This document shows positions 1 through 64,000 of a stretch of DNA of 64,000 nt, piece by piece. Under the pieces are notes generated by a model. That model had not been told where the DNA came from and did no database searches. It saw only the letters and a program-made list of their open reading frames with translations. The position numbers and the translations under genes are program-made. Each line of letters opens with the position of its first letter. Within the stretch, counting starts at the first letter, position 1. Source of the DNA: Halomicrobium zhouii (GTDB lineage: Archaea; Halobacteriota; Halobacteria; Halobacteriales; Haloarculaceae); NCBI RefSeq assembly GCF_900114435.1, contig NZ_FOZK01000001.1, positions 1,240,001 through 1,304,000 on the forward strand, in the 5' to 3' direction.

Positions 1-2
1 GA

Positions 3-548
3 TACGGCGCCGGTGGGTACGCCTTCGCGGACCGCCCGAACGTCCTCCGGGCGCTGGTCGGCGAGTCCGACGGGCCGCTCGTCCGCGACGAGATCACCGT
101 CCTGGAGACGAACGTCGACGACGTCGCCCCGGAGGTGCTGGGCGACCTCCAGCGCTCGCTCGCGTCCGTAGGCGCGCGAGACGTCTCGATCCTCCCCGCG
201 ACGATGAAGAAGGCCCGTCCTGGCCACCTCGTGAAGGTCATCTGCAAGCCCGAGGACGCCCAGCGCGTCGCCCGCCGACTCGCCGAGGAGACGGGGACGC
301 TCGGGGTCCGCGAACACGGCGCCGGCCACCGGTGGATGGCCCACCGCGAGATAGAGACCGTCGCCATCAGCGTCGACGGGGAGACTCACCCGGTCGACGT
401 GAAGATAGCCAGCGACGACGAGGGAGTGGTGTTCGACGTGAGTGCGGAGTACGACGACGCCGCGGCGGTCGCCGACGAGACGGGGATGGCCGTCCGGGAC
501 GTCCTCCGGCGCGCCGAGGACGTCGTCCGCGACCTGAAAGGGGAGTAG
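3..548 (+). CDS. larC: LarC, nickel-pincer cofactor cyclometallase, C-terminal part
   Basis: This is the last 181 residues of a LarC-family protein (formerly DUF111); the 5' part lies outside the window. LarC inserts nickel into the pyridinium bis-thiocarboxylate nucleotide in a CTP-dependent reaction, making the nickel-pincer cofactor of lactate racemase and related enzymes. The visible part carries the family pattern ETNVDD followed by MKKARPG, then a C-terminal alpha/beta domain ending in DLKGE. The reading frame is open from base 3 and stops at TAG 546-548. No larA, larB or larE partner is visible here. The family call is confident; the substrate racemase is unknown. Confidence 0.85.
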   Translation, partial: YGAGGYAFADRPNVLRALVGESDGPLVRDEITVLETNVDDVAPEVLGDLQRSLASVGARDVSILPATMKKARPGHLVKVICKPEDAQRVARRLAEETGTLGVREHGAGHRWMAHREIETVAISVDGETHPVDVKIASDDEGVVFDVSAEYDDAAAVADETGMAVRDVLRRAEDVVRDLKGE

Positions 549-557
549 CCGCGACGG

Positions 558-908
558 TCAGCGATTCGACTCCGATTGCCCGCGACCCGCCTCGCCGACC
601 GTGTCTTCGAGAACGGTCTTCAGGACGCCGACCACGCCGGCCGCGGCGATACCGTAGCCGACCAGCGACGTGAGGAAGTCGGACAGGCCGAGCACCGTTC
701 GGAAGAACGGCTCTGGCGTAGCGTAGAGAATGACCCTGAAAGACCAGAGCACGTTCCAGTCTGCGATCAACAGCCCGAGGTAGACGACGGCGTAGAGGGC
801 CAGGAACTTCCGCCGAACTCCGTACCGGAGCGTCGCCGCCAGTTCCGACGCGTCGACGCCGCGGCTCTCTAGAGCCTGCCCGACCGTCGCCCGGATCACA
901 CCGATCAT
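558..908 (-). CDS. Small haloarchaeal membrane protein
   Basis: A 116-residue protein with two or three hydrophobic segments (about residues 33-55, 58-66 and 77-98) and a short charged tail ending in SESNR. I do not recognise a named family. An AT-rich TATA-like stretch (atttattt, about 930-937) lies roughly 25 bases before the ATG on the minus strand, which suggests a leaderless transcript and supports the start. It is convergent with larC, with a 9-base gap between the two stop codons. Membrane location is inferred from hydrophobicity only. Confidence 0.6.
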   Translation of the reverse strand: MIGVIRATVGQALESRGVDASELAATLRYGVRRKFLALYAVVYLGLLIADWNVLWSFRVILYATPEPFFRTVLGLSDFLTSLVGYGIAAAGVVGVLKTVLEDTVGEAGRGQSESNR

Positions 909-976
909 GCATTCTCCGAGACGCGATCGAAATAAATGTCTTCGGGGTCATCGCCCGCGAACCGAGCTGCGGCGGC

Positions 977-1726
977 TCACCCGTCTGCCGCTTCATCCCC
1001 GTCGCCCAGGTGTTCGGCCAGCGCCTCGTCCATGCTCAACTCGCCGACGGCGACCTTCCGGGCGAGTTCCTCGTCGATGGCGCGGTTCGTCTCGCTGGCC
1101 TCCCGCGAGCGGTCCTTGATCCGCTGGAGTTCGCCGGCGGTGGGCGTCACGTCCCGGGTCTCTATTGCCTCGCCCTCCATGCGGGCGATGTTGACCGCGG
1201 CGAGCACGTCGCCCATTCCCCTCGCCCCAGTCCCGAGATACGGCGTCGTCCCGGTCTCGTCGACCAGTTCCACGGGGACGTCCGCCAGGGCGTCGATTAT
1301 CCGGGTCCCGACGAGTCGCGCGCCGTCGCCGATCCGAACCACTGGATCGACGGCGTCCTCGACCTCGCGGCGGACTTCCGCGGCCGCCTCGGCCGCTGGC
1401 ACCTGGAACGCGGCGACGACCGTGTCGCCGGCGAGGACGGCGATGCCCGGGCGTTCGCCGGGGTCGATACCGACCACGGTGCGCCCCTCGTTCCCGCGGA
1501 GGATGGCGACGACCTCCTCGACGGCCCGTCTCGGATCGTCGGGGGGCGCACGGACGACGTCAACGCCCTCGGGCGCCCACTCCTCGTCCTCGGCCGTGAC
1601 GAGGACCGTCGCGCCTTCGGGGAGGTCGTCGCCGGGTTCTATCGTCGTGAACTCGACGCCGCGGTCGCGTAGCTCGGCGACGACCCCGTGGTAGAGTTCG
1701 AAGTCCGCGGTCCCGACGACTATCAC
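977..1726 (-). CDS. Conserved archaeal protein with RNase H-like core
   Basis: A 249-residue protein read from a GTG start. The open frame continues upstream for about 1500 bases, but that part is antisense to the next gene and has no family features. The GTG is favoured because a TATA-like box (taaatac, minus strand 1748-1756) sits about 26 bases upstream and the protein then begins with a hydrophobic strand MIVVGTADF. The segment VVGIDPGERPGIAVL (about residues 85-100) has the DPG-type strand seen in RNase H-fold and Holliday-resolvase-like proteins. The C-terminal third is helical and charged. It is divergent from the flavoprotein at 1850. Molecular function is not known to me. Confidence 0.75.
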   Translation of the reverse strand: MIVVGTADFELYHGVVAELRDRGVEFTTIEPGDDLPEGATVLVTAEDEEWAPEGVDVVRAPPDDPRRAVEEVVAILRGNEGRTVVGIDPGERPGIAVLAGDTVVAAFQVPAAEAAAEVRREVEDAVDPVVRIGDGARLVGTRIIDALADVPVELVDETGTTPYLGTGARGMGDVLAAVNIARMEGEAIETRDVTPTAGELQRIKDRSREASETNRAIDEELARKVAVGELSMDEALAEHLGDGDEAADG

Positions 1727-1747
1727 TCGCGGAGGTTGGGCGCGGCC

Positions 1748-1756
1748 GTATTTACC
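1748..1756 (-). promoter_or_regulatory. TATA-like box for the 977-1726 gene
   Basis: The minus strand reads ggtaaatac, centred about 26 bases before the GTG at 1726. This is the normal spacing for a leaderless haloarchaeal transcript and is the main reason for choosing that start codon. Confidence 0.45.
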
Positions 1757-1849
1757 ACTGTGGTCGTCCGGCCACGCCGTCCCAGGGCTCGACTTCCGCC
1801 GCCGGTCGCAAACCCAAACGGTTTGCACAGCCCCGTCGAACTGACTGAC

Positions 1850-3190
1850 ATGATAGGCGTCGTCGGCGGCGGAATCGCCGGACTCGCGGCCGCTCGCAGG
1901 CTCCAGAGTCACGGGCTCGACGTGCAGGTGTTCGAGGCGAGCGACCAGGTCGGCGGGCTCGCCGCCGTCTACGAGACGGCCGGGGACCCGATCGAGAAGT
2001 TCTACCACCACCTCTCGAAGTCCGAACAGACCATCGTCGACCTGGCCGAGGACCTTGGGCTGGGCGAGGACGTCGAGTGGCGCATCGGGAAGAACGCCTA
2101 CTACGTCGATGGCACGGTCCACTCGATGGACGCCCCCTGGGAGATTCTGGCCTTTCCGCACTGGAGCCTCTACGACAAGTTTCGCCTCGGCATGCTCACC
2201 CTCGACGTCGACGTCCGCGGCGGCGTCCCGAAGTTCGACACCTACGAGCGCCTGGAGGACTTCGAGGACGTCTCGGCCCTCGAGTTCGCGAAGGAACACA
2301 CGACGGAGAACGTCTACCGGACGTTCTTCGAACCGTTGCTGGACGCCAAGTTCGGCGAGCGCAAGGAAGACGTCAGCGCCGCGTGGCTGCTCGGACGGAT
2401 CAAGTTCCGCGGCGAGCGCGACATCCTGAAGGGCGAGATTCTCGGGTACCTCGACGGCGGCTTCGGCACCCTCCTCGACGCGCTCGTCGAGGACGTCGGC
2501 CGGGAGAACGTCACCACGGGCGCACGCGTACAGGACCTCGACGTCGGCGGCGGGGCCGTCGAGTCGATGACGGTCGAAACCGCCGACGGCACCGAGGACC
2601 ACGCCGTCGACGGCGTCGTCGTCGCGGCGATGCCCACCGTCCTCGAATCGCTGACGGGCTACCCCTGCGACATCGACTTCCAGGGTACGGTCTGTTCGGT
2701 CATCAGCATGGACGAGTCGCTCACCGACACCTACTGGCTCAACGTCGCCGACGAGGCGCCCTTCGGCGCGCTCATCGAGCACACCAACTTCGTCGAGCCC
2801 GAGCGCTACGGCGGCGAACACCTGCTGTACGCCGTCAGCTACGTCCAGTCGATGGACGACCCGCTGTGGCAGGCCGACGACGACGGCGTCGAGGAGACGT
2901 GGCTCTCGGGCATCGAGGACCTGTTCCCCGACTTCGACCGCGAGTCGGTGAACTGGATCGAGACGGCCCGGAATCCCCGGACGGCGCCCATCTACGAGAT
3001 GGGCTACCTCGACATGGTCGTCCCCTACGACCTCTCCGAGGAGGTGGCCGACGGCGTCTACTACGCGGGGATGGCCTCCGAGGCCCAGTACCCCGAACGC
3101 AGCCTCAACGGCGGCGTCGTCGCGGGCTACGAAGTTGCAGATCGGATCGCCCAGCAGGGGACCAGGACGGCGCCTGCCCCCGAGCAATAA
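1850..3190 (+). CDS. FAD-dependent oxidoreductase, protoporphyrinogen-oxidase/amine-oxidase type
   Basis: A 446-residue flavoprotein. The Rossmann FAD-binding motif GGGIAGLAAARRL lies at residues 5-17, directly after the ATG at 1850, so longer upstream starts are unlikely. It is followed by an acidic strand end (VFEASDQVGG) and the KFYHHLSKSEQ block typical of the COG1232 group. The C-terminus has the second FAD contact (VADGVYYAGMAS...RSLNGGVVAGY). Relatives in archaea act on lipids, carotenoids or isoprenoid-like substrates or sit in glycan clusters; nothing here fixes the substrate. It is transcribed away from the RNase H-like gene and about 75 bases before the DUF2071 gene. Confidence 0.8.
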   Translation: MIGVVGGGIAGLAAARRLQSHGLDVQVFEASDQVGGLAAVYETAGDPIEKFYHHLSKSEQTIVDLAEDLGLGEDVEWRIGKNAYYVDGTVHSMDAPWEILAFPHWSLYDKFRLGMLTLDVDVRGGVPKFDTYERLEDFEDVSALEFAKEHTTENVYRTFFEPLLDAKFGERKEDVSAAWLLGRIKFRGERDILKGEILGYLDGGFGTLLDALVEDVGRENVTTGARVQDLDVGGGAVESMTVETADGTEDHAVDGVVVAAMPTVLESLTGYPCDIDFQGTVCSVISMDESLTDTYWLNVADEAPFGALIEHTNFVEPERYGGEHLLYAVSYVQSMDDPLWQADDDGVEETWLSGIEDLFPDFDRESVNWIETARNPRTAPIYEMGYLDMVVPYDLSEEVADGVYYAGMASEAQYPERSLNGGVVAGYEVADRIAQQGTRTAPAPEQ

Positions 3191-3265
3191 CTCACTGCCA
3201 GGAGCAGGTGGAACGACGTGGCACCCGCCGTACACGTTAAGCCCGATGACCCGTAACTAACTGGT

Positions 3266-4018
3266 ATGTTCAGTCTCCCCGTAGTGCGGGGTGTCATCGA
3301 CCGCCGCATCCTCGTCAACTTCCGCGTCGATCCGGCGGAACTCCAGGCGGCGTTGCCCGAGCCGTTCCGCCCGATGACGGTCGGCGGCTACGGCGTCGGC
3401 GGCATCTGCCTGATCCGGCTGACGGACGTCCGGCCGCGCGGGTTCCCGGCGTACGTCGGGACGAAGTCCGAGAACGCCGCCCACCGAATCGCGGTCGAGT
3501 GGGACGACGAGGACGGGGAGACGAAGACGGGCGTCTACGTCCCTCGGCGGGACACCTCCTCGGCGCTAACGACGCTCTTCGGCGGGCGCGTGTTCAGTAG
3601 CGAGCACCACCGCGCGACCTTCACCGTCGACGAGCGCGACGACCGCTACGAGGTGACGATGGAGAGCGACGACGGGGCGGCCCGCGTCCACGTCGCCGGG
3701 TCGGTGACCGACGTACTACCCGGAGATTCGGTGTTTGGCTCCGTCGACGAAGCCTCCGAGTTCTTCCAGCGCGGTTCGCTGGGCTACTCCCCGAGCGCGG
3801 CGGAGGAGGAGTACGACGGCATCGAACTGGCGACCTTCGAGTGGTCGGTGACGCCGATGGCCGTCGAGCGCGTCGCGTCGAGGTACTTCGAGGACGACGG
3901 CCGGTTCTCAGGCGTCGAGTTCGACTGCGCGTTGCTCATGCGCGACATCGACCACGAGTGGCGACAGCGAGAACCTATCTGCTGGCCGGAGCCGGACGGC
4001 ATCGAGGCCGCCGACTAG
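3266..4018 (+). CDS. DUF2071 family protein (acetoacetate-decarboxylase-like fold)
   Basis: A 250-residue protein. The N-terminal pattern VDPAELQAALPEPFRPM and the later GVYVPRRDTSS segment match the DUF2071 (YqjF) family, which adopts an acetoacetate-decarboxylase-like beta-barrel. No enzymatic role is established for the family. A TATA-like gttaag about 28 bases before the ATG supports the start. The gene is convergent with the DUF6149-type gene (33-base gap between stops). Confidence 0.8.
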   Translation: MFSLPVVRGVIDRRILVNFRVDPAELQAALPEPFRPMTVGGYGVGGICLIRLTDVRPRGFPAYVGTKSENAAHRIAVEWDDEDGETKTGVYVPRRDTSSALTTLFGGRVFSSEHHRATFTVDERDDRYEVTMESDDGAARVHVAGSVTDVLPGDSVFGSVDEASEFFQRGSLGYSPSAAEEEYDGIELATFEWSVTPMAVERVASRYFEDDGRFSGVEFDCALLMRDIDHEWRQREPICWPEPDGIEAAD

Positions 4019-4051
4019 ACTGACTCGATTCGTGGAAGCGAGGAACGGAAC

Positions 4052-4639
4052 TCAGTTCCCGTCGTCGCGGACGCCGGGCGCGTCGCTCGGGTCGACGTCG
4101 TCGGGCTCCTGGCCGCCGCCGACCACCAGTTCGCCGTCGCCGGTCTCCACGTACACGTCGTCGGCGAACCCGCCCTCGGCGTAGGGGTGTTCGGGCTCGT
4201 CGAGTTTCTCGGGGGTCGAGGGGGCCTCGGCGATGCCCTCGGGCGGGCGAAACTCGCCCATCGGCGCGTCGATGGTGATGCCGTGGGCCTCGAAGAAGTC
4301 CGCGTAGCGCCGGTAGTGGACGTCGAGTTCGTCGACGGGGAACTCCATCATCTCCGTCCAGCCGTGGTTGTAGAAGTCGAAGTTCGCGAGCACGTGCGTG
4401 ATTTCGCGGGCCTGGGCCTCCTCGAAGCCGGCCTCCAGCGCGGTGACGTAGACGTCCATCGTCACCTCGAAGAACTCGTCCAGATGCTCGCGGCGTTCCT
4501 CGGTGTGGGCGTCGTCGGCCCGCGCGAGAAAGATCTCGGTGTGTTTGTCCACCAGCCAGTCGGACATCCGGTCGCCGACGACCGGTAACGTCAGCGCCTG
4601 TTTCGACGCCCAGTGACGGACGTTCTGGCGGAGTTTCAT
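4052..4639 (-). CDS. Conserved haloarchaeal protein, DUF6149 type
   Basis: A 195-residue protein starting MKLRQNVRHWASKQ. An upstream in-frame ATG at 4738 would add 33 residues of poor quality and run into the divergent promoter, so 4639 is preferred. The central part is alpha-helical (HTEERREHLDEFFEVTMD...), and the C-terminal 50 residues are acidic and probably disordered. It matches my memory of a haloarchaea-only family listed as DUF6149; function unknown. It is divergent from the oxidoreductase at 4765. Confidence 0.7.
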   Translation of the reverse strand: MKLRQNVRHWASKQALTLPVVGDRMSDWLVDKHTEIFLARADDAHTEERREHLDEFFEVTMDVYVTALEAGFEEAQAREITHVLANFDFYNHGWTEMMEFPVDELDVHYRRYADFFEAHGITIDAPMGEFRPPEGIAEAPSTPEKLDEPEHPYAEGGFADDVYVETGDGELVVGGGQEPDDVDPSDAPGVRDDGN

Positions 4640-4764
4640 CGGCGGGTGTTCGCCCGCGACGTCCTTCAACCTCCCGATACCCGTCGGCGGCCGACCGTGG
4701 CGCTGCCTCGCAAATTCGACGGAGATAGCAATCCACATTAAGCCCGGTATCTAATCGTCCGGTC

Positions 4765-6027
4765 ATGAGCACGTCGCACGTGATAATCGGTGATGGCATT
4801 GCGGGGTCGTCCGCGGCCGAAACGATCCGGGAAGCTGACCCGGACGCCGACGTCACGGTCATCACCGACGAGGGTGAAACTCTCTACAATCGTATTCTCA
4901 TCAAGGAGTTCGCCAAGGGCAAACTGCCCGAAGCGCCGATTTCCATCCACGAACCCGACTGGTACGACGAGCGTGACATCGGTCTCGAACTCAACACGCA
5001 CGTCACCGACGTCGACACCGACGCCCACGAGATACGCACCCACAGCGGCGACGTGTACGAGTACGACAAACTGCTGATCGCGACCGGCGGCACGCCCGCA
5101 CAGTTGCCCGTCGACAACTCCGACGCCGACGGCCTCCACCACTTCTGGACGTTCCAGGACGCACGCGCCATCCGGGAACACGCCGAAGAGGCCGACAAGG
5201 GTATCATCGTCGGCGCCGGCCTGCTGGGCATCGACCTGGCGGCCATCTGCGGCGCCCAGGACATCGAGGCGAACTTCCTGATGCGCGGCAACCGCTGGTG
5301 GCGCTACGCGCTCTCGCTCGACGGCGCCGAGATCCTCCACGACGCCATGCGCGAGAAGGGCGTCACACCCCAGTTCGACTCCGGCGTCGACCACTTCGAG
5401 ACGGACGACGACGACCAGATCGTCGCTGCGATCGACCCCAACGGCGAGCGCTACGAGGGCGACTTCGCCGGCGTCGCCATCGGTCTACACTTCAACACCG
5501 AGTTCCTGCGCGGTAGCGGCATCGAGACCGACAACGGCGTCGTCGTCGACGAGTACATGCGGACCAACGACGAGGACGTCTACGCGGCGGGCGACATCAC
5601 GCAGTTCTGGGACACCATCCTCGACGAGCGCGCCCAGAACGGCGCCTGGGGCTCGGCCAAGGAGCAGGGCTCCATCGCCGGGAACAACATGGTCGCCGAC
5701 GTCGACGACGACACCGAGGAGGAGGCGTTCCGCTGGGTCTCCACCTACTCCATCACGCACTTCGACTTCCCCTTCCTCTCGTTCGGCCACCCGACGCTCG
5801 GCGACGAGGAGGCCGAGGCGAAGTACGGCGAGCGCGAGTGGCGTCGCCTCACGTTCAAGGACGGCAAACTCATCGGCGGCGTGCTCATCGGCGACCTCTC
5901 CCAGCAGTCCAAGTTCAAGAAGCTCATCCGCGAGGAACACCAGATCGGCGACAAGAAGGACCTGCTCACCGAGCAGGACGTCGACATGGACAAGCTCCTC
6001 GAAGACGCCCCCGCGACGGCCGAGTAG
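4765..6027 (+). CDS. NAD(P)H/FAD-dependent oxidoreductase, rubredoxin-reductase/NirB-like
   Basis: A 420-residue two-dinucleotide-domain flavoprotein. The FAD site GDGIAGSSAAE is at residues 9-19, the NAD(P) site VGAGLLGIDLA at 149-159, and the FAD-closing motif VYAAGDITQ near residue 272. After about residue 330 comes a C-terminal domain (YSITHFDFPFLSFG... then KDGKLIGGVLIGD) like the NirB/pyridine-nucleotide-disulphide dimerisation region. It probably passes electrons from NAD(P)H to a small acceptor protein, but no ferredoxin or rubredoxin is adjacent. A TATA-like cattaag near 4736-4742 supports the ATG. Confidence 0.8.
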   Translation: MSTSHVIIGDGIAGSSAAETIREADPDADVTVITDEGETLYNRILIKEFAKGKLPEAPISIHEPDWYDERDIGLELNTHVTDVDTDAHEIRTHSGDVYEYDKLLIATGGTPAQLPVDNSDADGLHHFWTFQDARAIREHAEEADKGIIVGAGLLGIDLAAICGAQDIEANFLMRGNRWWRYALSLDGAEILHDAMREKGVTPQFDSGVDHFETDDDDQIVAAIDPNGERYEGDFAGVAIGLHFNTEFLRGSGIETDNGVVVDEYMRTNDEDVYAAGDITQFWDTILDERAQNGAWGSAKEQGSIAGNNMVADVDDDTEEEAFRWVSTYSITHFDFPFLSFGHPTLGDEEAEAKYGEREWRRLTFKDGKLIGGVLIGDLSQQSKFKKLIREEHQIGDKKDLLTEQDVDMDKLLEDAPATAE

Positions 6028-6074
6028 GCGGACGACCCCCAGAAGCTTTTGTCGTCGAATACGAACGTTTCTCT

Positions 6075-6293
6075 GTGATCAGAACTGCGTGGGCCCGACT
6101 CCGAGCGTGGGGACGCGGGTGGCGCGGCGACCGGGACGGCGAGGACGCCAGGTCCGACCCGAGCGCGTTCTCGCTGCTCGACGCGTCGGTCAACTACTCG
6201 CACGGCCAGAGCGACGGCGAGGCGGTGCGTGAACTCCAGCGGGCGAACGAACACGCGAACGAACTCGAGGACGCACAGCGGAACCAGCGGTAG
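6075..6293 (+). CDS. Small hypothetical protein, GTG start
   Basis: A 72-residue reading frame from GTG at 6075. It has a basic N-terminus rich in Arg/Trp, then FSLLDASVNYSHGQSDGEAVRE and a helical, charged tail. The longer in-frame ORF overlaps the preceding oxidoreductase and is not credible. An AT-rich gcttttgtcg about 30 bases upstream fits a leaderless start, and a T-tract (6307-6312) follows shortly after the stop. The family is unknown to me; coding status is likely but not certain. Confidence 0.55.
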   Translation: MIRTAWARLRAWGRGWRGDRDGEDARSDPSAFSLLDASVNYSHGQSDGEAVRELQRANEHANELEDAQRNQR

Positions 6294-6306
6294 CGGACCG
6301 ACGGTC

Positions 6307-6312
6307 TTTTTT
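6307..6312 (+). terminator. Oligo-T terminator candidate
   Basis: Six T residues follow the stop codon of the 72-residue gene by 14 bases and precede the next ATG by 23 bases. Archaeal RNA polymerase terminates on such U-tracts. It may equally belong to the promoter region of the next gene. Confidence 0.3.
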
Positions 6313-6335
6313 CCGGTGACGGCGCAGTTCCGCGT

Positions 6336-6749
6336 ATGAACGGCGGCAGTGGCGACATGACACTCGCGTTCGAGCTGGCGGCGCTGAAGGAACTGGCCCA
6401 CCCCGACGAGGTGTTCACCGACGCCCGCCAGTGGTCCGAGTACGTGGGCGTCATCTCCGAACAGCCGACCTACGTCGTGACGAACTTCTGCCGGAAACAC
6501 CGCATCCGGCAGGACTTCTTCTCCGGCCCGCGGAGCCGCGAGGAGAGCCTCGCCAACGTGATGGCCCAGTTCGACACCGACCGCCACGTCCTCGTCGGCA
6601 CCGAGGACGCCGACGCCGACCTCGCCGAGGAGGCCGGCTGGGAGTACCTCGCCGTCGAGGACGCCGCCGAGGCGGCCGACTGGCAACTGGGCGAGTCCGA
6701 GTCGCCCGACGCGCTGCCCGAGGAAGAGCAGCGCGACGACTGGCCCTGA
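6336..6749 (+). CDS. Conserved haloarchaeal protein, DUF7124-like
   Basis: A 137-residue soluble protein beginning MNGGSGDMTLAFELAALK. An in-frame ATG at residue 8 is an alternative start. The middle segment PTYVVTNFCRKHRIRQDFFSGPRSREESL is strongly patterned, followed by an alpha/beta part (HVLVGTEDADADLAEEAGWEYL) and a short acidic tail. I recall a haloarchaea-specific family of this form (DUF7124), without known function. The single Cys in NFCRK is not part of an obvious metal site. Confidence 0.65.
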   Translation: MNGGSGDMTLAFELAALKELAHPDEVFTDARQWSEYVGVISEQPTYVVTNFCRKHRIRQDFFSGPRSREESLANVMAQFDTDRHVLVGTEDADADLAEEAGWEYLAVEDAAEAADWQLGESESPDALPEEEQRDDWP

Positions 6750-6837
6750 GGACGAATAGGACCCGGCCCTGAGGCGGACACGATTCGACCCTGACGACGG
6801 ACAGGACCCGGCCTTTACCTGACGACGAACCCACATT

Positions 6838-6846
6838 CTTATTAGG
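6838..6846 (+). promoter_or_regulatory. TATA-like box for the membrane protein at 6868
   Basis: The stretch cttattagg is centred about 26 bases before the ATG at 6868 in otherwise GC-rich sequence. It fits the leaderless promoter layout seen across this window. Confidence 0.4.
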
Positions 6847-6867
6847 TTTTCCTGCGCCCCAGTAGAC

Positions 6868-7695
6868 ATGTCTGTGGACGTCGGGGAGAGTTTCCGGAAC
6901 GGGTTGCAGGGGGTGTTCAGCGCGCGTGGCATCGTCGTCGGCCTGCTGTTGCTCGCCGTGGCGCTCGCGAACCTGATCGTGGGTCAGTCGATCAGCCGGC
7001 ACGTCATGGAGTGGCTGTTCGGCCAGATTATGGGCGGCGGACCGCAACAGCAGGCGGTGATGGCGCAGGCGGGGACGAGCTTCCCCTTCGCGCTCGACCT
7101 CTCGATTCCGGTCATCCTGGCGCTGGCGTTCGCACTCCTTCTAGTGGGTGAACTCGTCCGTCTCATCGCGATCCGACTGTTCGCGAGTGATTCGAGAGAG
7201 GCAATTCCGGTCGACGACGTCGCGGATGGGTTCGGCCCCGCGGCGCTGAAGGCCTTGGTCCTCGGTGGTGCGATAGCCGGTCTCATCGAGGTTGTGTCGG
7301 TGATTCCGCTGCTCGGTGCGATCATCGCCTGGGGCCTCATGCTGGTGTTCGTCTTCCTGCGGCAGGTCATCGCCCTCGAAGACCAGGGGTGGGCCGGCAC
7401 GCTGAGTCGGAGTTTCGAACTGTTCATGGAAGACCCAATTCCCATCGCGGGTATCCTGTTTGGCCTCGGGTTCTCCAGTTTTCTCGTCGCCGCCGGCGTG
7501 CCATTCCTCCTCACGTTCTTCGTGCTCGATGGCAGCATGGCCGCGACGACTGGTTCGACCCTGGGGAGTCCGCAGTCGCTCGTCTCGCTCCTCGGCGTGG
7601 TCCTCGCAACGATATTCCAGGTTCTCGGCATCGCCGTGGTGACCGACGCCTTCGAGCAGGTTCGCGAAGCGGTCGAAGCGGAAGAACAGTTCTGA
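6868..7695 (+). CDS. Multi-pass membrane protein of haloarchaeal type
   Basis: A 275-residue protein with about six hydrophobic segments (residues about 20-42, 72-95, 125-165, 190-215 and 240-262) and a charged cytoplasmic tail. It begins MSVDVGESFRNGLQGVFS, a pattern I associate with haloarchaeal membrane proteins of the DUF7847 or glycerophosphoryl-diester-phosphodiesterase membrane-domain type, but the assignment is weak. It is followed co-directionally by the SpoIIM-like gene and faces a Yip1-like gene, making a small group of membrane proteins. Confidence 0.65.
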   Translation: MSVDVGESFRNGLQGVFSARGIVVGLLLLAVALANLIVGQSISRHVMEWLFGQIMGGGPQQQAVMAQAGTSFPFALDLSIPVILALAFALLLVGELVRLIAIRLFASDSREAIPVDDVADGFGPAALKALVLGGAIAGLIEVVSVIPLLGAIIAWGLMLVFVFLRQVIALEDQGWAGTLSRSFELFMEDPIPIAGILFGLGFSSFLVAAGVPFLLTFFVLDGSMAATTGSTLGSPQSLVSLLGVVLATIFQVLGIAVVTDAFEQVREAVEAEEQF

Positions 7696-7822
7696 GTCGG
7701 CTGGGCGACCGATTTCGGGCCGTCCGGAGCGAAATTGCGACCCGTAACCCAGCACTCCTTCGTCCCTAAATTCCGGGGCGTGTCCGCCAACGATTAAGTG
7801 CTCGTGAGCGGAGTGTCCGGAC

Positions 7823-8443
7823 ATGAGCCTCGCTCGCAGGGTGCGTTCGTTCGACCCCGGCCGTCGGTTCGCGGAAGCGCAGTTCCGCCGGTGGTTCGGC
7901 CGGTACTTTCTGGCAGCGTTGCTTGTCTTCGCGCTCGGTGGCGTCCTCGGCGCCGTCGCGATGGCCGTAACGGACCTGAGCGGCCTCCAGGACGTTTCGG
8001 AGGGACTGAGTCCGATGTTTCCCGACGAGATAACGTTCGGGTTCGTCGCGCTGAACAACCTCCGGGTGCTCGTCATCCTGACGCTCGGGTTCGTCTCGTT
8101 CGGCGCGATATCCGGGGCCGTCCTGCTGTTCAACGGGTTCATCATCGGACTCGTCGTCGCCGGAGCCGCCGCAGACGGAGCGCTACTCGAAGCCGTCGCT
8201 CTCATCGCTCCCCACGGGTGGCTCGAACTGGGCGCCTTCTTCCTCGTCGCCGGCACGACCTTCCGCGTCACCCACCGACTGGTGAACTACCTCAGGGGAG
8301 TCGACGACGGCGTGATCACGAGACAGGAACTGTTCGAGATAGCGGTTCTCTTTCTGGTCGCCGCGGTCGGCATCGTCGTCGCGGCGTGGATAGAAGTCTA
8401 CCTGACCGAAGCGATGGCGGAGGCGGCTTTGGGGTCGCTCTAG
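7823..8443 (+). CDS. SpoIIM-like (DUF95) membrane protein
   Basis: A 206-residue protein with about five membrane segments. The core NNLRVLVILTLGFVSFG...NGFIIGLVV and the downstream APHGWLELGAFFL match the stage II sporulation protein M family (DUF95), where the PHG-x-E-L segment is diagnostic. In non-sporulating organisms the family role is unknown, though it often accompanies exporters and RDD-type proteins. A TATA-like gattaag about 28 bases upstream supports the ATG. The stop overlaps the stop codon of the convergent Yip1-like gene by 4 bases (8440-8443). Confidence 0.8.
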   Translation: MSLARRVRSFDPGRRFAEAQFRRWFGRYFLAALLVFALGGVLGAVAMAVTDLSGLQDVSEGLSPMFPDEITFGFVALNNLRVLVILTLGFVSFGAISGAVLLFNGFIIGLVVAGAAADGALLEAVALIAPHGWLELGAFFLVAGTTFRVTHRLVNYLRGVDDGVITRQELFEIAVLFLVAAVGIVVAAWIEVYLTEAMAEAALGSL

Positions 8444-9096
8444 AGGCCACCGGTGATCGCGAGACTACCTACGGTCAGGAGGATACCGAATAGGACCGGA
8501 ATTGCGACAGTGACGATGGCCTGATTTCGCGTGACGTTACGTGCGCGCTGGACGGCGGGTATCCAGATATACGCGCTCCACAGCGAGAACAGGATACCGA
8601 CTCCGGTTGCCAATTGGTAGAAGGTCTGTTGTGTGAGCCGACTGTTGAAAGTCTGGAACGCTGCCGGATCACCGGATACCTGGAGAGTCTGAATAACGTA
8701 GACGGTCGCCACGAGCGAGAGGATGGCGCCGAAGATGCGAGGGACGAACCCCCAGCCAGTGAGTGCGAATGTATCACGGAATTCGCCCTCACCACCGAAG
8801 AAGTAGGAGATGATCTGGAAGGCGACTGCGTACAGTAACCACGTGATAAACGGGCCGACGGAACCGATAACGATGCCAACGATACCTCCGATCAGGAGGA
8901 AGAGTTGGACGTTTTCAGGTACCATCTGCATAAACTGGTAAATCGTGACGGCGCCGCTGATGGCAGAGATGACGACGATGCTCAACACCACGAGCGTGGG
9001 TTCTTTGAGTGACGGGTCGTCCGCGCGGCCGTCGAAGAACCGGCCGGGATTCGTCAGGAGGGTACCGACGTTTTCGAACATTACGTTTCTAGTCAT
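8440..9096 (-). CDS. Yip1-domain membrane protein
   Basis: A 218-residue protein starting MTRNVMFENVGTLLTNPGRFF. Longer in-frame sequence up to 9162 lacks family features, and an AT-rich cttaaaat about 20 bases upstream supports 9096. About five membrane segments follow a short N-terminal part that matches the Yip1 pattern (L-x-x-P-x-x-F-F). Yip1-domain proteins in prokaryotes are uncharacterised membrane proteins. It is convergent with the SpoIIM-like gene. Confidence 0.75.
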   Translation of the reverse strand: MTRNVMFENVGTLLTNPGRFFDGRADDPSLKEPTLVVLSIVVISAISGAVTIYQFMQMVPENVQLFLLIGGIVGIVIGSVGPFITWLLYAVAFQIISYFFGGEGEFRDTFALTGWGFVPRIFGAILSLVATVYVIQTLQVSGDPAAFQTFNSRLTQQTFYQLATGVGILFSLWSAYIWIPAVQRARNVTRNQAIVTVAIPVLFGILLTVGSLAITGGL

Positions 9097-9191
9097 GATT
9101 CCAGCAGTGAATTTTAAGAACCTTACTACTAGATTCCGAGTTCGAAGTCGAAGTCGCGCCATTTAACCCCGCGAACGCGCAATCTCGACCA

Positions 9192-9722
9192 ATGAGTGAC
9201 TCGGAGGCACCGGGCGGTGGCAAGGTGCTGGAACTGCCCTGCGGGGCGCGAAAGGCGGTCCGGGACCTGGACATGGGGCTGCGGGAGTTCGACTGCGAGT
9301 GCGGCGAGACCCACGCCGTCGTGATGGACATGCACCCCCTCTCGCGGTGGGTACCGGAGTTCCTCGTGGAGGTGCTCCAGGAGACGGTCGAACCCGCCGA
9401 CGAGTTCGAGGAGTTCACCACCGCCCACGCGATGGGCAGCGTGATGGAGGAGTTCCCCGAGCGAGTCGTCGCCGCCGACGTCGCCGAGGACGGCACCGTC
9501 GGCTACGCGCTGGTGTGGGCGACACAGTTCGACTCGCGCCGGTTGCACGAGATTATCGTCGAGCTACTGGTCGAACTGATGGAACACGCCATCAGCCACG
9601 CCGAGGACGAGGCGGTGATGGACGAGTTCGAGGCCCACATGCTGGAGTTCGACGTCGACGCGTTCGTCGAGCAGTACCGCGCCGAGCGGAACCTGGAGAC
9701 CGAACACGACACGGCCATCTGA
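9192..9722 (+). CDS. Conserved haloarchaeal protein, DUF5815 type
   Basis: A 176-residue soluble protein. Its N-terminal third has a CxC pair (FDCECGE) plus an upstream Cys (LPCGARK) and a His (GETHAV) that could bind a metal. The remainder is helical and rich in Glu/Asp. I recall this as the haloarchaeal DUF5815 family; no function is known. A TATA-like catttaac about 28 bases before the ATG supports the start. Confidence 0.7.
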   Translation: MSDSEAPGGGKVLELPCGARKAVRDLDMGLREFDCECGETHAVVMDMHPLSRWVPEFLVEVLQETVEPADEFEEFTTAHAMGSVMEEFPERVVAADVAEDGTVGYALVWATQFDSRRLHEIIVELLVELMEHAISHAEDEAVMDEFEAHMLEFDVDAFVEQYRAERNLETEHDTAI

Positions 9723-9837
9723 CCTCGGTCGACGGTCGCCCCGAGGCGGTCGGTCGCTACCGAAAACCGCCGGGTGGCGGAGCGTCTGACGCGCGTCTGA
9801 CGCGATTATATGTTGCTGCGTCACTATCAGTTGACAC

Positions 9838-10068
9838 ATGGCCATCCGTCACAGCGACTTCCAGCGGATCCGGTCGGTCGTGGCCGCCGCCGACGTCGAC
9901 GAACCGCTGACGGCCCGGGAGATCCTCTCGGTCCTCGAGGCCCACGGCGAGGAGTTCGAGAGCGCCCACGAGGTGGCGACGGTGCTCGGCCGGCGGGCCG
10001 ACCGGGGAGACGTGGAGATCATCCGCGACCGGCCCTACCGGTACCAGTTTACGACGCCCCCGAACTGA
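9838..10068 (+). CDS. Small winged-helix-like protein
   Basis: A 76-residue protein whose pattern (AADVDEPLTAREILSVLEAHG...AHEVATVLGRRADRGDVEII) reads as a winged helix-turn-helix: helix, helix, recognition helix, then a beta wing ending RPYRYQF. This suggests a small DNA-binding protein, but the target is unknown. A TATA-like attatatg at 9804-9811 supports the start, and a T5 tract at 10073-10077 follows the stop by a few bases. Confidence 0.65.
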   Translation: MAIRHSDFQRIRSVVAAADVDEPLTAREILSVLEAHGEEFESAHEVATVLGRRADRGDVEIIRDRPYRYQFTTPPN

Positions 10069-10072
10069 TCCG

Positions 10073-10077
10073 TTTTT
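10073..10077 (+). terminator. Oligo-T terminator candidate
   Basis: Five T residues lie directly after the stop of the 76-residue gene. They are consistent with archaeal U-tract termination. There is no stem-loop, as expected in archaea. Confidence 0.3.
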
Positions 10078-10346
10078 GCTCCGGAACTCCCAGATCGCTC
10101 GCTCTCGGCACATTGTGTAGAGTCTCGTTTACCGTCTGCGCGCGGTCGCGAACGCGCGAACGATAACACCGTGAGTCGGTAGATCCACGAAGCACCGCTG
10201 TACCGGATCGACAGTCGTTTTGGCGACCGACCGGAAGTGAGGCCAACGCCCGTCAGTTCGGTCTCTCTCCGTGAACCGGTACCGTGGTACCACCAGACAT
10301 TACGATCTTCGAAATCTCCCTGCGGAGTTCGTAACCTTTCGCCGGG

Positions 10347-10353
10347 CTTATTA
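10347..10353 (+). promoter_or_regulatory. TATA box of carB
   Basis: The stretch cttatta is centred 27 bases before the ATG at 10377. An upstream in-frame ATG at 10356 lies only 3 bases after the box and could not be in the transcript, so this promoter decides the start of carB. Confidence 0.5.
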
Positions 10354-10376
10354 CGATGAGCGAACTTCCTCTGGTA

Positions 10377-13622
<3,246 letters not shown>

Positions 13623-13779
13623 GGACACGAGCGGACGCCTGGTTTACCGTCTCACCGTTCACTTTTCTCGGCCCGGACGTCCCGTTCGGAGACGTGATTG
13701 TTCTCACGAGCACGAAGAGTGTTTAGCATCTCGTTACATACTGCACCGGACTTAACGTTGATTTTTCGATCGTTACCGT

Positions 13780-13792
13780 GTAAATAGTTTAC
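13780..13792 (+). promoter_or_regulatory. Palindromic TATA region before the metalloprotease gene
   Basis: GTAAATAGTTTAC is an inverted repeat with 5-base arms around TAG, centred 32 bases before the ATG at 13818 in an AT-rich gap. It probably contains the TATA box, and its symmetry also fits an operator. Only the position and symmetry are seen. Confidence 0.35.
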
Positions 13793-13817
13793 AACTGACG
13801 TATCGAACGACCGGTGT

Positions 13818-15776
13818 ATGCCTGGTACATTCACTAGCTGGCGGACTATCGTGGCCCTGGCGGCCGCGGTACTGACGCTGACGGCACCGGCGGTCGCACA
13901 GACACACGGCGGCCCGGCACAGGTCGACCACGCGGAGGCCGGCGCCACCGGCTTCACGTGGGGCAGTGGTGACGGCGGCTTCGGCTGGGGCGCCAACGTC
14001 TCCGATGGATGGGGCTGGGGTGACCACGACGGGCGCGAGGAGACGAACGACGGGCCGAACGGCGCCGACGCAGAACTCCCCGACGACTCGACGGTCCGGG
14101 TCGACGAGGGCGTCTATCGCATCGAATCCGTCGCGAACGACAGGGTACTGGACGTCGAGGGCGAATCGGCGCACAACGGCAGCGATGTCATTCAGTGGGG
14201 GTATCACGGCGGTGAGAACCAGCGCTGGAGCGTCGAACACGTCGGCGACGGCGAGTACCGAATCGAAGCACAGCACTCGGGCAAGGTCCTCGACGCCGCC
14301 GCCTGGTCGCACAAGAACGGCGCGAACGTCCTCCAGTGGGGCTTCCACGGTGGTGACAACCAGCTGTGGCGCTTCCACGAGATAGCGGACGGACAGTACG
14401 CCATCGAGAACGTCAACAGCGGCAAGGTCCTCGACGTCCCGTTCGGCGCCGAGCGCAACGGCACGAGCGTCCAGCAGTGGGCCTACCACGGTGGCGACAA
14501 CCAGCTGTTCCGGCTCGTCGAAATCGACGAGGACGCGGACGACACCGAGACGGAGACGGAGACGAACGACACGGAAACCGAGACGGACGAGACAGAGACG
14601 GAAACCGAGACAGAAGACACCGAAACGGAGACGGACGGGAACGAGACCGAGACAGAGACGGACGATACCGAGACAGAGACCGACGACACCGACACGGAGG
14701 AGGACACGGAGACTGACACCGAGACGGAGACGGAAATCGAGACGGAGACTGACACGGAAACAGAGACCGACGACACTGAGACTGAGACGGAAACCGACAC
14801 GGAGACGAACGGTACCGAGACGGAGTCCGAAACGGAAACTGAGACGACCACCGAATCGGAAACTGAGACGGAAACTGAGACGACCACCGAACCGGAAACT
14901 GAGACGGAAACCGACACCGAATCGGAACCTGAGACCGAGACTGACACGGTGACCGACACGGAAACTGAAACGGAGACGGAGACGGAGACCGAAACCGACA
15001 CCGAGACTGCGACCGAGTCGGAGACCGACGACGGTTCAGACGGTGACGGCGAGCAGATCGCCGACTGCGACGGCACCGGCGTCAACTCGGACGACGACGG
15101 GCTGACCGACTGCGAGGAGAGCGAACTCGGGACCGACCCCGAGGACCCCGACACCGACGGCGACGGACTCCCGGACGGCGCCGAAGTCGAGGAAGACGCG
15201 CTGCTGCCCGACGCGGACCCGCTCCACTACGACGTCTACGTCGAGATCGATTGGATCGACGACGAGTTCCCCATGACGGACGAGGAGCTGGCCAACGTGC
15301 GCGAGGCTCACGCGAACGCGCCCGTCGAGAACCCCGACGGCGAGAACGGCATCGCCGTCCACTTCGTCAGGGACGAGCAGGTCGACCAGCTGGGGACGTT
15401 CCAGCCTGGTGAGTACTACGGGAACTACGCGAACGAGACCTACCAGTGTGCCGGCTACCACTACGCGGTCGTCACCGACCGGGACCTCGGTGACGCCGCG
15501 GGATACGGCGGCAACGGCGCCTTCAGCGTCATCTCGCCGGTCAGCCAGGACTACGTCTTCATGCACGAACTGGGTCACTCGCTGGGGCTCACCGACGTGT
15601 TCGACGGCATCGACAGCACCCGCTACACCGTCGAGCAGTACCCGAGCGCGATGAACTACAACGCCCAGGGACTGATCGACTACTCGGACGGCACCAACTC
15701 CGAGGTCGACCACGACGACTGGGGGTACATCGACGAGTCCGGGTTCGACCCCGGCTGGGACGGCAACTGCGCGTGA
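13818..15776 (+). CDS. Secreted ricin-lectin / metzincin metalloprotease
   Basis: A 652-residue exported protein. A Sec-type signal peptide runs to about residue 27 (APAVA/QT). Residues 98-236 form a ricin-type beta-trefoil with three repeats ending QRW, QLW and QLF. Residues about 241-410 are an almost pure Glu/Thr/Asp linker. Residues about 415-455 hold DxDxDG calcium-binding motifs of the thrombospondin type 3 kind with two Cys. The C-terminal domain has the zinc motif HELGHSLGLTD at 583-593 (HExxHxxGxxD) and a Met-turn SAMNY with Met 612. This is a metzincin with Asp as the third zinc ligand, as in snapalysin. It probably binds glycans and cleaves extracellular proteins; substrate unknown. 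Confidence 0.85.
   Translation: MPGTFTSWRTIVALAAAVLTLTAPAVAQTHGGPAQVDHAEAGATGFTWGSGDGGFGWGANVSDGWGWGDHDGREETNDGPNGADAELPDDSTVRVDEGVYRIESVANDRVLDVEGESAHNGSDVIQWGYHGGENQRWSVEHVGDGEYRIEAQHSGKVLDAAAWSHKNGANVLQWGFHGGDNQLWRFHEIADGQYAIENVNSGKVLDVPFGAERNGTSVQQWAYHGGDNQLFRLVEIDEDADDTETETETNDTETETDETETETETEDTETETDGNETETETDDTETETDDTDTEEDTETDTETETEIETETDTETETDDTETETETDTETNGTETESETETETTTESETETETETTTEPETETETDTESEPETETDTVTDTETETETETETETDTETATESETDDGSDGDGEQIADCDGTGVNSDDDGLTDCEESELGTDPEDPDTDGDGLPDGAEVEEDALLPDADPLHYDVYVEIDWIDDEFPMTDEELANVREAHANAPVENPDGENGIAVHFVRDEQVDQLGTFQPGEYYGNYANETYQCAGYHYAVVTDRDLGDAAGYGGNGAFSVISPVSQDYVFMHELGHSLGLTDVFDGIDSTRYTVEQYPSAMNYNAQGLIDYSDGTNSEVDHDDWGYIDESGFDPGWDGNCA
14541..15040 (+). 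repeat. GAGACN-type simple-sequence tract coding a Glu/Thr linker
   Basis: About 500 bases are built from near-repeats of gagacg, gaaacc, gacacc and similar hexamers, encoding alternating Glu/Asp and Thr. Such tracts change length by slippage and give an extended, negatively charged, potentially O-glycosylated spacer between lectin and protease. The same type of tract occurs in the xylanase gene (34297-34437). Confidence 0.8.
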
Positions 15777-15844
15777 GCCCGGTCTGACCGGCTTCTTTCG
15801 GACTTCTTTTCCCGTGTGCGACGGGACGGTGAACGAGCGGCGCG

Positions 15845-16963
15845 TCAGGACGTCTCTCCGTCGGTCTCGGCCTCGAAGCGCAACGTCACGACGCTCCCAC
15901 GCGGATCGTTCTCGCCGAAAGAGACCTCGCCGCCGGACTCGGTCACGATCCAGTTGACGATCCAGAGGCCCAGGCCGCTGCCGTGTTCGAGCGGGGTCTC
16001 GTACCCCCGTTCCAGCACGTTCACCTCGGACTCCGGGATGCCCGGACCGTCGTCGGCGACGCGAACTTCCACGAACGCCTCGCCGTCGCGGGTGACGTGT
16101 CTGGCGTCTATCTCCACGGACGGGCGCTCGGCGTCGTTGTGTTCGACCGCGTTCTCGACGACGTGTTCGACCGCCAGGTCGACGATCGGGTGCGCGGTGA
16201 CGCGAGCGCGTTCCGGCGTCGCGACTTCCGCATCGACGGCGTCGTAGGACTGCTGCACGCGGTCTCCGACGGATTCGACGACGGGCTTCAGGTCGACGGC
16301 CTGTCGCTCCGTTGACTCCTCGCGGAGCATCTGTTCGATGGACTTGGCGTGCTCGCCGAGTGCGGCGAGGGCGTCGGCTCGGTCCTTGATGGCGTCGACG
16401 TGTTCGTCGTCTGCCCGTCCGTTCTGTGCGATGAGTTCGGCGCGCCCGCTGATCACGTTGGCCCCGTTCCGGATGTCGTGGCGGAGGATCCGGTTCACGA
16501 CGGAGAGTTGCCTGCTCAGTCGTGAGGACCGGTCGCGCTCGACGGCGACCGCCTCGCGAGCCCACCGCTGTCTGGTGTCGTAGATTCCGACGACGAACCC
16601 GGCGACGGAACCGATCGAGACGGCGTCGCCGACGACGAACAGCGTGTCGTCCAGCACGACCCCTTTCGCCTGCTGATAGATGACGATCAACGTCGCGCCG
16701 GCCCCCAGGACGGCGCTGCCGACGAGACACCAGGCTCCGACGCGAAGGACCGCCCACCCGGACACCTCAGACTGCCAGAGCCAGAGTCCGCCCGCGACCA
16801 GCCCCAGCGAGAGGATCATCGGAATGAAGATTCCGGAGAGGAAGGTGACGAAGTTCTCGTCGTCACGGAACACGTGGACGACGTGGAGTGCGACCATCCC
16901 GAGGCCGGAGCCGAAGACGACGAACAACCCGAGCGCCTCTTTGGTCCGTTCAGATGTCGTCAC
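15845..16963 (-). CDS. Membrane sensor histidine kinase
   Basis: A 372-residue protein from a GTG start at 16963. The longer in-frame ORF to 17371 runs antisense through another small gene and has no family features, and a TATA-like stretch (catttttaca, about 16988-16998) sits at leaderless distance. Four membrane segments occupy residues about 11-130. The HisKA helix has the haloarchaeal form NRILRHDIRNG with His 162 as phosphoacceptor. The C-terminal ATPase domain shows HVVENAVEHN (N box) and VADDGPGIP (G1 box). There is no PAS or GAF sensor domain and no response regulator nearby, so the signal is presumably sensed in or near the membrane. Confidence 0.85.
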   Translation of the reverse strand: MTTSERTKEALGLFVVFGSGLGMVALHVVHVFRDDENFVTFLSGIFIPMILSLGLVAGGLWLWQSEVSGWAVLRVGAWCLVGSAVLGAGATLIVIYQQAKGVVLDDTLFVVGDAVSIGSVAGFVVGIYDTRQRWAREAVAVERDRSSRLSRQLSVVNRILRHDIRNGANVISGRAELIAQNGRADDEHVDAIKDRADALAALGEHAKSIEQMLREESTERQAVDLKPVVESVGDRVQQSYDAVDAEVATPERARVTAHPIVDLAVEHVVENAVEHNDAERPSVEIDARHVTRDGEAFVEVRVADDGPGIPESEVNVLERGYETPLEHGSGLGLWIVNWIVTESGGEVSFGENDPRGSVVTLRFEAETDGETS

Positions 16964-17084
16964 GCGTTCATCTCGACCCACCGACTGTGTAAAAATGTAC
17001 CCCCTGCTCGTACTTTCGAACGTGTCGCTCGACGACGGGATGGCCGAACACCAGTCGTTCACCACCGTCGACCGGACCAGTGGG

Positions 17085-17321
17085 TCAGTTCTCACGCGCC
17101 GCGTTGGCGAGCCTGTCGAGGCCGAGCGTCGCCAGGAAGAAGACGACGCCGACGTACAGCAACGAGCGAGAGTCGGTGACGAACCGGCTGACGAGGGCGT
17201 TCCCGTACCCCATCGCGGTGCTGAGAAATCCGAGTATCGACGTCGTCCACCCGAGTCCCGTGAATCCCGCGAGTTGATCGAGTGCGTCCCTGTTTGGTCT
17301 CGGAATCGCCGGCAAGTCCAT
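17085..17321 (-). CDS. Small membrane protein
   Basis: A 78-residue protein, MDLPAIPRPNRDALDQLAG..., with two hydrophobic stretches (about residues 24-44 and 53-68). An AT-rich aaatcatatcc about 30 bases before the ATG supports a promoter. It lies 121 bases upstream of the kinase start in the same direction and could be a separate unit. No family is recognised; the coding call rests on composition and promoter. Confidence 0.5.
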   Translation of the reverse strand: MDLPAIPRPNRDALDQLAGFTGLGWTTSILGFLSTAMGYGNALVSRFVTDSRSLLYVGVVFFLATLGLDRLANAAREN

Positions 17322-17698
17322 GGAATTTCACTCTCAGGTCTGGGGATATGATTTCCCGTTGTGAGGGACAAGAGGCCCGCAATCGAGTGATACCCGGATC
17401 CTCCTGGCTACCAGTCGTAGCTATAGTGCAGTTACTCGTGTACTGACCTGGGTAGAGGCGGTGAGCTCGAGGGAATTACCTGCCACGTTCGTCGGACGCT
17501 CCCGCGGGCCGGACGCGTCCGTCGGTGTTCAGAACGCTGAAAGACGGAAACGAGGGCCGCTCGAACGTGCTCGTTCCCCGGCGAGAACGGCTCCCGTCGT
17601 GGCGTCCGCTCCCTCGCCGGTGGGGCCCTTACGAGTGCCTCGTCGTCGACGTTCCGCTCGTCGGAACCTTCGAGAGATCGGACCTCCGCTGGGGCCCT
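17322..17698. other. 377-base gap without a supported gene
   Basis: The gap lies between the start of the 78-residue membrane protein and the end of the first PQQ-propeller gene. The first 60 bases hold the probable promoter of the small protein. The rest is GC-rich, with short open frames of Arg/Pro/Ser-rich composition typical of antisense or noncoding GC-rich DNA. I see no RNA gene or clear repeat. Confidence 0.4.
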
Positions 17699-19438
17699 TC
17701 AGATACCGTTCTTGAAGGTCCTCGTTTCGGTGTCTGTGAGGCCACTTTCGGTCGTCACCCGTAGCGTGACGGTCTGGGTCTCACACGGTTCGAGCCAGAT
17801 TTCCACGCTGGAACGATTGTGTTCGAAGGTCCCGTCTCCATCGACGTCCCACTCGGCGGAAGCGATGGTCGCGTTCGTCGCGGCGGACTCGTCATTGTAC
17901 GCGAACCCCGAAAACGCCAGGTCGTTGCCGACTTCCTCTCGGAACGTGATGTTCGCCTCGACGGATGGTTCCGGGTTGGCCCGCTCGTGGACGCCGTCAG
18001 AGGGTCTACTATCCTGACCGGGCCGGTCCGTCGACGCCTCGAGCGCGTGCAAGTCCGCAGACAGCCGGCCGGCGTGGAGTCCCGACTCGTAGAAGGGAAG
18101 GTACAACTGGCCGCCCGCTACCGACGGCGCCCGCGCAGCGGTGTTGATCTTCGGCCCCTCCGCAAAGCTGTGCCCCCATTCCTGGGCGCCATCGCTCACG
18201 TCGACTGCGAACACCGCGGGGATCGAGTAATCCGGTCCGTCTTCCCTGGTTTCTCCCGACTCTGGGAGGGCCATCGCACCGACGTAAACGCTGTCGTTCG
18301 CGACGGTGGGCCCACCGATGAGTTCACCGACGGGTGGTGAAAATCGCCACTCTTGGGCCCCGGTGTCGCCGTCGAGTCGAACGACCGCTGTTCCGTTCGC
18401 TCGTCGGTCGACAGTCAGGAATACGCCACCGTCACCGACCGTGACCGACTCGCTCACCGACGTCGCGTTCGGAAGAGTCCAGTTCCACTGGACTGAGCCG
18501 TCGGCCGTCGAGAACGCGGCAGCACGAACGCCGTCGTCGGAATCTGCAACCGCGTAGATGGCACCCTCGGTGACGGCGAACCCGGCCCTGGACGACATTC
18601 CGGTCGAATCGGCAGTCCACAGCCGTTCACGCGTCTCGGTATCGTAGGCGACGATGTCGCCGTCGGAAGCGACGAAGACCGTGCCGTTCGCGATGCCGAG
18701 CAGGCGGTCGGCCGGCACCGACCACGTCGTCTCGCCCGTCTCCGGGTTCAGCGCGACCAGGGATTCGGAACCGACGGTCTTGTTCGCCGACGTCCGATTC
18801 TCGATGTCGAGTGCCTCGGGCCCCTCTATCGCGTACAGTTCGCCGCCGAAGAACACCGGGGCCAACGGCCAGTCGACTGACTCGTTTCGTACCCATTCGA
18901 CCGCTCCGGTCTCGGCGTCCAGTGCGTAGAGCCCGCCGTCGCCGTTCCGGTCCACGGAGGCCGGGTTCGGCGGCAAGAACGCCGTCGTCGAGACGTAAAC
19001 GGTGCCGTCGACGACGGTCGGTGCGCCGCTCGGCTCGCCGATATCGGTGCGTTCCCACTTTTCTTCCCCGGTGGCGGCGTCGTAGGCGACGACAGAACCG
19101 TTTATCTCGTAGCTGTCCCGTTCGGTTAGCACCGGGAGGTAGGCGGTGTCGTTCGCGACTGTCGGCGCCCCGGTTGGGATACCCCTGAACCCGCCGTGCC
19201 AACTGTGTTTTCCGTACGGTTCGGGTCCGTCGGCCGACGTCGCGGCCGTGCGACCGGCGTTTCCGCGGTCGGTCGACCACGACCCGTCGGCCGCCTGCGG
19301 CGCCGTCTGGGTTTCGTTCGTCTCGGTCGATTCCGTCGTCTGTGCAAGTACACTCGCGGGAAGCCCGGCGACAGCCGCCGAGACCAGGAGTAGCACCGCG
19401 AGCGCAACTATCGATAGCGTGCGTGTCTGCGCTTTCAT
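17699..19438 (-). CDS. Secreted PQQ-type beta-propeller protein with PKD-like C-terminus (copy 1)
   Basis: A 579-residue exported protein. A Sec-type signal spans residues 1-33 (ending ASVLAQ), followed by a Thr/Glu-rich spacer. Repeats of the pattern V-x-A-x-D-x-x-T-G-x-x-x-W (for example VVAYDAATGEEKW, YALDAETGAVEW, VALNPETGETTW) build a seven- or eight-bladed propeller of the PQQ/BamB kind. The last 90 residues have a PKD-like strand, AEWDVDGDGTFEHN. No quinoprotein dehydrogenase catalytic residues are evident, so a binding or structural role is more likely than PQQ catalysis. It is a paralogue of the gene at 20633, with an amidohydrolase gene between them. Confidence 0.8.
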   Translation of the reverse strand: MKAQTRTLSIVALAVLLLVSAAVAGLPASVLAQTTESTETNETQTAPQAADGSWSTDRGNAGRTAATSADGPEPYGKHSWHGGFRGIPTGAPTVANDTAYLPVLTERDSYEINGSVVAYDAATGEEKWERTDIGEPSGAPTVVDGTVYVSTTAFLPPNPASVDRNGDGGLYALDAETGAVEWVRNESVDWPLAPVFFGGELYAIEGPEALDIENRTSANKTVGSESLVALNPETGETTWSVPADRLLGIANGTVFVASDGDIVAYDTETRERLWTADSTGMSSRAGFAVTEGAIYAVADSDDGVRAAAFSTADGSVQWNWTLPNATSVSESVTVGDGGVFLTVDRRANGTAVVRLDGDTGAQEWRFSPPVGELIGGPTVANDSVYVGAMALPESGETREDGPDYSIPAVFAVDVSDGAQEWGHSFAEGPKINTAARAPSVAGGQLYLPFYESGLHAGRLSADLHALEASTDRPGQDSRPSDGVHERANPEPSVEANITFREEVGNDLAFSGFAYNDESAATNATIASAEWDVDGDGTFEHNRSSVEIWLEPCETQTVTLRVTTESGLTDTETRTFKNGI

Positions 19439-19603
19439 AGTGCGTGTGTTCGGGCGGACGAACTGCAGGAACCGATCGGGTCGCCCGTCAGGCGCGCGTT
19501 CACGACAGATCGGTTTCCTTATTGAGATACTATATGGCTTAATTCGAGATTTACGGCGAGGAAAAGATGGGGCGGGATCCGGTCGCTGTTCGACGCCGTC
19601 TCG

Positions 19604-20470
19604 CTAGGCCCGTAGGTCGTCGAAGGTCCGGTACGAGAGATAGGCCACGTCGCGCGCCGAGAGGTAGTCGGCCTCCTCGACCCAGGAGAGGCACTCGTCC
19701 ATCGTCGCGGTGCTGTCGAGCCACGGGTAGTCCGACCCGAGCATGAGTCGCTCCGGGCCGAACCACTCCAGGAGGTTCGTGACGTATCCCTCGACGTTCG
19801 CATACGGCCAGTGCTCCCCCGACGTGCGTGGGATCGAACTCACCTTGACGTAGGCGTTGTCGCGCTCGGCCAGCGCCGCGAAGTCGGTCCACGGCGCTTC
19901 GTCCGGAGACGTGTCCTCGTCGGGCCACGCCACGTGCTCTACCACGATGGGCACGTCGGGGTGGGCGTCGGCGACGTCGGCGAGTAGCGAGAGCTGTTCG
20001 GGCTTCGGGAGGACGAAGACGGCCCCGTCCTGGGCGGCGAGTTCGTCGTACAGCGGGTCGAGCGCGTCGTCCGCGACCCAGTCCGCCTCGCGGTTCATCT
20101 CCCCCGGCGTCGGCCCGTACTCGAAGCAGGCGTGGAAACGCACCCCGAGCATGCGCTCGTGGCCCGTCACGCGCCGGACGCGTCGCCGCTGCTCGGCCTC
20201 GTCGCCGAAGTACTTGGCCACACCGACGCCCCAGAGGCGGTCCGGGTGGGCCTCGACGGCGCGGAGCGTGTACTCGTTGGCTCGCTCACCGCGTCCGTAT
20301 ATCGACGTGGGCAAGAGGACTCCCTCGTCGACGTCGGCGGCGTCCATGTCGGCGATCAGGTCGGCGTGGGTGTAGGACCCCTCCCACTCCGGCGGCAGGT
20401 CGGCGCTGTACCAGGGCAGCTCGGCGGTGTCGTGACCCCATGCGTGGGTGTGTGTGTCGACGAGGCGCAT
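19604..20470 (-). CDS. Amidohydrolase-family metal-dependent hydrolase (amidohydrolase 2)
   Basis: A 288-residue TIM-barrel hydrolase. The N-terminal metal motif VDTHTHAW is at residues 4-11; later strands show GVRFHACFEYG, VEHVAWP and the terminal metal Asp in MLGSDYPW. This is the amidohydrolase 2 group, which includes decarboxylases and lactonases; the substrate cannot be inferred. The ATG at 20470 puts the HxH motif at the usual distance. It lies between two secreted propeller genes on the same strand, but has no signal peptide and is probably cytoplasmic. Confidence 0.85.
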   Translation of the reverse strand: MRLVDTHTHAWGHDTAELPWYSADLPPEWEGSYTHADLIADMDAADVDEGVLLPTSIYGRGERANEYTLRAVEAHPDRLWGVGVAKYFGDEAEQRRRVRRVTGHERMLGVRFHACFEYGPTPGEMNREADWVADDALDPLYDELAAQDGAVFVLPKPEQLSLLADVADAHPDVPIVVEHVAWPDEDTSPDEAPWTDFAALAERDNAYVKVSSIPRTSGEHWPYANVEGYVTNLLEWFGPERLMLGSDYPWLDSTATMDECLSWVEEADYLSARDVAYLSYRTFDDLRA

Positions 20471-20632
20471 TCGGTGATAGTGGGTGAGAGAGCGTGAAAA
20501 GTCTACCTCGCCGCGGCCGTTCGTGGTGGACCGCGAACGGAGACGGATAACCGACGAGACGACGTCAGTCGCCGGTGGCTCCGTACGACTCTCGATGGGA
20601 GTCCGAGACGCAATCGGTCCCGCGCTCGACGG

Positions 20633-22480
20633 CTAGCCGTTGGAGAGGTCGACCGATTCGGTGTCCGTCGCACCCCCGTCAGTGGTCACCCGGAGCCGTA
20701 CCGTTCGGAACGTACACGGTTCGAGCGTCACGGAAATCTCCTCACCCGTCCGCTCGAAGGTACCGTCGTCGTCGACGTCCCACTCGAAGGTAGTGATATT
20801 GCCGCGATTGACCGACGACGCGCTCGCGTTCAACACGACCGTCTTGTTCTCGCCGAACTCGTCGTCGGGGTTCGTCTCGGTCGTGGAGATCGCTGCCCTG
20901 GGCGCCGTATCCTCCTCGAAGAACCCATCCGATGGCAGGTGCTGCTCGTCGGGCGGCGTCGACGAACCGGTCATGACCTGGAACGCCGCGCTGCTATCCT
21001 GTGGATACACCGTGTCACCGTGGGAGAGCACGTAGAGGTCGCCGTCTACGACAGTCGGCGTCTCGTACGTGGTGGAGCGGTAGGTGAACGAACCGGCGGC
21101 GTATCCCCACAGCTGGTCACCGCTCTGCCGGTCGATGGCGTAGAGAGCGGCACTCGGCGGTTCGTCGGCTTCACCCGGTTCGCCGGCCTCCGTGAGCGCG
21201 TTCCCTGCGACGTAGACGCTATCGTTGGCGACGGACGCGGCGCCGTACAGGCCGCGCGTCGGTGGTTCGAAGCGCCACTCTTCGGCTCCGGTGGCTGCGT
21301 CGAGGCGGACGAGGGCGCCCCCGTCGTACGAGTGGCGGCTTCCGTTCTCGGCGACGACGAACACGTCACCGTCGGCGACGGTCGGACCGTTCACCGACGT
21401 CGCGTCGCTCGCGACCTCGACGTTCCACCGCACAGATCCGTCCGCGGTCGAGAACGCGTACGTCCTCGCCCCGTCGGCGGATTCGTTACTCACGGCGTAG
21501 ATGGCATCGGTCGTCACCGTCGCCGTGTCGAGGTTCACGTTCTCGGGAAGCGCGGTACGCCACAGTTCGTCGCCAGTCGCCGCGTCGGAGGCGACCAGGT
21601 CGCCACCGGCCGCCGTATAGACAGTACCGTTCGTGACACCGATGAACCGGTCTGCAGCCGTGGACCAGCGCTGGTTGCCGGTCTCGGCATCGTACGCGAC
21701 GATGTCGTCGTCGGACCACGCGTATGCGGTGTCGCCGGTGACACCGACGAGGTCGTCTGCCGCGACGGACCACAGCGTCTCACCGGTGTCAGGGTTCAGC
21801 GAGACCACCGAGCTCTCGCCGATGGTCGGTGACTTCGTCGGTCCCGTTCGATTCTCGACGTCGACCATGTCGGGCCCGCGCGTCGCGTAGAGACGGTCGT
21901 TCTCGTGGACGACCGGTCCGTACCAGAGTTCGGTCTCGTTCCGGACCCAGTTCGTTTCACCCGTCTCCGAATCGAGAGCGTAGAGGCCTCCCTCGCCGTC
22001 CTCGGGGTCCATCGACGGGTTCCGCGGCACTTCCGCGCTGGTGGCGACGTAGACGGTGTCGTCGACGACCGTCGGTGACCCACCGGGAATACCGAGCCCG
22101 GTTCGGTCCCACCGAAGCGCGCCGGCATCGGTATCGTACGCCGCGACCGCACCGACTTGCGTGTCGACGGTGCGTTCGGTGGCGACGCCGACGTACGCTG
22201 TATCATCGACTATCACCGGGTCGTCAGTCGGTTCGCCCGTAAAGCTGTCACTCCAGGAGGGGGACGCGTACGGCGCAGGGCCGTCGTCAGTCGTCACCGT
22301 CGAGGCACCGGAACTGGCGCTGAACGCCGGCGTCGTCTCGTCGGCCGAAACCGACGAGTTGTCGGACTGTTCGACTTCAGTCTGGGCGAACGCCTGCGTC
22401 GACGCAGCGACGCTCACCGTCGATATCAGTACTGCCAGTGCGACTGCCGCTACGATGGAGGATCTGAGTCGTTGTCTCAT
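20633..22480 (-). CDS. Secreted PQQ-type beta-propeller protein with PKD-like C-terminus (copy 2)
   Basis: A 615-residue paralogue of the 17699-19438 product. It has a signal peptide (MRQRLRSSIVAAVALAVLIS, ending TQAFAQ near residue 33), a Ser/Asp spacer, seven or eight propeller repeats (VAAYDTDAGALRW, YALDSETGETNW, VSLNPDTGETLW, IVAYDAETGNQRW and others), and a PKD-like end with FEWDVDDDGTFE. Family, length and order match copy 1 throughout, so the two probably arose by duplication. Role: extracellular or membrane-associated binding, unassigned. Neither copy contains the lipobox that would anchor it. Confidence 0.8.
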   Translation of the reverse strand: MRQRLRSSIVAAVALAVLISTVSVAASTQAFAQTEVEQSDNSSVSADETTPAFSASSGASTVTTDDGPAPYASPSWSDSFTGEPTDDPVIVDDTAYVGVATERTVDTQVGAVAAYDTDAGALRWDRTGLGIPGGSPTVVDDTVYVATSAEVPRNPSMDPEDGEGGLYALDSETGETNWVRNETELWYGPVVHENDRLYATRGPDMVDVENRTGPTKSPTIGESSVVSLNPDTGETLWSVAADDLVGVTGDTAYAWSDDDIVAYDAETGNQRWSTAADRFIGVTNGTVYTAAGGDLVASDAATGDELWRTALPENVNLDTATVTTDAIYAVSNESADGARTYAFSTADGSVRWNVEVASDATSVNGPTVADGDVFVVAENGSRHSYDGGALVRLDAATGAEEWRFEPPTRGLYGAASVANDSVYVAGNALTEAGEPGEADEPPSAALYAIDRQSGDQLWGYAAGSFTYRSTTYETPTVVDGDLYVLSHGDTVYPQDSSAAFQVMTGSSTPPDEQHLPSDGFFEEDTAPRAAISTTETNPDDEFGENKTVVLNASASSVNRGNITTFEWDVDDDGTFERTGEEISVTLEPCTFRTVRLRVTTDGGATDTESVDLSNG

Positions 22481-22689
22481 GGGTATCGGTCATCAGCAGG
22501 GACCGAGCGGTGACTCTCCCGACACGAGGGCCTGCTTGATGCGGGCGGGTATCCTCATTTTGCACAGTTACTTATACTGAAGATAAGGCGACGGGTGGCG
22601 GACGATCCGGCATTAATTTCGCATTTATCGACCGGGAACGACCCGCTTTCCAGTGTGATGCATCTCGCGATGGGATTCCTGACGGGACC

Positions 22690-22870
22690 ATCTCCACCCT
22701 CACCCACAAGAACTCTCCGAGGGCGTCGCTTCGCTCAGCGCTTGCCCGCTCACGGGTCGCTTCGCTCCCCGTTCGCAATTCCCGAGAGCCTCACTACGTT
22801 CGGCTCTCACCTTCTCACGGCTCCCTGCAGTCGCCGTTCGATTTTCCAAGAGCTTCGCTTCGCTCAGCTC
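22690..22870. repeat. Cluster of short imperfect hairpins after carA
   Basis: Between the start of the second propeller gene and the end of carA, several palindromic units follow each other, such as gagagcc...ggctctc and aagagct...agctctt around cgcttcgctc loops. The pattern GCTTCGCT/AGCGAAGC recurs. These resemble the REP-like units elsewhere in the window (37803-38064, 49775-49915). They could end or stabilise the carA transcript. The rest of the 22481-22863 gap contains only the AT-rich promoter of the propeller gene. Confidence 0.5.
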
Positions 22871-23913
22871 TTGCTAGCCATCGCCAGGACATCGTCGAAG
22901 AAATCGAGCGAGTCGTTGGGCCCCGGATTCGCCTCGGGGTGGTACTGTCGCGTGATGATGTCCAGGTCGCCGTTCTCCAGGCCCTCCGGCGTGTCGTCGT
23001 TGACGTTGACCTGCGTGACGTCGAGCTTCTCGCCGGGGTCCGCGACGGTGTAGCCGTGGTTCTGGGTCGTCATGACGACGCGGCCGGAGCGCAGATCTCG
23101 GACCGGCTGGTTGACGCCGCGGTGGCCGAACTCCATTTTCTCCGTCTCGCCGCCGAGCGCGTTGGCGACGACCTGCTGGCCGAGACAGATGCCGGCGAGG
23201 GGAACCTCGCCCACTTTCTGTTCGACGAGTTCGCCGGCGGCCCCGAAGTTCACCGGGTCGCCGGGGCCGTTCGAGATGAACAGCAGGTCCGGGTCGACAG
23301 ACTCGACGTCGTCCCGCGTGGCGTCGTGGGGGAAGACGTGGACCACGGCGTCGCGCTCGACGAGCGAGGAGATGATCGATCCCTTCGCGCCGCAGTCGAC
23401 GAGCGCGACGGTCGCGCCGTCGCCGTCTTCGTTGTGGACCTCGACCTCGTCGACGCTGACCTGCTCGCCGATAGTCGTGTGGTCGGACATGTGCTTGCAC
23501 TGGCGGAGCTGTTCGAGGGCCTCCTCCTCGCTCGCGTCCGGGCCGGCCGAGATGCCGCACTTCATCGCCCCTTCGTCGCGAATCTCGGTGACGACGTCGC
23601 GGGTGTCGAGGTGGTCGACGGCGGGGACGTCCTCCGATTCGAGCCACTCGGCGACGTCGTCGGTCAGTTCCCGGGCGACGGCGGCGCGCGGGTGGACGCG
23701 GTCGGACTCGAAGCGTTCCTCCCGGACGCCGTAGTTACCGATCAGCGGGTAGGAGAACGTGAGGATCTGTTCCTCGTAGGATGGGTCGGTCAGGCTCTCC
23801 TCGTAGCCCGTGTACGCGGTCGTGAACACGACTTCGCCACGCGCCTGGCCGGGTGCGCGCGAGCGTGCCTCCACGACGCGTTCGCCCTCCAGCGCGACGT
23901 ATGCGTCAGCCAT
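22864..23913 (-). CDS. carA: Carbamoyl-phosphate synthase small subunit
   Basis: A 349-residue glutamine amidotransferase subunit that hydrolyses glutamine and channels ammonia to CarB. The N-terminal CPSase small-chain domain (residues 1-150) has TAYTGYEESLTDPSY. The class I glutaminase domain shows the nucleophile in GICLGQQ (Cys 243) and the HPE pair in YHPEANPGPND (His 325, Glu 327). A TATA box lies 30 bases before the ATG. The gene is divergent from an Lrp/AsnC regulator and separated by about 9 kb from carB. Confidence 0.95.
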   Translation of the reverse strand: MADAYVALEGERVVEARSRAPGQARGEVVFTTAYTGYEESLTDPSYEEQILTFSYPLIGNYGVREERFESDRVHPRAAVARELTDDVAEWLESEDVPAVDHLDTRDVVTEIRDEGAMKCGISAGPDASEEEALEQLRQCKHMSDHTTIGEQVSVDEVEVHNEDGDGATVALVDCGAKGSIISSLVERDAVVHVFPHDATRDDVESVDPDLLFISNGPGDPVNFGAAGELVEQKVGEVPLAGICLGQQVVANALGGETEKMEFGHRGVNQPVRDLRSGRVVMTTQNHGYTVADPGEKLDVTQVNVNDDTPEGLENGDLDIITRQYHPEANPGPNDSLDFFDDVLAMASKS

Positions 23914-23939
23914 TACGAGATACGTACAGAGTTGCGGCG

Positions 23940-23946
23940 TATAAGG
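23940..23946 (-). promoter_or_regulatory. TATA box of carA
   Basis: The minus strand reads cttatac, centred 30 bases before the carA ATG. The distance implies a leaderless or nearly leaderless mRNA. The 102-base gap to the divergent Lrp gene is where an Lrp-type operator would be expected, but I see no clear palindrome. Confidence 0.5.
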
Positions 23947-24015
23947 GTTGCTTTCGAAGCCGAGTTACGAATTTCGCAATCCTCAAGTACGGACCCACGG
24001 TAGTGTCCGACCTCG

Positions 24016-24429
24016 ATGGACGACCTCGACCGGGAGATCCTCGGCATCCTCCGCCGGGACTCGCGCACGCCGTACACGGAGATAGCCGACCGCGTCGGTA
24101 CCTCTGAGGGCACCGTCCGCAACCGCGTCGAGCGATTGATGGACCAGGGCGTGATCGAACGCTTCACCATCGCTACGCAGACGGGTAACGTCAAAGCGAT
24201 GATCGAGGTCGGCGTCGACGTCAACGTCGACACGCAGGCCGTCTGCGACCAGGTGGCCGAGTGGCCCGAAGTAGACTTCGTCTGGCAGGTCTCCGGCGAG
24301 GACGACATCGTCCTCGTCGTCGATTGCGCCGACACTGAGGGCGTCAACGAACTGATCACGCAGGCCCGGGAACTCGACGACGTCGTGAGTACCAAGACGA
24401 GGCTGATTCTCGACGAACAGCTCGGCTGA
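24016..24429 (+). CDS. Lrp/AsnC-family transcriptional regulator
   Basis: A 137-residue regulator. Residues 1-50 are the winged helix-turn-helix (MDDLDREILGILRRDSRTPYTEIADRVG then EGTVRNRVERL). Residues about 60-137 form the RAM ligand-binding and oligomerisation domain (VSGEDDIVLVV). Such proteins respond to amino acids. Divergence from carA suggests it controls carA and perhaps itself, as for other haloarchaeal Lrp genes beside biosynthetic genes; this is inference from position. Confidence 0.85.
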   Translation: MDDLDREILGILRRDSRTPYTEIADRVGTSEGTVRNRVERLMDQGVIERFTIATQTGNVKAMIEVGVDVNVDTQAVCDQVAEWPEVDFVWQVSGEDDIVLVVDCADTEGVNELITQARELDDVVSTKTRLILDEQLG

Positions 24430-24544
24430 CCGACAGCGGATCGAGCCGGTAACTCCGAAACCGGGGGCGTGCAGCGACCTGTACCGACGAGCGACTCGGT
24501 TGCGGGACCCGGACGGGCCCATGACGGACCGACGCCGGTCGGTT

Positions 24545-25222
24545 CTACTCCTCGAACTCCCGGACTCTCCCGCCGCGGGCGGAGTAGGCAGCGATGGCAA
24601 CGACGACGACGTAGAACCCCACGACCACGGCGGTGACGACTTCACCGGAGATCGTGAGGATCGACGACGTCTGCTCCCAGGATTCCGACGCTTCGAAGAC
24701 GGTGATACGGGCGATCCAGGCCGCGAGCAGGAGTAACAGGAGCGCGAGGTACGACCGCCGCAGCCGGTGGGTGAGCGCCTGCTGAAAACTCATCTCGAAC
24801 CTGGGATTGCGGAGTTCGTCGCCCAGTTCCGTGCGCCAGTCCGACTCGTCCGACGGGTCGGGCGCGTACATCTGTGCGAACAGGTCCTGCTGGAGAACCC
24901 GGACCCGGTTCCGCCAGATGTCGTACTCCCGGTACCGGGTCGCCTCCATCACGAGGAAGGCGGTGACGCCGAACACGCCGATGAGTATCACGTAGTGTGG
25001 GTTGTCGGCGCTCGTGAACGCCCACGTCAGTATCGCCGCCACGACGACGACGGCCCAGTTCGTCGTCTGGTCCAGCCGACCGCGCCAGGTCGCCATCCGG
25101 TCGACTTCCCCCCGGTAGAACTCGCCGGTCAGGCTCGCCACTGCTGACTCTCCCTCGGGTATCCTGTCGGCCGGCGCGCTGCCGGGGTTCGCCGTCGTCG
25201 CCTCCGAATCGTCTGTAGCCAT
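24545..25222 (-). CDS. DUF2270 membrane protein
   Basis: A 225-residue protein starting MATDDSEATTANPGS. The in-frame ORF continues to 25906 but overlaps the MscS gene in antisense, so the ATG at 25222 is used. After a soluble N-terminus comes the family signature FYRGEVDRMATWRGRLDQTTNW, then two membrane segments (about residues 55-95), a charged middle with YREYDIWRNRVR, and two more segments near the C-terminus. DUF2270 is an archaeal/bacterial family of unknown function. It is divergent from the MscS gene. Confidence 0.85.
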   Translation of the reverse strand: MATDDSEATTANPGSAPADRIPEGESAVASLTGEFYRGEVDRMATWRGRLDQTTNWAVVVVAAILTWAFTSADNPHYVILIGVFGVTAFLVMEATRYREYDIWRNRVRVLQQDLFAQMYAPDPSDESDWRTELGDELRNPRFEMSFQQALTHRLRRSYLALLLLLLAAWIARITVFEASESWEQTSSILTISGEVVTAVVVGFYVVVVAIAAYSARGGRVREFEE

Positions 25223-25342
25223 GTTCGACTCCTTTTGGGGCGCCACGGCCAAAGTTGTCAGGGAGAGAACTCGACCGCCGTCCGCGCCGGCGCCCGGGGG
25301 CATCGGACCGAGGTTCTTGCCGCTGCAGCGACAACTCGGGAT

Positions 25343-26266
25343 ATGCAGTTCGGCCCCGACTTCCTCGTGGACGTCCTGGCGACCTACTCGAACCTGCTCC
25401 AGAACATCGTCGAGTTCGCCGTTATCGCGCTCGGCCTCTACGTCGTCGGACGGGCGCTCGTCGAGACGGTCGGGCGAATCGCGCTCCAGCGCTCGAAGTT
25501 CGACGAGACGATGGCCGACGGCGTGCTGAGCTTCCTCCGCCTCGCCGTGGTGTTGCTCGCCGTCGTCGTCGGGGCCAGCGCCGCCGACTTCCGGGGAGCG
25601 TTCGCCGGCTCGGCGCTTATCGCTGGCGGCGTGACCCTGGCCGTCGGCCTCGGTGCCCAGGACGTCCTCGGGAACTTCGTCGCCGGTGCCTTCCTCGTCC
25701 AGGACCCCGACGTCAACATCGGCGACCGGATCCGGTGGGAGGACGAGGAGGGGATCATCACCGGCATCGACCTCCGGGTGACGCGGGTGCGGACGCTCGA
25801 CAACGAGATCATCGTCGTCCCGAACAAGGAGCTCTCGACGACCGTCGTTCGCAACCTCACGTCCCACGACCCCGTCGGCTTCTCCTACGAGTTCGCGGTC
25901 CAGCACGACGAACTCGACGAGGCCGTCGCCACGATCGAGACGGTCGCGGCCGAGTACGACGAACTCGTCGACGTGCCAGCCCCGACCGTCCGGGTGACCG
26001 ACCTCCTCGAGTCCGAGGTCGTCGTCACCGCCAGAGCGTTCTTCCCCATCGAGAAGCGCTCACAGCGCTACCGGATCCGGACGACCTTTCTCCGGCGCGT
26101 CGTCCAGCGATGTCAGGAGAACGGCGTCGGCCTCAGCCAGTCGACTCTGCAGGAACTGTCGGGGACAGTCGGGGTCGACCCGGTCGCCGGCGACGAGGGG
26201 GCCCCAGCCGACAGTAGCGTGACTGCGTATCGGCCGACCGACGAGGATAACCGCGACCCCGATTGA
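25343..26266 (+). CDS. MscS-family mechanosensitive channel
   Basis: A 307-residue small-conductance mechanosensitive channel homologue. Three membrane helices (about residues 15-37, 58-78 and 85-110) end in the pore-lining pattern GLGAQDVLGNFVAG. The MscS beta-domain follows with VNIGDRIRWEDEEGIITGIDLRVTRV and VVPNKEL. The C-terminal alpha/beta vestibule is present and ends in an acidic tail. It releases solutes on hypo-osmotic shock, relevant for a halophile. The ATG at 25343 is preferred over an upstream frame rich in Arg and Ala. Confidence 0.85.
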   Translation: MQFGPDFLVDVLATYSNLLQNIVEFAVIALGLYVVGRALVETVGRIALQRSKFDETMADGVLSFLRLAVVLLAVVVGASAADFRGAFAGSALIAGGVTLAVGLGAQDVLGNFVAGAFLVQDPDVNIGDRIRWEDEEGIITGIDLRVTRVRTLDNEIIVVPNKELSTTVVRNLTSHDPVGFSYEFAVQHDELDEAVATIETVAAEYDELVDVPAPTVRVTDLLESEVVVTARAFFPIEKRSQRYRIRTTFLRRVVQRCQENGVGLSQSTLQELSGTVGVDPVAGDEGAPADSSVTAYRPTDEDNRDPD

Positions 26267-26272
26267 CGGGAG

Positions 26273-26956
26273 TCACTGCGACCCCGACTGACCTGGTGTC
26301 TTCTCCACGACGTGGCCCTTGAGCCGGTGAACTCGCCGATAGAGCTTGCGAAGCACCCGGTCGGTGAGGTGGTTCCGCACCGCCGGTTCCACGCGACCGT
26401 CGCGGATGGCTTCGACGACGCTCCGGGGGGTCAGCCGCTCGGCGTCGACGAGGGTGACCGCGCGGCCGACTTCTACGGGGTAGTGTGCGTCGCTCCCGCC
26501 GACGAGAGGCAGTTCGCGCTGTCGGGCGAGCGATTCGACACGCTCGACGTTACCGGTGTGCTTGCCGTTGACCTCGACGGCGTCGAAGTCGGCGCTGCTC
26601 CCTGGCAACATGCTGTTCCTGAACGGGTGGGCCATGATCGCGGCGCAGTCGTGCTGGTGGGCAAGTTCGACGGCCTCGACCGGCGTCAGCCGCTCCGGGA
26701 TGGTCGCCTCGGGCGGGTCCGGGCCCACGACCAGGAGGTGGCCCTCGGTCGTCGTTATCTCGATGCCGGGGACGACGACAGACCGGGTGGAGCCGGGCCG
26801 ATAACAGTAGTCGTGGTTGGTTATCGCGAGTCCGTCGACGTCGCGACGGTGGGCGATGCCGTCGAGCAATCGGGCTCCGAGCGGGTCGAACGGCGTCGCT
26901 CGCGACCGGAAGCCGTGGAAGAACCGGGTGTGGGTGTGGAGGTCGACGACGTACAC
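26273..26956 (-). CDS. PHP-domain metal-dependent phosphoesterase
   Basis: A 227-residue protein of the polymerase and histidinol phosphatase fold. The metal motifs are in order: DLHTHT (residues 5-10), NHD (47-49), GIEITT (64-69), MAHP, and GGSDAHY toward the end. The C-terminus has a short basic stretch RKLYRRVHRLKG. The substrate is unknown; related proteins hydrolyse phosphoesters such as nucleoside bisphosphates. It is convergent with MscS (6-base gap) and divergent from the lipid kinase, so both promoters share 26957-27010. Confidence 0.8.
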   Translation of the reverse strand: MYVVDLHTHTRFFHGFRSRATPFDPLGARLLDGIAHRRDVDGLAITNHDYCYRPGSTRSVVVPGIEITTTEGHLLVVGPDPPEATIPERLTPVEAVELAHQHDCAAIMAHPFRNSMLPGSSADFDAVEVNGKHTGNVERVESLARQRELPLVGGSDAHYPVEVGRAVTLVDAERLTPRSVVEAIRDGRVEPAVRNHLTDRVLRKLYRRVHRLKGHVVEKTPGQSGSQ

Positions 26957-27010
26957 GGTTCACGTGACGGCGCAGACACACTTTTGCGTTCGGACTGCCT
27001 GGTTAGAGAC

Positions 27011-27934
27011 GTGACCTCTCCGGTCGACGACCCACCGGGAACGCCCCGGCGGATACTCGTCCACAACCCCGCGTCCGGCGACGCCAGTCACGGCGACCAG
27101 ATCCGTCGGCTCGCCGACGAACGGGGCTACGAAGTCCGCGAGACCGAGTCGGCCGAGGACATCGTGGAGCAGGCGGCGACCGCTGCCACGGAGGCAGACG
27201 TCGTCGCTGCCGCTGGTGGCGACGGGACGCTGACCCGCGCAGTCCGCGGCCTGGCCCGGGCCGACGCGTTCGAGGACACGCTGTTCGGCGTCGTCCCGGT
27301 CGGAACCGGCAACAACTTCGCGGGAAACGTCGGCGTAACCGGCATCGAACACGGCTTCGACGTGATCGACCACGGCGACCGGCGCCGGATAGACGTCGGC
27401 CTCGTCAACGAGACGCCGTTCCTCAACTCCGTCGTCGCCGGATTGACGGCCGAGGCCAGCGCGGACACCGAACCCGAGGCCAAGGAGCGGTGGGGAACCC
27501 TGGCCTACGCGATGACGACGGCGGAGACGCTCCGGGAGTTCGACAACCTGCGAGTGCGGATCGAACCGGACGGCGACGAACCGCTGTCGTGTGACGCCAA
27601 GATCGTGTTCGTCGGAAACGCGCGGAGCTTTCCCAGTACGGGCCGCACACAGGGAAACGTCGAGGACGGCCTGCTCGAGGTCGCCGTGATAGAGGACGTG
27701 TCGACGCTGGACCTCATCGAGGAGTCGCTCCAGGCGGCGCTGGGCAACGACGCGGAACACGTCAGTCGGTTCGAGACGCGCCGGCTCGAGATCGAGCTGT
27801 CGGGCGAACCCGACGACATCAGCGTCGACGGAGAGATCCTCACCGAGTCCCACCTCACCTTCGACGTCTGGGAACGGACGCTCTGGCTCCCCGTCGGGGA
27901 GACCTACGAACCATCACCCCAGGGATCGAGGTAA
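27011..27934 (+). CDS. Diacylglycerol-kinase-family lipid kinase
   Basis: A 307-residue protein from a GTG start at 27011; upstream in-frame sequence is antisense to the PHP gene. A TATA-like cacttttgcg about 28 bases upstream supports this start. The DAGK catalytic motif AAGGDGTLTRAV (about residues 72-83) and PVGTGNNFAGNVGV (about 96-109) are present, followed by the YegS/BmrU-type C-terminal beta domain (DDISVDGEIL). It phosphorylates a lipid or isoprenoid alcohol using ATP. In haloarchaea, which have ether lipids, archaeol-related substrates are possible but not shown. Confidence 0.85.
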   Translation: MTSPVDDPPGTPRRILVHNPASGDASHGDQIRRLADERGYEVRETESAEDIVEQAATAATEADVVAAAGGDGTLTRAVRGLARADAFEDTLFGVVPVGTGNNFAGNVGVTGIEHGFDVIDHGDRRRIDVGLVNETPFLNSVVAGLTAEASADTEPEAKERWGTLAYAMTTAETLREFDNLRVRIEPDGDEPLSCDAKIVFVGNARSFPSTGRTQGNVEDGLLEVAVIEDVSTLDLIEESLQAALGNDAEHVSRFETRRLEIELSGEPDDISVDGEILTESHLTFDVWERTLWLPVGETYEPSPQGSR

Positions 27935-27984
27935 GCCGCGTGGTACCCAGAAGGGCTACGGTGCCGACGTGAGAGGTAACCGTC

Positions 27985-28602
27985 ATGAGTCCGGACGCAG
28001 TCGAAGGGAGTATGACCCCGGTGTCCGATGAGACACTCATGAGCGAGGACAGCACTGAGGAAGCCCACGCGAACGCCCTCCAGGACGTGATCGCGGTCGA
28101 CGAGAACGACGAACCGCAGGGAACGGTCAACCGACTCGACGCCCACACCGGCGACGGCATCCGGCACCGGGCGTTCACCGCGTTGCTGTTCGACGAGGAC
28201 GACAACATCCTGCTGGCCCAGCGTGCGTTCGGCAAGCGCCTCTGGGACACGCACTGGGACGGCACCGTCGCCTCCCACCCCGTCGAAGGACAGAGTCAGG
28301 AAGCGGCCACGCGCGAACGACTCGAGGAGGAGCTCGGCATCACTCCCGACCAGTACGACGACCTGCGGGTCACCGACCGGTTCGAGTACAAGCGCTACTA
28401 CGAGAACGCGGGCCTCGAGTGGGAGGTCTGTGCCGTCCTTCAGGCCACGTTACACGACACCACGCTCGACCCGGACCCCGACGAGGTCGCCGGCCTCATG
28501 TGGGTTCCCTACGAGTATTTCAACGAGAATCCGAAGTACTACCGGCAGCTTCGCCTGTGTCCCTGGTTCGAGATCGCCGCTCGCCGGGACACGAGCGAGT
28601 GA
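27985..28602 (+). CDS. idi: Type 1 isopentenyl-diphosphate isomerase homologue (Nudix) lacking the catalytic Cys
   Basis: A 205-residue Nudix-fold protein of the IDI-1 family, which interconverts IPP and DMAPP for isoprenoid lipid synthesis. The metal ligands align with the E. coli enzyme by spacing: His 54, His 61, His 98, Glu 145 and Glu 147. The Nudix helix reads REXLEEELGI-like (residues 111-119). However, the position of catalytic Cys 67 is Ala 96 (in WDGTVASHP). Starts at 28012 or 28039 are possible and would remove up to 18 residues. The acid/base Glu 147 is kept, so the activity is uncertain rather than excluded. Confidence 0.8.
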   Translation: MSPDAVEGSMTPVSDETLMSEDSTEEAHANALQDVIAVDENDEPQGTVNRLDAHTGDGIRHRAFTALLFDEDDNILLAQRAFGKRLWDTHWDGTVASHPVEGQSQEAATRERLEEELGITPDQYDDLRVTDRFEYKRYYENAGLEWEVCAVLQATLHDTTLDPDPDEVAGLMWVPYEYFNENPKYYRQLRLCPWFEIAARRDTSE

Positions 28603-28779
28603 CTCTCCGGTAACGACCGGCCATCGATTTCCGTCACGGGCCCGAGCGCTGGCGACGAGCCCCGGCCGAGGCGGTCGATTCGGAGGCCGTACCGACGGCT
28701 CTCGAACGCGCGTCGGCCGGCGAAAAACGGCCCGGTTTCCGATGCCTGGAGGGCGATTCAGGCCGAGCGGATAGCGGGG

Positions 28780-29187
28780 TTAGCTCGTCTCGTTCGTCCC
28801 GTTCTCGTCGCCCATGGTTTCGTTCTCTTCGCCCATGGTCGCGTTCGTCTCGTTCTCGCCGCCCATAGTTTCGTTCTCTTCGCCCATGGTCTCGTTTTCA
28901 CCCATGGTCTCGTTTTCGCCCATGGTCTCGTTCTCCTCGCCCACGCCGGCCTCGTCTTCCGTCTCCTCGCCCATCGTCGTCTCGGTCTCTTCGCCCATGC
29001 CGGCCTCGGTTTCGGTGTCCTCGCCGGCGCCGGCCTCCGTCTCGGTCTCTTCGCCGGCGCCCGCGTCCGTCTCCGTCTCGTCGCCGCCGTCACCGCCCGG
29101 TTCGCCACAGCCCGCGAGGCCCGCGGTCGCGGCGGCAGCGGTCACTGTCTTCACGATTCGTCGTCTGGTGTAGTTATCGTTCGGCAC
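28780..29187 (-). CDS. Low-complexity Tat lipoprotein with MGENET repeats
   Basis: A 135-residue predicted lipoprotein from a GTG start. Twin arginines (TRRRIVKT) and a lipobox ending LAGC place the lipidated Cys at residue 27. The mature part is almost only Glu, Thr, Gly, Asn, Met and Asp. It begins with ETET-AGAGE units, then repeats of about six residues around MGE-x-NET. No folded domain is visible. It would be a highly acidic surface tether with several N-x-T sequons suitable for N-glycosylation. Function unknown. Confidence 0.65.
   Translation of the reverse strand: MPNDNYTRRRIVKTVTAAAATAGLAGCGEPGGDGGDETETDAGAGEETETEAGAGEDTETEAGMGEETETTMGEETEDEAGVGEENETMGENETMGENETMGEENETMGGENETNATMGEENETMGDENGTNETS
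28800..29090 (-). repeat. Short tandem repeats coding E/T/G/N/M-rich peptide
   Basis: Units such as gttttcgcccatggtctc (plus strand) recur with a 15- to 18-base period, encoding MGENET-like hexapeptides, and merge into gtctcggtctc units coding ETETE. The perfect and near-perfect copies in the middle suggest recent slippage expansion. Confidence 0.7.
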
Positions 29188-29474
29188 GTTCGCATTCAGG
29201 AGGTCAATGGTCTTTGCAAAACGGCACTTAACATCTTTCCATCCGAGTTACAAATTTTAACGCACGTCGTCGTTCGACGTCGGCGACGACGGCGTCTGAG
29301 CTCGCGGATTTAGGCACTCGCACTCGTTGATAATCTGACGTTATTTTTTAAGTCGTTGCGAATAGGGATCCACAAAACGGTACGATGGGGATGGCGTCGG
29401 AGGTGACGGAACGAGACGAGTCACTCCGTAGTCGGACCGTTCGCAACGGCTCTGCCAGTGCGAACCGGCGTCGC

Positions 29475-29768
29475 TCAGGCGCCTCGCGAACGCACTGCCG
29501 ACCAGACGGCCACGGCGCCGAGGAGAAACGCTGGCAACAGTGGTAACACGAGGTACGCGTCCCGCAAGGAGAGGCCGAACGAGGAAGCGTACCCCGGCAA
29601 GAGCAGGATCAGTCCCGGAACCACGAGGAACGAGAACGCGACGGTGGCGACGAGAACCCAGCCTCGCCAGTCGAACCGTCGGTCCGCGTCGGGCGCGGCC
29701 GGTTCGCCGCTGGGCCGGTGGACGTACCCACCGTCTCCGTCGCCATCTGCCCGCCGGTCACCCGTCAT
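29475..29768 (-). CDS. Small two-helix membrane protein
   Basis: A 97-residue protein with a polar acidic N-terminus (about 35 residues), then two membrane helices (about residues 36-56 and 68-90) and a short basic end. The pattern WRGWVLVATVAFSFLVVPGLILLLPG is convincing as a real membrane segment. There is no recognised family. It could belong to small haloarchaeal cytochrome- or transporter-associated proteins, but nothing in the sequence shows this. Confidence 0.55.
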   Translation of the reverse strand: MTGDRRADGDGDGGYVHRPSGEPAAPDADRRFDWRGWVLVATVAFSFLVVPGLILLLPGYASSFGLSLRDAYLVLPLLPAFLLGAVAVWSAVRSRGA

Positions 29769-29954
29769 CGAGCCGTCACCCCGCGGCCTGGATTCCCCGT
29801 CGTCGTCCGAGGCACGAACTGTGGCCGAGCACGCCAGACCCGCTGGCCTCGTTGCATACGCCCACGTGGGGGTAGCTGCTGGAAAACCCTAGCGGTTCAT
29901 CGGGGTAGTTGTAACTGTGTACCGACGTTCGACGGCACGGGCCACGTAGAACGC

Positions 29955-30115
29955 CGTTAGACTCACTCTGTCCGTCTATCGAGCCCGGCCTCACCCAGTT
30001 CGGCCGGACGCCGGAAGACTCCCGCTGGTCGTCTTCCGAGCCCCGACTCGCCATGCTCGTCGGGACGCCAGCAGACTCGCTGCGCTCGTCCGTCGAGCCC
30101 ACGCTCGCTCCGTTC
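29955..30115. repeat. REP-like direct repeats in the 29769-30150 gap
   Basis: Units containing gactc(g/c)ctgcgctcgtc and gtctatcgagcccgg-type sequence recur at roughly 65-75 bases (for example the cgccggaagactcccgctgg and cgccagcagactcgctgcgc copies). Open frames across them encode repeated RSESNGV-type peptides and are by-products. The rest of the 29769-30150 gap shows no gene. Confidence 0.45.
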
Positions 30116-30150
30116 GCGTGGACGCCGGGACGGGCTTACACCCACTACTA

Positions 30151-30300
30151 TCAGGCGGGCCGCTCCGAGATGTTCTCCATGCTGACCCGATGCTCGGTCG
30201 CTGCGACGTGATCGTTCTTCACGTCGAGAGCCTCGTCGCGGTCTTCGTACACCCCTTCCTCGGTACACTCGTGACAGACGAAGTGAAACCGTTCACCCAT
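30151..30300 (-). CDS. 49-residue zinc-finger-like CxxC protein
   Basis: A short protein beginning MGERFHFVCHECTEEGVYE. A CxxC pair (Cys 9, Cys 12) with nearby His residues (His 6, His 10, and a later HVAATEH) could bind one zinc. The ATG at 30300 is preferred over one 63 bases upstream, because an AT-rich tagtattt lies about 25 bases before it. Haloarchaea carry many such tiny CxxC proteins, several linked to regulation or biofilm traits. The role here is unknown. Confidence 0.6.
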   Translation of the reverse strand: MGERFHFVCHECTEEGVYEDRDEALDVKNDHVAATEHRVSMENISERPA

Positions 30301-30515
30301 AACTGTTCGTGAAATACTAACACAATAATCGTTTTGATACGCCATTAACCAGCTTATCACCACGTTAATTCACCCGTGGGACGAAGTCCCGAGACAGTCG
30401 TACGGCGGACGACTGCCGACGGGTGCGACGATACTGTCAGTGCGACGACCGACGTCCTTCATCGACAGTGCGACAGACACAGGAGGCTTTTCCGGGCGGG
30501 CGTTCACGATTCTCC

Positions 30516-31151
30516 ATGGTCGATTTCCAGTCCCGCGACACGAACCGGGGTCGGTCGACGAGCGACGACGACGTTAGCGTCGACGGCCAGGGCGACGTCG
30601 ACCCTGACGAGCCCGACTCGTCCGAGGACCCCGCGGCCGCCACCGCGGATCACGAGGAGACGACGGTGATCTCGGCTGCAGTCGTCAGCGTCTCGGACAC
30701 ACGCACGCACGACGACGACCCGGGCGGCGAAGCCGTCGTCGACGCCTTCGAAGCCGCCGGCCACGACGTCGTCACCCGGGAAGTCCTGCGCACCGCCCAC
30801 GACTCGGTCCAGCAGACCGTCGACACGCTCGTCCGACGCGAGGACGTTACGGTCGTCGTGACGACGGGCGGAACCGGTGTCGGTCCCCGCGCGGTCACCA
30901 TCGACGCGGTTCACCCGCTCATCGACAAGGGGCTGCCGGGCTTCGGCGAACTGTTCCGGCGACGGTACGCCGAGTCGGTCGGGACCGACGCCATCGGGAC
31001 GCGGGCGACCGCCGGCATCGCCGAGGCAACGCCGGTGTTCTGCCTCCCCGGTGACCCGGACGCCGCCCGGCTCGGCGTCAGCGAAATCGTCGTCGAGCAG
31101 GCCGAGCGGCTGGCCACGCTGGCGAGCGGTGACGACACGTCGGACGCGTAG
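30516..31151 (+). CDS. moaB: Molybdenum cofactor biosynthesis protein B (MoaB/MogA family)
   Basis: A 211-residue protein. After an acidic, probably disordered extension of about 50 residues comes the MoCF-binding fold: SAAVVSVSDTRT, the molybdopterin motif VVTTGGTGVGPR, then GFGELFRRRYAE and VFCLPGDPDAARLG. The family adenylylates molybdopterin before metal insertion. The start MVDFQSRDTNRG is chosen because upstream in-frame sequence is Arg/Ser-rich without features. The N-terminal extension is longer than in most bacterial MoaB proteins, a common halophile trait. Confidence 0.85.
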   Translation: MVDFQSRDTNRGRSTSDDDVSVDGQGDVDPDEPDSSEDPAAATADHEETTVISAAVVSVSDTRTHDDDPGGEAVVDAFEAAGHDVVTREVLRTAHDSVQQTVDTLVRREDVTVVVTTGGTGVGPRAVTIDAVHPLIDKGLPGFGELFRRRYAESVGTDAIGTRATAGIAEATPVFCLPGDPDAARLGVSEIVVEQAERLATLASGDDTSDA

Positions 31152-31231
31152 TCTGGCGGGGTGCAACGCGACGATCCGAACGGAGAGAAAGCGAGACAGA
31201 TCGACCGGTGAGAGGGCGGTGCCGGGCGGCG

Positions 31232-31552
31232 CTACTCCAGTTCTTCCGCGACGGCGTCGGGACCCAGCAGGTTCGGGTCCACGACGAGGTCCGTCTGTCG
31301 GCTGGCAAAGTCGGGAAGCGAGCCCTCGGCGTACACGACGACGCGGAGGTCGTCCTCGAGGTCCTTGGCGACGGCGATGGACGTGGCCTGCTCGAGGTCG
31401 GTCAGGAGGTAGACGTCGGCGTCGTGAATACCGGCTTCCTCCAGGCCGGGCCGGTTGCCGATCGGTGCGATCTGGACGTCGTGACCCTCGGCTTCGAGGG
31501 CGTTGGCGATGGCGCCCTCGTCGGCGCCGACCAGCGTGACTCGGAGCGTCAT
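31232..31552 (-). CDS. Small Rossmann-like protein next to guaAb (DUF7126 type)
   Basis: A 106-residue alpha/beta protein: [23 protein letters not shown], then [22 protein letters not shown] and VVVYAEG. It looks like a half-size nucleotide-binding Rossmann fold. It overlaps the last codon of guaAb by 4 bases (31549-31552), so the two are translationally coupled. Haloarchaeal genomes often label this gene CTP synthetase because of its position near pyrG; the sequence itself has no synthetase motif. A regulatory or nucleotide-sensing role is inference. Confidence 0.7.
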
Positions 31553-32466
31553 TCGTACTCGATGGTCGCCGGGGGTTTGTGGGTGACGTCGTAGAGGACG
31601 CGCGAGACGTTCTCGTTCTCGCCGGTGATGCGGCTCTGGATGCGCTGGAGGGTGTCCCAGTCGACCTCCTGGGCACGGGCGGTCATGCCGTCTCTCGACT
31701 CGACGGAGCGGACGGCGATGACCCAGCCGTGGACGCGGTTGTCGCCCTTGACGCCGGTGGCCTTGCCGATGACGGCCGCGAGGGCCTGCCAGGGGTCGTG
31801 CTCTTCCAGTTCTTCCTCGACGACGTGATTGGCCTCGCGGGCGACTTCCAGTTTCTCATCGGTGACTTCGCCGAGGATACGGACTGCCAGGCCGGGGCCG
31901 GGGAACGGCATCCGCTCGGAGATGATCTCCTCCAAGTCGAGTTCGCGGGCGACCTCGCGGACCTCGTCCTTGTAGAGGTCCCGCATCGGTTCGACGATGC
32001 CCTCGAAGTCGACGACCTCCGGGAGGCCCCCGACGTTGTGGTGGGACTTGATCGTTCCCTCGCTCTCGATGCGGTCGGGGTAGATGGTCCCCTGGACGAG
32101 GTAGTCGGCGTCGACGTCCTTCGCGACGGTCTCGAACTCGCGGATGAACTGCTCGCCGATGGCGTGGCGCTTCGCTTCTGGGTCCGTGACGCCGCCCAGA
32201 ACTTCGAGGAAGCGGTCTTTGGCCTCGACGATACGCAGCGAGTCCATGTAGTCGAACGTCTCGCGGATCTCCTCGGTCTCCCCTTTTCGCATGAGCCCGG
32301 TGTCCACGTAGACGGCGGTGAGCTGGTCGCCGATGGCCTCGTAGGCCAGCGCGGCGGCCGTCGAGGAGTCGACGCCGCCGGACAGGGCGATGACGGCGTT
32401 GGCATCGCCGACTTCGGCCGATATCTCCTCTATCTTCTCGTCGATGAACTCGTCGACGTCGACCAT
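31549..32466 (-). CDS. guaAb: GMP synthase subunit B (ATP pyrophosphatase subunit)
   Basis: A 305-residue subunit that adenylates XMP and aminates it to GMP using ammonia from a separate glutaminase subunit (GuaAa), as in other archaea with split GMP synthase. The PP-loop [18 protein letters not shown] is at residues 25-42. The C-terminal dimerisation domain ends KPPATIEYE, matching the family end. No guaAa is in the window. The next upstream gene in haloarchaeal order is commonly pyrG, but here two secreted-protein genes intervene. Confidence 0.92.
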
Positions 32467-32646
32467 CAGTGGCTCCCCTCCGCGGTGGTTCCTGAGAGCG
32501 TAATCTGGAGGAATATACTCATAGTGTTGCTCTCAGTGGCGGCGGCAAAACGGTTTCGGAACCGCCCCCGTTGGAAACTGCGCCCGGTCAGGCTGGCTCT
32601 GGGCCGATGCGACGAAACGGTGGAAGACGGTCGATTGCGTCGCCGA

Positions 32647-32910
32647 TCAGGAGATCTGGACGGTCACCTCGTCGGTGGACGTGTTGCCCGCGCTATCGGT
32701 GGCGGTCAGCGTGACGGTGTAGGTGCCGGCAGACCCGTAGCGGTTGTCGGCGTACCAGCCGCTGGCCGACGTACCGTCCCCGAGTTCCCACTGGAGATCG
32801 GTGATCCAGCTGCTGCCACCGGTCTCGTCGGTGATCCAGAACTGGACCAGCTCGCCCGTCCCTGCGGACGTCGTTCCCGGATCGATCGACGCGATCAGGT
32901 CGCCGGAGGG
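32647..32910 (-). repeat. PKD-like cassette, copy 1
   Basis: A 264-base stretch coding the last 87 residues plus stop of the alpha/beta hydrolase. It aligns without gaps to 34020-34283. By hand count 74 of 87 residues are identical and the last 37 are all identical. The similarity begins at the stop codon and ends where the two linkers differ. Confidence 0.85.
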
Positions 32911-33894
32911 CGGCGTCTCCGTGTCCGGCGTTTCCGTGTCTGGCGTCTCTATGTCGGGAGTCTCCGTGTCCGGCGTTTCCGTGTCTGGCGTCTCCGTGTC
33001 AGGGGTATCGGTGGGCGTGTCTTCGCCGTCGTCCTGGATGATCGCCTCCGCGAGGTCGCCCGTGACCGCCGGGCTGCTCATGTACCCGCCGTGGCCGCTG
33101 ACGGAGTCGGTGACGTCGACGTCGGTGTACGTGTCCGGCGCCGCCGACGGGTTCGGGACGCCCTCGGCGCCGAGCGCGGTGTCGCCCGGATTGCCGTTCG
33201 TCCCGCCCGAGCCGAAGCCGTCTCCGATGACCTGGTCGTTCCGGGAGTGGTAGTTCCGGACCTCGCGGGCGTTCTCGGCGACGCCGTCGTACCACTGGCC
33301 GCCCTCCGTGACCGTCGAGCCGTTGGCCGCGGCGCCCATCGGTGCGACGGTGTCGACGACGTAGCCAGGACCGAGTTCGGAGAGCGTTCCGAGGACGACC
33401 CGGCCGCCCAGCGAGTGGGCGGCGAGCCGGACCGATCCGGCGCCCGCATCGATGGCATCCTCGACGACCGGCGCGAACTCCGCGGCGGCGGCCGCCGACT
33501 GGTCGATGGCGCCGCTGGGGCCCGAGGCGTCTGCCTGGTACACGAGGGCGACGGCCGCGTCGGGTTCGTAGCCCGCTGCGGCGAGGCCGTCGACTACGGT
33601 CGCGGTCAGGTCGGGGCCGGAGCTGGCGCTGTTCCACCCGTGGGCGAACACGAACAGTTCGTCGACTGCGGGGAGCGACGGATCGTCGGTCACCCGCAGG
33701 TCGAGGGTGGTAACCTCGGGGCCGCTGGACTGGGCCGCCACCGAGCCGCTCGCGCCGGCACCCGCCGCGGCGACCAGGCCGGTCCCGAGCAACTGGAGGA
33801 ACGACCGGCGCGACTCCCCCCGTCCGCCTGACGCTCGAGTCTCGCTGGCTGCGCGTTCGGTACCTCTGTCGAACCGCGTACGATCGCTGGGCAT
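32647..33894 (-). CDS. Secreted alpha/beta hydrolase with PKD-like C-terminal domain
   Basis: A 415-residue Tat-exported protein. The twin-arginine motif is SRRSFLQ (Arg 29-30) with cleavage near VAAQ. The hydrolase core has FVFAHGWN (oxyanion region), the nucleophile elbow AHSLGGR (Ser 161) and a late SGHGGYM that may give the catalytic His. It resembles DUF900/lipase-like esterases. A TPDTE repeat linker (plus strand about 32911-33008) precedes an 87-residue PKD-like domain, 85% identical to the end of the neighbouring xylanase. The ATG at 33894 is preferred over 33927 because it fits the Tat signal length. Confidence 0.8.
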   Translation of the reverse strand: MPSDRTRFDRGTERAASETRASGGRGESRRSFLQLLGTGLVAAAGAGASGSVAAQSSGPEVTTLDLRVTDDPSLPAVDELFVFAHGWNSASSGPDLTATVVDGLAAAGYEPDAAVALVYQADASGPSGAIDQSAAAAAEFAPVVEDAIDAGAGSVRLAAHSLGGRVVLGTLSELGPGYVVDTVAPMGAAANGSTVTEGGQWYDGVAENAREVRNYHSRNDQVIGDGFGSGGTNGNPGDTALGAEGVPNPSAAPDTYTDVDVTDSVSGHGGYMSSPAVTGDLAEAIIQDDGEDTPTDTPDTETPDTETPDTETPDIETPDTETPDTETPPSGDLIASIDPGTTSAGTGELVQFWITDETGGSSWITDLQWELGDGTSASGWYADNRYGSAGTYTVTLTATDSAGNTSTDEVTVQIS

Positions 33895-34019
33895 GGTATC
33901 GCCTGTCAAAAATATCACACCAAGCACCTATAAATTTTAATGATAGTTCAACGTGATCTGCCGCCGCGTGTCCATGGGATTGAACCGTGCGTCGTGTTCT
34001 CGATTCGACCCCGATAGGA

Positions 34020-34283
34020 TCAGGAGATCTGGACGGTCACCTCGTCCGTGGACGTATTGCCCGCGCTATCGGTGGCGGTGAGGGTGACGGTGTAGGTGCC
34101 GGCCGACCCGTAGCGGTTGTCGGCGTACCAGCCAGCGCCGGTCGACCCGTCGCCCAGCTCCCACTGGAGGTCGGTGATCCAGGTGCTGTTGCCGGTCTCG
34201 TCGGCGATCCAGAATTGCATCAGGTCGCCGACCGACCCGGACGTCGCCCCCGGATCGATCGAGGCGATCAGGTCGCCGGAGGG
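34020..34283 (-). repeat. PKD-like cassette, copy 2
   Basis: This is the second copy of the cassette at the end of the GH10 xylanase. The direct repeat, 1.37 kb apart, suggests duplication or gene conversion between neighbouring secreted-protein genes. Confidence 0.85.
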
Positions 34284-35840
34284 CCCCCCATCGTCGGTAT
34301 CCGTCTCAGTCTCAGTCTCCGTCTCGGTGTCCGTTTCCGTATCAGTCTCGGTGTCAGTTTCCGTCTCCGTATCGGTCTCAGTCTCGGTGTCCGTTTCAGT
34401 TTCTGTCTCGGTCTCTGTCTCCGTCTCGGTCTCGCTCCCGTCGACGGAAACCGTGACAGACGTGCCTCCGTTGCTCGTGACCGACACCGTCCGGGTGACG
34501 GAGTCGCTTCCTGCCGTGACGGTTATCTCGTGTTCGCCGAGGAAGGCGCCCGTCGAGTAGGTGCCACCGGCGTCCGTGGTGCCCGAATCGTCGGTCCACC
34601 ACTCGTCGAAGACGAGGTTGCGCCAGACGTCGAGGGGCGGCTTCTCCGACCAGTCCGCCTCGAAGAAGGGGGCCTCGTTCTGCCAGTGACTCTCGTCCCA
34701 CATGCCCCAGATCATGAACTCGTCGACGTCGGGGTGGCCGTAGGCGGTCTTGAGGAACCGTCGGAAGATGTCGGCGCGCTGTTGCTGGTCGGACCAGCTG
34801 TCGCCGTACATGTCGAACTCGGTGATACGCTGGGCCGCCGGGAAGTCGGCGTACCGCTCGAACACCTGTTCGATTCGCGCGTAGTTCCAGGGCTGGTCGT
34901 TGTGGTCGGTGGCTCCGATGTGGGCCTGGTGCCCGATGGCGTCCACGCCGACGCCCTGGTCGAGGAGGAACTGGACCTCCTCGACGTACTTCTCGACGTC
35001 CCACGTCAGCGTGTTGTAGTCGTTCGTGACGACGTCGACGTCCAGGCCGTTCTCGTCGATGACCGACTCCGCTTCACTGAACCACTCCGCCAGCAGCGGC
35101 GACGTCCAGGGCTGGACTTCACCGGCGGCGAAGTCGTCCGTGTCCATCCGGTCGGGGTACACTGCGGCCTGGAGTAGCCCCCGGTGGGTCGCCTCGTTGA
35201 CGACGTCCCACTCCTGGATCCGGTCGCCGTAGTAGGTGATGATGTCGCGGAGGTGCTGCATCGAGCGCTCCCGGACCGTCGCACCGTCGTCGTTCTCGAC
35301 CGCCTGCATGACGTCGTCCGGAACCGCGTAGTCGACGCCGTAGACGCAGGTGTGCCCCCGGATGTCGAGGCCCTTCTCCTCGAGCCAGTCGACGGCGTCG
35401 TCGGCCCGCTGCCGGTCGTCCTCCCAGAAGGCCCACTTGTGGGCGTTGCCGAGCACGGCCGTATTGAACAGCTCCTCCAGGTTTTCGCGGAACGGCTCGC
35501 CCTCGCTGAACTGGTCGATGAGTACTTCGGCGCCGATGGCGGTGCCGAAGGTGAAGTCGTGGTCCGTCATCTCGACGTCGACCGTCGCTCCGGAGACCGG
35601 GTTCCCGTTCTCGTCGACGACGTCGACGGTCAGCGGTCCGGTCTGGTTGTCCCTGATCCGCTGGTCGGCCGCCGCCTCGTCGAATCCGCTCTGGGCCGTC
35701 GCGGTCCCCGCGGCGCCGCCGCCGAGCAGGCCCACTACCGTACTGGCGCCGACCGCTCGCATGTAGTCGCGCCGGTCGATTCCGTCGCGCAGGTCGTCCT
35801 CCGATACGTCCCCGTCTCGCTGGTGTGTGTCCTCTGTCAT
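34020..35840 (-). CDS. Secreted GH10 endo-beta-1,4-xylanase with PKD-like C-terminal domain
   Basis: A 606-residue Tat-exported enzyme (RRDYMRAVG, Arg 23-24). A small beta domain (LTVDVVDENGNPVSGATVDV) leads into the GH10 barrel with HKWAFWE, GHTCVYG, the acid/base WDVVNEA (Glu 216) and the nucleophile ITEFDM (Glu 341). A carboxypeptidase-regulatory-like beta segment, a Glu/Thr/Asp repeat linker and an 87-residue PKD-like domain follow. The start at 35840 is used since the upstream frame is AT-rich leader. It probably degrades xylan or a similar plant or algal glycan outside the cell. It sits inside the pyrG-guaAb interval with the alpha/beta hydrolase, which could remove ester side groups; that link is inference. 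Confidence 0.9.
   Translation of the reverse strand: MTEDTHQRDGDVSEDDLRDGIDRRDYMRAVGASTVVGLLGGGAAGTATAQSGFDEAAADQRIRDNQTGPLTVDVVDENGNPVSGATVDVEMTDHDFTFGTAIGAEVLIDQFSEGEPFRENLEELFNTAVLGNAHKWAFWEDDRQRADDAVDWLEEKGLDIRGHTCVYGVDYAVPDDVMQAVENDDGATVRERSMQHLRDIITYYGDRIQEWDVVNEATHRGLLQAAVYPDRMDTDDFAAGEVQPWTSPLLAEWFSEAESVIDENGLDVDVVTNDYNTLTWDVEKYVEEVQFLLDQGVGVDAIGHQAHIGATDHNDQPWNYARIEQVFERYADFPAAQRITEFDMYGDSWSDQQQRADIFRRFLKTAYGHPDVDEFMIWGMWDESHWQNEAPFFEADWSEKPPLDVWRNLVFDEWWTDDSGTTDAGGTYSTGAFLGEHEITVTAGSDSVTRTVSVTSNGGTSVTVSVDGSETETETETETETETDTETETDTETETDTETDTETDTETETETETDTDDGGPSGDLIASIDPGATSGSVGDLMQFWIADETGNSTWITDLQWELGDGSTGAGWYADNRYGSAGTYTVTLTATDSAGNTSTDEVTVQIS
34297..34437 (-). repeat. Glu/Thr/Asp simple-sequence linker in the xylanase gene
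   Basis: Near-perfect gtctcg/gtccgt/gtatcg hexamer repeats (plus strand) encode an ETETDTE linker of about 47 residues between the catalytic part and the PKD-like domain. The composition is the same as the linker in the metzincin protease at 14541-15040. Confidence 0.8.
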
Positions 35841-36105
35841 CGGTAATCTCTCTCGCTGCCCGCTGGCGTCCGAACCCCGGTTTGCACCCGGAAGCCGAAC
35901 GACGCAGTGGGGCGGCAGAAAATTCTCACCGGGGAATGTTATATTTTTACCATATACGACAGAGATTAAACACTCGCTAAGTCGAAGCACGGACCAGGCT
36001 GGTTCCGAATACCGGGGGCAGTGCCGTGGCGGTCGGCTCGTCGGTCCGTGTGGCAGCGGAGAGAAGTCGGCGAACGAAACGGACTACCGGGGTCGCTGGC
36101 GGCAG

Positions 36106-37758
36106 TCAGTTGCGGGCGTCCGTCGTCGCGACCGCTTCGTCCTCGGCGAGCATGGACTCGACGAAGCCGACGAACGGCGGGCTGGCGCGGCCGGGCCGGG
36201 AGCGGAACTCGGGGTGGAACTGCGTCCCGAAGAAGTAGGGGTGGTCTGGCAGTTCGAGTATCTCCATCCGGCGACCGGACTTGCCGGAGAACACCAGGCC
36301 CGCCTCTTCCAGATCGTCGATGTACTCGGGATTGACCTCGTAGCGGTGGCGGTGGCGTTCAGTGCAGGACGTGTCGCCGTAGATCTCGTTGGCGAGGGTT
36401 CCCGGTTCGATATCGGTGACGTGTGAGCCCAGTCGCATCGTCCCGCCCATGTCGTCGAGGTCCTTCTGTTCGGGAAGAATGTCGATGACGGCGTGGTCGG
36501 TCTCCTCGTCGAGTTCCGCCGAGTGTGCGCCGGTGAGACCCAGCACGTTGCGGGCGTACTCGACGACGGCCATCTGGAAGCCCAGACAGAGGCCGAGGAA
36601 GGGGAGGTCGTTCTCGCGGGCGTAGCGGATAGCCTCTATCTTGCCCTCCGTCCCGCGGGCGCCGAAGCCGCCGGGGACGACGAGGCCGTCCATCTCGTCG
36701 AGTTCGCCGTTGTAGCCGTCGGCGAGTTCCTCGGAGTGGATCCACTCGACGTTGACGTCGACGCCGGTGTCGAGGCCGGCGTGCTTGAGCGACTCGTGGA
36801 TGGAGATGTAGGCGTCTTCGAGCCCATACTTGCCGACGAGGGCGACGTCGACCGTCCCTTCGGTCTCCTGGGTGACGAGTTCGCGCCACTCGTTGTCCCG
36901 CTCGCTCTCGGGGAGCGCCTCGTCGGCGAGTTCGAGTCGCTCCATCACGTACTCGTCGAGGCCCTCCTCCTCGACCATCAGCGGGACGTGGTAGATGTCC
37001 TCGACGTCGGGGTTGGAGAAGACGGCGTCAGTGGGCACGTCGCAGAACAGGGCGATTTTCTCCTTGACGTCCGGATCCAGGCGGTCCTCGGAGCGACCGA
37101 CCAGGATGTCGGGCTGGAGGCCGATAGAACGGAGTTCCTTGACGCTGTGCTGGGTCGGTTTGGTCTTTTGCTCCCCGTTCATCGAGTAGGGGACGAGCGT
37201 GACGTGGGTGAACAGGATGTCGTCCTCGTCCTCTTCGTGGGAGAACTGCCGGAGTGCTTCGAGGTAGGGCATCCCCTCGATGTCCCCGACGGTCCCGCCG
37301 ACCTCGACGATACAGACGTCGGTTCCGGCGGCGGCCTCGCGGATGCGCCGCTTGATGTCGTCGGTGACGTGCGGGATGATCTGGACGGTCTTGCCGAGGT
37401 AGTCGCCCGCCCGCTCGGCCTCGATGACCTGCTGGTAGACCTTCCCCGTCGTGACGTTGTGGTCGAAGGTCATGTCGATGTCGAGGAAGCGCTCGTAGTT
37501 CCCCAGGTCCAGGTCGACCTCGCCGCCGTCCTTGAGCACGTACACCTCGCCGTGCTGGTAGGGATTCATCGTCCCCGCGTCGACGTTGAGGTAGGGGTCG
37601 ATCTTCACCGCGGTCACGTCGAACCCGGCGTTCTTCAGGAGCCGGCCGGTGCTCGCGGCCGTGATTCCCTTTCCGAGCCCCGACATGACACCGCCAGTGA
37701 CGAAGATGAACTTCCGGCCCAGGTCTGGGTCGTAGTTCGTCGCAGAATCCGTTGGCAT
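36106..37758 (-). CDS. pyrG: CTP synthase
   Basis: A 550-residue enzyme that aminates UTP to CTP with glutamine. The N-terminal synthetase domain begins [21 protein letters not shown] and has the Mg/ATP region [22 protein letters not shown]. The C-terminal class I glutaminase domain shows GLCLGFQM (Cys nucleophile) and [10 protein letters not shown]. Length is as expected for the family. It is separated from guaAb by two secreted-protein genes (32647-35840). Upstream lies a tandem array of hairpin repeats. The start [15 protein letters not shown] fits other haloarchaeal homologues. Confidence 0.95.
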
Positions 37759-37802
37759 ACCGACGGTGGGGTTGGGTTGCTCAAAACAATTTCGGGAAGA
37801 GG

Positions 37803-38064
37803 CTGGTTCCGAACGAAGTGAGGAACCAGCTTATAGCGAGCGGGGAGCGCTAGCGACCCGCGAGCAGGTTGGCGCCGAGCGAAGCGAGGGGCCAACTGTT
37901 GAGCGAACGGCGAGCGAAGCGAGCCGTGAGCAGGTTGGCGCCGAACGAAGTGAGGAACCAGCTTATGGCGAACGGCGAGCGAAGCGAGCCGTGAGCAGGC
38001 TGGCGCCGAGCGAAGCGAGGTCCCAGCTTATAGCGAGCGGGGAACGGAGTGACCCGCGAGCAGG
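37803..38064. repeat. Tandem array of four 65-66 base hairpin units
   Basis: Four units start at 37803, 37869, 37935 and 38000 and a partial fifth at 38065. Each has a stem (for example ctggttcc...ggaaccag at 37803-37810 and 37822-37829) around a gaacgaagtga or gagcgaagcga loop, then a gagc(g/a)-rich second half ending gagcagg. They fill most of the 411-base gap between pyrG and the next gene. There is no spacer variation as in CRISPR. They could be REP-like structural RNA or DNA, or a pyrG leader feature. Confidence 0.75.
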
Positions 38065-38169
38065 CCGGCGCCGACCTTCCCGACCAACTCCTATTTAATT
38101 CTTGTCCAGAACTTCCGGCCGGTATACCGTCGGCCCGCTTTTACCGTCACACGGTTCGCAGGTCGTCGT

Positions 38170-38247
38170 ATGAGCACGACTGCTCCGGTTCACCGACTGG
38201 TTCGACAGTTCGACGAACTCACTCGGAGAGGGGGTGAGCGCCTGTGA
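38170..38247 (+). CDS. 25-residue leader ORF overlapping the next gene
   Basis: ATG at 38170 opens a 25-codon frame (MSTTAPVHRLVRQFDELTRR...) that stops at TGA 38245-38247. This TGA overlaps the GTG start of the lipoprotein gene in a GTGA tetranucleotide. A TATA-like cttttacc lies about 32 bases upstream, so the short frame would be the first one on the transcript. It may be a small protein or a translational-coupling leader. It is too short to judge by composition. Confidence 0.45.
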   Translation: MSTTAPVHRLVRQFDELTRRGGERL

Positions 38248-39221
38248 GGCGACGCCGATTTCTCGGCGTGACGGCTGCGCTCGCGGTTACCGGAACAGCC
38301 GGTTGCGTGGGCGTCGACGCGTCGTCGAGGACCGAGACCCACGAGTTCGACGTCTCGACAGGGACGGACGTCGTCGTGAGTAACACGCTCGGTGACCTCA
38401 CCGTCGAGGAGGGGGACGCGGAATCGCTCCGGGTTCGCGCGGAGAAACACGATGGGCTCGGGAACGACGACGCTTTCGACAACGTTCGCGTGGCGACCGA
38501 GGCGACGGACGAACAGTTCGAGGTGTCGGTCGTCGACGAGCGTGACGATCGGTTCGTCAAGGCGACGTGGCTTCACCTTCGGCTCTCCGTTCCGTCGGGC
38601 GTCGCCGTCACGGAGGTCACCGGTGACGACGGAGACGTGACCGTCGACGGCGCGGGGGGCGCGCTCACGGTGGACGTCGAGGACGGCGACGTCGACGTGC
38701 GGGACCGCGACGGCGACGTCACTGTGACCGCGGACGACGGCGACCACACGTACCGGGGCCTCGGCGGGGACCTCACGGTGTCCGGTGACGACGGCGACGT
38801 GACCGCCGAGCGGGTGGGCGGCGACGTGGCTATCGATCTCGACGACGGCGACGCCGACGTGTCGGACGTCGACGGGGCGGTCTCGGTGGAGACCGGCGAC
38901 GGCGACGTCGACGCACGCTCGGTCGGTGCGCTCGACGCGGTCACCGGCGACGACGGTGACGTTGCGGTGGACGTGCCGGCGATACGTGACGACGCCCGCA
39001 TCGAGGTCGACGACGGAGACGTGATCGCACGGCTCGGGTCGGACCTGGACGCACGGCTCGTACTGGAGACGGACGGTGGCGACGTCGACACGTCCGGGCT
39101 CGACGAACGGCTCGGCGTGGAGGGAGACGTCGAGCGGCTCGCAACCACGCTCGGCGAGGGAACGCACACGTTGCGGATAACCACCGACGACGGGGACGTC
39201 GAGTTGCAGTCGCTGGACTGA
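38244..39221 (+). CDS. DUF4097-like beta-helix lipoprotein
   Basis: A 325-residue predicted Tat lipoprotein (MRRRRFLG signal, lipobox GTAGC with Cys 21). The GTG start is forced: an in-frame TGA lies three codons upstream and no ATG is nearby. The mature part has about ten repeats of a 19- to 20-residue motif containing G-D-(D/V)-D-G-D-V, the alternating beta-strand pattern of DUF4097/DUF4098 right-handed beta-helix proteins. The many Asp side chains suggest calcium or other cation binding in high salt. Probably anchored on the outer face of the membrane; role unknown. Confidence 0.75.
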   Translation: MRRRRFLGVTAALAVTGTAGCVGVDASSRTETHEFDVSTGTDVVVSNTLGDLTVEEGDAESLRVRAEKHDGLGNDDAFDNVRVATEATDEQFEVSVVDERDDRFVKATWLHLRLSVPSGVAVTEVTGDDGDVTVDGAGGALTVDVEDGDVDVRDRDGDVTVTADDGDHTYRGLGGDLTVSGDDGDVTAERVGGDVAIDLDDGDADVSDVDGAVSVETGDGDVDARSVGALDAVTGDDGDVAVDVPAIRDDARIEVDDGDVIARLGSDLDARLVLETDGGDVDTSGLDERLGVEGDVERLATTLGEGTHTLRITTDDGDVELQSLD

Positions 39222-39430
39222 CGGCTTCGCTCCAGCCGCTCCAGCGACGGGCGCGGAGAGGGTCGTATCCGGACGGACTCACGCAAAAGGCTTCGAAGGG
39301 CCGACGGCAGGCACGGGGGAGTGCCGCGCCGGCCAGGGTGGGGCTATCGATGTGGGCGCGTCAGCGGGGAACCGCCGACGCAACTGGCAATTTTTCAGCA
39401 CGTGTAATATGTTTTCTGGTTGACTACTGG

Positions 39431-40006
39431 TCAGAACAGGTCGTCGAAGAAATCCGCGACCACCGTCGCGACCCGATCGGTCTGTCCGACGAAGTGGTGG
39501 TCGGCGGGGAGTTCCCGCACCTGCATTCCCAGTTCCCGGGCGCGCTGGGCTACTGTGGTCGAATCGACGGTATCGTCGCGTTCTCCGTAGATAATCTGGG
39601 CTGGACAGGGGACGCCGTCCAGGGCGTCGACAGCGTCGGCAGGTGGAGCGAGCACGCTGACTGCCGCGGGCGAAAGGTCCGCGTCTCCAGCGGCCCGGAG
39701 CGCGATTCCGGCCCCGAAGCTGTAGCCGAACAGGCCGACGGCCGCGAACCGCTCGTCGGCCCACGCCAGGGCGTTGACGGCGTCCCGGCGTTCGCCGCGA
39801 CCGTCGTCCCAGGGGCCGTAGTCGAACCGGAGACAGGCGAACCCGCGGTCGACCAGCGCGTCGCTGACGGCCCGGAGACGCTGGTCCGTGCGGGACCCGC
39901 CGTACTGGGGATGCGGTGGGCAGGCGACGACGACGGCGTCGGCGTCCTCGTCACCGTCGAGCGTGGCCCGGACGTCCCGCGCGCCGGGGACCGCGATCGC
40001 GTCCAT
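39431..40006 (-). CDS. Alpha/beta hydrolase, dienelactone-hydrolase-like
   Basis: A 191-residue hydrolase. Motifs: ACPPHPQYGG after the first core strand, RFDYGPWDDGRGE, the nucleophile elbow GLFGYSFGAG (Ser), IYGERDDTVDS (acid) and the catalytic His in ELPADHHFVG. It is of the COG2945 type with no signal peptide, so cytoplasmic. The start at 40006 rather than 40018 is a close call. It is divergent from the PspA gene, and both share 40007-40068 with an AT-rich centre. Substrate unknown. Confidence 0.8.
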   Translation of the reverse strand: MDAIAVPGARDVRATLDGDEDADAVVVACPPHPQYGGSRTDQRLRAVSDALVDRGFACLRFDYGPWDDGRGERRDAVNALAWADERFAAVGLFGYSFGAGIALRAAGDADLSPAAVSVLAPPADAVDALDGVPCPAQIIYGERDDTVDSTTVAQRARELGMQVRELPADHHFVGQTDRVATVVADFFDDLF

Positions 40007-40068
40007 ACGCGAGCGCACGTGATACTCGCATGTAAGTTTTTTAAGTCAGTCAGCCCCAAGACCGAGGT

Positions 40069-40938
40069 ATGGGAATCCTCTCGCGCACGTCGTACGTCAT
40101 TCGGTCGAAGATAAACGCCGTGCTCAACAGGGCCGAAGACCCGAACGAGACGCTGGATTACTCCTACGAGCAGCTCCGGGACGAACTCCAGGACGTCAAG
40201 CAGGGGATCGCGGACCTGACGACCCAGAAGAAGCGCCTGGAGATCCAGAAGCGCCGGCTCGAGGAGAACGTCGAGAAGCACAACGACCAGGCGAGACAGG
40301 CCGTCGAACAGGACCGGGAGGACCTGGCCCGGCGCGCCCTGGAGAAGAAGAAACAGAAGATGAGCCAGATCGAGGAGCTCGAGGGCCAGATCGCCCAGCT
40401 CCAGTCCCAGCAGGACTCACTCGTCGAGCAGAAGGACGAACTCCAGCAGCGCATCGAGCAGTTCCGCACCAAGAAGGAGACGATGAAGGCTCGCTACGAG
40501 GCCGCTGAGGCCTCGAAGCGGGTGAACGAAGCGATGACCGGCGCCGGCGACGAGATGGCCGACGTCGGCCGCGCCATCGAGCGCGCCGAGGAACAGACCG
40601 AAGAGATGGAGGCCCGCTCGCAGGCGATGGACGAACTGCAGGATTCGGGCGTGTTCGAGGACGCCCTCAGCGACCAGGACCAGATCGACCGCGAACTCGA
40701 GGAGATGGCTTCCTCTGGCGAGGTCGACGCCGAACTCGAGACGCTCAAGAGCGAGATGGGCAAGAGTGACGCCGGACCGGAGACCGAGACGAGCGGCGAC
40801 ACCGAGGAAGAGGCGGACCTCGAGGCGGAACTCGCCGGCAACGGCGAGGGGACGACCGAGGACGTCGAGACGCCCGACGTCGACGACAGCGAGGTCGAGG
40901 CCGAGCTCGAGGAACTGAAGGACGACGAGCAGTCCTAG
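40069..40938 (+). CDS. pspA: PspA/IM30 family membrane-stress protein
   Basis: A 289-residue ESCRT-III-superfamily protein. It starts MGILSRTSYVIRSKINAVLNRAEDPNETLDYSYEQLRDEL, the usual amphipathic helix plus PspA signature, then a long coiled coil (residues about 30-160) and a flexible, very acidic tail from about residue 220. The family assembles on damaged membranes and maintains membrane integrity. Its last 4 bases overlap the end of the convergent COG1361-type gene (CTAG at 40935-40938 serves as stop for both). Confidence 0.9.
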   Translation: MGILSRTSYVIRSKINAVLNRAEDPNETLDYSYEQLRDELQDVKQGIADLTTQKKRLEIQKRRLEENVEKHNDQARQAVEQDREDLARRALEKKKQKMSQIEELEGQIAQLQSQQDSLVEQKDELQQRIEQFRTKKETMKARYEAAEASKRVNEAMTGAGDEMADVGRAIERAEEQTEEMEARSQAMDELQDSGVFEDALSDQDQIDRELEEMASSGEVDAELETLKSEMGKSDAGPETETSGDTEEEADLEAELAGNGEGTTEDVETPDVDDSEVEAELEELKDDEQS

Positions 40939-42524
40939 TCCCGGAGCCAGTACCAGCCGACGCCCAGCACGGCCGCGACGACGACCACGCCGATCGCCAG
41001 TATCACCGGGTCGCTCGACGTCGGTCCCTCCTGCGTCACGTGGACGGCGACCCGGTGGTTGCCCGCGTGGAGCCGGTCGCCGTCGGCCGTCTCCGCGGTC
41101 ACGTTCACGGGAAGCGCCTGTGTGCTCTCGACGGCGTCCTCCGACACCGACAGGTGGAACCCGACGGTCTTCGACTCCCCCGGACCGAGACGACCGACGT
41201 AGGCGGTCGGCGACTCGCTCGAGAATGGCGGCCGGGGCGCCAGCGACGCCTCCACCTCGCGCAGTTCCTGGTCGCCGACGTTCTCGACGGCCACTTCGAG
41301 GCGGTCGTCGCTGTCGACCAGCACGGTCGCGTTGACGCCCCGGAGCGCGACCGGGTCCGCCTCGGTGACGGGGAGAGAGACGACGCGTGACCCGGCGGTC
41401 CGACGGTCGGCGCTCCCGTCGCCCGAGTCGTACTCCAGCGCGAGCCCCATCGAGCGCTGGCCGCCCCTCGCGTCGGGTGCGACCGTCACGGGGATCTCGA
41501 AGGCGGCCTCGTCGCCGGGTCGGAGGTCGCCCACGGGAACGCGCGTCTCCGCCAGTACGACGCCCGCGGGCGGTGACGTCACCACGACGACGGCGTTCCT
41601 GGCCGTCTGCCCGCCGCTGACACTCACTGTCCCTGTCACCGCACCTTCTGCCCCGGCCCGCACCGACGACTCGGAGAGCGAGAGGTCGGCGCGGACCGGT
41701 CCGGCGGTCTCCAGTCCGAACCACGTCGGTCCGGCGGTCCGCTCCCGACCGGTGTCGTCGCGGTAGTCGGCCCGGAGCGCGAGGGCCTGCTCGCCGGCCT
41801 CGGCGCCGTCGGCCACCGCGACTTCGTAGCTGAGGTTCCGGCGCTCCCCGGGTTCGACGGTGCCGGCGAACCGGGACGCGCTCTCGCCACCTTCGACTGT
41901 CAGCGCCGGGTTCCCCGACGCGAGCGAGAGGCGAGTCGCCCGGGCGGTCGCCGACCCGACGTTCTCGACGGTGACCGTGGCGGTGCCGGCGGACCCGACG
42001 CTGGCGTCGGAGGCGACGTCCACTACCTCGAACCGGGCGCGATCCTCGACCGTCACCGGGACGCGGAACGTCCGGGAGACGCTGCTCTGGGTCCGGGTGC
42101 CCGACGTCTCGGAGATGTAGTCAGTGTAGCTGTACCGGACAGTGACCGGGACGCGATACGTCCCCGCTTCGGCGTCCGCCGGAACGGCGACCGAGAACGA
42201 GATCGGGGTCGAAACGCCCTCGGGGACGTTGCCGACGGCCTGGCGGCCGGTCGTCACCTCGAACGGCGCGTCCCCGTCGCCGACCCTGACCGTCACTCCG
42301 CGGGCGGTCGTGACCTCGCTCGTGAGCGCGGGGTTCGTCACCGAACTCGCGTCGACGTCGCCCTCGTTGAGGAGTACGACGTCGAGGGTCGTCTCCTCAC
42401 CGGGGGTGACTGTGTCGTCCGCGAACTGGACGGACAACTGGGGACTGCCCGAGACGGCGGCCGCGGCGGCTCCCGACAGGAGTATCAGGCAGGTGAGAGC
42501 GAAGACGAGGGCGGCCCGTTTCAT
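40935..42524 (-). CDS. Secreted COG1361/NEW3-type protein with C-terminal membrane anchor
   Basis: A 529-residue protein. The signal peptide covers residues 1-22 (LILLSGAAAAA). Four or so Ig-like NEW3/CARDB repeats follow (VTPGEETTLDVVLLNEG, GSAGTATVTVENVGSA, RAGAEGAVTGTVSVSGG, DRLEVAVENVGDQEL), and a C-terminal helix (about 505-525) before LRD anchors it. It lies 66 bases after the ABC permease in the same direction, so it probably forms one operon with the exporter and may act as its external accessory protein. Such pairings are seen in archaea, but the transported substrate is unknown. Confidence 0.8.
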   Translation of the reverse strand: MKRAALVFALTCLILLSGAAAAAVSGSPQLSVQFADDTVTPGEETTLDVVLLNEGDVDASSVTNPALTSEVTTARGVTVRVGDGDAPFEVTTGRQAVGNVPEGVSTPISFSVAVPADAEAGTYRVPVTVRYSYTDYISETSGTRTQSSVSRTFRVPVTVEDRARFEVVDVASDASVGSAGTATVTVENVGSATARATRLSLASGNPALTVEGGESASRFAGTVEPGERRNLSYEVAVADGAEAGEQALALRADYRDDTGRERTAGPTWFGLETAGPVRADLSLSESSVRAGAEGAVTGTVSVSGGQTARNAVVVVTSPPAGVVLAETRVPVGDLRPGDEAAFEIPVTVAPDARGGQRSMGLALEYDSGDGSADRRTAGSRVVSLPVTEADPVALRGVNATVLVDSDDRLEVAVENVGDQELREVEASLAPRPPFSSESPTAYVGRLGPGESKTVGFHLSVSEDAVESTQALPVNVTAETADGDRLHAGNHRVAVHVTQEGPTSSDPVILAIGVVVVAAVLGVGWYWLRD

Positions 42525-42590
42525 CGGGTATCCCGGCTCCTGTCCATACGTTTGACTGGGTCCGGGCCCGAGATAAGCGTTGGCCGATTG

Positions 42591-43379
42591 TCACACGTCC
42601 CGCCGGAGGAAGCGCGCGCGAGTGACGGCGAACAGCCCCAGACCGGCCGCCAGCAACACGACCGCCCCGCCGACGTCGACGGTCTCCTCGACGAGGATCT
42701 CGGTCGGGTCGTAGTACCGCGTCGGGCTGAGCGCGGCCAGCCACTCGAAGTTCGTGCCGGCCGTGACGGAGTCGAGGACGAACAGCATGAAGACGGCGGC
42801 GATGGCGATGCGCTGGGCGACGCCACCCCGGGAGAACACCACCGAGAAGAGGAGCCCGACGTTCGCGGCCACGAACAGGTACGGCACCGACAGCAGGTGG
42901 ACGAGGACGAGCGACGCCGGGTCGAGCGACTCGCCGACGGCGAGGACGCTCCCGAACACGACGAGGGGCACGAGCAGGTTGAGCACGACCACGGGGGTCA
43001 TGAGGGCCAGGAACCGCTCGACGAGCAGCCGCGACCGGGAGACGGAAGTCGCCAGCAGCAAGTCGAGCTTCCCGGACTCGACGTCGCCGGCGACGGCGTC
43101 GCCCGCCGCGTAGGCGACGTACAGCGCCAGCAGCAGGACCCAGACGAACTGGTAGAATTCGACGGCGAGAAAGCCCTCGATAGTGCCGAACGATTCGACG
43201 CCGAAGCTCGCCTGGAACGCCTCGGGGAGGCTCTCGATGTAGTCCTGGAAGTCCACTCCGGAGGCCTCGACCGACGGGAAGATGCCGACGATGAGCGCGG
43301 CGAACGCGCCCAGTCCCACCGCCATCGTGAGCGTACCGCGGACCTGCCGACGGGTCTCGTAGCGGGTTATCTCAAACAC
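42591..43379 (-). CDS. ABC-2 type transporter permease
   Basis: A 262-residue integral membrane protein with about six helices. The N-terminus MFEITRYETRRQVRGTLTM and the conserved cytoplasmic loop AGDAVAGDVESGKLDLLLATSVSRSRLL are typical of ABC-2 exporters. It overlaps the ATPase gene by 8 bases (43372-43379), so both are made together. Likely role: export of lipids, peptides or drugs, not resolved further. Confidence 0.85.
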   Translation of the reverse strand: MFEITRYETRRQVRGTLTMAVGLGAFAALIVGIFPSVEASGVDFQDYIESLPEAFQASFGVESFGTIEGFLAVEFYQFVWVLLLALYVAYAAGDAVAGDVESGKLDLLLATSVSRSRLLVERFLALMTPVVVLNLLVPLVVFGSVLAVGESLDPASLVLVHLLSVPYLFVAANVGLLFSVVFSRGGVAQRIAIAAVFMLFVLDSVTAGTNFEWLAALSPTRYYDPTEILVEETVDVGGAVVLLAAGLGLFAVTRARFLRRDV

Positions 43380-44292
43380 GACCGTCCTCCGGTTCGGGGC
43401 CGGTCGTCGACGGAGCAGACTCCCCGTAGAAGTGCATGAAGACGTCTTCGAGGGGCGGTTCGTCCACCGTCAGGTCGACGACGGTGAGGTCGTCGAGGTG
43501 GTCGATCAGGTCGTCGTAGTCGCCGGCGAAGGTGAAGTGTGCGCTGTCGCCGTGTAAGGACAGGTCGAGAACGCCTTCGAACGCGAAGTCCTGGGGGTCG
43601 ACTCGTTCGGCGGTCTGGACGCGGACGCGCTTGCCGCCGCGACCAAGCAGGTCGGCGACGTCCTCCAGTGCGACGAGGTGGCCGTCGCGGACGATGCCGA
43701 CGCGGTCGCAGATCCGGCGCACCTCCGCGAGGACGTGCGAGGAGAAAAAGACCGTCAGTCCGCGGTCGCGCTCCTCGCGGACGAACTCGTTGAAACGCTC
43801 CTGCTTCAGCGGGTCCAGCCCCGACGTCGGTTCGTCCATCACGACCAGGTCCGGGTCGTGCATGAACGCCTGGACGATGGCGAGCATCTGCGCGTTCCCG
43901 GTCGAGTACTCCCGGATCTTCCGGTCGAGCGGCGGATCGAACAGCTCCAGGAGCTCGGCCCGTCGGGCGTCACCCTTCAGGTCCGCCTGGAAGTCGAGGA
44001 ACGCGCCTCCGGTCACGTCGCCGTCGAAACTCGGGTGGGCCGGGAGGTAGCCGACGTCGGCACGAGCCTCGCGGAGCGCCTCGGCGTCGCGGACGTCGGC
44101 GCCGAGCACCGTGGCCGTGCCCTCGGTGGGCGACTGGAATCCCATCAGCGTCCGGATGCAGGTGGTCTTGCCCGCGCCGTTGGGGCCCAGGAAGCCGAAT
44201 ATCTCGCCGTCCTCGACGGCGAAGGAGAGGTCGTCGTTGGCGACGGTCTCGCCGTAGGTCTTCGTCAGCCCCTGGACGTCGATAGCCGTCAT
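43372..44292 (-). CDS. ABC transporter ATP-binding protein
   Basis: A 306-residue ATPase. Walker A GPNGAGKT is at residues 36-43, Walker B DLVVMDEP lies before the D-loop SGLDPL, and the H-loop is in FFSSHVL. The signature segment reads EYSTGNAQM instead of canonical LSGGQ, as in other archaeal CcmA-type exporters. A C-terminal region of about 80 residues follows the ATPase. MTAIDVQGL at 44292 is preferred over the ATG two codons upstream. First gene of the exporter operon with the permease and the COG1361-type protein. Confidence 0.9.
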   Translation of the reverse strand: MTAIDVQGLTKTYGETVANDDLSFAVEDGEIFGFLGPNGAGKTTCIRTLMGFQSPTEGTATVLGADVRDAEALREARADVGYLPAHPSFDGDVTGGAFLDFQADLKGDARRAELLELFDPPLDRKIREYSTGNAQMLAIVQAFMHDPDLVVMDEPTSGLDPLKQERFNEFVREERDRGLTVFFSSHVLAEVRRICDRVGIVRDGHLVALEDVADLLGRGGKRVRVQTAERVDPQDFAFEGVLDLSLHGDSAHFTFAGDYDDLIDHLDDLTVVDLTVDEPPLEDVFMHFYGESAPSTTGPEPEDGRV

Positions 44293-44416
44293 GCGCAAGA
44301 ACGCGTGGGCGCCCGTCTTAGCAGTTGTGTCGGTCCCCGTCGACAGCGGCGTCCCGACGCGAATCCGGTCGGAGAGAGCGGGTGGCGAAGTCGGTCCACC
44401 AGTTCGCTTCGGCGTG

Positions 44417-45439
44417 TCACCGCTGTGACTCCCGGAGGATGAGCGGACCCATGGCGAGGGTGCGTTTGGCGACCGTCGCTATCCGGAGGATGTAGGCGGT
44501 GAACAGCAGGAACGGGACGAGCGTTATCGTGAAGGCGAGGCCGACCACCCAGGTGACGACGGGGACCGACAGGAACCTCGCCGGACCGAACGTCTCGGCC
44601 CCGACGAACGTCAGCATCCCACCCGCGACGACCAGCGCGGGCACTGCGGCGTAGAGGATGTACTGTGAGAGTTCGACGAGCGCCCACTGGAAGTACAGCG
44701 TCTTGACGTGTTCGCGAGCGGGCCCGAACATCGAGAGCGCCGTCCGCAGGTCGTCGAAGGCCTGGCGCTGGTCGTCACCGAGGACGTCGTCGAACTCCTC
44801 GGTCATCCGTTCGACCTGGTATATCTTCCAGGAGTAGTTGAAGTTGAGCGCGGCGAACAGGACGTCGAAGGTCCCGAACTGGGCGCCCTCCAGCTGATCT
44901 TCGACGTGCTGGGCGTTCCCGTGGACGCTGTCGACGAACTCGCCCACCTGGCGTTCCAGTTCCTCGTCGTCGCCGGCCACGATCCGGTCGAGCACTTCGG
45001 ACCGGCGTTCGGCCTCGGCGACGAGCGCCGCCAGGAACGCAGACGGGTCGACGGGGACGACCTCGCCGAGCAGGTCCTGGGCGTACGTCCGATAGTCCAT
45101 CGCGTCGCTCATGCGCTGTCGCTGGTCGCCCAGCGGCCCCGTCTCCTGGGAGAGGACGAGCTGGTTGATGCTGACGACCAGCGTCGTCCCGGTGACCAGG
45201 ACGCCGATCATCGCCGAGAAGATGGTCTCTATCGTGTCCGTCGACCGGATCTCGGACTGGAGGGATGGGTCGAGGACCACCGCGAACAGCATGAAGGAGA
45301 CGAAGACGAACGCGGCGAGGACGCCGGTCACCACGAACCGGTGCGTCCGGAGCAGGAGCCTGATCTTCAGGCTGCTCTCGCCCGACCGGTCCCGCATCGT
45401 GTCGGCGGTGCTAACGTCGTCTCGCTCGCCCTCACTCAT
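44417..45439 (-). CDS. Four-helix membrane protein of unknown function
   Basis: A 340-residue protein. An acidic N-terminus of about 25 residues precedes two membrane helices (about residues 35-58 and 75-95), a long soluble helical middle (about 100-255), and two more helices (about 260-285 and 295-320). The strand HRFVVTGVLAAFVFVSFMLF is convincing. I do not recognise the family by name. Its start overlaps the end of the DUF4177-like gene by 8 bases (45432-45439), so the two are coupled. Confidence 0.65.
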   Translation of the reverse strand: MSEGERDDVSTADTMRDRSGESSLKIRLLLRTHRFVVTGVLAAFVFVSFMLFAVVLDPSLQSEIRSTDTIETIFSAMIGVLVTGTTLVVSINQLVLSQETGPLGDQRQRMSDAMDYRTYAQDLLGEVVPVDPSAFLAALVAEAERRSEVLDRIVAGDDEELERQVGEFVDSVHGNAQHVEDQLEGAQFGTFDVLFAALNFNYSWKIYQVERMTEEFDDVLGDDQRQAFDDLRTALSMFGPAREHVKTLYFQWALVELSQYILYAAVPALVVAGGMLTFVGAETFGPARFLSVPVVTWVVGLAFTITLVPFLLFTAYILRIATVAKRTLAMGPLILRESQR

Positions 45440-45638
45440 CCTCGCCCTCCGCTGCGTCGACGGGGCGCTTCATGACGAGGTACTTCGTGCCGCCGCCGAC
45501 GTAGTCGACGGTCGACGCCAGCTCCCAGCCGTCTGCACCCAGGTCGTTCAGCAGTTCGGTCGGGTCCTCGGCCTCCTTCTGGGTTTCCTTGCGTGGGGGC
45601 TGGAGCGTCCGGTACTCCCACCGCTCGGGCGACGTCAT
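45432..45638 (-). CDS. DUF4177-like small protein
   Basis: A 68-residue protein with the DUF4177 pattern: WEYRTLQPP near the start, LNDLGADGWELASTVDY, then KYLVMKRP. The family is a small beta-alpha-beta domain of unknown function. It is upstream of and overlapping the four-helix membrane protein gene, suggesting that the two proteins act together. Confidence 0.7.
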   Translation of the reverse strand: MTSPERWEYRTLQPPRKETQKEAEDPTELLNDLGADGWELASTVDYVGGGTKYLVMKRPVDAAEGEDE

Positions 45639-45717
45639 TACCGGGACGTTCGGCGGGCCGCCGGAAACCTGTTTGGTCCGAATCAGGTCCGTCGCGCGTC
45701 GGTCGGAGACGGGGCGT

Positions 45718-47628
45718 TCAGAGGGGCCACGTCGCCACCACGGCGAGCGTGGTGACGACCATCAAGAGTAGTTGCAGGGGGAGACCGACCCGCATGAAGT
45801 CGGTGAACTTGTACCCGCCGGGACCGTACACCATCAGGTTCGTCTGGTAGCCGATGGGGGTGATGAAGGCCGTGCTCGCGGCGAACATGACGATCAGCAA
45901 GAAGGGCATACCTGCGACGTCGAGGCGACTCGCCGTGTCGACTGCGACGGGCGTCAGTAGCACCACGGTCGCCACCGGCGTGATGATGCTCGACAGGAGG
46001 CCTGTCAGCAGGTAGATCGCCGCGAGCAGGGCGACAGGTGGCAAGACGTCGCCGAGTCCGACGAGGAGACCGCCGAGGACCGCCGCGCCGCCAGTGGCCT
46101 GCATGGCGACGCCGAGCGGAAGCAGGCCGGCGAGCAGGAAGACGACGTTCCAGCCGACGGCGTCGTAGGCCCGGTTCGCGTTCAACACGCCGCTGGCGAC
46201 CATCGCGACGACGCCACCGAGCGCGGCGATGTAGATGGGGAGCAGTTCGAGCCCCGCGACAACCACCACGCCCACGAGTGTCGCCAGCGCGATCGGTGCT
46301 TTCGGGTCGAGCGGTGGCGTCTCCGCGGGATCGGTCGAGACGGCGGCTTCGACCGGCCCCTCGGTGACGAGCAGGTAGCCCGCCTCCTGGAGGTACCGGA
46401 TCGACTCGGTCGTCGTCTGGAGCAACAGTGTGTCGCCGGGTGCGAGTTCCACCGCGTCGAGTTCCTCGCGGATAATCGTCCCGCCGCGCCGGAGGGACAG
46501 CACGGTCGTGTCGAATCGTTCTCGAAGACGGAGGGTCGCCAGGGGCCGGCCGGCCGACGAGCCGCTGGGTGGAATCACGGCTTCGACGAGGAACCCGTCA
46601 CCGGGACCCTCCGAGAGGTCGTCTTCGGTGACGGTCTCTCTGGTGAGCTGCCGGAGCCGGAACGCTTCGGCGAAGCGGTTGACCGCCTGGGGGTTTCCCC
46701 TGACCGTGAGCACGTCGCCGGCCTGGATGGTGACGTCCGAGGCCGGCGCGAGGAACGACTCTCCGTTGCGGTCCACCTGGAGGACGTCGACGTCGATGTC
46801 GTCGGCGATGGCGACGGCGACGGCCTCGGGAGTCCCGTTGGCGTCGGCCGCGACGACACCGCCGTCCGGGACGGTGCGTGCGTCGTCGAGCGCTTCGCTC
46901 ACGGTCCGACCCACGAGTGCCGAGTCGTCGCGGACGACCAGCTGGGAGAGGTGCCGGTCCATGTCGAACTCCTGGGTGAAGTCGGCGGCCGCGGGGATCC
47001 GTGCCGGGACGAGTCGGCGGCCGACCGTCAGGAGGTAGGCGACGCCGACGACGAGCACCAGGGCCCCGACGTGGGTGAACGTGAACATCCCCAGGGGCTC
47101 GCCGAGTAACTCCCGGGCGTACTCGCTGGCGAGCAGGTTGGTCGACGTGCCCACGAGGGTGAGCGTCCCGCCGAGCATCGCGGCGAAGGACAGCGGCATG
47201 AGGAGCTTCGACGGCGAGATGCCGTAGCGCTCCGAGAGCCCCGTGATCAGCGGGATGAAGACGGCGACGATGGGCGTGTTGTTGACGAAGCCGGCGCCGA
47301 TACCGGTCGTCGCGACGGTCGCACCGGTCAGCAGCCCCTCGTCGCCGCCGGTGACGTCCGCCAGGATCGACCCGAGGCGCTCGACGATGCCCGTCTCTTC
47401 GATGCCCGCACTGAGGATGTACATCGCCATGATGGTGACGACGGCGGGGCTGGCGAACCCCTCGATCGCTTCCTTTGCGGGGACCTTCGTGAACGGCGAG
47501 AGGACGGCCAGCGAGACGAGCACGCCGATAGCGGTCACGTCGGGCGGGACGAGCTCGCTGACGAACAGAAAGAGGGCGACGAGAATCAGCGCGAAGACGA
47601 CGAGGACGTCGACGGAGAGCGCGGCCAT
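45718..47628 (-). CDS. SLC13-family permease with RCK-C (TrkA-C) domains
   Basis: A 636-residue transporter. About five membrane helices precede a soluble insert (about residues 210-410) with two TrkA-C-like units (SALVGRTVSEAL...AGDVLTVRGNPQAV and PGDGFLVEAVIPPSGSSAGRPL...PGDTLLLQ), then the second membrane half. Motifs FVNNTPIVAVFIPL and GTSTNLL are diagnostic for the DASS/ArsB-NhaD superfamily. It carries anions or dicarboxylates, sulfate or similar, driven by Na+ or H+. ATG 47628 is used because a TATA-like catttatg lies about 30 bases upstream, which leaves the earlier ATG 47652 outside the transcript. Confidence 0.85.
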   Translation of the reverse strand: MAALSVDVLVVFALILVALFLFVSELVPPDVTAIGVLVSLAVLSPFTKVPAKEAIEGFASPAVVTIMAMYILSAGIEETGIVERLGSILADVTGGDEGLLTGATVATTGIGAGFVNNTPIVAVFIPLITGLSERYGISPSKLLMPLSFAAMLGGTLTLVGTSTNLLASEYARELLGEPLGMFTFTHVGALVLVVGVAYLLTVGRRLVPARIPAAADFTQEFDMDRHLSQLVVRDDSALVGRTVSEALDDARTVPDGGVVAADANGTPEAVAVAIADDIDVDVLQVDRNGESFLAPASDVTIQAGDVLTVRGNPQAVNRFAEAFRLRQLTRETVTEDDLSEGPGDGFLVEAVIPPSGSSAGRPLATLRLRERFDTTVLSLRRGGTIIREELDAVELAPGDTLLLQTTTESIRYLQEAGYLLVTEGPVEAAVSTDPAETPPLDPKAPIALATLVGVVVVAGLELLPIYIAALGGVVAMVASGVLNANRAYDAVGWNVVFLLAGLLPLGVAMQATGGAAVLGGLLVGLGDVLPPVALLAAIYLLTGLLSSIITPVATVVLLTPVAVDTASRLDVAGMPFLLIVMFAASTAFITPIGYQTNLMVYGPGGYKFTDFMRVGLPLQLLLMVVTTLAVVATWPL

Positions 47629-47710
47629 AGACGGGAACGTCGCGCTCGTCACATAAATGCGTGGTACGTACCGGTTCCGATCCAGTGACCGCGTCGCCTT
47701 CGGGCGGAAC

Positions 47711-49636
<1,926 letters not shown>

Positions 49637-49774
49637 GCCCGGGATAAATCGGCACGTCGGGATAAGTGTATTGAGAGCGGATTGCGCCGACCGAAGCGGC
49701 ACTTCGTGCCGCGGTTGCTCGAACGGCGAGCCTCGCGAGCCGTGAGAGCGCAGGGAGGCGCAATCTTTCGTGCG

Positions 49775-49915
49775 AGCGGGAGCGTTAGCGACACGCGAGC
49801 AGCGGGCGGGGCCGACCGGAGGGAGGGCCCGCCGAACGAGCGAGCGGGAGCGAACGGAGTGAGCGACACGCGAGCAGCGGGTCGGCCCGAACGAAGTGAG
49901 GGCCCGCCGGACCTC
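49775..49915. repeat. REP-like direct repeat in the thrS-uspA gap
   Basis: A unit of about 75 bases (cgagcagcgggcggggcc... from 49796 and cgagcagcgggtcggccc... from 49871) is repeated nearly twice between divergent thrS and uspA. It contains gggcc...ggcccgcc palindromes around a gaacgaagtga-type loop. The same loop and the gcgagcag joint occur in the 37803-38064 array. The rest of the 49637-49973 gap holds the two promoters. Confidence 0.6.
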
Positions 49916-49973
49916 GGCTCCCGAGAGCCGGCACCAGACATATCTATCACTGCGACGAACCTCCGGACAGGCC

Positions 49974-50411
49974 ATGGTACGATACGACACGGTGTTGCTG
50001 ACGACGGACGGCAGCAAGGGGTCCCGGGAGACCATCGACCACGCCGTCTCGCTGGCGCGCGACAACGACGCGACGCTCCACGTGCTCTACGTCGTCGACC
50101 GACGGCGATACCTCGCGGCGGACAAGGACACCCAGGACGACGTCATCCAGTCCCTGGAGGAGGAGGGCGAGCTCGCACTCGACGACGCATCGGTCGCTGC
50201 AGAGGAGGCGGGCGTCGACGTCGTCACTGAGATGCGCGACGGGATTCCGCACAAGACCATCCTGGATTACACAGAGGAGGTTGACGCCGACGTCGTCACG
50301 ATGGGGACCCACGGCCGGACTGGGCGGGACCGCGTCGCTAACCTCGGGAGCGTCACCGAGCGCGTCGTCAAGTCCTCCGAAGTGCCCGTGCTCGTCGTCC
50401 GGATCGATTGA
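49974..50411 (+). CDS. Universal stress protein (UspA family)
   Basis: A 145-residue single-domain UspA protein. It starts [17 protein letters not shown] and ends with the ATP-binding pattern [22 protein letters not shown], followed by VPVLVVRID, so it is of the ATP-binding type. The upstream in-frame extension to 49896 is repeat-derived and rejected. An AT-rich catatctatc about 35 bases before the ATG is the likely promoter. Role: stress or metabolic adaptation, partner unknown. Confidence 0.9.
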
Positions 50412-50640
50412 GTGGTGCCGGTCCTGTAGCGCCCTCACTTCCGACGCGAATCGACTCTCGAACTCCATTTCGATATCGATAATTCCGAATATTGATGCAG
50501 TACGAGTCAGCGACCGTCGCCAGAAAACAGCAACACTGCGAGTGCCTGTCCGATTATATCTCTCAGTTCCTCCGCTAGAGTATCATTACTGATTCTGAAA
50601 CGGCCATCTATATGTATCTGGCAGCTAACCGTTCGTGTAG

Positions 50641-51006
50641 ATGTCGACAGCCCGCGCGAACTGGCTCACGCTCGAAGGCTCCTCCTTCAGCGTCGACGGA
50701 TTCTCCCGCATGTGGCTCGTCGCCACTGCCACCTACGGCGTCGGTGACGTGGTGACGACGATCGCGATGGTGTATTTCACCACGACGCTTACCGAGGCAA
50801 ACCCGGTGATCAGACTGGCCATCGAGACCTTCGGCGGCGGCGGCTTCCTCGGCCTGAAACTCCTCGTCCTCTACGCCTGCATCGGTATCTCCCTCTGGGG
50901 CGGCGTCCTCGACGACGACCCCGTGCTGTTCTACGGCCCGCCGGCGGTGTTGACGGTGTTCGGCGTCGTCGTGACCGGGATGAATCTGGGCCTGCTGTTC
51001 GGCTGA
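50641..51006 (+). CDS. Small membrane protein of haloarchaeal type
   Basis: A 121-residue protein with three or four membrane helices (about residues 22-47, 52-75 and 93-118). The conserved-looking segment GVGDVVTTIAMVYFTTTLTEANPVIRLAIETFG resembles DUF5658-like haloarchaeal membrane proteins, but this is tentative. A TATA-like tatatgta about 30 bases before the ATG supports the start. It is followed downstream by the structured inverted-repeat element. Confidence 0.6.
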   Translation: MSTARANWLTLEGSSFSVDGFSRMWLVATATYGVGDVVTTIAMVYFTTTLTEANPVIRLAIETFGGGGFLGLKLLVLYACIGISLWGGVLDDDPVLFYGPPAVLTVFGVVVTGMNLGLLFG

Positions 51007-51130
51007 GAAACTGTCCTGGGACGCTGTTCTCCTACGCGTTGCCGGCTCTCTCGATCGGTTAGTACAGGTGAGCTACGTATCGATCCGTGGGTTATGGGAT
51101 TGACGCTCTTCGCACGAAATTAAAGAACTC

Positions 51131-51520
51131 GAAAGCCCTCGGCGCGCTCGCCTCGTGCGACTCGCTGCGCTCCTCACTTCGTTGCGGTGCTTACGTCGTC
51201 GGACGTCGGCGACCACACCTCGCCCTTTCAGTCCGCCAGGATCAGCCTCGCTCGCGCGATGTAACGCGCTCGAGATTATGGCCACCAAACCTCCCCGAAT
51301 TCGGCGCGTCCGCGCCGAATCACGCTTCCTGACCGCTCGGAAACTGCCAGGCCGGGAGGCCGTCTCGTCGGCCGACCAGGGGAAGGGCTGGGCTGTTGTG
51401 CTGTGCTGGCCCTGGTGGACTGAAAGGGCGAGGCGGGCTCCGGGAACCCGGGCGTAGCAAGCACCGCAGCGTAGCGAGGAGCGCAGCAAGCCCCGGGACC
51501 GGAGCGCGCCGAGGGCTTTC
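51131..51520. repeat. Long nested inverted-repeat element A
   Basis: The outer arms are perfect 19-base inverted repeats (51131-51149 and 51502-51520, starting GAAAGCCCTCGG). Inner arms (51218-51234 and 51417-51433, core CCCTTTCAGTCC) pair perfectly over 17 bases. The stretches between the arms also pair imperfectly (around gctgcgctcctc and gcggtgctt), giving arms of about 110 bases. The 170-base loop contains a perfect 10-base palindrome (51299-51308 and 51311-51320). An oligo-T (51538-51543) follows on the plus strand. The same architecture recurs as element B. It could be a structured RNA, a MITE-like element or a cruciform. The rest of the 51007-51663 gap shows no gene. Confidence 0.8.
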
Positions 51521-51537
51521 TGGGTGTTGGCGGTCTC

Positions 51538-51543
51538 TTTTTT
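51538..51543 (+). terminator. Oligo-T tract after element A
   Basis: Six T residues lie 17 bases after the right outer arm of element A. If the element is transcribed on the plus strand, this would be its natural terminator; it might also end the gene at 50641. Confidence 0.3.
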
Positions 51544-51663
51544 CCAGTCTCCACTCACTAAATCACCTGCACAATTCACACACCCACACAACAACGATTC
51601 CGTCCCAGCGGTATCGAAAAGAGCGAGCGAAGCAAGGTAGACGAAACCGAACTCCCGTCCCGC

Positions 51664-52509
51664 TCAGGTGGCCTGTCGGAGGACGAAGTCGACGTCGAAC
51701 TCGACGCCGTCGCTCTGGATCTCGTTCCCGGTCGACGTCGGGAGTCGCCACTCGAACGTGACGGTCGCTTGTTCGCCGGCCCCGAGCGCCTCGGTGCTCG
51801 ACCGGTCCGCTCCGTCGAGGGACTGCAAGGTCACGTACTTGCTTGACGAGCCGAACAGGTACTCCGTCGTTCCGTCGGCGTAGGTCACGGAGAGTCTCAC
51901 CTGGAGAGCGCCGGAGAGTTCTCCCGTGGTCGCGTCGTCGCCGACGGCTTTCTCCGGTTCCAGCAGCGAGTTCTCGTGGTCGACGACCGAGGTGTCGTTC
52001 ACGAGCAGGCGTCCCGCGACGGTCCCCGCGTTCTCGAAGGTGACGGAGTTCCGTCCGTCGTGGCCGGGCGCGAGACCAGTGGCCTCCACCAGGACGTCGC
52101 TCCCGTCCGCCGTCAGGTCGACGCGCGATGGGCTGTCGTCGTCGCTATCCCGGTCGTCGTCGCCGTCGTCAACGTCCGCGTCGTCGCGGTCGTCGCGCCG
52201 CGTCTCGGTCGGCGTCGCGGTGTCGACCGCCGTCGGCGTCGCGGTGGGCGTGGCCGTCGCCGCGGGCGGGCCGGCGCCCGGCGTCGGCGTCGGTGTGGCC
52301 GTCGTCGGCGTTATCGTGACGGGACCCGGCGTGGGCGTCGGTTCCTCGTCGGGTCCGGTCCCGGGGAGCGCGATGGTACCGATGCCGGCGCCGAGGATGA
52401 CGAGCAACACGAGCGCCAGGAGGGCAAGCAACCGCCTGTCGTCTCTCGACTCCTCGACCTCTTCGGGTTCGTCGGGCTCCTCGCGGAACGGTTGGGTAGG
52501 CCCAGTCAC
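51664..52509 (-). CDS. Membrane-anchored protein of the SipW/TasA-like operon
   Basis: A 281-residue protein. About 26 cytoplasmic residues, rich in Glu, precede a single membrane helix (LLALLALVLLVILGAGIGT), then a Thr/Pro-rich spacer (TPTPT...) and an Asp-rich stretch. The C-terminal beta domain (about 130-281) includes NSVTFENAGTVAGRLLVNDT and ends GNEIQSDGVEFDVDFVLRQAT. That ending resembles the end of the TasA-like protein encoded at 53080 (GNEFQSDGVSITFDF). It lacks a SipW-type signal and overlaps the signal peptidase gene by 4 bases. It may anchor or initiate fibres made from the two secreted proteins; that role is inferred. Confidence 0.7.
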   Translation of the reverse strand: MTGPTQPFREEPDEPEEVEESRDDRRLLALLALVLLVILGAGIGTIALPGTGPDEEPTPTPGPVTITPTTATPTPTPGAGPPAATATPTATPTAVDTATPTETRRDDRDDADVDDGDDDRDSDDDSPSRVDLTADGSDVLVEATGLAPGHDGRNSVTFENAGTVAGRLLVNDTSVVDHENSLLEPEKAVGDDATTGELSGALQVRLSVTYADGTTEYLFGSSSKYVTLQSLDGADRSSTEALGAGEQATVTFEWRLPTSTGNEIQSDGVEFDVDFVLRQAT

Positions 52510-53093
52510 GACCCGTCCTCACCTCTCGGTGCGGAGTCCTCGTCATCTTCCTCGTCCTTCGTCGCGGACAGGAGGTCCCAGACTTCGGAGACCACCAGGA
52601 GCACGGCCGGGACGACGACGAGCGCGAGGATCCCCAGCCGGGTCTGGGCGAACGACGTGACGTAGCCCATGTAGGGGACGTGGAACTGGACGACGCCGAT
52701 TACGTTCGACGGCGCGACAAGTGACGGATCGGGGTCCTCGTTCGCGTCGCCCTTAGTCCGGAAGCGCCGCTCGCCGTCCTCTTCGACCACCTCGACGACG
52801 CGGTGGGTCACGCGGGAAGAATCGCCCGAACCACCCGCTCGTTCGATGGTGATCACGTCACCTTCGCTGATGTCGTTCGCGGGCACCTCCCCCACGAACA
52901 CGACCGCACCGGCGTCGATGGCCGGCGACATGCTGTCCGAGAGGACGACGTAACTCTCGTCGACCCCGACGACCTGTGGCACCGCCGCGGCGACGAAGAG
53001 GAAGACCACGATACCTAGCACGGCCAGTCCCACGAGATTCGCTATCCGGCGCCAGTCGACGTCCGCCGAATCGCTGGGGTTACTGTCTGTCAT
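52506..53093 (-). CDS. SipW-like signal peptidase I
   Basis: A 195-residue archaeal/ER-type signal peptidase with an N-terminal helix (residues 20-40), the catalytic Ser in VLSDSMSP (Ser 54), His in VTHRV (His 97) and the Asp in TKGDAN (Asp 117), plus a C-terminal helix. This Ser/His form, not Ser/Lys, is that of SipW and of archaeal Sec11-like enzymes. It overlaps the TasA-like gene upstream by 14 bases and the next gene by 4, so it is dedicated to this operon. It probably removes the signal peptides of the two flanking secreted proteins. Confidence 0.85.
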   Translation of the reverse strand: MTDSNPSDSADVDWRRIANLVGLAVLGIVVFLFVAAAVPQVVGVDESYVVLSDSMSPAIDAGAVVFVGEVPANDISEGDVITIERAGGSGDSSRVTHRVVEVVEEDGERRFRTKGDANEDPDPSLVAPSNVIGVVQFHVPYMGYVTSFAQTRLGILALVVVPAVLLVVSEVWDLLSATKDEEDDEDSAPRGEDGS

Positions 53094-53700
53094 TCTGGTT
53101 CAGGTAAAAGTCGAAGGTAATGCTCACGCCGTCGCTCTGGAACTCGTTGCCGACGTCCTTGAGGCGGAAGCCGACGGTGAACACCTTGCCCCCGGTTCCG
53201 GGGTCGTCCAGGTTGATCAAGTCGTTCTGCGTAGACTCGTTGGCCCCGTGCTCGTTGTTCTCGAGGTCGTACAATGTCGGGGTTCCGGAGAGGTTCTGAT
53301 CCTCTGTCAGCAAGGTATCTCCGCCGTACTCCAACGTCACGACCTCTAGATTCTCCGCGACTTGGTCTGCAGTCACGTCTTCTTCAGGGTCGTTGTTGTC
53401 CCCGTCGCTCTCTTTGTACGAGACGTCGACGTCGAGCGAGCCATTGACGGAACCGTTTTTGATGAGCGTGACCGACTCCTCTGTCGTCTGCGTGGGGGCG
53501 AGTGCTGTGTTGAATTCGAAGGTGCCGCTCCCGTCGAAATCGAGTTTCAGAGTTCCCGCACTGATGGTGTTGTCAGAGCTAGTTTCGGTGTCGGTAAAAT
53601 AGGCCATTGTTCCCGCACCACTGGCGGCGCTAGCAGCGGCGACAGAGACGATGCCGCCAAAGAGGCGTCGGCGAGTCAAACGAAATTGTCTCTCGCTCAT
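53080..53700 (-). CDS. SipW-dependent secreted protein, TasA/CalY-like (copy 1)
   Basis: A 206-residue protein with an RR-containing N-terminus (LTRRRLFGG) and the hallmark SipW-dependent cleavage region GTMAYFTDTETSSDNTISAGTL. The mature part is a jelly-roll-like beta domain: LDFDGSGTFEFNT, TTEESVTLIKNGSVNG, VFTVGFRLKDVGNEFQSDG. It matches the TasA/camelysin superfamily, whose members polymerise into biofilm fibres in bacteria and into bundling pili in some archaea. Fibre formation here is inference. It lies 84 bases after the copy 2 gene and overlaps the signal peptidase gene. Confidence 0.85.
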   Translation of the reverse strand: MSERQFRLTRRRLFGGIVSVAAASAASGAGTMAYFTDTETSSDNTISAGTLKLDFDGSGTFEFNTALAPTQTTEESVTLIKNGSVNGSLDVDVSYKESDGDNNDPEEDVTADQVAENLEVVTLEYGGDTLLTEDQNLSGTPTLYDLENNEHGANESTQNDLINLDDPGTGGKVFTVGFRLKDVGNEFQSDGVSITFDFYLNQNDRQ

Positions 53701-53784
53701 TGGTCTATCTCCACAGCAGCTAGTGACTGTTCTTCAGGACGCCTTGTGTAACCGTCTCTAACCCCGATGTGGGCTCCACCGTGA

Positions 53785-54402
53785 TTATGGTGAGTTGACC
53801 GTAACGCTCTGGAGCGGATCAGCGGACGACTGTCGGGCTTTGAACGCGACACCAAAGTCAATTGACGCCTCTTGGAACTCGTTGCCAACGTCGTCCAAGC
53901 TAAACTGGAGTGTGAGCGACACAGTGTTCCCCTCGTTCAGTGTCGGAGTTGAGGTCGAATCGACTACAGCCTCCCGGATACCTGTAAATCCAGAGAGAGC
54001 AACGTCTGTTCCGCCGTAATCTGCTACCTCGACCCCTTCGATTGAGAGAGACGCTTTGTCCACATTTAGCTGGTCTGCGAAGCTGCCACTTCCATTGGGT
54101 ACTGCTTCGTTGCCCGTCTGTATCCCCCAATCCAGCAAGGGTGTCGACAAACTACCCAGGTAATCAGTCGTGATCTCGATTTCGCTGGTTGACTCATTTG
54201 GGTAGAGTTTCCCCAGGCTGAATTCGGTCCCGGATACCGTGTCTAGTGTCAGGGAACCTGCTGAAATCGTGTTGTCCGTGCTTTCCTCGGTATCACTGAA
54301 AGCGGCATACGTACCCGCACCGACAGCCGCGCTGGCTGCGCCGACCGTTGCTATACCACCCAGTACTCGCCGTCGCGAAAGTTCGATGTCCTTCCCGTTC
54401 AT
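53785..54402 (-). CDS. SipW-dependent secreted protein, TasA/CalY-like (copy 2)
   Basis: A 205-residue paralogue of the 53080 product. The N-terminus is LSRRRVLGGIATVG, followed by GTYAAFSDTEESTDNTISAGSLTLD. The beta domain includes LGKLYPNESTSEIEI and VSLTLQFSLDDVGNEFQEASIDFGVAFK. It is the first gene of the operon. Its DNA is visibly less GC-rich than its neighbours, with many A- or T-ending codons, suggesting transfer or fast divergence, as often found for surface proteins. Confidence 0.85.
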   Translation of the reverse strand: MNGKDIELSRRRVLGGIATVGAASAAVGAGTYAAFSDTEESTDNTISAGSLTLDTVSGTEFSLGKLYPNESTSEIEITTDYLGSLSTPLLDWGIQTGNEAVPNGSGSFADQLNVDKASLSIEGVEVADYGGTDVALSGFTGIREAVVDSTSTPTLNEGNTVSLTLQFSLDDVGNEFQEASIDFGVAFKARQSSADPLQSVTVNSP

Positions 54403-54638
54403 TGTTAACCTTCAACCGCGCTTTGACCGCGCTGTTGGGCCCACCAGGCCCACCAAGTCCAGATCGGTTGTGTTCGTTTGCGTACCGATCGGGACTCGGT
54501 CTGTCTCAAATATACAATCGCTTACCTATAATAGTCCCTCCGGTTTCAGGGGCCGATACCGGCGAAGGGTTCTTAGGCTCCCGAATATCCGAAGTACAGG
54601 CCTTCGTAAGAAACGGGATTTGCGTCCCGTTGCGACAC

Positions 54639-54646
54639 CTTATAGC
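54639..54646 (+). promoter_or_regulatory. TATA box of the gamma-CA-like gene
   Basis: The stretch cttatagc is centred 26 bases before ATG 54669. It rules out the longer in-frame start at 54348. Confidence 0.45.
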
Positions 54647-54668
54647 TTCGCGACACGTTTATTCACGC

Positions 54669-55181
54669 ATGGACAGTCGGGAATACAGCTTCGAAGGGAG
54701 CGAGCCTGAGATCGACGGGTACGCCCACGTCAGCGCCGAGGCGACGGTCGTAGGCGACGTGACCGTCGGCCCGAACGCGAACGTCTGGCCGGGCGTGGTG
54801 TTACGCGGAGACGTCGGGCCGGTCGAAATCGGTCGAGAGACGGCCATCGGCGACAACGCGGTGGTCCACGCCTCCACCGTCGGCGAGCGGGTGATGGTCG
54901 GCCACGGCGCGACGCTCAACGACTCCGTCGTCGAGGACGGCGCGCTCGTGGGGTTCAACTCGACCGTCAGCGACGCGACCATCGGCGCGGGGTCCATCGT
55001 CGCGATGGGGACGGTGGTGCCGCCGGGCTACGACGTCCCGCCGGAGTCGTTCGTCAGGGGGATGCCCGCGTCCGTGACGCCGCTGTCGGAGACGAACATC
55101 GACCCCGATTCGGTGTTCGAGGCGTTCTCGTCGGGTGACTACGCCAACCTCGCGGCGCGCCACGAGGACCTCTTCGAGTGA
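54669..55181 (+). CDS. Gamma-carbonic-anhydrase-like left-handed beta-helix protein
   Basis: A 170-residue hexapeptide-repeat protein (VSAEATVVGDVTVGPNANVWPGVVLRGDVGPVEIG...). The RGD segment and order match the gamma-carbonic anhydrase/PaaY group. Of the three zinc ligands expected, His 67 and His 79 can be placed, but the third (five residues after His 79, His 122 in the Methanosarcina enzyme Cam) is Asn 84. The loop between the first two is also short. Catalytic CO2 hydration is therefore doubtful. It may act as a structural or acyltransferase-like trimer. The next gene is co-directional. Confidence 0.8.
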   Translation: MDSREYSFEGSEPEIDGYAHVSAEATVVGDVTVGPNANVWPGVVLRGDVGPVEIGRETAIGDNAVVHASTVGERVMVGHGATLNDSVVEDGALVGFNSTVSDATIGAGSIVAMGTVVPPGYDVPPESFVRGMPASVTPLSETNIDPDSVFEAFSSGDYANLAARHEDLFE

Positions 55182-55220
55182 GAGTTGGGCGACTCCGGCG
55201 GGGGGTGTGGTAACCGACAG

Positions 55221-55227
55221 TATAAAC
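55221..55227 (+). promoter_or_regulatory. TATA box of the GCS2-like gene
   Basis: TATAAAC is centred 28 bases before ATG 55252, the clearest TATA box of the window. It fixes the start and predicts a leaderless mRNA. Confidence 0.55.
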
Positions 55228-55251
55228 CAACCCCTCGTCAATACACTGCGC

Positions 55252-57060
55252 ATGGACGACGTCGTCGACCTGGTTCGCCGGTCGCTCGCCGACGAGACGG
55301 ACGCGGAGTTCACCGCGCGCGTCGACGAGCAGGCCGCCGCGTTGCGGGAGGCCATCGCCGCGGGGCGATTCGACAACGAGGACTTCGCCGTGGGCCTCGA
55401 GATCGAAGTCTACGCGATAAACGAGAAGCCCGAACCGGTCGAGGACGACCCCGAAGACGGCGACGCGATAGCGGAAGCAGGCGCTGAGGAGGCCGACGAG
55501 GCGGACGCCGACGGAGCTGCCCTCGACGCCGACCTGAGCAGCAGTGCGAGCGCCGCGCTCGATCCGTCGCTCGAACCAGCAGATCCCGTGCCAGACCCCG
55601 GAGCGGCCGATGCCGGTGCAGTGGACGGCGACGAATCCGCAGATGACGACGCACTTGAGGAAGAACCCGACGTCGACGAACCGTACATGGACCCCGAGGA
55701 GTGGGAGGGCAAACTTGCGGCACTCCCCGAGTCGGTGTTCGAGGGACCGGCCGCGAAGGAACTGGGTGTCCACAACGCGGAGATCAACACCGACCCTGAC
55801 GCCTTCGGTGCGACCGGGCTGGAGGTCCAGACGACGTCGGTCGAGATGCGCGTCAAGAAGGCCCGTGACGCCGCGCTCGCCGAACATCGCGACATGGTGC
55901 TCGATGCGATGTGGACCATCCCGCCCGAAGGAGGGACCCTCGACTACTTCACCGACGTCGAACGGCGCGACGGCGTCGTACTCGCCGAGAACATGCGTCA
56001 GTACCCCCGGTACGTCGCGCTGGACAACGAGGCGCTGGCCCACGCTGGCGGCGAGATCTCCTTCTCCGTGCCCGGGGCGGAACACGATTTCCCCACCATC
56101 CTCTTCGAGTCGCTCACTACGTCGATCCAGCCCCATCTGCAGGTGCCGACCGCGAGGGAGTTCCCCGATTACTACAACGCCGCCATCCGCACGCTCGGCC
56201 CCGTCCTGGCGCTGACGGCGAACTCACCGCTCCTCCCCGCGGACCTGTACAACCGGGTCGAGGATCCGTACCGACTGCTCGAGGAAACCCACCACGAACT
56301 CCGCATCGCGGCGTTCGAGCAGTCGGTCAACACCAGCGAGAACCCGAAAGTCAGGGTGCCGAGGGACATCGAGACGAGCGAGGACGTGGTCGACCGCGTC
56401 GTGGAAGACGACTGCTTCGCCCCGTTCCTCCGCGAGTGGATCACCGACGAGCCCCGGAGCGGCGTCCACGACGAGCACTGGGAGTTCGACCACAAACGGG
56501 GAACCTACTGGCGCTGGCTCCGCTGCGTCGTCGGTGGCGACCCGGTCGACGGCGCGGGCGACCAGGAGTCGCTCCGCATCGAGTACCGACCGATCCCGAC
56601 CCAGCCGACCGTCGCGGACCTCATCGGCACGCAGGTGCTCGTCGCCGGCCTCGTCCGGGGGCTGGTCGCGACCGGCCATCCGCTGGCCGAGCTCCCCTGG
56701 CAGGACGCGCGTCGCTCGTTCTACGACGCGGCCCGCAACGGTCTCGACGCGGAACTGGCGTGGGTGACCGCCGACGGCGAGCGGACCACCGACCACGACG
56801 TCGTCTACGACGAAATCTTCTCCCTCGCACGCGCTGGGCTGGACGCGCAGGACGTCCCCGAAGGGCGGGCCGACGAGTTCCTCGACCCGCTGGAACGCCG
56901 CTGGACCGCGGGCGAGACGCCGAGTTCGTGGAAGATCGGTCGTGTTCGCGAGCACCTCGACGACGGCCTGCCCCTCGAGGACGCCATCTGCGAGATGCAG
57001 CGGGACTACTTCGAACTGAGCCGGGCCGAGGACTCCTTCGCCGACTGGCTCCCGTCGTAA
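55252..57060 (+). CDS. GCS2-like (glutamate-cysteine ligase family) protein
   Basis: A 602-residue protein. An N-terminal helical part is followed by VGLEIEVYAI (about residues 47-56), the usual first strand of carboxylate-amine ligases. An acidic, low-complexity insert (about 60-150) interrupts it. Then come GVHNAEINTDP, TSIQPHLQVPTAREFPDYYNAA, LALTANSPLLPADLYN and SLRIEYRPIPTQPT, which match the GCS2 core (COG2170). It is longer than the usual 360-residue haloarchaeal GshA. It could ligate glutamate to an amine or amino acid; the substrate is not clear. There is no other gene with it in an obvious operon. Confidence 0.7.
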   Translation: MDDVVDLVRRSLADETDAEFTARVDEQAAALREAIAAGRFDNEDFAVGLEIEVYAINEKPEPVEDDPEDGDAIAEAGAEEADEADADGAALDADLSSSASAALDPSLEPADPVPDPGAADAGAVDGDESADDDALEEEPDVDEPYMDPEEWEGKLAALPESVFEGPAAKELGVHNAEINTDPDAFGATGLEVQTTSVEMRVKKARDAALAEHRDMVLDAMWTIPPEGGTLDYFTDVERRDGVVLAENMRQYPRYVALDNEALAHAGGEISFSVPGAEHDFPTILFESLTTSIQPHLQVPTAREFPDYYNAAIRTLGPVLALTANSPLLPADLYNRVEDPYRLLEETHHELRIAAFEQSVNTSENPKVRVPRDIETSEDVVDRVVEDDCFAPFLREWITDEPRSGVHDEHWEFDHKRGTYWRWLRCVVGGDPVDGAGDQESLRIEYRPIPTQPTVADLIGTQVLVAGLVRGLVATGHPLAELPWQDARRSFYDAARNGLDAELAWVTADGERTTDHDVVYDEIFSLARAGLDAQDVPEGRADEFLDPLERRWTAGETPSSWKIGRVREHLDDGLPLEDAICEMQRDYFELSRAEDSFADWLPS

Positions 57061-57180
57061 CTCGTTCTCGCGAGACGGGATAGACTCCCCGAGAGTGGCC
57101 ACCACGCGACTGTGCGTCGGATCCCCAAGCTGCCAACGTGACGATAGATTCATATCACCCGTTTTCGAAGGATTCGACAG

Positions 57181-58092
57181 ATGACGACCAACGGCCCGAC
57201 GCATGACGTTTCGATTCACGGCGTGATCCCGCCGACGATAACCGCGTTCACCGACGAGGAGGAGCTGGCACTCGACGCGACCGCCGCACACGCCCGGTTC
57301 GTCGTCGACCGGGGCGTCCACGGCGTCTTCCCGCTGGGGACCAACGGCGAGTTCCCGATGCTCAAGCCCGACGAGCGTGCGGCCGTCATCGAGGCCGTCG
57401 TCGACGAAGTCGGCGACGAGGTGCCGGTCATCGCCGGCGTGAGCGCGCCGAGCACCCGGAACACCGTCTCCTACGCTCAGGACGCCGAAGAGAACGGCGC
57501 CGACGCCGCCGTCGTCGGGATTCCGTACTACTACCCCATCGACAGCACGGCGATCATCGAACACTACGAGGAGGTCACCGCCGCCATCGACATCCCGGTG
57601 TACATCTACCACTTCCCCGCGCGAATGGGGAACAAGCTCGAACTGGAGACCCTGGACCGGCTGGCCGACCTCGACGGCATCGTCGGCGTCAAGGACTCCA
57701 GCGGCGACGTCGCCTGGCTCGGTCAGGCCATCGACCAGAACCCCGAACTAACCTACCTCGCTGGCCTCGACTCGCTGCTGTTCGCTGAACTCGAAATCGG
57801 CTGTACCGGCCTCGTCAGCGCCGTCTCCAACGTCTTCCCGGAACTCACCGTGGACCTGTACGAGTCCTACGTCAGCGGCGAGGAGAACCGCGCCCGGGAG
57901 CTCCAGAGCACCGTCTTCGACATCTGGAAGGCCATCGACCGGGGTCCCTACCTCGGCGGCGTCAAGTCCGCGCTCGACCTGCACCCGGAGGTCGACTTCG
58001 ACCCCGGCCCGATGCGCCGGCCGCTCTGGCGGATGGACGAACAGGAGGAGGTCCAGCTCGAACGGACGCTTCGCACGCTCGACCTGATCTGA
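57181..58092 (+). CDS. Dihydrodipicolinate synthase/KDG-aldolase family enzyme
   Basis: A 303-residue class I aldolase of the DapA superfamily. Motifs: GTNGEF (residues 53-58), YIYHFP with the catalytic Tyr 143, and the Schiff-base Lys 171 in GVKDSSGD. The substrate could be pyruvate plus an aldehyde, as in 2-keto-3-deoxy-sugar aldolases or dihydrodipicolinate synthase; members of this group in archaea often cleave keto-deoxy acids. It is convergent with the DgcA-like racemase gene (44-base gap). Confidence 0.85.
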   Translation: MTTNGPTHDVSIHGVIPPTITAFTDEEELALDATAAHARFVVDRGVHGVFPLGTNGEFPMLKPDERAAVIEAVVDEVGDEVPVIAGVSAPSTRNTVSYAQDAEENGADAAVVGIPYYYPIDSTAIIEHYEEVTAAIDIPVYIYHFPARMGNKLELETLDRLADLDGIVGVKDSSGDVAWLGQAIDQNPELTYLAGLDSLLFAELEIGCTGLVSAVSNVFPELTVDLYESYVSGEENRARELQSTVFDIWKAIDRGPYLGGVKSALDLHPEVDFDPGPMRRPLWRMDEQEEVQLERTLRTLDLI

Positions 58093-58136
58093 GCCGGCGG
58101 TAGCGAGCCGCGAGCGATTTCTGTTCGTGTCTCCCG

Positions 58137-59168
58137 TCAATCCACCAGCCGCGCGCCCGTCCCCGACGCCACGGCACTGAGGTCGAACGCGCCGTCCTGG
58201 ACCGGAATCCCATCGCAGACGTCCTCGGCCAGCAATAGCGCCCCGTCGAGGTCGGCGTAGTCGACCAGCGGCGCGAGGTGGACGGCCGGGGCGATTGAAG
58301 CGTTCGACTCGACCATGCAGCCGAGCATGACCTCCAGTCCGTGCGCGCGAGCGGTGTGGATCTGTTCGAGGGCCGGCTGGAGCCCGCCGCACTTCATCAG
58401 TTTTACCGTGACGAGGTCGCAGGCGTCGGCGACCCGCGGGACGTCGCTCGCGGTGACGCAGGCTTCGTCCGCACACACCGGGAGCGACGCCTCCGCGGCG
58501 ACCGTTCGGAGACCGTCGAGGTCGCTCGCGGGCACGGGCTGTTCGAGGAACTCGACGCCGGCTGCGGCGAGCCACTCCGCCTTCTCGATTGCCTCGTCGG
58601 CGTCCCAGCCCTCGTTGGCGTCGACCCGAATCTCCGCGTCTGGCGCGGCCTCCCGGACGGCGTCGAATCGGGCGCGGTCGTCGTCCGTGCCGAGCTTGAC
58701 CTTCAGGTGGTCGAAACCCGCCTCGACGGCCGCTTCGGCCCGGTGGGCCATCTCCCCCGGCTCGGCGATGCCGACGGTGTAGGACGTGGATGGCGTGACC
58801 TCGGGGTCCAGTCCCCACTGGCGATACAGGGGGACCTCCAGGTCGCGCGCAGCGAGGTCGGCCAGCGCCGACGAGACGGCGGCCCGGGCGGCCGGGGCGT
58901 CGGGCGCCCGCTGAAAGAGACGGTCGGCGACCCGCTGGCCGGCGTGGGGGTCGTCGACGTCTTCGACGATGGCGAGGAGGCCGGGAAGCACGTCGGCCAC
59001 GGAGTCGGGGGACTCGCCGTAGTAGGCGCTCGGCGTGCCGCCGCCGACGCCGACGACGCCCTCCCGTTCGAGGCGGACGACGAACGCGTCGGCAGTCCCG
59101 GTCGTGCCACGCGCGATGGTGAACGGGTCCTCGACCGGTAGCTCGTGGTGGTGAAACGTCGTGTCCAT
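58137..59168 (-). CDS. dgcA: Enolase-superfamily racemase/epimerase, DgcA-like
   Basis: A 343-residue mandelate-racemase/muconate-lactonizing enzyme subgroup member. Catalytic Lys pair HLKVKLG (Lys 156 and 158) and Lys 256 (TVKLMKCGG) frame the metal ligands Asp 183 (RVDANEG), Glu 209 (FLEQPV) and Asp 234 (CADEAC). The group includes dipeptide epimerases and DgcA, an N-acetyl-D-glutamate racemase. The neighbouring DgcN-like gene, whose stop lies 2 bases before this start codon, favours DgcA. It would convert the acetylated D-glutamate made by DgcN. Confidence 0.85.
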   Translation of the reverse strand: MDTTFHHHELPVEDPFTIARGTTGTADAFVVRLEREGVVGVGGGTPSAYYGESPDSVADVLPGLLAIVEDVDDPHAGQRVADRLFQRAPDAPAARAAVSSALADLAARDLEVPLYRQWGLDPEVTPSTSYTVGIAEPGEMAHRAEAAVEAGFDHLKVKLGTDDDRARFDAVREAAPDAEIRVDANEGWDADEAIEKAEWLAAAGVEFLEQPVPASDLDGLRTVAAEASLPVCADEACVTASDVPRVADACDLVTVKLMKCGGLQPALEQIHTARAHGLEVMLGCMVESNASIAPAVHLAPLVDYADLDGALLLAEDVCDGIPVQDGAFDLSAVASGTGARLVD

Positions 59169-59170
59169 GG

Positions 59171-60187
59171 TCACAGCAGCGCGTCGAGCACCGCGTCGTC
59201 GACGCCGAACCGGACCGGGTCCGTCGCCGGTGCGGCCAGTTCGTCGGCGAACGATTCGACGGCCTCGTGTGCGGGCCCCTCGTCGAGACCGCTCGTGTTG
59301 ACCATCCCGGCGAGCACGTCGGCCGGCCGGACCGGCGCGGCCATCGCCTCGTAGAGCGTGGCGTAGCTCGCGGGGTCGGGAATCTCGAAGGACTCGTAAC
59401 CGTGGACCGTCTCCTGGCCGGCGACGTGGCAGAGGACGAGGGCGTCGGGCATCGCGCCGTGGAGGATGCTCGTCGTCACGCCCGAGTAGGCGGGGTGGGC
59501 GATTGCGCCCTGGCCCTCGACGACGAGCAGGTCGTGGTCCTCGGCGGCATCGACGACCATCCGCTCGACGGCGCCCGCGGCGAAGTCCGAAATCACCCGG
59601 TCGACGACCATTCCCCATCCGGCGATCATCACCCCGGTCTGGCCCGTCGGAACGACGGCGGCGTCGATGCCCCGCTCGCGCGCCGCGTCGCGCACCTCGA
59701 AGGCGGCGGTCATCTTCCCCGTCGAGCAGTCCGTCCCGACGGTGTGGACGACGCGCGCGTCGACGTCGCCCGCTCGCCCTTCGGAGACCGAGAGGTCGTC
59801 GGGTGGCCGGCGGACGTCCTGTAGCTCGGCGCCGTGTTCGGCGGCCAGCGCGGCGAACTCCTCGTCGTCGGCCAGGAAGTCGTGCAGACCCGCGATGACG
59901 TCGTAGCCCCGTTCGAGCGCCCGTCGAACGTCGTCGCGCCAGGACGGGTCGAACGCGCCGCCGATGGGCGCGACCCCGACGATCAGCGCGTCGAGGTCGT
60001 CCTCGACGTCGTCGAGTGAGGCCACGATCGGGACGTCCGGGAGGTCCGGGACGTGGTCGCTGACCCGGTCGCCGGCGGTGTCCCGGTCCAGCAGGGCCCG
60101 GACGTCGTGGTCGCCGTAGCGCAAGATGCCCACGGCTGTCTTTGCCCGGTCGGGAAACGATTCGTGGGCGAGGACGGCGACTTGCAT
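59171..60187 (-). CDS. dgcN: DUF1611 family protein, DgcN-like N-acetyltransferase
   Basis: A 338-residue protein of the DUF1611 family, starting MQVAVLAHESFPDRAK. It has a Rossmann-like N-terminal domain, then a P-loop-type segment GTDCSTGKMTAAFEV (about residues 150-164) and VVEGQGAIAHPAYSGVTTSILHG. Characterised members named DgcN act with DgcA in D-glutamate catabolism. The two genes form an operon. A TATA-like catttagg about 28 bases before the ATG supports the start. The D-glutamate role is inferred from the pair. Confidence 0.8.
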   Translation of the reverse strand: MQVAVLAHESFPDRAKTAVGILRYGDHDVRALLDRDTAGDRVSDHVPDLPDVPIVASLDDVEDDLDALIVGVAPIGGAFDPSWRDDVRRALERGYDVIAGLHDFLADDEEFAALAAEHGAELQDVRRPPDDLSVSEGRAGDVDARVVHTVGTDCSTGKMTAAFEVRDAARERGIDAAVVPTGQTGVMIAGWGMVVDRVISDFAAGAVERMVVDAAEDHDLLVVEGQGAIAHPAYSGVTTSILHGAMPDALVLCHVAGQETVHGYESFEIPDPASYATLYEAMAAPVRPADVLAGMVNTSGLDEGPAHEAVESFADELAAPATDPVRFGVDDAVLDALL

Positions 60188-60275
60188 ACCTGTGAAATCG
60201 TCCGCACGCCTCCTAAATGTTCGTCGGTGAGGGAGAACGACTGGATTGTCTGAATCGAACTACACCACCAACGAT

Positions 60276-60543
60276 AACAGCCCGAAAGCCCCCGCTGTCT
60301 CGGGTCGAGGGCTCCCGTGCGCTCCTCGGCCTTCGGCCTGCGGTGCTACGGGGAGCCGTCTTCCCCGACACAGCGGCCCCTTTCAGTCCCACCCGTTTCT
60401 CCTGGCTAATCGGCCGAACCGGGTGGGACTGAAAGGGGCGACGCTCTCACCGAACCCTGGCGACGTAAGCACCGCAGCGACCGCAGGGAGCGAGGAGCGC
60501 AACGAGTCACGGGAGGTGAGAGCGTCGGGGCTTTCGGGCTGTT
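60276..60543. repeat. Long nested inverted-repeat element B
   Basis: The outer arms are perfect 17-base inverted repeats (60276-60292 and 60527-60543, core GCCCGAAAGCCCC). The inner arms are perfect 20-base repeats (60376-60395 and 60420-60439, core CCCCTTTCAGTCCC) with a 24-base loop. A third pair, GACGCTCTCACC (60440-60451) and its complement (60515-60526), lets the right half fold on itself around gcaccgcagcg...gagcgaggagcgca. The architecture, the CCCTTTCAGTC core and this motif are shared with element A. The rest of the 60188-60584 gap shows no gene. Confidence 0.8.
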
Positions 60544-60584
60544 GTTTCTGGTACCGTCGCTCTCCGTAAAGCCGGTTCCAAGAA

Positions 60585-61478
60585 CTACAGCGTTCGCAAC
60601 TGAAGGGTCCAGAACTCGTGGAAGGCGTCCCCAAGCGCAGACTCCGGCTCGCCCGTCGCGTCGACACTTTGTGTCACGTCGGCGACGTCGTCGAACTGGG
60701 AGAGGAGGCTGCGCTCGCCGACGACGAAGAGGCGTTCGGCGTCCCGCTCTTCGAGCGCCGCCTTGCACCGCTCCAGGTGCGAATCGATCTGGGCGTCACG
60801 GAGGCGCTCGAAGCGGGCCTGGGAGAACCCGCCCTTGGAGTGCTGGCTCTTCAGGTCGGCGTCGAAGCCGTGGAAGGCGGTGCGCTCCCGACCCTGGTAC
60901 TCGCCGAGGGCGAAGAGATCCGAGCGGACGAGTGCGAGGGCGTACTCGCCGGTGGGTTCGAACCACCCGCGCTGGAGGCTGACGCGGTCGTCCCAGGCGG
61001 CGAAGGGTTTGGGCGGGACGGGGACGGAGACGCAGGCGCCCAGGAGGCCGGCGTCGTCGGTGACGGCCAGGCAGGGGGCAGCGCGGGCGACCAGCCCGGC
61101 GCGGTCGCCGAAGGCGTCGCGGACGGCCGGCGGGAGGTCGTGTTCCGCGTCGACGAAGGCAGTGAACACGCCCTCGGGACCGGTCTCGACGGATTCGAGT
61201 CGGTCCAGTATCTCGTCGCGCCGGTCGCCGGCGACGGGTTCTTCGCGTCGGAAGTCGGCGGTCGAATCGTCGCGCTTGAGCCGCTCGACGCGGTCCTCGA
61301 GTTCGGTGACGCGGTCCTCCAGGTGGTTGACGCGCTGCTGGGCCGCCTGGCGTTCGCTCACGGCCTCGGTGCGGCGCTCGGACTCGGCGTCGCGTTCGCG
61401 TTCGAGGTGGCGCTTCTCTTCCTCCAGCGTCACGATCCGCGCTTTCAGGCTCGCCCGGCCGAGCAACCTGTCGATCAT
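60585..61478 (-). CDS. Vms1/ANKZF1-type peptidyl-tRNA hydrolase
   Basis: A 297-residue protein. The N-terminal coiled coil (about residues 12-70) is followed by an eRF1-like VLRF1 domain. The region QHSKGGFSQARFERLRDAQI (about 212-231) carries the GxxQ motif with the catalytic Gln 220, corresponding to the Vms1 Gln that releases stalled peptides from 60S peptidyl-tRNA. Archaeal members lack the zinc finger, ankyrin and p97-binding parts of Vms1, as here. Role: release of the nascent chain in ribosome quality control. A hydrophobic GEYALALVRSDLFALGEY part is in the expected place. Confidence 0.8.
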   Translation of the reverse strand: MIDRLLGRASLKARIVTLEEEKRHLERERDAESERRTEAVSERQAAQQRVNHLEDRVTELEDRVERLKRDDSTADFRREEPVAGDRRDEILDRLESVETGPEGVFTAFVDAEHDLPPAVRDAFGDRAGLVARAAPCLAVTDDAGLLGACVSVPVPPKPFAAWDDRVSLQRGWFEPTGEYALALVRSDLFALGEYQGRERTAFHGFDADLKSQHSKGGFSQARFERLRDAQIDSHLERCKAALEERDAERLFVVGERSLLSQFDDVADVTQSVDATGEPESALGDAFHEFWTLQLRTL

Positions 61479-61546
61479 CGACTCGAAAGGCGGCGTGTGA
61501 CGGTAAAAATCTTGCAGGAGAGCGACCGTAGCCGTGGGTCGGTCGG

Positions 61547-61903
61547 CTACACCGCCGTCCCTTCGGCGACCGGGAGCAACTGCTCCGCACGGTCGGCTTT
61601 CGCCAGGAGTACCTCGTGGAGCGCCGGCGGGTTGCGAACGGAAGTGTCCTCGAGCAGGTCGCGTGGGACCGCGAGCGTGTCCGCGGGGACCGACTCGTCC
61701 CCCCGGACGGCGAGGTGGTGAGTGTCGAGTTTCATGACGAGCGGATGGTCCGTCCGTTCGACGCCGTCGCCGGTCGCGTACAGTTCGCGGTTGACCTGTT
61801 CGTGTTGTTCGCGGGAGATCGCCGGTTCGCCCTCGGGATGGGGCTGGACGTACAGCCGCCCGAGGTAGTAGCCCCGGGAGAATCGTTCGAACATGCTGTT
61901 CAC
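61547..61903 (-). CDS. DUF5802 family protein
   Basis: A 118-residue haloarchaea-type protein. It reads FERFSRGYYLGRLYVQPHPEGEPAISREQHEQVNRELYA, a strong family signature, followed by LVMKLDTHHLAVRG. The GTG at 61903 is preferred since a cataaac TATA-like box lies 25 bases upstream; ATG at 61894 is the alternative. Function unknown. The short gap to the Vms1-like gene (68 bases) allows a common transcript. Confidence 0.75.
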   Translation of the reverse strand: MNSMFERFSRGYYLGRLYVQPHPEGEPAISREQHEQVNRELYATGDGVERTDHPLVMKLDTHHLAVRGDESVPADTLAVPRDLLEDTSVRNPPALHEVLLAKADRAEQLLPVAEGTAV

Positions 61904-62207
61904 TGGCTGTTAGACATTAACACACATAAACACTCGCCCATAGCGTTTTGTCGTCGGGCAATCCGACCGGTCGACAGGCGGGCCGGGTCGGCGCTGTCGA
62001 AGGACGAACGTAACTGCGAGATGCGATGTACTCGCTGGGGGCCGGCGTCGCGGACCAGAGCGACTGAAATACGTCGATAAACGCTCTTCGAACTCCTGGC
62101 GGCGTTTCACCCCCTCGGTGAACGGTTCGAACGGAGACGGAGGGCGGGCTGAACGGTGAGAACAGTGACTGTCGTTTTATAGGTGTCTGGTATAGAATGA
62201 ATCGAGT
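61904..62207. other. 304-base gap with divergent promoters only
   Basis: The left end has the TATA-like box of the DUF5802 gene (about 61925-61931, minus strand) and the right end that of the secreted protein gene (ttttatag, about 62174-62181). The centre is GC-rich and featureless. I see no RNA gene or repeat in it. Confidence 0.4.
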
Positions 62208-63308
62208 ATGAACACTCGGGAGGTAGCGGTGGTCGCAGTCGTCGTCCTGGTGGGCGTTGCCGGTGCAGCGCTCCCCACCGTCGCGGCGACGACGGCGGAC
62301 TCCGCGGCACAGGTCGAGGAACCGAACGAGACGGCCACGGAGGCGAACGCCACCGACAGAGGGAGTGGCGACGAGCCGGCCGCGTTCGGTACCCAGATGA
62401 CGGCGTTTATGCAGAGTAGCGCTTCGGAAGCGAACGACACGGTCGAATCAGGCATGTGGACGGCCGGGTTCGAGCGTGCGAACGAGTCGAAACAGGCCCA
62501 GATGGCCGAACGGCGAGCGGGCTCGCTCGAACAGCGACTCGAGCGTCTCCGGGAGCGGAACCAGACCCTCACGGAGCGATACGAGAACGGCTCGCTCGAC
62601 CGGGCGGCGTACGTCGCCCAGTCCAGTCAGCTCTCCGGCCGCATCGCGGCGCTCCGCACGAGCGTCGACGAGACCGACCGGGCCGCCGAACGGGCGGGGA
62701 TCAACGACACTCGGCTCGACACGCTCCGCACCGAGGCTAGGAACATGACCGGCCCGGAGACTGCGGGCGTCGCCCGTGACGTCGTCGCCGGGGGGCAGGG
62801 CCCACCGGCCGACCGCGGCCTGCCAGGTGAGCGCGGGAACGGTCCCGACGTCCCCGGCAGCGGGAACGGTACCGACGCCGGCAACCTGACCGGGAACGTG
62901 AGTCTCGGGAACGGCGACCTGAACGTGACGAATACCACTGGCAGTTCGAAAGGGGGTGGGAACGCAAACCCTAGCGACAGGGGTGTGGGCACCGGGTCAG
63001 ACGGTACGGGATCCGGTGACGCCTCGAATAGCGGGAACGGTAGTTCCGACGGCACCGGTGCTGACGGCGACTCCGACGACGTGACCGGGTCCGGAAACAG
63101 CGGTGACGTTCCGGGAAATGGGAACGCGGGATCTGGCACTGGTGACGCCGCCGATCCCGACTCCGGTGACGACGGCGACGACGCTTCCGGGAACGGTGAC
63201 AGAAACGGAAACGGGGACAGTAGCGGGAGCGACACCGGCGACACCGATAACGGAGCCGGTGGAAACGGTACCGGCAACGGTCTCGTCGGGGACCTCCTCG
63301 GTCTCTAG
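62208..63308 (+). CDS. Secreted coiled-coil protein with Gly/Asn/Ser-rich tail
   Basis: A 366-residue exported protein. A Sec-type signal covers residues 1-26 (MNTREVAVVAVVVLVGVAG...TVAA). Residues about 85-165 are helical coiled coil (QMAERRAGSLEQRLERLRERNQTL). From about 180 on it is a long low-complexity tail of Gly, Asn, Ser, Asp and Thr with many NGT/NGS-type N-glycosylation sequons, ending in a small hydrophobic GLVGDLLGL. It probably lies on the cell surface and is heavily glycosylated. It is followed, in the same direction, by an ArsR-type regulator gene. Function unknown. Confidence 0.7.
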   Translation: MNTREVAVVAVVVLVGVAGAALPTVAATTADSAAQVEEPNETATEANATDRGSGDEPAAFGTQMTAFMQSSASEANDTVESGMWTAGFERANESKQAQMAERRAGSLEQRLERLRERNQTLTERYENGSLDRAAYVAQSSQLSGRIAALRTSVDETDRAAERAGINDTRLDTLRTEARNMTGPETAGVARDVVAGGQGPPADRGLPGERGNGPDVPGSGNGTDAGNLTGNVSLGNGDLNVTNTTGSSKGGGNANPSDRGVGTGSDGTGSGDASNSGNGSSDGTGADGDSDDVTGSGNSGDVPGNGNAGSGTGDAADPDSGDDGDDASGNGDRNGNGDSSGSDTGDTDNGAGGNGTGNGLVGDLLGL

Positions 63309-63474
63309 ACGAGCGACCCCCGGTCCGCCGGCGCCTGATCCGACGGCGCCTGGTCCGTTTCGACGACCGATTCGCGACATCCGAACCAACCAGTAGACGA
63401 CGGCGGGACGGCGTCGGCTACCGGCGCGCCGGAGGAGACACGCTTTTCCGTCCTGGGACACTATCCTCAGGTGA

Positions 63475-64000
63475 ATGGACTCCGCCGAGTTGCTCGACTT
63501 GCTCGGGAACGCGAACCGCCGTCGCATTCTCAGGTTGCTCGCGCACAAACCCTGTTACGTGACCGAGATCAGTGAGTACCTGGGCGTCAGTCCGAAGGCG
63601 GTCATCGACCACCTCGGGAAACTCGACGACGCCGGCCTGGTCGAGAGTCGCACCGACGACCGGCGGCGCAAGTACTTCTCTATCGCACGGAACCTCCGCC
63701 TCGAGGTCCAGGTCTCGCCTCACGAGTTCGGTGCGAAGAGCGCCTACCCCGCGAACCCGGGCTTCGACGTGAGTTCCTGTCGTTACGTCAGCATCGAAGT
63801 CGACGGCGCTGACGGGGACAGCACCGACGGGGACGGCACCGATGGCGCGACGAGCGTCGACGACGCCGGCGACGATGCCGGTGAGGACGTCGACGCCGAT
63901 ACGGAGGCGTTGAAACGGCACGCCAGGGAACTCGAGCGACTCAAACAGCTCGAAAACGAGCTCTCGCTGGCCCAGCGGTGGGTCCAGGGCAGTCTCTCGG
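63475..64000 (+). CDS. ArsR-family winged-helix regulator (partial)
   Basis: The first 175 residues of a regulator whose 3' end lies beyond the window. Residues 1-85 are an ArsR/SmtB-type winged helix (LLDLLGNANRRRILRLLAHKPCYVTEISEYLGVSPKAVIDHLGKLDDAGLVESRTDDRRRKYFSIA). The remainder is an acidic, Gly/Asp-rich stretch, then a helical region (HARELERLKQLENELSLAQ) that may dimerise. The single Cys in KPCY is not enough for the usual metal site. The promoter cttttcc lies about 30 bases before the ATG. It is next to the secreted protein gene, which may be its target. Confidence 0.75.
   Translation, partial: MDSAELLDLLGNANRRRILRLLAHKPCYVTEISEYLGVSPKAVIDHLGKLDDAGLVESRTDDRRRKYFSIARNLRLEVQVSPHEFGAKSAYPANPGFDVSSCRYVSIEVDGADGDSTDGDGTDGATSVDDAGDDAGEDVDADTEALKRHARELERLKQLENELSLAQRWVQGSLS

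What the first reader, a model, noticed from the sequence alone, without database searches (positions are those of the whole stretch)
51131..51520. Element A: 390-base nested inverted repeat with a structured loop
Two perfect arm pairs (19 and 17 bases) bracket sequence that also pairs, and the loop contains its own perfect palindrome. This exceeds REP-type repeats in size and order. A T6 tract follows on the plus strand, which suggests a transcribed, highly folded RNA with a terminator. I know no named haloarchaeal element with this layout.
Basis: seen in the sequence. Interest (0 to 1): 0.7.

Follow-up and report, generated by a model that had tools for sequence, protein, structure and literature searches.

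The report
Scattered haloarchaeal hairpin-pair repeat family
This is one of dozens of copies of a non-coding, two-hairpin DNA repeat scattered between genes of a salt-loving archaeon; in sister species the same core is carried by a small transposon, and the copies swap sequence so freely that copies at the same gene position in two species are hardly more alike than copies at different positions.

Summary
The nested inverted repeat is real (19- and 17-bp perfect arms, 116-nt arms, fold z = -9.6), but it is not a singular RNA gene. It is one of at least 40 close copies in its own genome (189 copies of the 19-bp end motif, control 0); element B (60284-60535) is a diverged relative. Copies share one plan: arm1, 77-79-bp cassette, arm2, loop, then the same inverted. 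Each cassette is its own hairpin with strong covariation (96% Watson-Crick; 364 double changes; almost no G-T pairs). The long-range arms do not co-evolve. That points to DNA, not RNA. The T6 tract occurs in 2 of 76 copies. In three congeneric genomes the same core sits inside an IS6-type MITE: 17-bp TIR shared with full IS6 elements and 8-bp target duplications (24/36 perfect). The window lineage lacks that TIR and any duplication, so this copy is related to, but not filed as, an IS6 MITE. Sites and orientation are shared with a sister species (22/24), yet orthologous copies rank almost at random by sequence, which suggests exchange between copies. Each half also resembles an unannotated, usually single-copy non-coding element on haloarchaeal plasmids. 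New variant of a known kind.

The parts
51057..51582 (.). probable full extent of the repeat (left GGTTAGTACAG... to right ...AATTCACA)
   Evidence: flanks alignable among copies on both sides of the arms; no target-site duplication found
51131..51149 (+). outer arm, GAAAGCCCTCGGCGCGCTC (arm1 plus cassette start)
   Evidence: 189 matches at <=3 mismatches in own genome, control 0
51142..51218 (+). left cassette, type A, 77 bp, self-complementary hairpin
51218..51234 (+). inner arm CCTCGCCCTTTCAGTCC (arm2)
   Evidence: arm2 present in the 73 of 76 copies that parse
51235..51416 (.). central loop, 182 nt, CCAGG...CCTGG near its ends
51299..51320 (.). perfect small palindrome in the loop
51417..51433 (-). 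inner arm, inverted copy of arm2
51433..51509 (-). right cassette, type A, 77 bp, hairpin with a stem sequence different from the left one
51502..51520 (-). outer arm, inverted copy
51538..51543 (+). T6 tract; a variant of TTTCTTCC in other copies, not a family feature
50641..51006 (+). upstream gene (121 aa ORF), convergent with the next
51664..52509 (-). downstream gene (281 aa ORF)
60284..60535 (.). element B, diverged shorter relative of the same superfamily
   Evidence: nhmmer E 4e-12; further relatives in own genome

Best explanation
A non-autonomous, non-coding dispersed repeat of MITE/BIME type. It is two inverted copies of a ~110-bp hairpin module around a ~180-bp loop. SHOWN: high copy number; modular plan; intergenic placement; homologous cores in sister species moved as units with IS6-family ends and 8-bp duplications; conserved sites and orientations between two species with nearly scrambled sequence; Watson-Crick-only covariation inside each hairpin. 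INFERRED: copies spread long ago by an IS-type transposase acting in trans (for the window lineage the responsible transposase and exact ends are lost or unknown). Since then they have been kept palindromic and shuffled at the DNA level by ectopic gene conversion between copies and by replication template switching within each hairpin. No host function is needed to explain what is seen.
For: Copies: about 40 distinct places at E <= 1e-50 in the own genome; 189 end motifs against 0 for the reversed pattern. Plan: 73 of 76 copies parse into arm1-cassette-arm2-loop-arm2'-cassette'-arm1'. Mobility in relatives: 8-bp duplications just outside a 17-bp TIR, 24/36 perfect and 28/36 with >=7 of 8, shuffled pairs 0.09/36; the same TIR and 8-bp duplications on full-length IS6 (PF13610) elements; all 36 of those MITEs match a profile built only from window-lineage copies, 0 shuffled or reversed controls. 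Exchange: 24 orthologous-site pairs, orientation kept in 22; ortholog rank close to random, e.g. the window copy is 89% like paralogue L034 but 72% like its own ortholog L092. DNA-level maintenance; template switching is a documented route to paired double changes (PMC8794818).
Against: No TIR or target duplication could be shown for the window lineage (0 of 35 with 7 of 8 matching at the best-scoring offsets). The one clearly empty site found had eroded flanks, so it gave no ends. The loop keeps a weak trace of orthology (P = 0.015), so scrambling is not complete. A moderate excess between convergent genes (19 of 60 against 10 of 53 gene pairs in the window) could hint at a function. Gene conversion and template switching were inferred from patterns, not observed.
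Confidence: 0.75

Rival explanations
1. A structured non-coding RNA gene with its own terminator.
For: Strong folding, z -9.6; compensatory changes in the cassettes; the plasmid relative shows RNA-like G-T pairs (98 G-T against 9 A-C).
Against: No long-range arm covariation; 5 G-T and 15 A-C among 1604 pair cells in chromosomal cassettes; T6 in 2 of 76 copies; many copies in all gene contexts; no Rfam match.
Confidence: 0.07
2. A PATE or other IS200/IS605-derived element that moves by single-strand transposition at hairpin ends.
For: No target duplication and palindromes near the ends in the window lineage, as described for Haloquadratum PATEs (PMC3119063).
Against: Sister-species copies of the same core have TIRs and 8-bp duplications of IS6 type; the palindromes here form the body of the element and the loop lies between them; IS605-type ends were not searched for.
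Confidence: 0.1
3. A REP/BIME-like functional element (transcription end, mRNA stabiliser, or chromosome-structure site) kept at fixed sites by selection.
For: Sites and orientation shared between species; excess between convergent genes; constant cassette length and conserved apical sequence.
Against: All three gene arrangements are used, 19 convergent, 25 tandem, 15 divergent; an empty orthologous site exists; copy number varies strongly between related genomes.
Confidence: 0.15
4. Shared sites are recurrent independent insertions into hot spots, not exchange between old copies (a rival for the exchange step only).
For: Would explain unrelated sequence at the same site.
Against: Orientation agrees in 22 of 24 pairs; left-end sequence beside the site is shared in several ortholog pairs, e.g. 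L069/L082 and L050/L080, while the interior differs; weak loop orthology.
Confidence: 0.15

Closest known systems
IS6-family MITEs (archaeal IS6 clade; two MITEs of 227 and 336 bp mentioned by Varani et al. 2021, PMC7986276)
   Same: In three congeneric genomes the same core is 223-528 bp long with a 17-bp TIR like that of resident IS6 elements and 8-bp target duplications.
   Different: The window lineage lacks the TIR and the duplication; the body is two inverted hairpin cassettes rather than IS sequence.
BIMEs / REP clusters of bacteria
   Same: Mosaic of inverted palindromic modules, intergenic, high copy number.
   Different: Modules are about 110 bp, not 20-40 bp; cassette types are interchangeable; no RAYT partner was shown (not searched).
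PATEs and SMRs of Haloquadratum walsbyi (PMC3119063)
   Same: Transposase-free haloarchaeal repeats rich in palindromes; small palindromic inserts sit inside some copies here, as SMRs do in PATEs.
   Different: PATEs have no TIRs and derive from IS605; here the mobile relatives have IS6-type TIRs and duplications.
Unnamed, usually single-copy ~113-175-bp element on haloarchaeal plasmids (this study)
   Same: Same half-module: GGACT..GAAAGGGCGAGG, hairpin with the apical sequence GCAAGCACCGCA..GAGGAGCGCAGCG, GAGGGCTTTC.
   Different: Usually one copy per plasmid, mostly 80-95% conserved across families, often beside an OB-fold gene, with RNA-like G-T pairs.

Membership tests
IS6-family MITE | Terminal inverted repeat shared with a resident IS6 element | tested here: not met
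   Window lineage: GTGTTCAGATAAG absent from G000 and G005, left end GRTCAGTACAG instead. Met in G001, G002 and G004.
IS6-family MITE | 8-bp target-site duplication | tested here: not met
   0 of 35 window-lineage copies; 24 of 36 perfect in sister species.
IS6-family MITE | Core homologous to proven MITEs, no transposase gene | tested here: met
   36 of 36 sister MITEs match the window-lineage profile; no gene-like ORF in the window copy by codon score.
PATE (IS605-derived) | No TIR, no target duplication, near-terminal palindromes | tested here: inconclusive
   No duplication in the window lineage, but the palindromes form the whole body and relatives have TIRs.
PATE (IS605-derived) | Palindromes shared with an IS605-type transposon | not tested
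   No Y1/TnpB search was run.
REP/BIME | Unit is a 20-40-bp palindrome | tested here: not met
   Hairpin modules are about 110 bp with 77-79-bp cassettes.
REP/BIME | Mobilised by a RAYT (REP-associated tyrosine transposase) | not tested
   No RAYT search was run.
Rfam RNA families | Match above the gathering score | tested here: not met
   window element; plasmid relatives.
Structured ncRNA in general | Stem covariation with G-U wobble tolerance on one strand | tested here: not met
   Chromosomal cassettes 1570 WC, 5 G-T, 15 A-C; long arms do not covary.

The most novel reading that the evidence does not exclude
The hairpin module is descended from a conserved plasmid element that sits beside an OB-fold (replication factor A-like) gene on haloarchaeal plasmids. 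It may be an origin of replication or transfer, or a small RNA. The chromosomal repeats would be an amplified, recombining library of that module, scrambled between sites by gene conversion at a rate rarely seen in prokaryotes.
Probability: 0.25. Interest if true: 0.75.

Novelty: new variant of a known kind. Interest (0 to 1): 0.5.

Why it matters
It shows that textbook evidence for a structured RNA (strong folding, compensatory changes) can come from a mobile DNA palindrome, and gives a simple way to tell them apart: wobble counts, and within- against between-element complementarity. It also offers a natural system in which sites and orientations are conserved between species while the sequence in them is reshuffled, which makes the rate of ectopic gene conversion in archaea measurable. 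The link to an unannotated, conserved plasmid element beside an OB-fold gene is a testable lead on haloarchaeal plasmid biology.

Tried and rejected
(1) Known RNA family: no Rfam match. (2) Terminator: T6 is found in 2 of 76 copies. (3) Long-range co-evolving stem: rejected by the within/between test. (4) Target duplication in the window lineage: scanned over a range of offsets, none. (5) Clean empty site for the window lineage: the L067 site in G005 lacks the element, but the flanks are too eroded and another repeat sits there in G000. (6) Species-wise homogenisation: best matches fall about equally in both species. (7) GRTCAGTACAG as the end of an autonomous element: only 16 scattered places in G000, none forming an IS-sized pair. 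(8) Phage origin: no match in 50,697 phage records.

Full report
1. The observation. Outer 19-bp arms (51131-51149 / 51502-51520) and inner 17-bp arms (51218-51234 / 51417-51433) are perfect, and the loop has a perfect 10-2-10 palindrome at 51299-51320. Arms overall: 116 nt, 76% complementary, the only inverted repeat of 40 nt or more within 600 bp in the window. Folding is far beyond composition: -248.1 against -191.1 +/- 6.0 kcal/mol, z -9.6. It lies between two convergent genes, 50641-51006 (+) and 51664-52509 (-).

2. It is a family. In the window's own genome (G000, 4.25 Mb, 6 contigs) a search with the element finds about 40 distinct places at E <= 1e-50, 72-88% identical, on contigs C1, C2, C3, C5 and C6. 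The 19-bp end motif occurs 189 times at up to 3 mismatches, and 0 times when read backwards. The sister genome G005 has about as many copies. G005 is 'Halobacteria archaeon HArc-gm2' by its contig lengths. The other genomes of the genus have diverged relatives. One of these, G002, is probably Halomicrobium mukohataei: its main contig is 3,110,487 bp, and the equation with that species is from memory. The exact inner motif CTGAAAGGGCGAGGCG is in 23 of 116 genomes of the family, with up to 62 copies in genus g14 and no reversed-pattern hits. A longer exact motif is found in Halosimplex, Halorussus, Halonotius, Haloparvum, Halapricum and others. In Halosimplex the sampled copies have only one such half-module, so symmetry is not universal. 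Element B of this window (60284-60535) matches a profile of element A at E 4e-12 and has further relatives in the genome.

3. Plan. Of 76 copies from the two sister genomes, 73 parse into arm1 GAAAGCCCTCGG, cassette (mostly 77-79 bp), arm2 CTCGCCCTTTCAGTCC, a loop mostly of 165-250 nt, then arm2, cassette and arm1 inverted. Cassettes come in a common type A, a type B (GGATATCCTCGC...GGATAGGGCCCG) and unclassified variants, in mixed pairs. Some cassettes carry an extra ~60-bp palindromic insert. Outside the arms there can be one or more 51-bp units that repeat arm1. Left flanks tend to start with GRTCAGTACAG and right flanks end near TTCACA.

4. What the structure is. If the element were one long RNA stem, the left and right arms of one copy should match each other better than arms of different copies. 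They do not: 0.716 within, 0.728 between, 296 of 300 permutations at least as high. Inside each cassette, however, there is a hairpin with strong covariation: 115 cassettes, 15 pairs, 96.1% Watson-Crick against 69.8% (maximum 72.5%) when partners are shuffled. Leaving out one poorly aligned pair there are 1570 Watson-Crick cells, 5 G-T, 15 A-C and 14 others; over all 15 pairs there are 364 cells with changes on both sides. Stems change type as whole blocks (CTCGCC..GGCGA, CTCGAC..GTCGA, CTCCGG..CCGGA, CTGAAC..GTTCA). Shortage of wobble on both strands argues that the pairing is kept in DNA. Template switching during replication is a documented mechanism that makes such paired double changes (PMC8794818); that it acts here is inference. 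The cells count related sequences, not independent events. The T6 tract is a variant of TTTCTTCC and is found in 2 of 76 copies.

5. Mobility. In G001, G002 and G004 the same core (arms, both cassette types, CCAGG..CCTGG loop) is bounded by GNNNGTGTTCAGATAAG inverted repeats. Of 36 such elements, 24 have perfect 8-bp duplications immediately outside and 28 have at least 7 of 8; shuffled pairing gives 0.09. Full-length transposase-bearing IS6 elements (PF13610) in the genus carry the same ends, and several have perfect 8-bp duplications (L159, L170, L173, L178), in line with the family's described 8-bp repeats and its two listed MITEs (PMC7986276). All 36 MITEs match a profile trained only on window-lineage copies; shuffled and reversed controls give none. 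So the core is a demonstrated passenger of an IS6-type MITE in relatives. In the window lineage the TIR is absent and no duplication is found, so this copy is not filed as an IS6 MITE. G000 itself holds one IS6-type copy with a degenerate form of the same TIR (L161).

6. Age and exchange. At 24 sites a G000 copy and a G005 copy lie between the same genes, the flanking genes being mostly about 90-95% identical. Orientation is the same in 22. Of the roughly seventeen sites with both flanks found close together in one G005 contig, about fifteen are filled and one is empty (L067). Despite this, the copy most similar to a given G000 copy is almost never its ortholog: one reciprocal best pair (L042/L112), mean ortholog rank about 35 among roughly 75 other copies. 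By part, ranks among 35 G005 copies are 14.9 (left cassette, P 0.07), 19.5 (right cassette, P 0.75) and 13.3 (loop, P 0.015), where 18 is random. The window copy itself is 89% identical to paralogue L034 but 72% to its ortholog (alignment). Best matches fall about equally in either species, so the pool is shared but its assignment to sites is scrambled. Ectopic gene conversion between copies is the simplest reading; recurrent insertion into the same sites is possible but fits the conserved orientation less well.

7. A related plasmid element. Each half of element A matches, at about 75-80% over about 110 bp, a non-coding stretch on 53 haloarchaeal plasmids. A query of 221 bp from pNG600 finds it on 123 plasmids at mostly 80-95% identity, largely unannotated, and in 74 of 194 genomes of the class, 1-4 copies each, including the window's genome at C2:340732-340848. 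In 25 of 37 fetched loci an OB-fold protein gene (PF01336/PF21473-like, below the curated cut-offs) is also present, typically about 0.4-0.6 kb from the element. Its pairs show 98 G-T against 9 A-C, although some of the G-T cells are nearly invariant positions. So the plasmid relative looks RNA-like while the chromosomal repeats do not. Whether the repeats descend from it is open.

8. Verdict. A real, ordered feature, best explained as a copy of an old, non-autonomous, mosaic palindromic repeat of MITE/BIME type. It is a new variant of a known kind; the RNA-gene reading is unlikely. Function in the host remains unproved and is not required.

Noticed in passing
L328:2440-2660 (pNG600 95140-95360); window genome G000:C2:340732-340848: Conserved, largely unannotated, usually single-copy non-coding element (~113-175 bp) on 123 haloarchaeal plasmids and in 74 of 194 genomes of the class, often beside an OB-fold gene, with RNA-like G-T pairing.
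   Followed up: partly
window 60284-60535: Element B is a shorter, diverged relative of element A (GAAAGCCCC...GGGGCTTTC with CCTTTCAGTCCCACCCG inner arms and a short loop) with further relatives in the own genome.
   Followed up: partly
L067:1556-2176; also the long cassettes of L038, L044, L053: Small (~60 bp) palindromic inserts such as GTTCGAAAGGCGCGAAGCGCCTTTCGTGATGACGAGAGAGCTTCGCTCTCTCGAACCAC sit inside cassettes, like the SMRs described inside Haloquadratum PATEs.
   Followed up: no
L059:1884-2022 and flanks of many copies: 51-bp tandem units that each contain the outer arm but no hairpin cassette.
   Followed up: partly
L067:about 1386-1556 (G000:C2 near 26.5 kb): A different inverted repeat (TAGTGGTGGTTGTA...TACAACCACCACTA) lies next to this copy and is absent from the G005 site.
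   Followed up: no
window 49772-49909: A 75-bp direct repeat (1.9 copies) upstream of the threonyl-tRNA synthetase-like gene on the minus strand.
   Followed up: no
L188-L207 (Halosimplex-like genus g14): Half-elements: one hairpin module with a left part (GCGCGCGCTGTCGCGCG...GGGATGAGC...GGCTGGGGAGG) in place of the second module.
   Followed up: no

What the first reader, a model, noticed from the sequence alone, without database searches (positions are those of the whole stretch)
60276..60543. Element B shares the architecture of element A, defining a dispersed family
Element B, 9 kb away, has the same order: outer arms containing GAAAGCCC, inner arms with a CCCTTTCAGTC core, and a gcaccgcagcg...gagcgaggagcgca motif in the right half. 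Sequence between the arms differs, so structure is conserved more than sequence. Two such elements in 64 kb suggests a repeated mobile or regulatory RNA element. Its right half can fold alternatively (60440-60451 with 60515-60526), which would allow a switch.
Basis: partly seen in the sequence, partly recalled or inferred. Interest (0 to 1): 0.7.

Follow-up and report, generated by a model that had tools for sequence, protein, structure and literature searches.

The report
Dispersed haloarchaeal hairpin-pair mobile repeat
Element B is one of dozens of non-coding DNA repeats in this salt-loving archaeon, each built from two mirror-image copies of a hairpin unit found across the class Halobacteria, and it behaves like a mobile repeat carried by an unknown enzyme rather than like one regulatory RNA switch.

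Summary
GACTGAAAGGG occurs 144 times in the 4.25 Mb genome, against 1 for a control pattern. Elements A and B are inverted pairs of one roughly 100-nt unit, GACTGAAAGGGGC-[hairpin arm]-GGGGCTTTC. A covariance model built only from other genera finds all four units in the window (E 1e-16 to 1e-22) and matches in 50 of 59 Halobacteria genomes; a related pattern is essentially absent outside the class. The helix covaries strongly; Rfam has no family for it. On each unit's own strand G.T pairs are tolerated far more than A.C, in both mirror-image halves, so the single hairpin, not one RNA across the palindrome, is the likely functional form. Copies are intergenic in every gene context, uneven between congeners, missing at the B site in four congeners, and mosaic. 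At 18 orthologous loci the element is only 54-77% identical (flanks mostly 84-97%) and inverted in five, B included. Best reading: a non-autonomous REPIN/PATE-like mobile repeat acting as single-stranded DNA, remodelled by recombination; mover unknown (Y1 transposases do not track copy number). The "switch" helix is simply the right arm and coexists with the others.

The parts
60232..60581 (.). Element B as it differs between species: interval between flanks that are ~93% identical in the sister genome G281; the G281 version fits better inverted (0.79 vs 0.71)
60276..60292 (+). outer stem, left strand (AACAGCCCGAAAGCCCC)
60527..60543 (+). outer stem, right strand (GGGGCTTTCGGGCTGTT)
60284..60388 (-). 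left hairpin unit of B (GACTGAAAGGG..GGGCTTTC read on the - strand); arm stem 60292-60298 with 60370-60376
   Evidence: 89.7 bits, E 5.8e-19 with a model from other genera
60376..60439 (.). central arm of B (24-nt inverted repeat, arms 60376-60399 and 60416-60439)
   Evidence: 103.9 bits, E 2.8e-22
51008..51662 (.). Element A (long subfamily), interval between conserved flanks; same orientation in G281
51131..51233 (-). left hairpin unit of A
   Evidence: 82.6 bits, E 2.6e-17
51418..51520 (+). right hairpin unit of A
   Evidence: 79.2 bits, E 1.6e-16

Best explanation
Element B is a two-armed copy of a non-autonomous mobile DNA repeat of haloarchaea. The basic unit is a roughly 100-nt hairpin: a base helix GAAAG/CTTTC, a purine internal loop, a variable 11-13 bp stem and a semi-conserved tip, flanked by the fixed motifs GACTGAAAGGGGC and GGGGCTTTC. 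Inferred mechanism: a trans-acting enzyme, not identified, recognises the folded single strand of a unit, most likely DNA exposed during replication or excision, and so spreads single units and inverted pairs. Copies at fixed loci are then reshaped by recombination between dispersed copies and between the two inverted halves, which swaps arms and inverts elements. Shown: the family, the helix, the strand asymmetry, intergenic dispersal, sites without the element, mosaicism and inversion. Inferred: single-stranded DNA as the active form, and the trans-acting mover.
For: 144 core motifs in the genome vs 1 control. Exact-core counts in the same genus range from 0 to 157. The site of B lacks the element in G041, G059, G114 and G292. 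Copies are intergenic with no orientation preference, and no gene family recurs beside them. Covariation: 98.0% of cells paired vs 69.5% shuffled, covariation score 0.674 vs 0.156, 14 of 18 pairs changed on both sides; 22 of 28 pairs in 39 units from many genera. G.T 46 vs A.C 7 on the unit's own strand, with the same excess in both mirror-image halves; it persists without the last stem positions. Nearly identical blocks are shared between distant loci (e.g. 218 bp at 96.8%, 127 bp at 98.4%), often bounded at GGACTGAAAGGG. Orthologous elements are inverted in 5 of 18 pairs. Outer ends resembling GGTCAGTACAG..GAGCGATCG recur in this genus and in a genus of another family.
Against: No clean target duplication or precise insertion boundary was found. 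No transposase is linked; Y1 transposase (PF01797) is absent from three high-copy genomes and present in several with few or no exact copies. Most compared loci carry an element in both sister species, so recent transposition was not seen directly. G041, with no exact core, still has 10 weaker model matches, so absence in congeners is relative. The G.T over A.C excess would fit an RNA equally well.
Confidence: 0.55

Rival explanations
1. Each hairpin unit is a small structured RNA (or an RNA-processing or protein-binding hairpin) transcribed in the direction GACTGAAAGGG to GGGCTTTC, and the inverted pairs are two divergent RNA units.
For: Strong covariation, G.U tolerance on one strand of each unit, conserved motifs AAGCACC and GCGCAGCGAG in the tip across many genera.
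Against: No orientation preference relative to flanking genes (gene on the 5' side of solo units in the same direction 23, opposite 23). Copy number varies widely between related genomes. No Rfam family.
Confidence: 0.2
2. The whole of B is one regulatory RNA whose right half switches between two folds.
For: The + strand RNA folds very stably.
Against: The claimed alternative helix is in the same minimum-energy fold as the others. The - strand folds almost as well (-182.8). The left halves show G.T excess only when read on the opposite strand. Gene contexts are unrelated and unoriented. Arms differ or are inverted at orthologous loci.
Confidence: 0.03
3. An IS200/IS605-derived PATE-like element moved by a Y1 HUH transposase (TnpA), by analogy with Haloquadratum PATEs.
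For: Near-terminal hairpins, single-strand asymmetry, heterogeneous copies and end-only remnants as described for PATEs (PMC3119063).
Against: PF01797 shows no relation to copy number. No full unit was found at the ends of eight IS200/IS605 loci scanned with the model; the one weak hit is a shortened unit beside one of them.
Confidence: 0.12
4. Architectural DNA sites (cruciform, nucleoid or recombination sites, or bidirectional terminators) kept by selection rather than mobile repeats.
For: Intergenic, near-perfect palindromes, some excess between convergent genes (15 of 43 with both genes called).
Against: Strand asymmetry is not expected of a cruciform. No exact copies in some congeners and sites without the element.
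Confidence: 0.1

Closest known systems
REPINs / BIMEs (inverted doublets of REP hairpins with RAYT transposases; PMC3116915)
   Same: Many short intergenic hairpins, largely as inverted pairs with a less conserved spacer and compensatory changes, plus solo units; predicted to act as ssDNA or RNA hairpins.
   Different: Unit about 100 nt instead of a REP of 20-40 nt; fixed motifs are GACTGAAAGGGGC and GGGGCTTTC; found in Halobacteria; copy number does not track PF01797 transposases.
PATEs and SMRs of Haloquadratum walsbyi (PMC3119063)
   Same: Transposase-free, palindrome-associated, heterogeneous, numerous, no target duplications, end-only remnants, nested insertions.
   Different: Sequence homology was not tested. 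These elements have imperfect inverted ends, while PATEs are defined as lacking terminal inverted repeats.
MITEs of haloarchaea (PMC3119063)
   Same: Non-coding, a few hundred bp, imperfect terminal inverted repeats.
   Different: No parent transposon with the same ends and no target duplication found.
Rfam structured RNA families
   Same: Covarying helix with conserved loop motifs.
   Different: No family reaches its gathering score; the only weak hits are microRNA hairpin models on the central palindrome.

Membership tests
REPIN/REP (RAYT-mobilised) | many extragenic palindromic hairpins arranged as inverted doublets | tested here: met
   convergent core pairs; 63 of 116 units in other genera have an inverted partner within 450 nt
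REPIN/REP (RAYT-mobilised) | cognate RAYT / Y1 transposase in the genome | tested here: not met
   PF01797 absent from high-copy genomes G231, G026, G146
REPIN/REP (RAYT-mobilised) | REP length 20-40 nt with GTAG or CGTC tag at the hairpin foot | tested here: not met
   units are about 100 nt; foot motifs are GACTGAAAGGGGC and GGGGCTTTC
PATE (IS605-derived) | near-terminal palindromes related to those of IS605-type transposons | tested here: inconclusive
   no full unit at eight IS200/IS605 loci; one shortened unit beside one
PATE (IS605-derived) | no terminal inverted repeats | tested here: inconclusive
   the two ends are weakly similar in inverted orientation
MITE | terminal inverted repeats shared with an autonomous transposon | tested here: inconclusive
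   the end motif search in the own genome gave 6 sites against 2 control sites and no transposon-associated copy was identified; limited sensitivity
MITE | target site duplication | tested here: inconclusive
   none seen, but boundaries are eroded
Rfam RNA family | match above gathering score | tested here: not met
Structured RNA | transcribed | not testable with these tools
   no expression data

The most novel reading that the evidence does not exclude
A class-wide haloarchaeal single-strand hairpin unit, with its own unknown mobilising enzyme or RNA role, that has been copied, paired and inverted within genomes across Halobacteria and is neither a RAYT/IS605 system nor a known RNA family.
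Probability: 0.3. Interest if true: 0.8.

Novelty: new variant of a known kind. Interest (0 to 1): 0.62.

Why it matters
Units of this family are present in most haloarchaeal genomes sampled (50 of 59), yet Rfam has no family for them and I found no description in the papers searched. They are natural candidates for driving rearrangement, since they are dispersed inverted repeats that demonstrably exchange and invert. If the single-strand reading is right, they point to an unrecognised ssDNA-handling mobiliser in archaea, or to an abundant unrecognised RNA.

Tried and rejected
Replication-strand bias of orientation: long elements on C1 form blocks of like orientation, but the switches do not match the orc1/cdc6 genes on C1, and G175 shows no clear bias; dropped. 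An autonomous copy between two distant halves at L061: the halves belong to different subfamilies. Recurrent neighbouring gene family: none. Y1 transposase correlation: none. End motif GTCAGTACAGNGTG as a handle on a parent transposon: only 6 sites against 2 control sites. Target duplications: none visible. Carriage in viral contigs: no exact hit, on a narrow exact pattern. Literature searches by motif and by concept gave no description of this family; only open-licence papers were searched.

Full report
OBSERVATION. Element B lies at 60276-60543 as described. The inner core and its complement occur in the window only at A and B (4 sites with up to one mismatch; mean 0.78 in shuffles, none of 100 with 4). 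B folds as a four-way junction: an outer stem (60276-60292 / 60527-60543), a left arm, a central arm (60376-60439) and a right arm (60440-60451 / 60515-60526). The energy is -186.2 kcal/mol, z -11.9; the opposite strand gives -182.8. The helix proposed as a switch is the right arm and coexists with the rest. B sits between a DUF1611 gene (59171-60187, -) and a VLRF1-like release-factor gene (60585-61478, -).

FAMILY IN THIS GENOME. The window is a 64 kb piece of a 4.25 Mb haloarchaeal genome. GACTGAAAGGG occurs 76+68 times, against 0+1 for the reversed control. Fetched stretches gave 46 distinct paired elements. They form two subfamilies. One is short and B-like, with a central arm of 50-60 nt. 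The other is long and A-like, with a central part of roughly 190-376 nt and a conserved consensus. In the long subfamily, conservation runs a further 60-70 nt outside GAAAGCCC on each side, and the two ends are weakly similar to each other in inverted orientation.

THE UNIT. Other genera often carry a single half, so the elementary unit is GACTGAAAGGGGC-[arm]-GGGGCTTTC, about 100 nt, and A and B are inverted pairs of it. 39 units from named haloarchaeal records align well. RNAalifold finds 28 pairs, 22 of them with changes on both sides. In an alignment of 33 units, including a genus of another family where the motifs read GACTCAAAG..CTTTG, the base helix itself covaries (G-C 21, C-G 12 at its first pair). 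Over 18 pairs, 98.0% of cells are paired versus 69.5% in shuffles; the covariation score is 0.674 versus 0.156 in shuffles and 0.06-0.09 for slid controls. The genus structure of the sample means these counts are not independent events. A covariance model built only from other genera finds exactly four units in the window, the two halves of A and of B (E 1.6e-16 to 2.8e-22), and units in 50 of 59 Halobacteria genomes (counts per genome were capped by the tool). The unit pattern is in 19 of about 53 Halobacteria genomes sampled and in 1 of 242 other genomes of the phylum, where the matched sequence looks unrelated. All listed named hits in genome contigs are haloarchaea.

WHICH STRAND. Read from GACTGAAAGGG to GGGCTTTC, stems tolerate G.T and not A.C: 46 versus 7 across genera. 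In the long elements of this genome and of G281 the counts are right halves 14:3 and 14:2, left halves 9:0 and 18:1, each read in its own direction. The scoring treated G.T and A.C alike. Part of the excess sits at the last stem positions, but it remains without them. A double-stranded cruciform would give no asymmetry, and a single RNA over the whole palindrome would give opposite signs in the two halves. So the single unit, as ssDNA or as its own RNA, is the likely functional form. These data do not separate ssDNA from RNA.

DISPERSAL AND REMODELLING. Copies are intergenic between convergent (15), divergent (10) and tandem (18) gene pairs; solo units in other genera show no orientation preference. 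No gene family recurs next to them. Exact-core counts in the same genus are 0, 0, 0, 29, 144 and 157, although G041, one of the zeros, has 10 weaker model matches. B's site is occupied in G281 (Halobacteria archaeon HArc-gm2, judged from matching contig lengths) and lacks the element in G041, G059, G114 and G292. At 18 orthologous loci compared with G281 (flanks mostly 84-97% identical), the element itself is 54-77% identical read forward, and 5 of 18, including B, fit clearly better inverted. Distant loci in this genome share blocks of 93-100% identity that stop inside elements, often at the core motif. Position is thus more stable than content: arms are exchanged and elements invert. Because these are inverted repeats, ordinary homologous recombination is enough to explain the exchange and inversion, and no dedicated recombinase is required.

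MECHANISM. I favour a non-autonomous mobile repeat recognised as a folded single strand (0.55). Shown: family, helix, strand asymmetry, dispersal, sites without the element, mosaicism. Inferred: movement in trans and ssDNA as the substrate. Not shown: the enzyme, target duplications, recent transposition. The one presence/absence case between sister species (L163 versus L323) is not a clean insertion.

KNOWN KINDS. It works most like REPINs (PMC3116915) and resembles Haloquadratum PATEs and SMRs in being transposase-free and palindrome-based (PMC3119063). It is not filed as a member of either. The RAYT/Y1 link was tested and not met, and the IS605 link is inconclusive. Rfam has no family for it. 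I found no description in the open papers searched; subscription papers and insertion-sequence databases were not available, so prior description elsewhere is possible.

Noticed in passing
L022, L062, L068, L048 flanks: Tandem units of about 60-68 bp (GAAAGCCCTCGGCGCGCTCTCTGGAGTCGGAATCGAGACCGCCAACA..) sit beside some long elements, like end-only remnants.
   Followed up: partly
L018, L022, L033, L036, L047, L063 arms: A recurrent nested palindromic insert (..TTCGAGAGAGCGAAGCTCTCTCGTCATCACGAAAGGCGC..CGAAC..) interrupts arms of several copies.
   Followed up: no
L080, L083 (G175): Tandem repeats of about 26 nt (CGGTGACACcaaCCACC) just upstream of solo units, and tandem end repeats downstream.
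   Followed up: no
L029, L034, L052, L179 arms: A second arm type with a GTCGCTCAGCGGGATACCC..GGGTAGGGCCCGCTGAGCGAC hairpin replaces the usual AAGCACC arm.
   Followed up: no
G009, G027, G038 (L349-L358): In another family's genus the motifs read GACTCAAAG..CTTTG, with an end GGTCAGTACAG..GAGCGATCG in some copies like that of the window genome's long elements.
   Followed up: partly
window 60374-60441: Weak Rfam hits to microRNA models (mir-4433, E 6e-6, well under its gathering score) on the central palindrome; almost certainly chance matches of a perfect hairpin.
   Followed up: yes
L343 3216-3245: A shortened unit lies about 90 nt past the end of the ORF that follows the Y1 transposase (the expected TnpB place) of an IS200/IS605-type element in G195.
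   Followed up: partly
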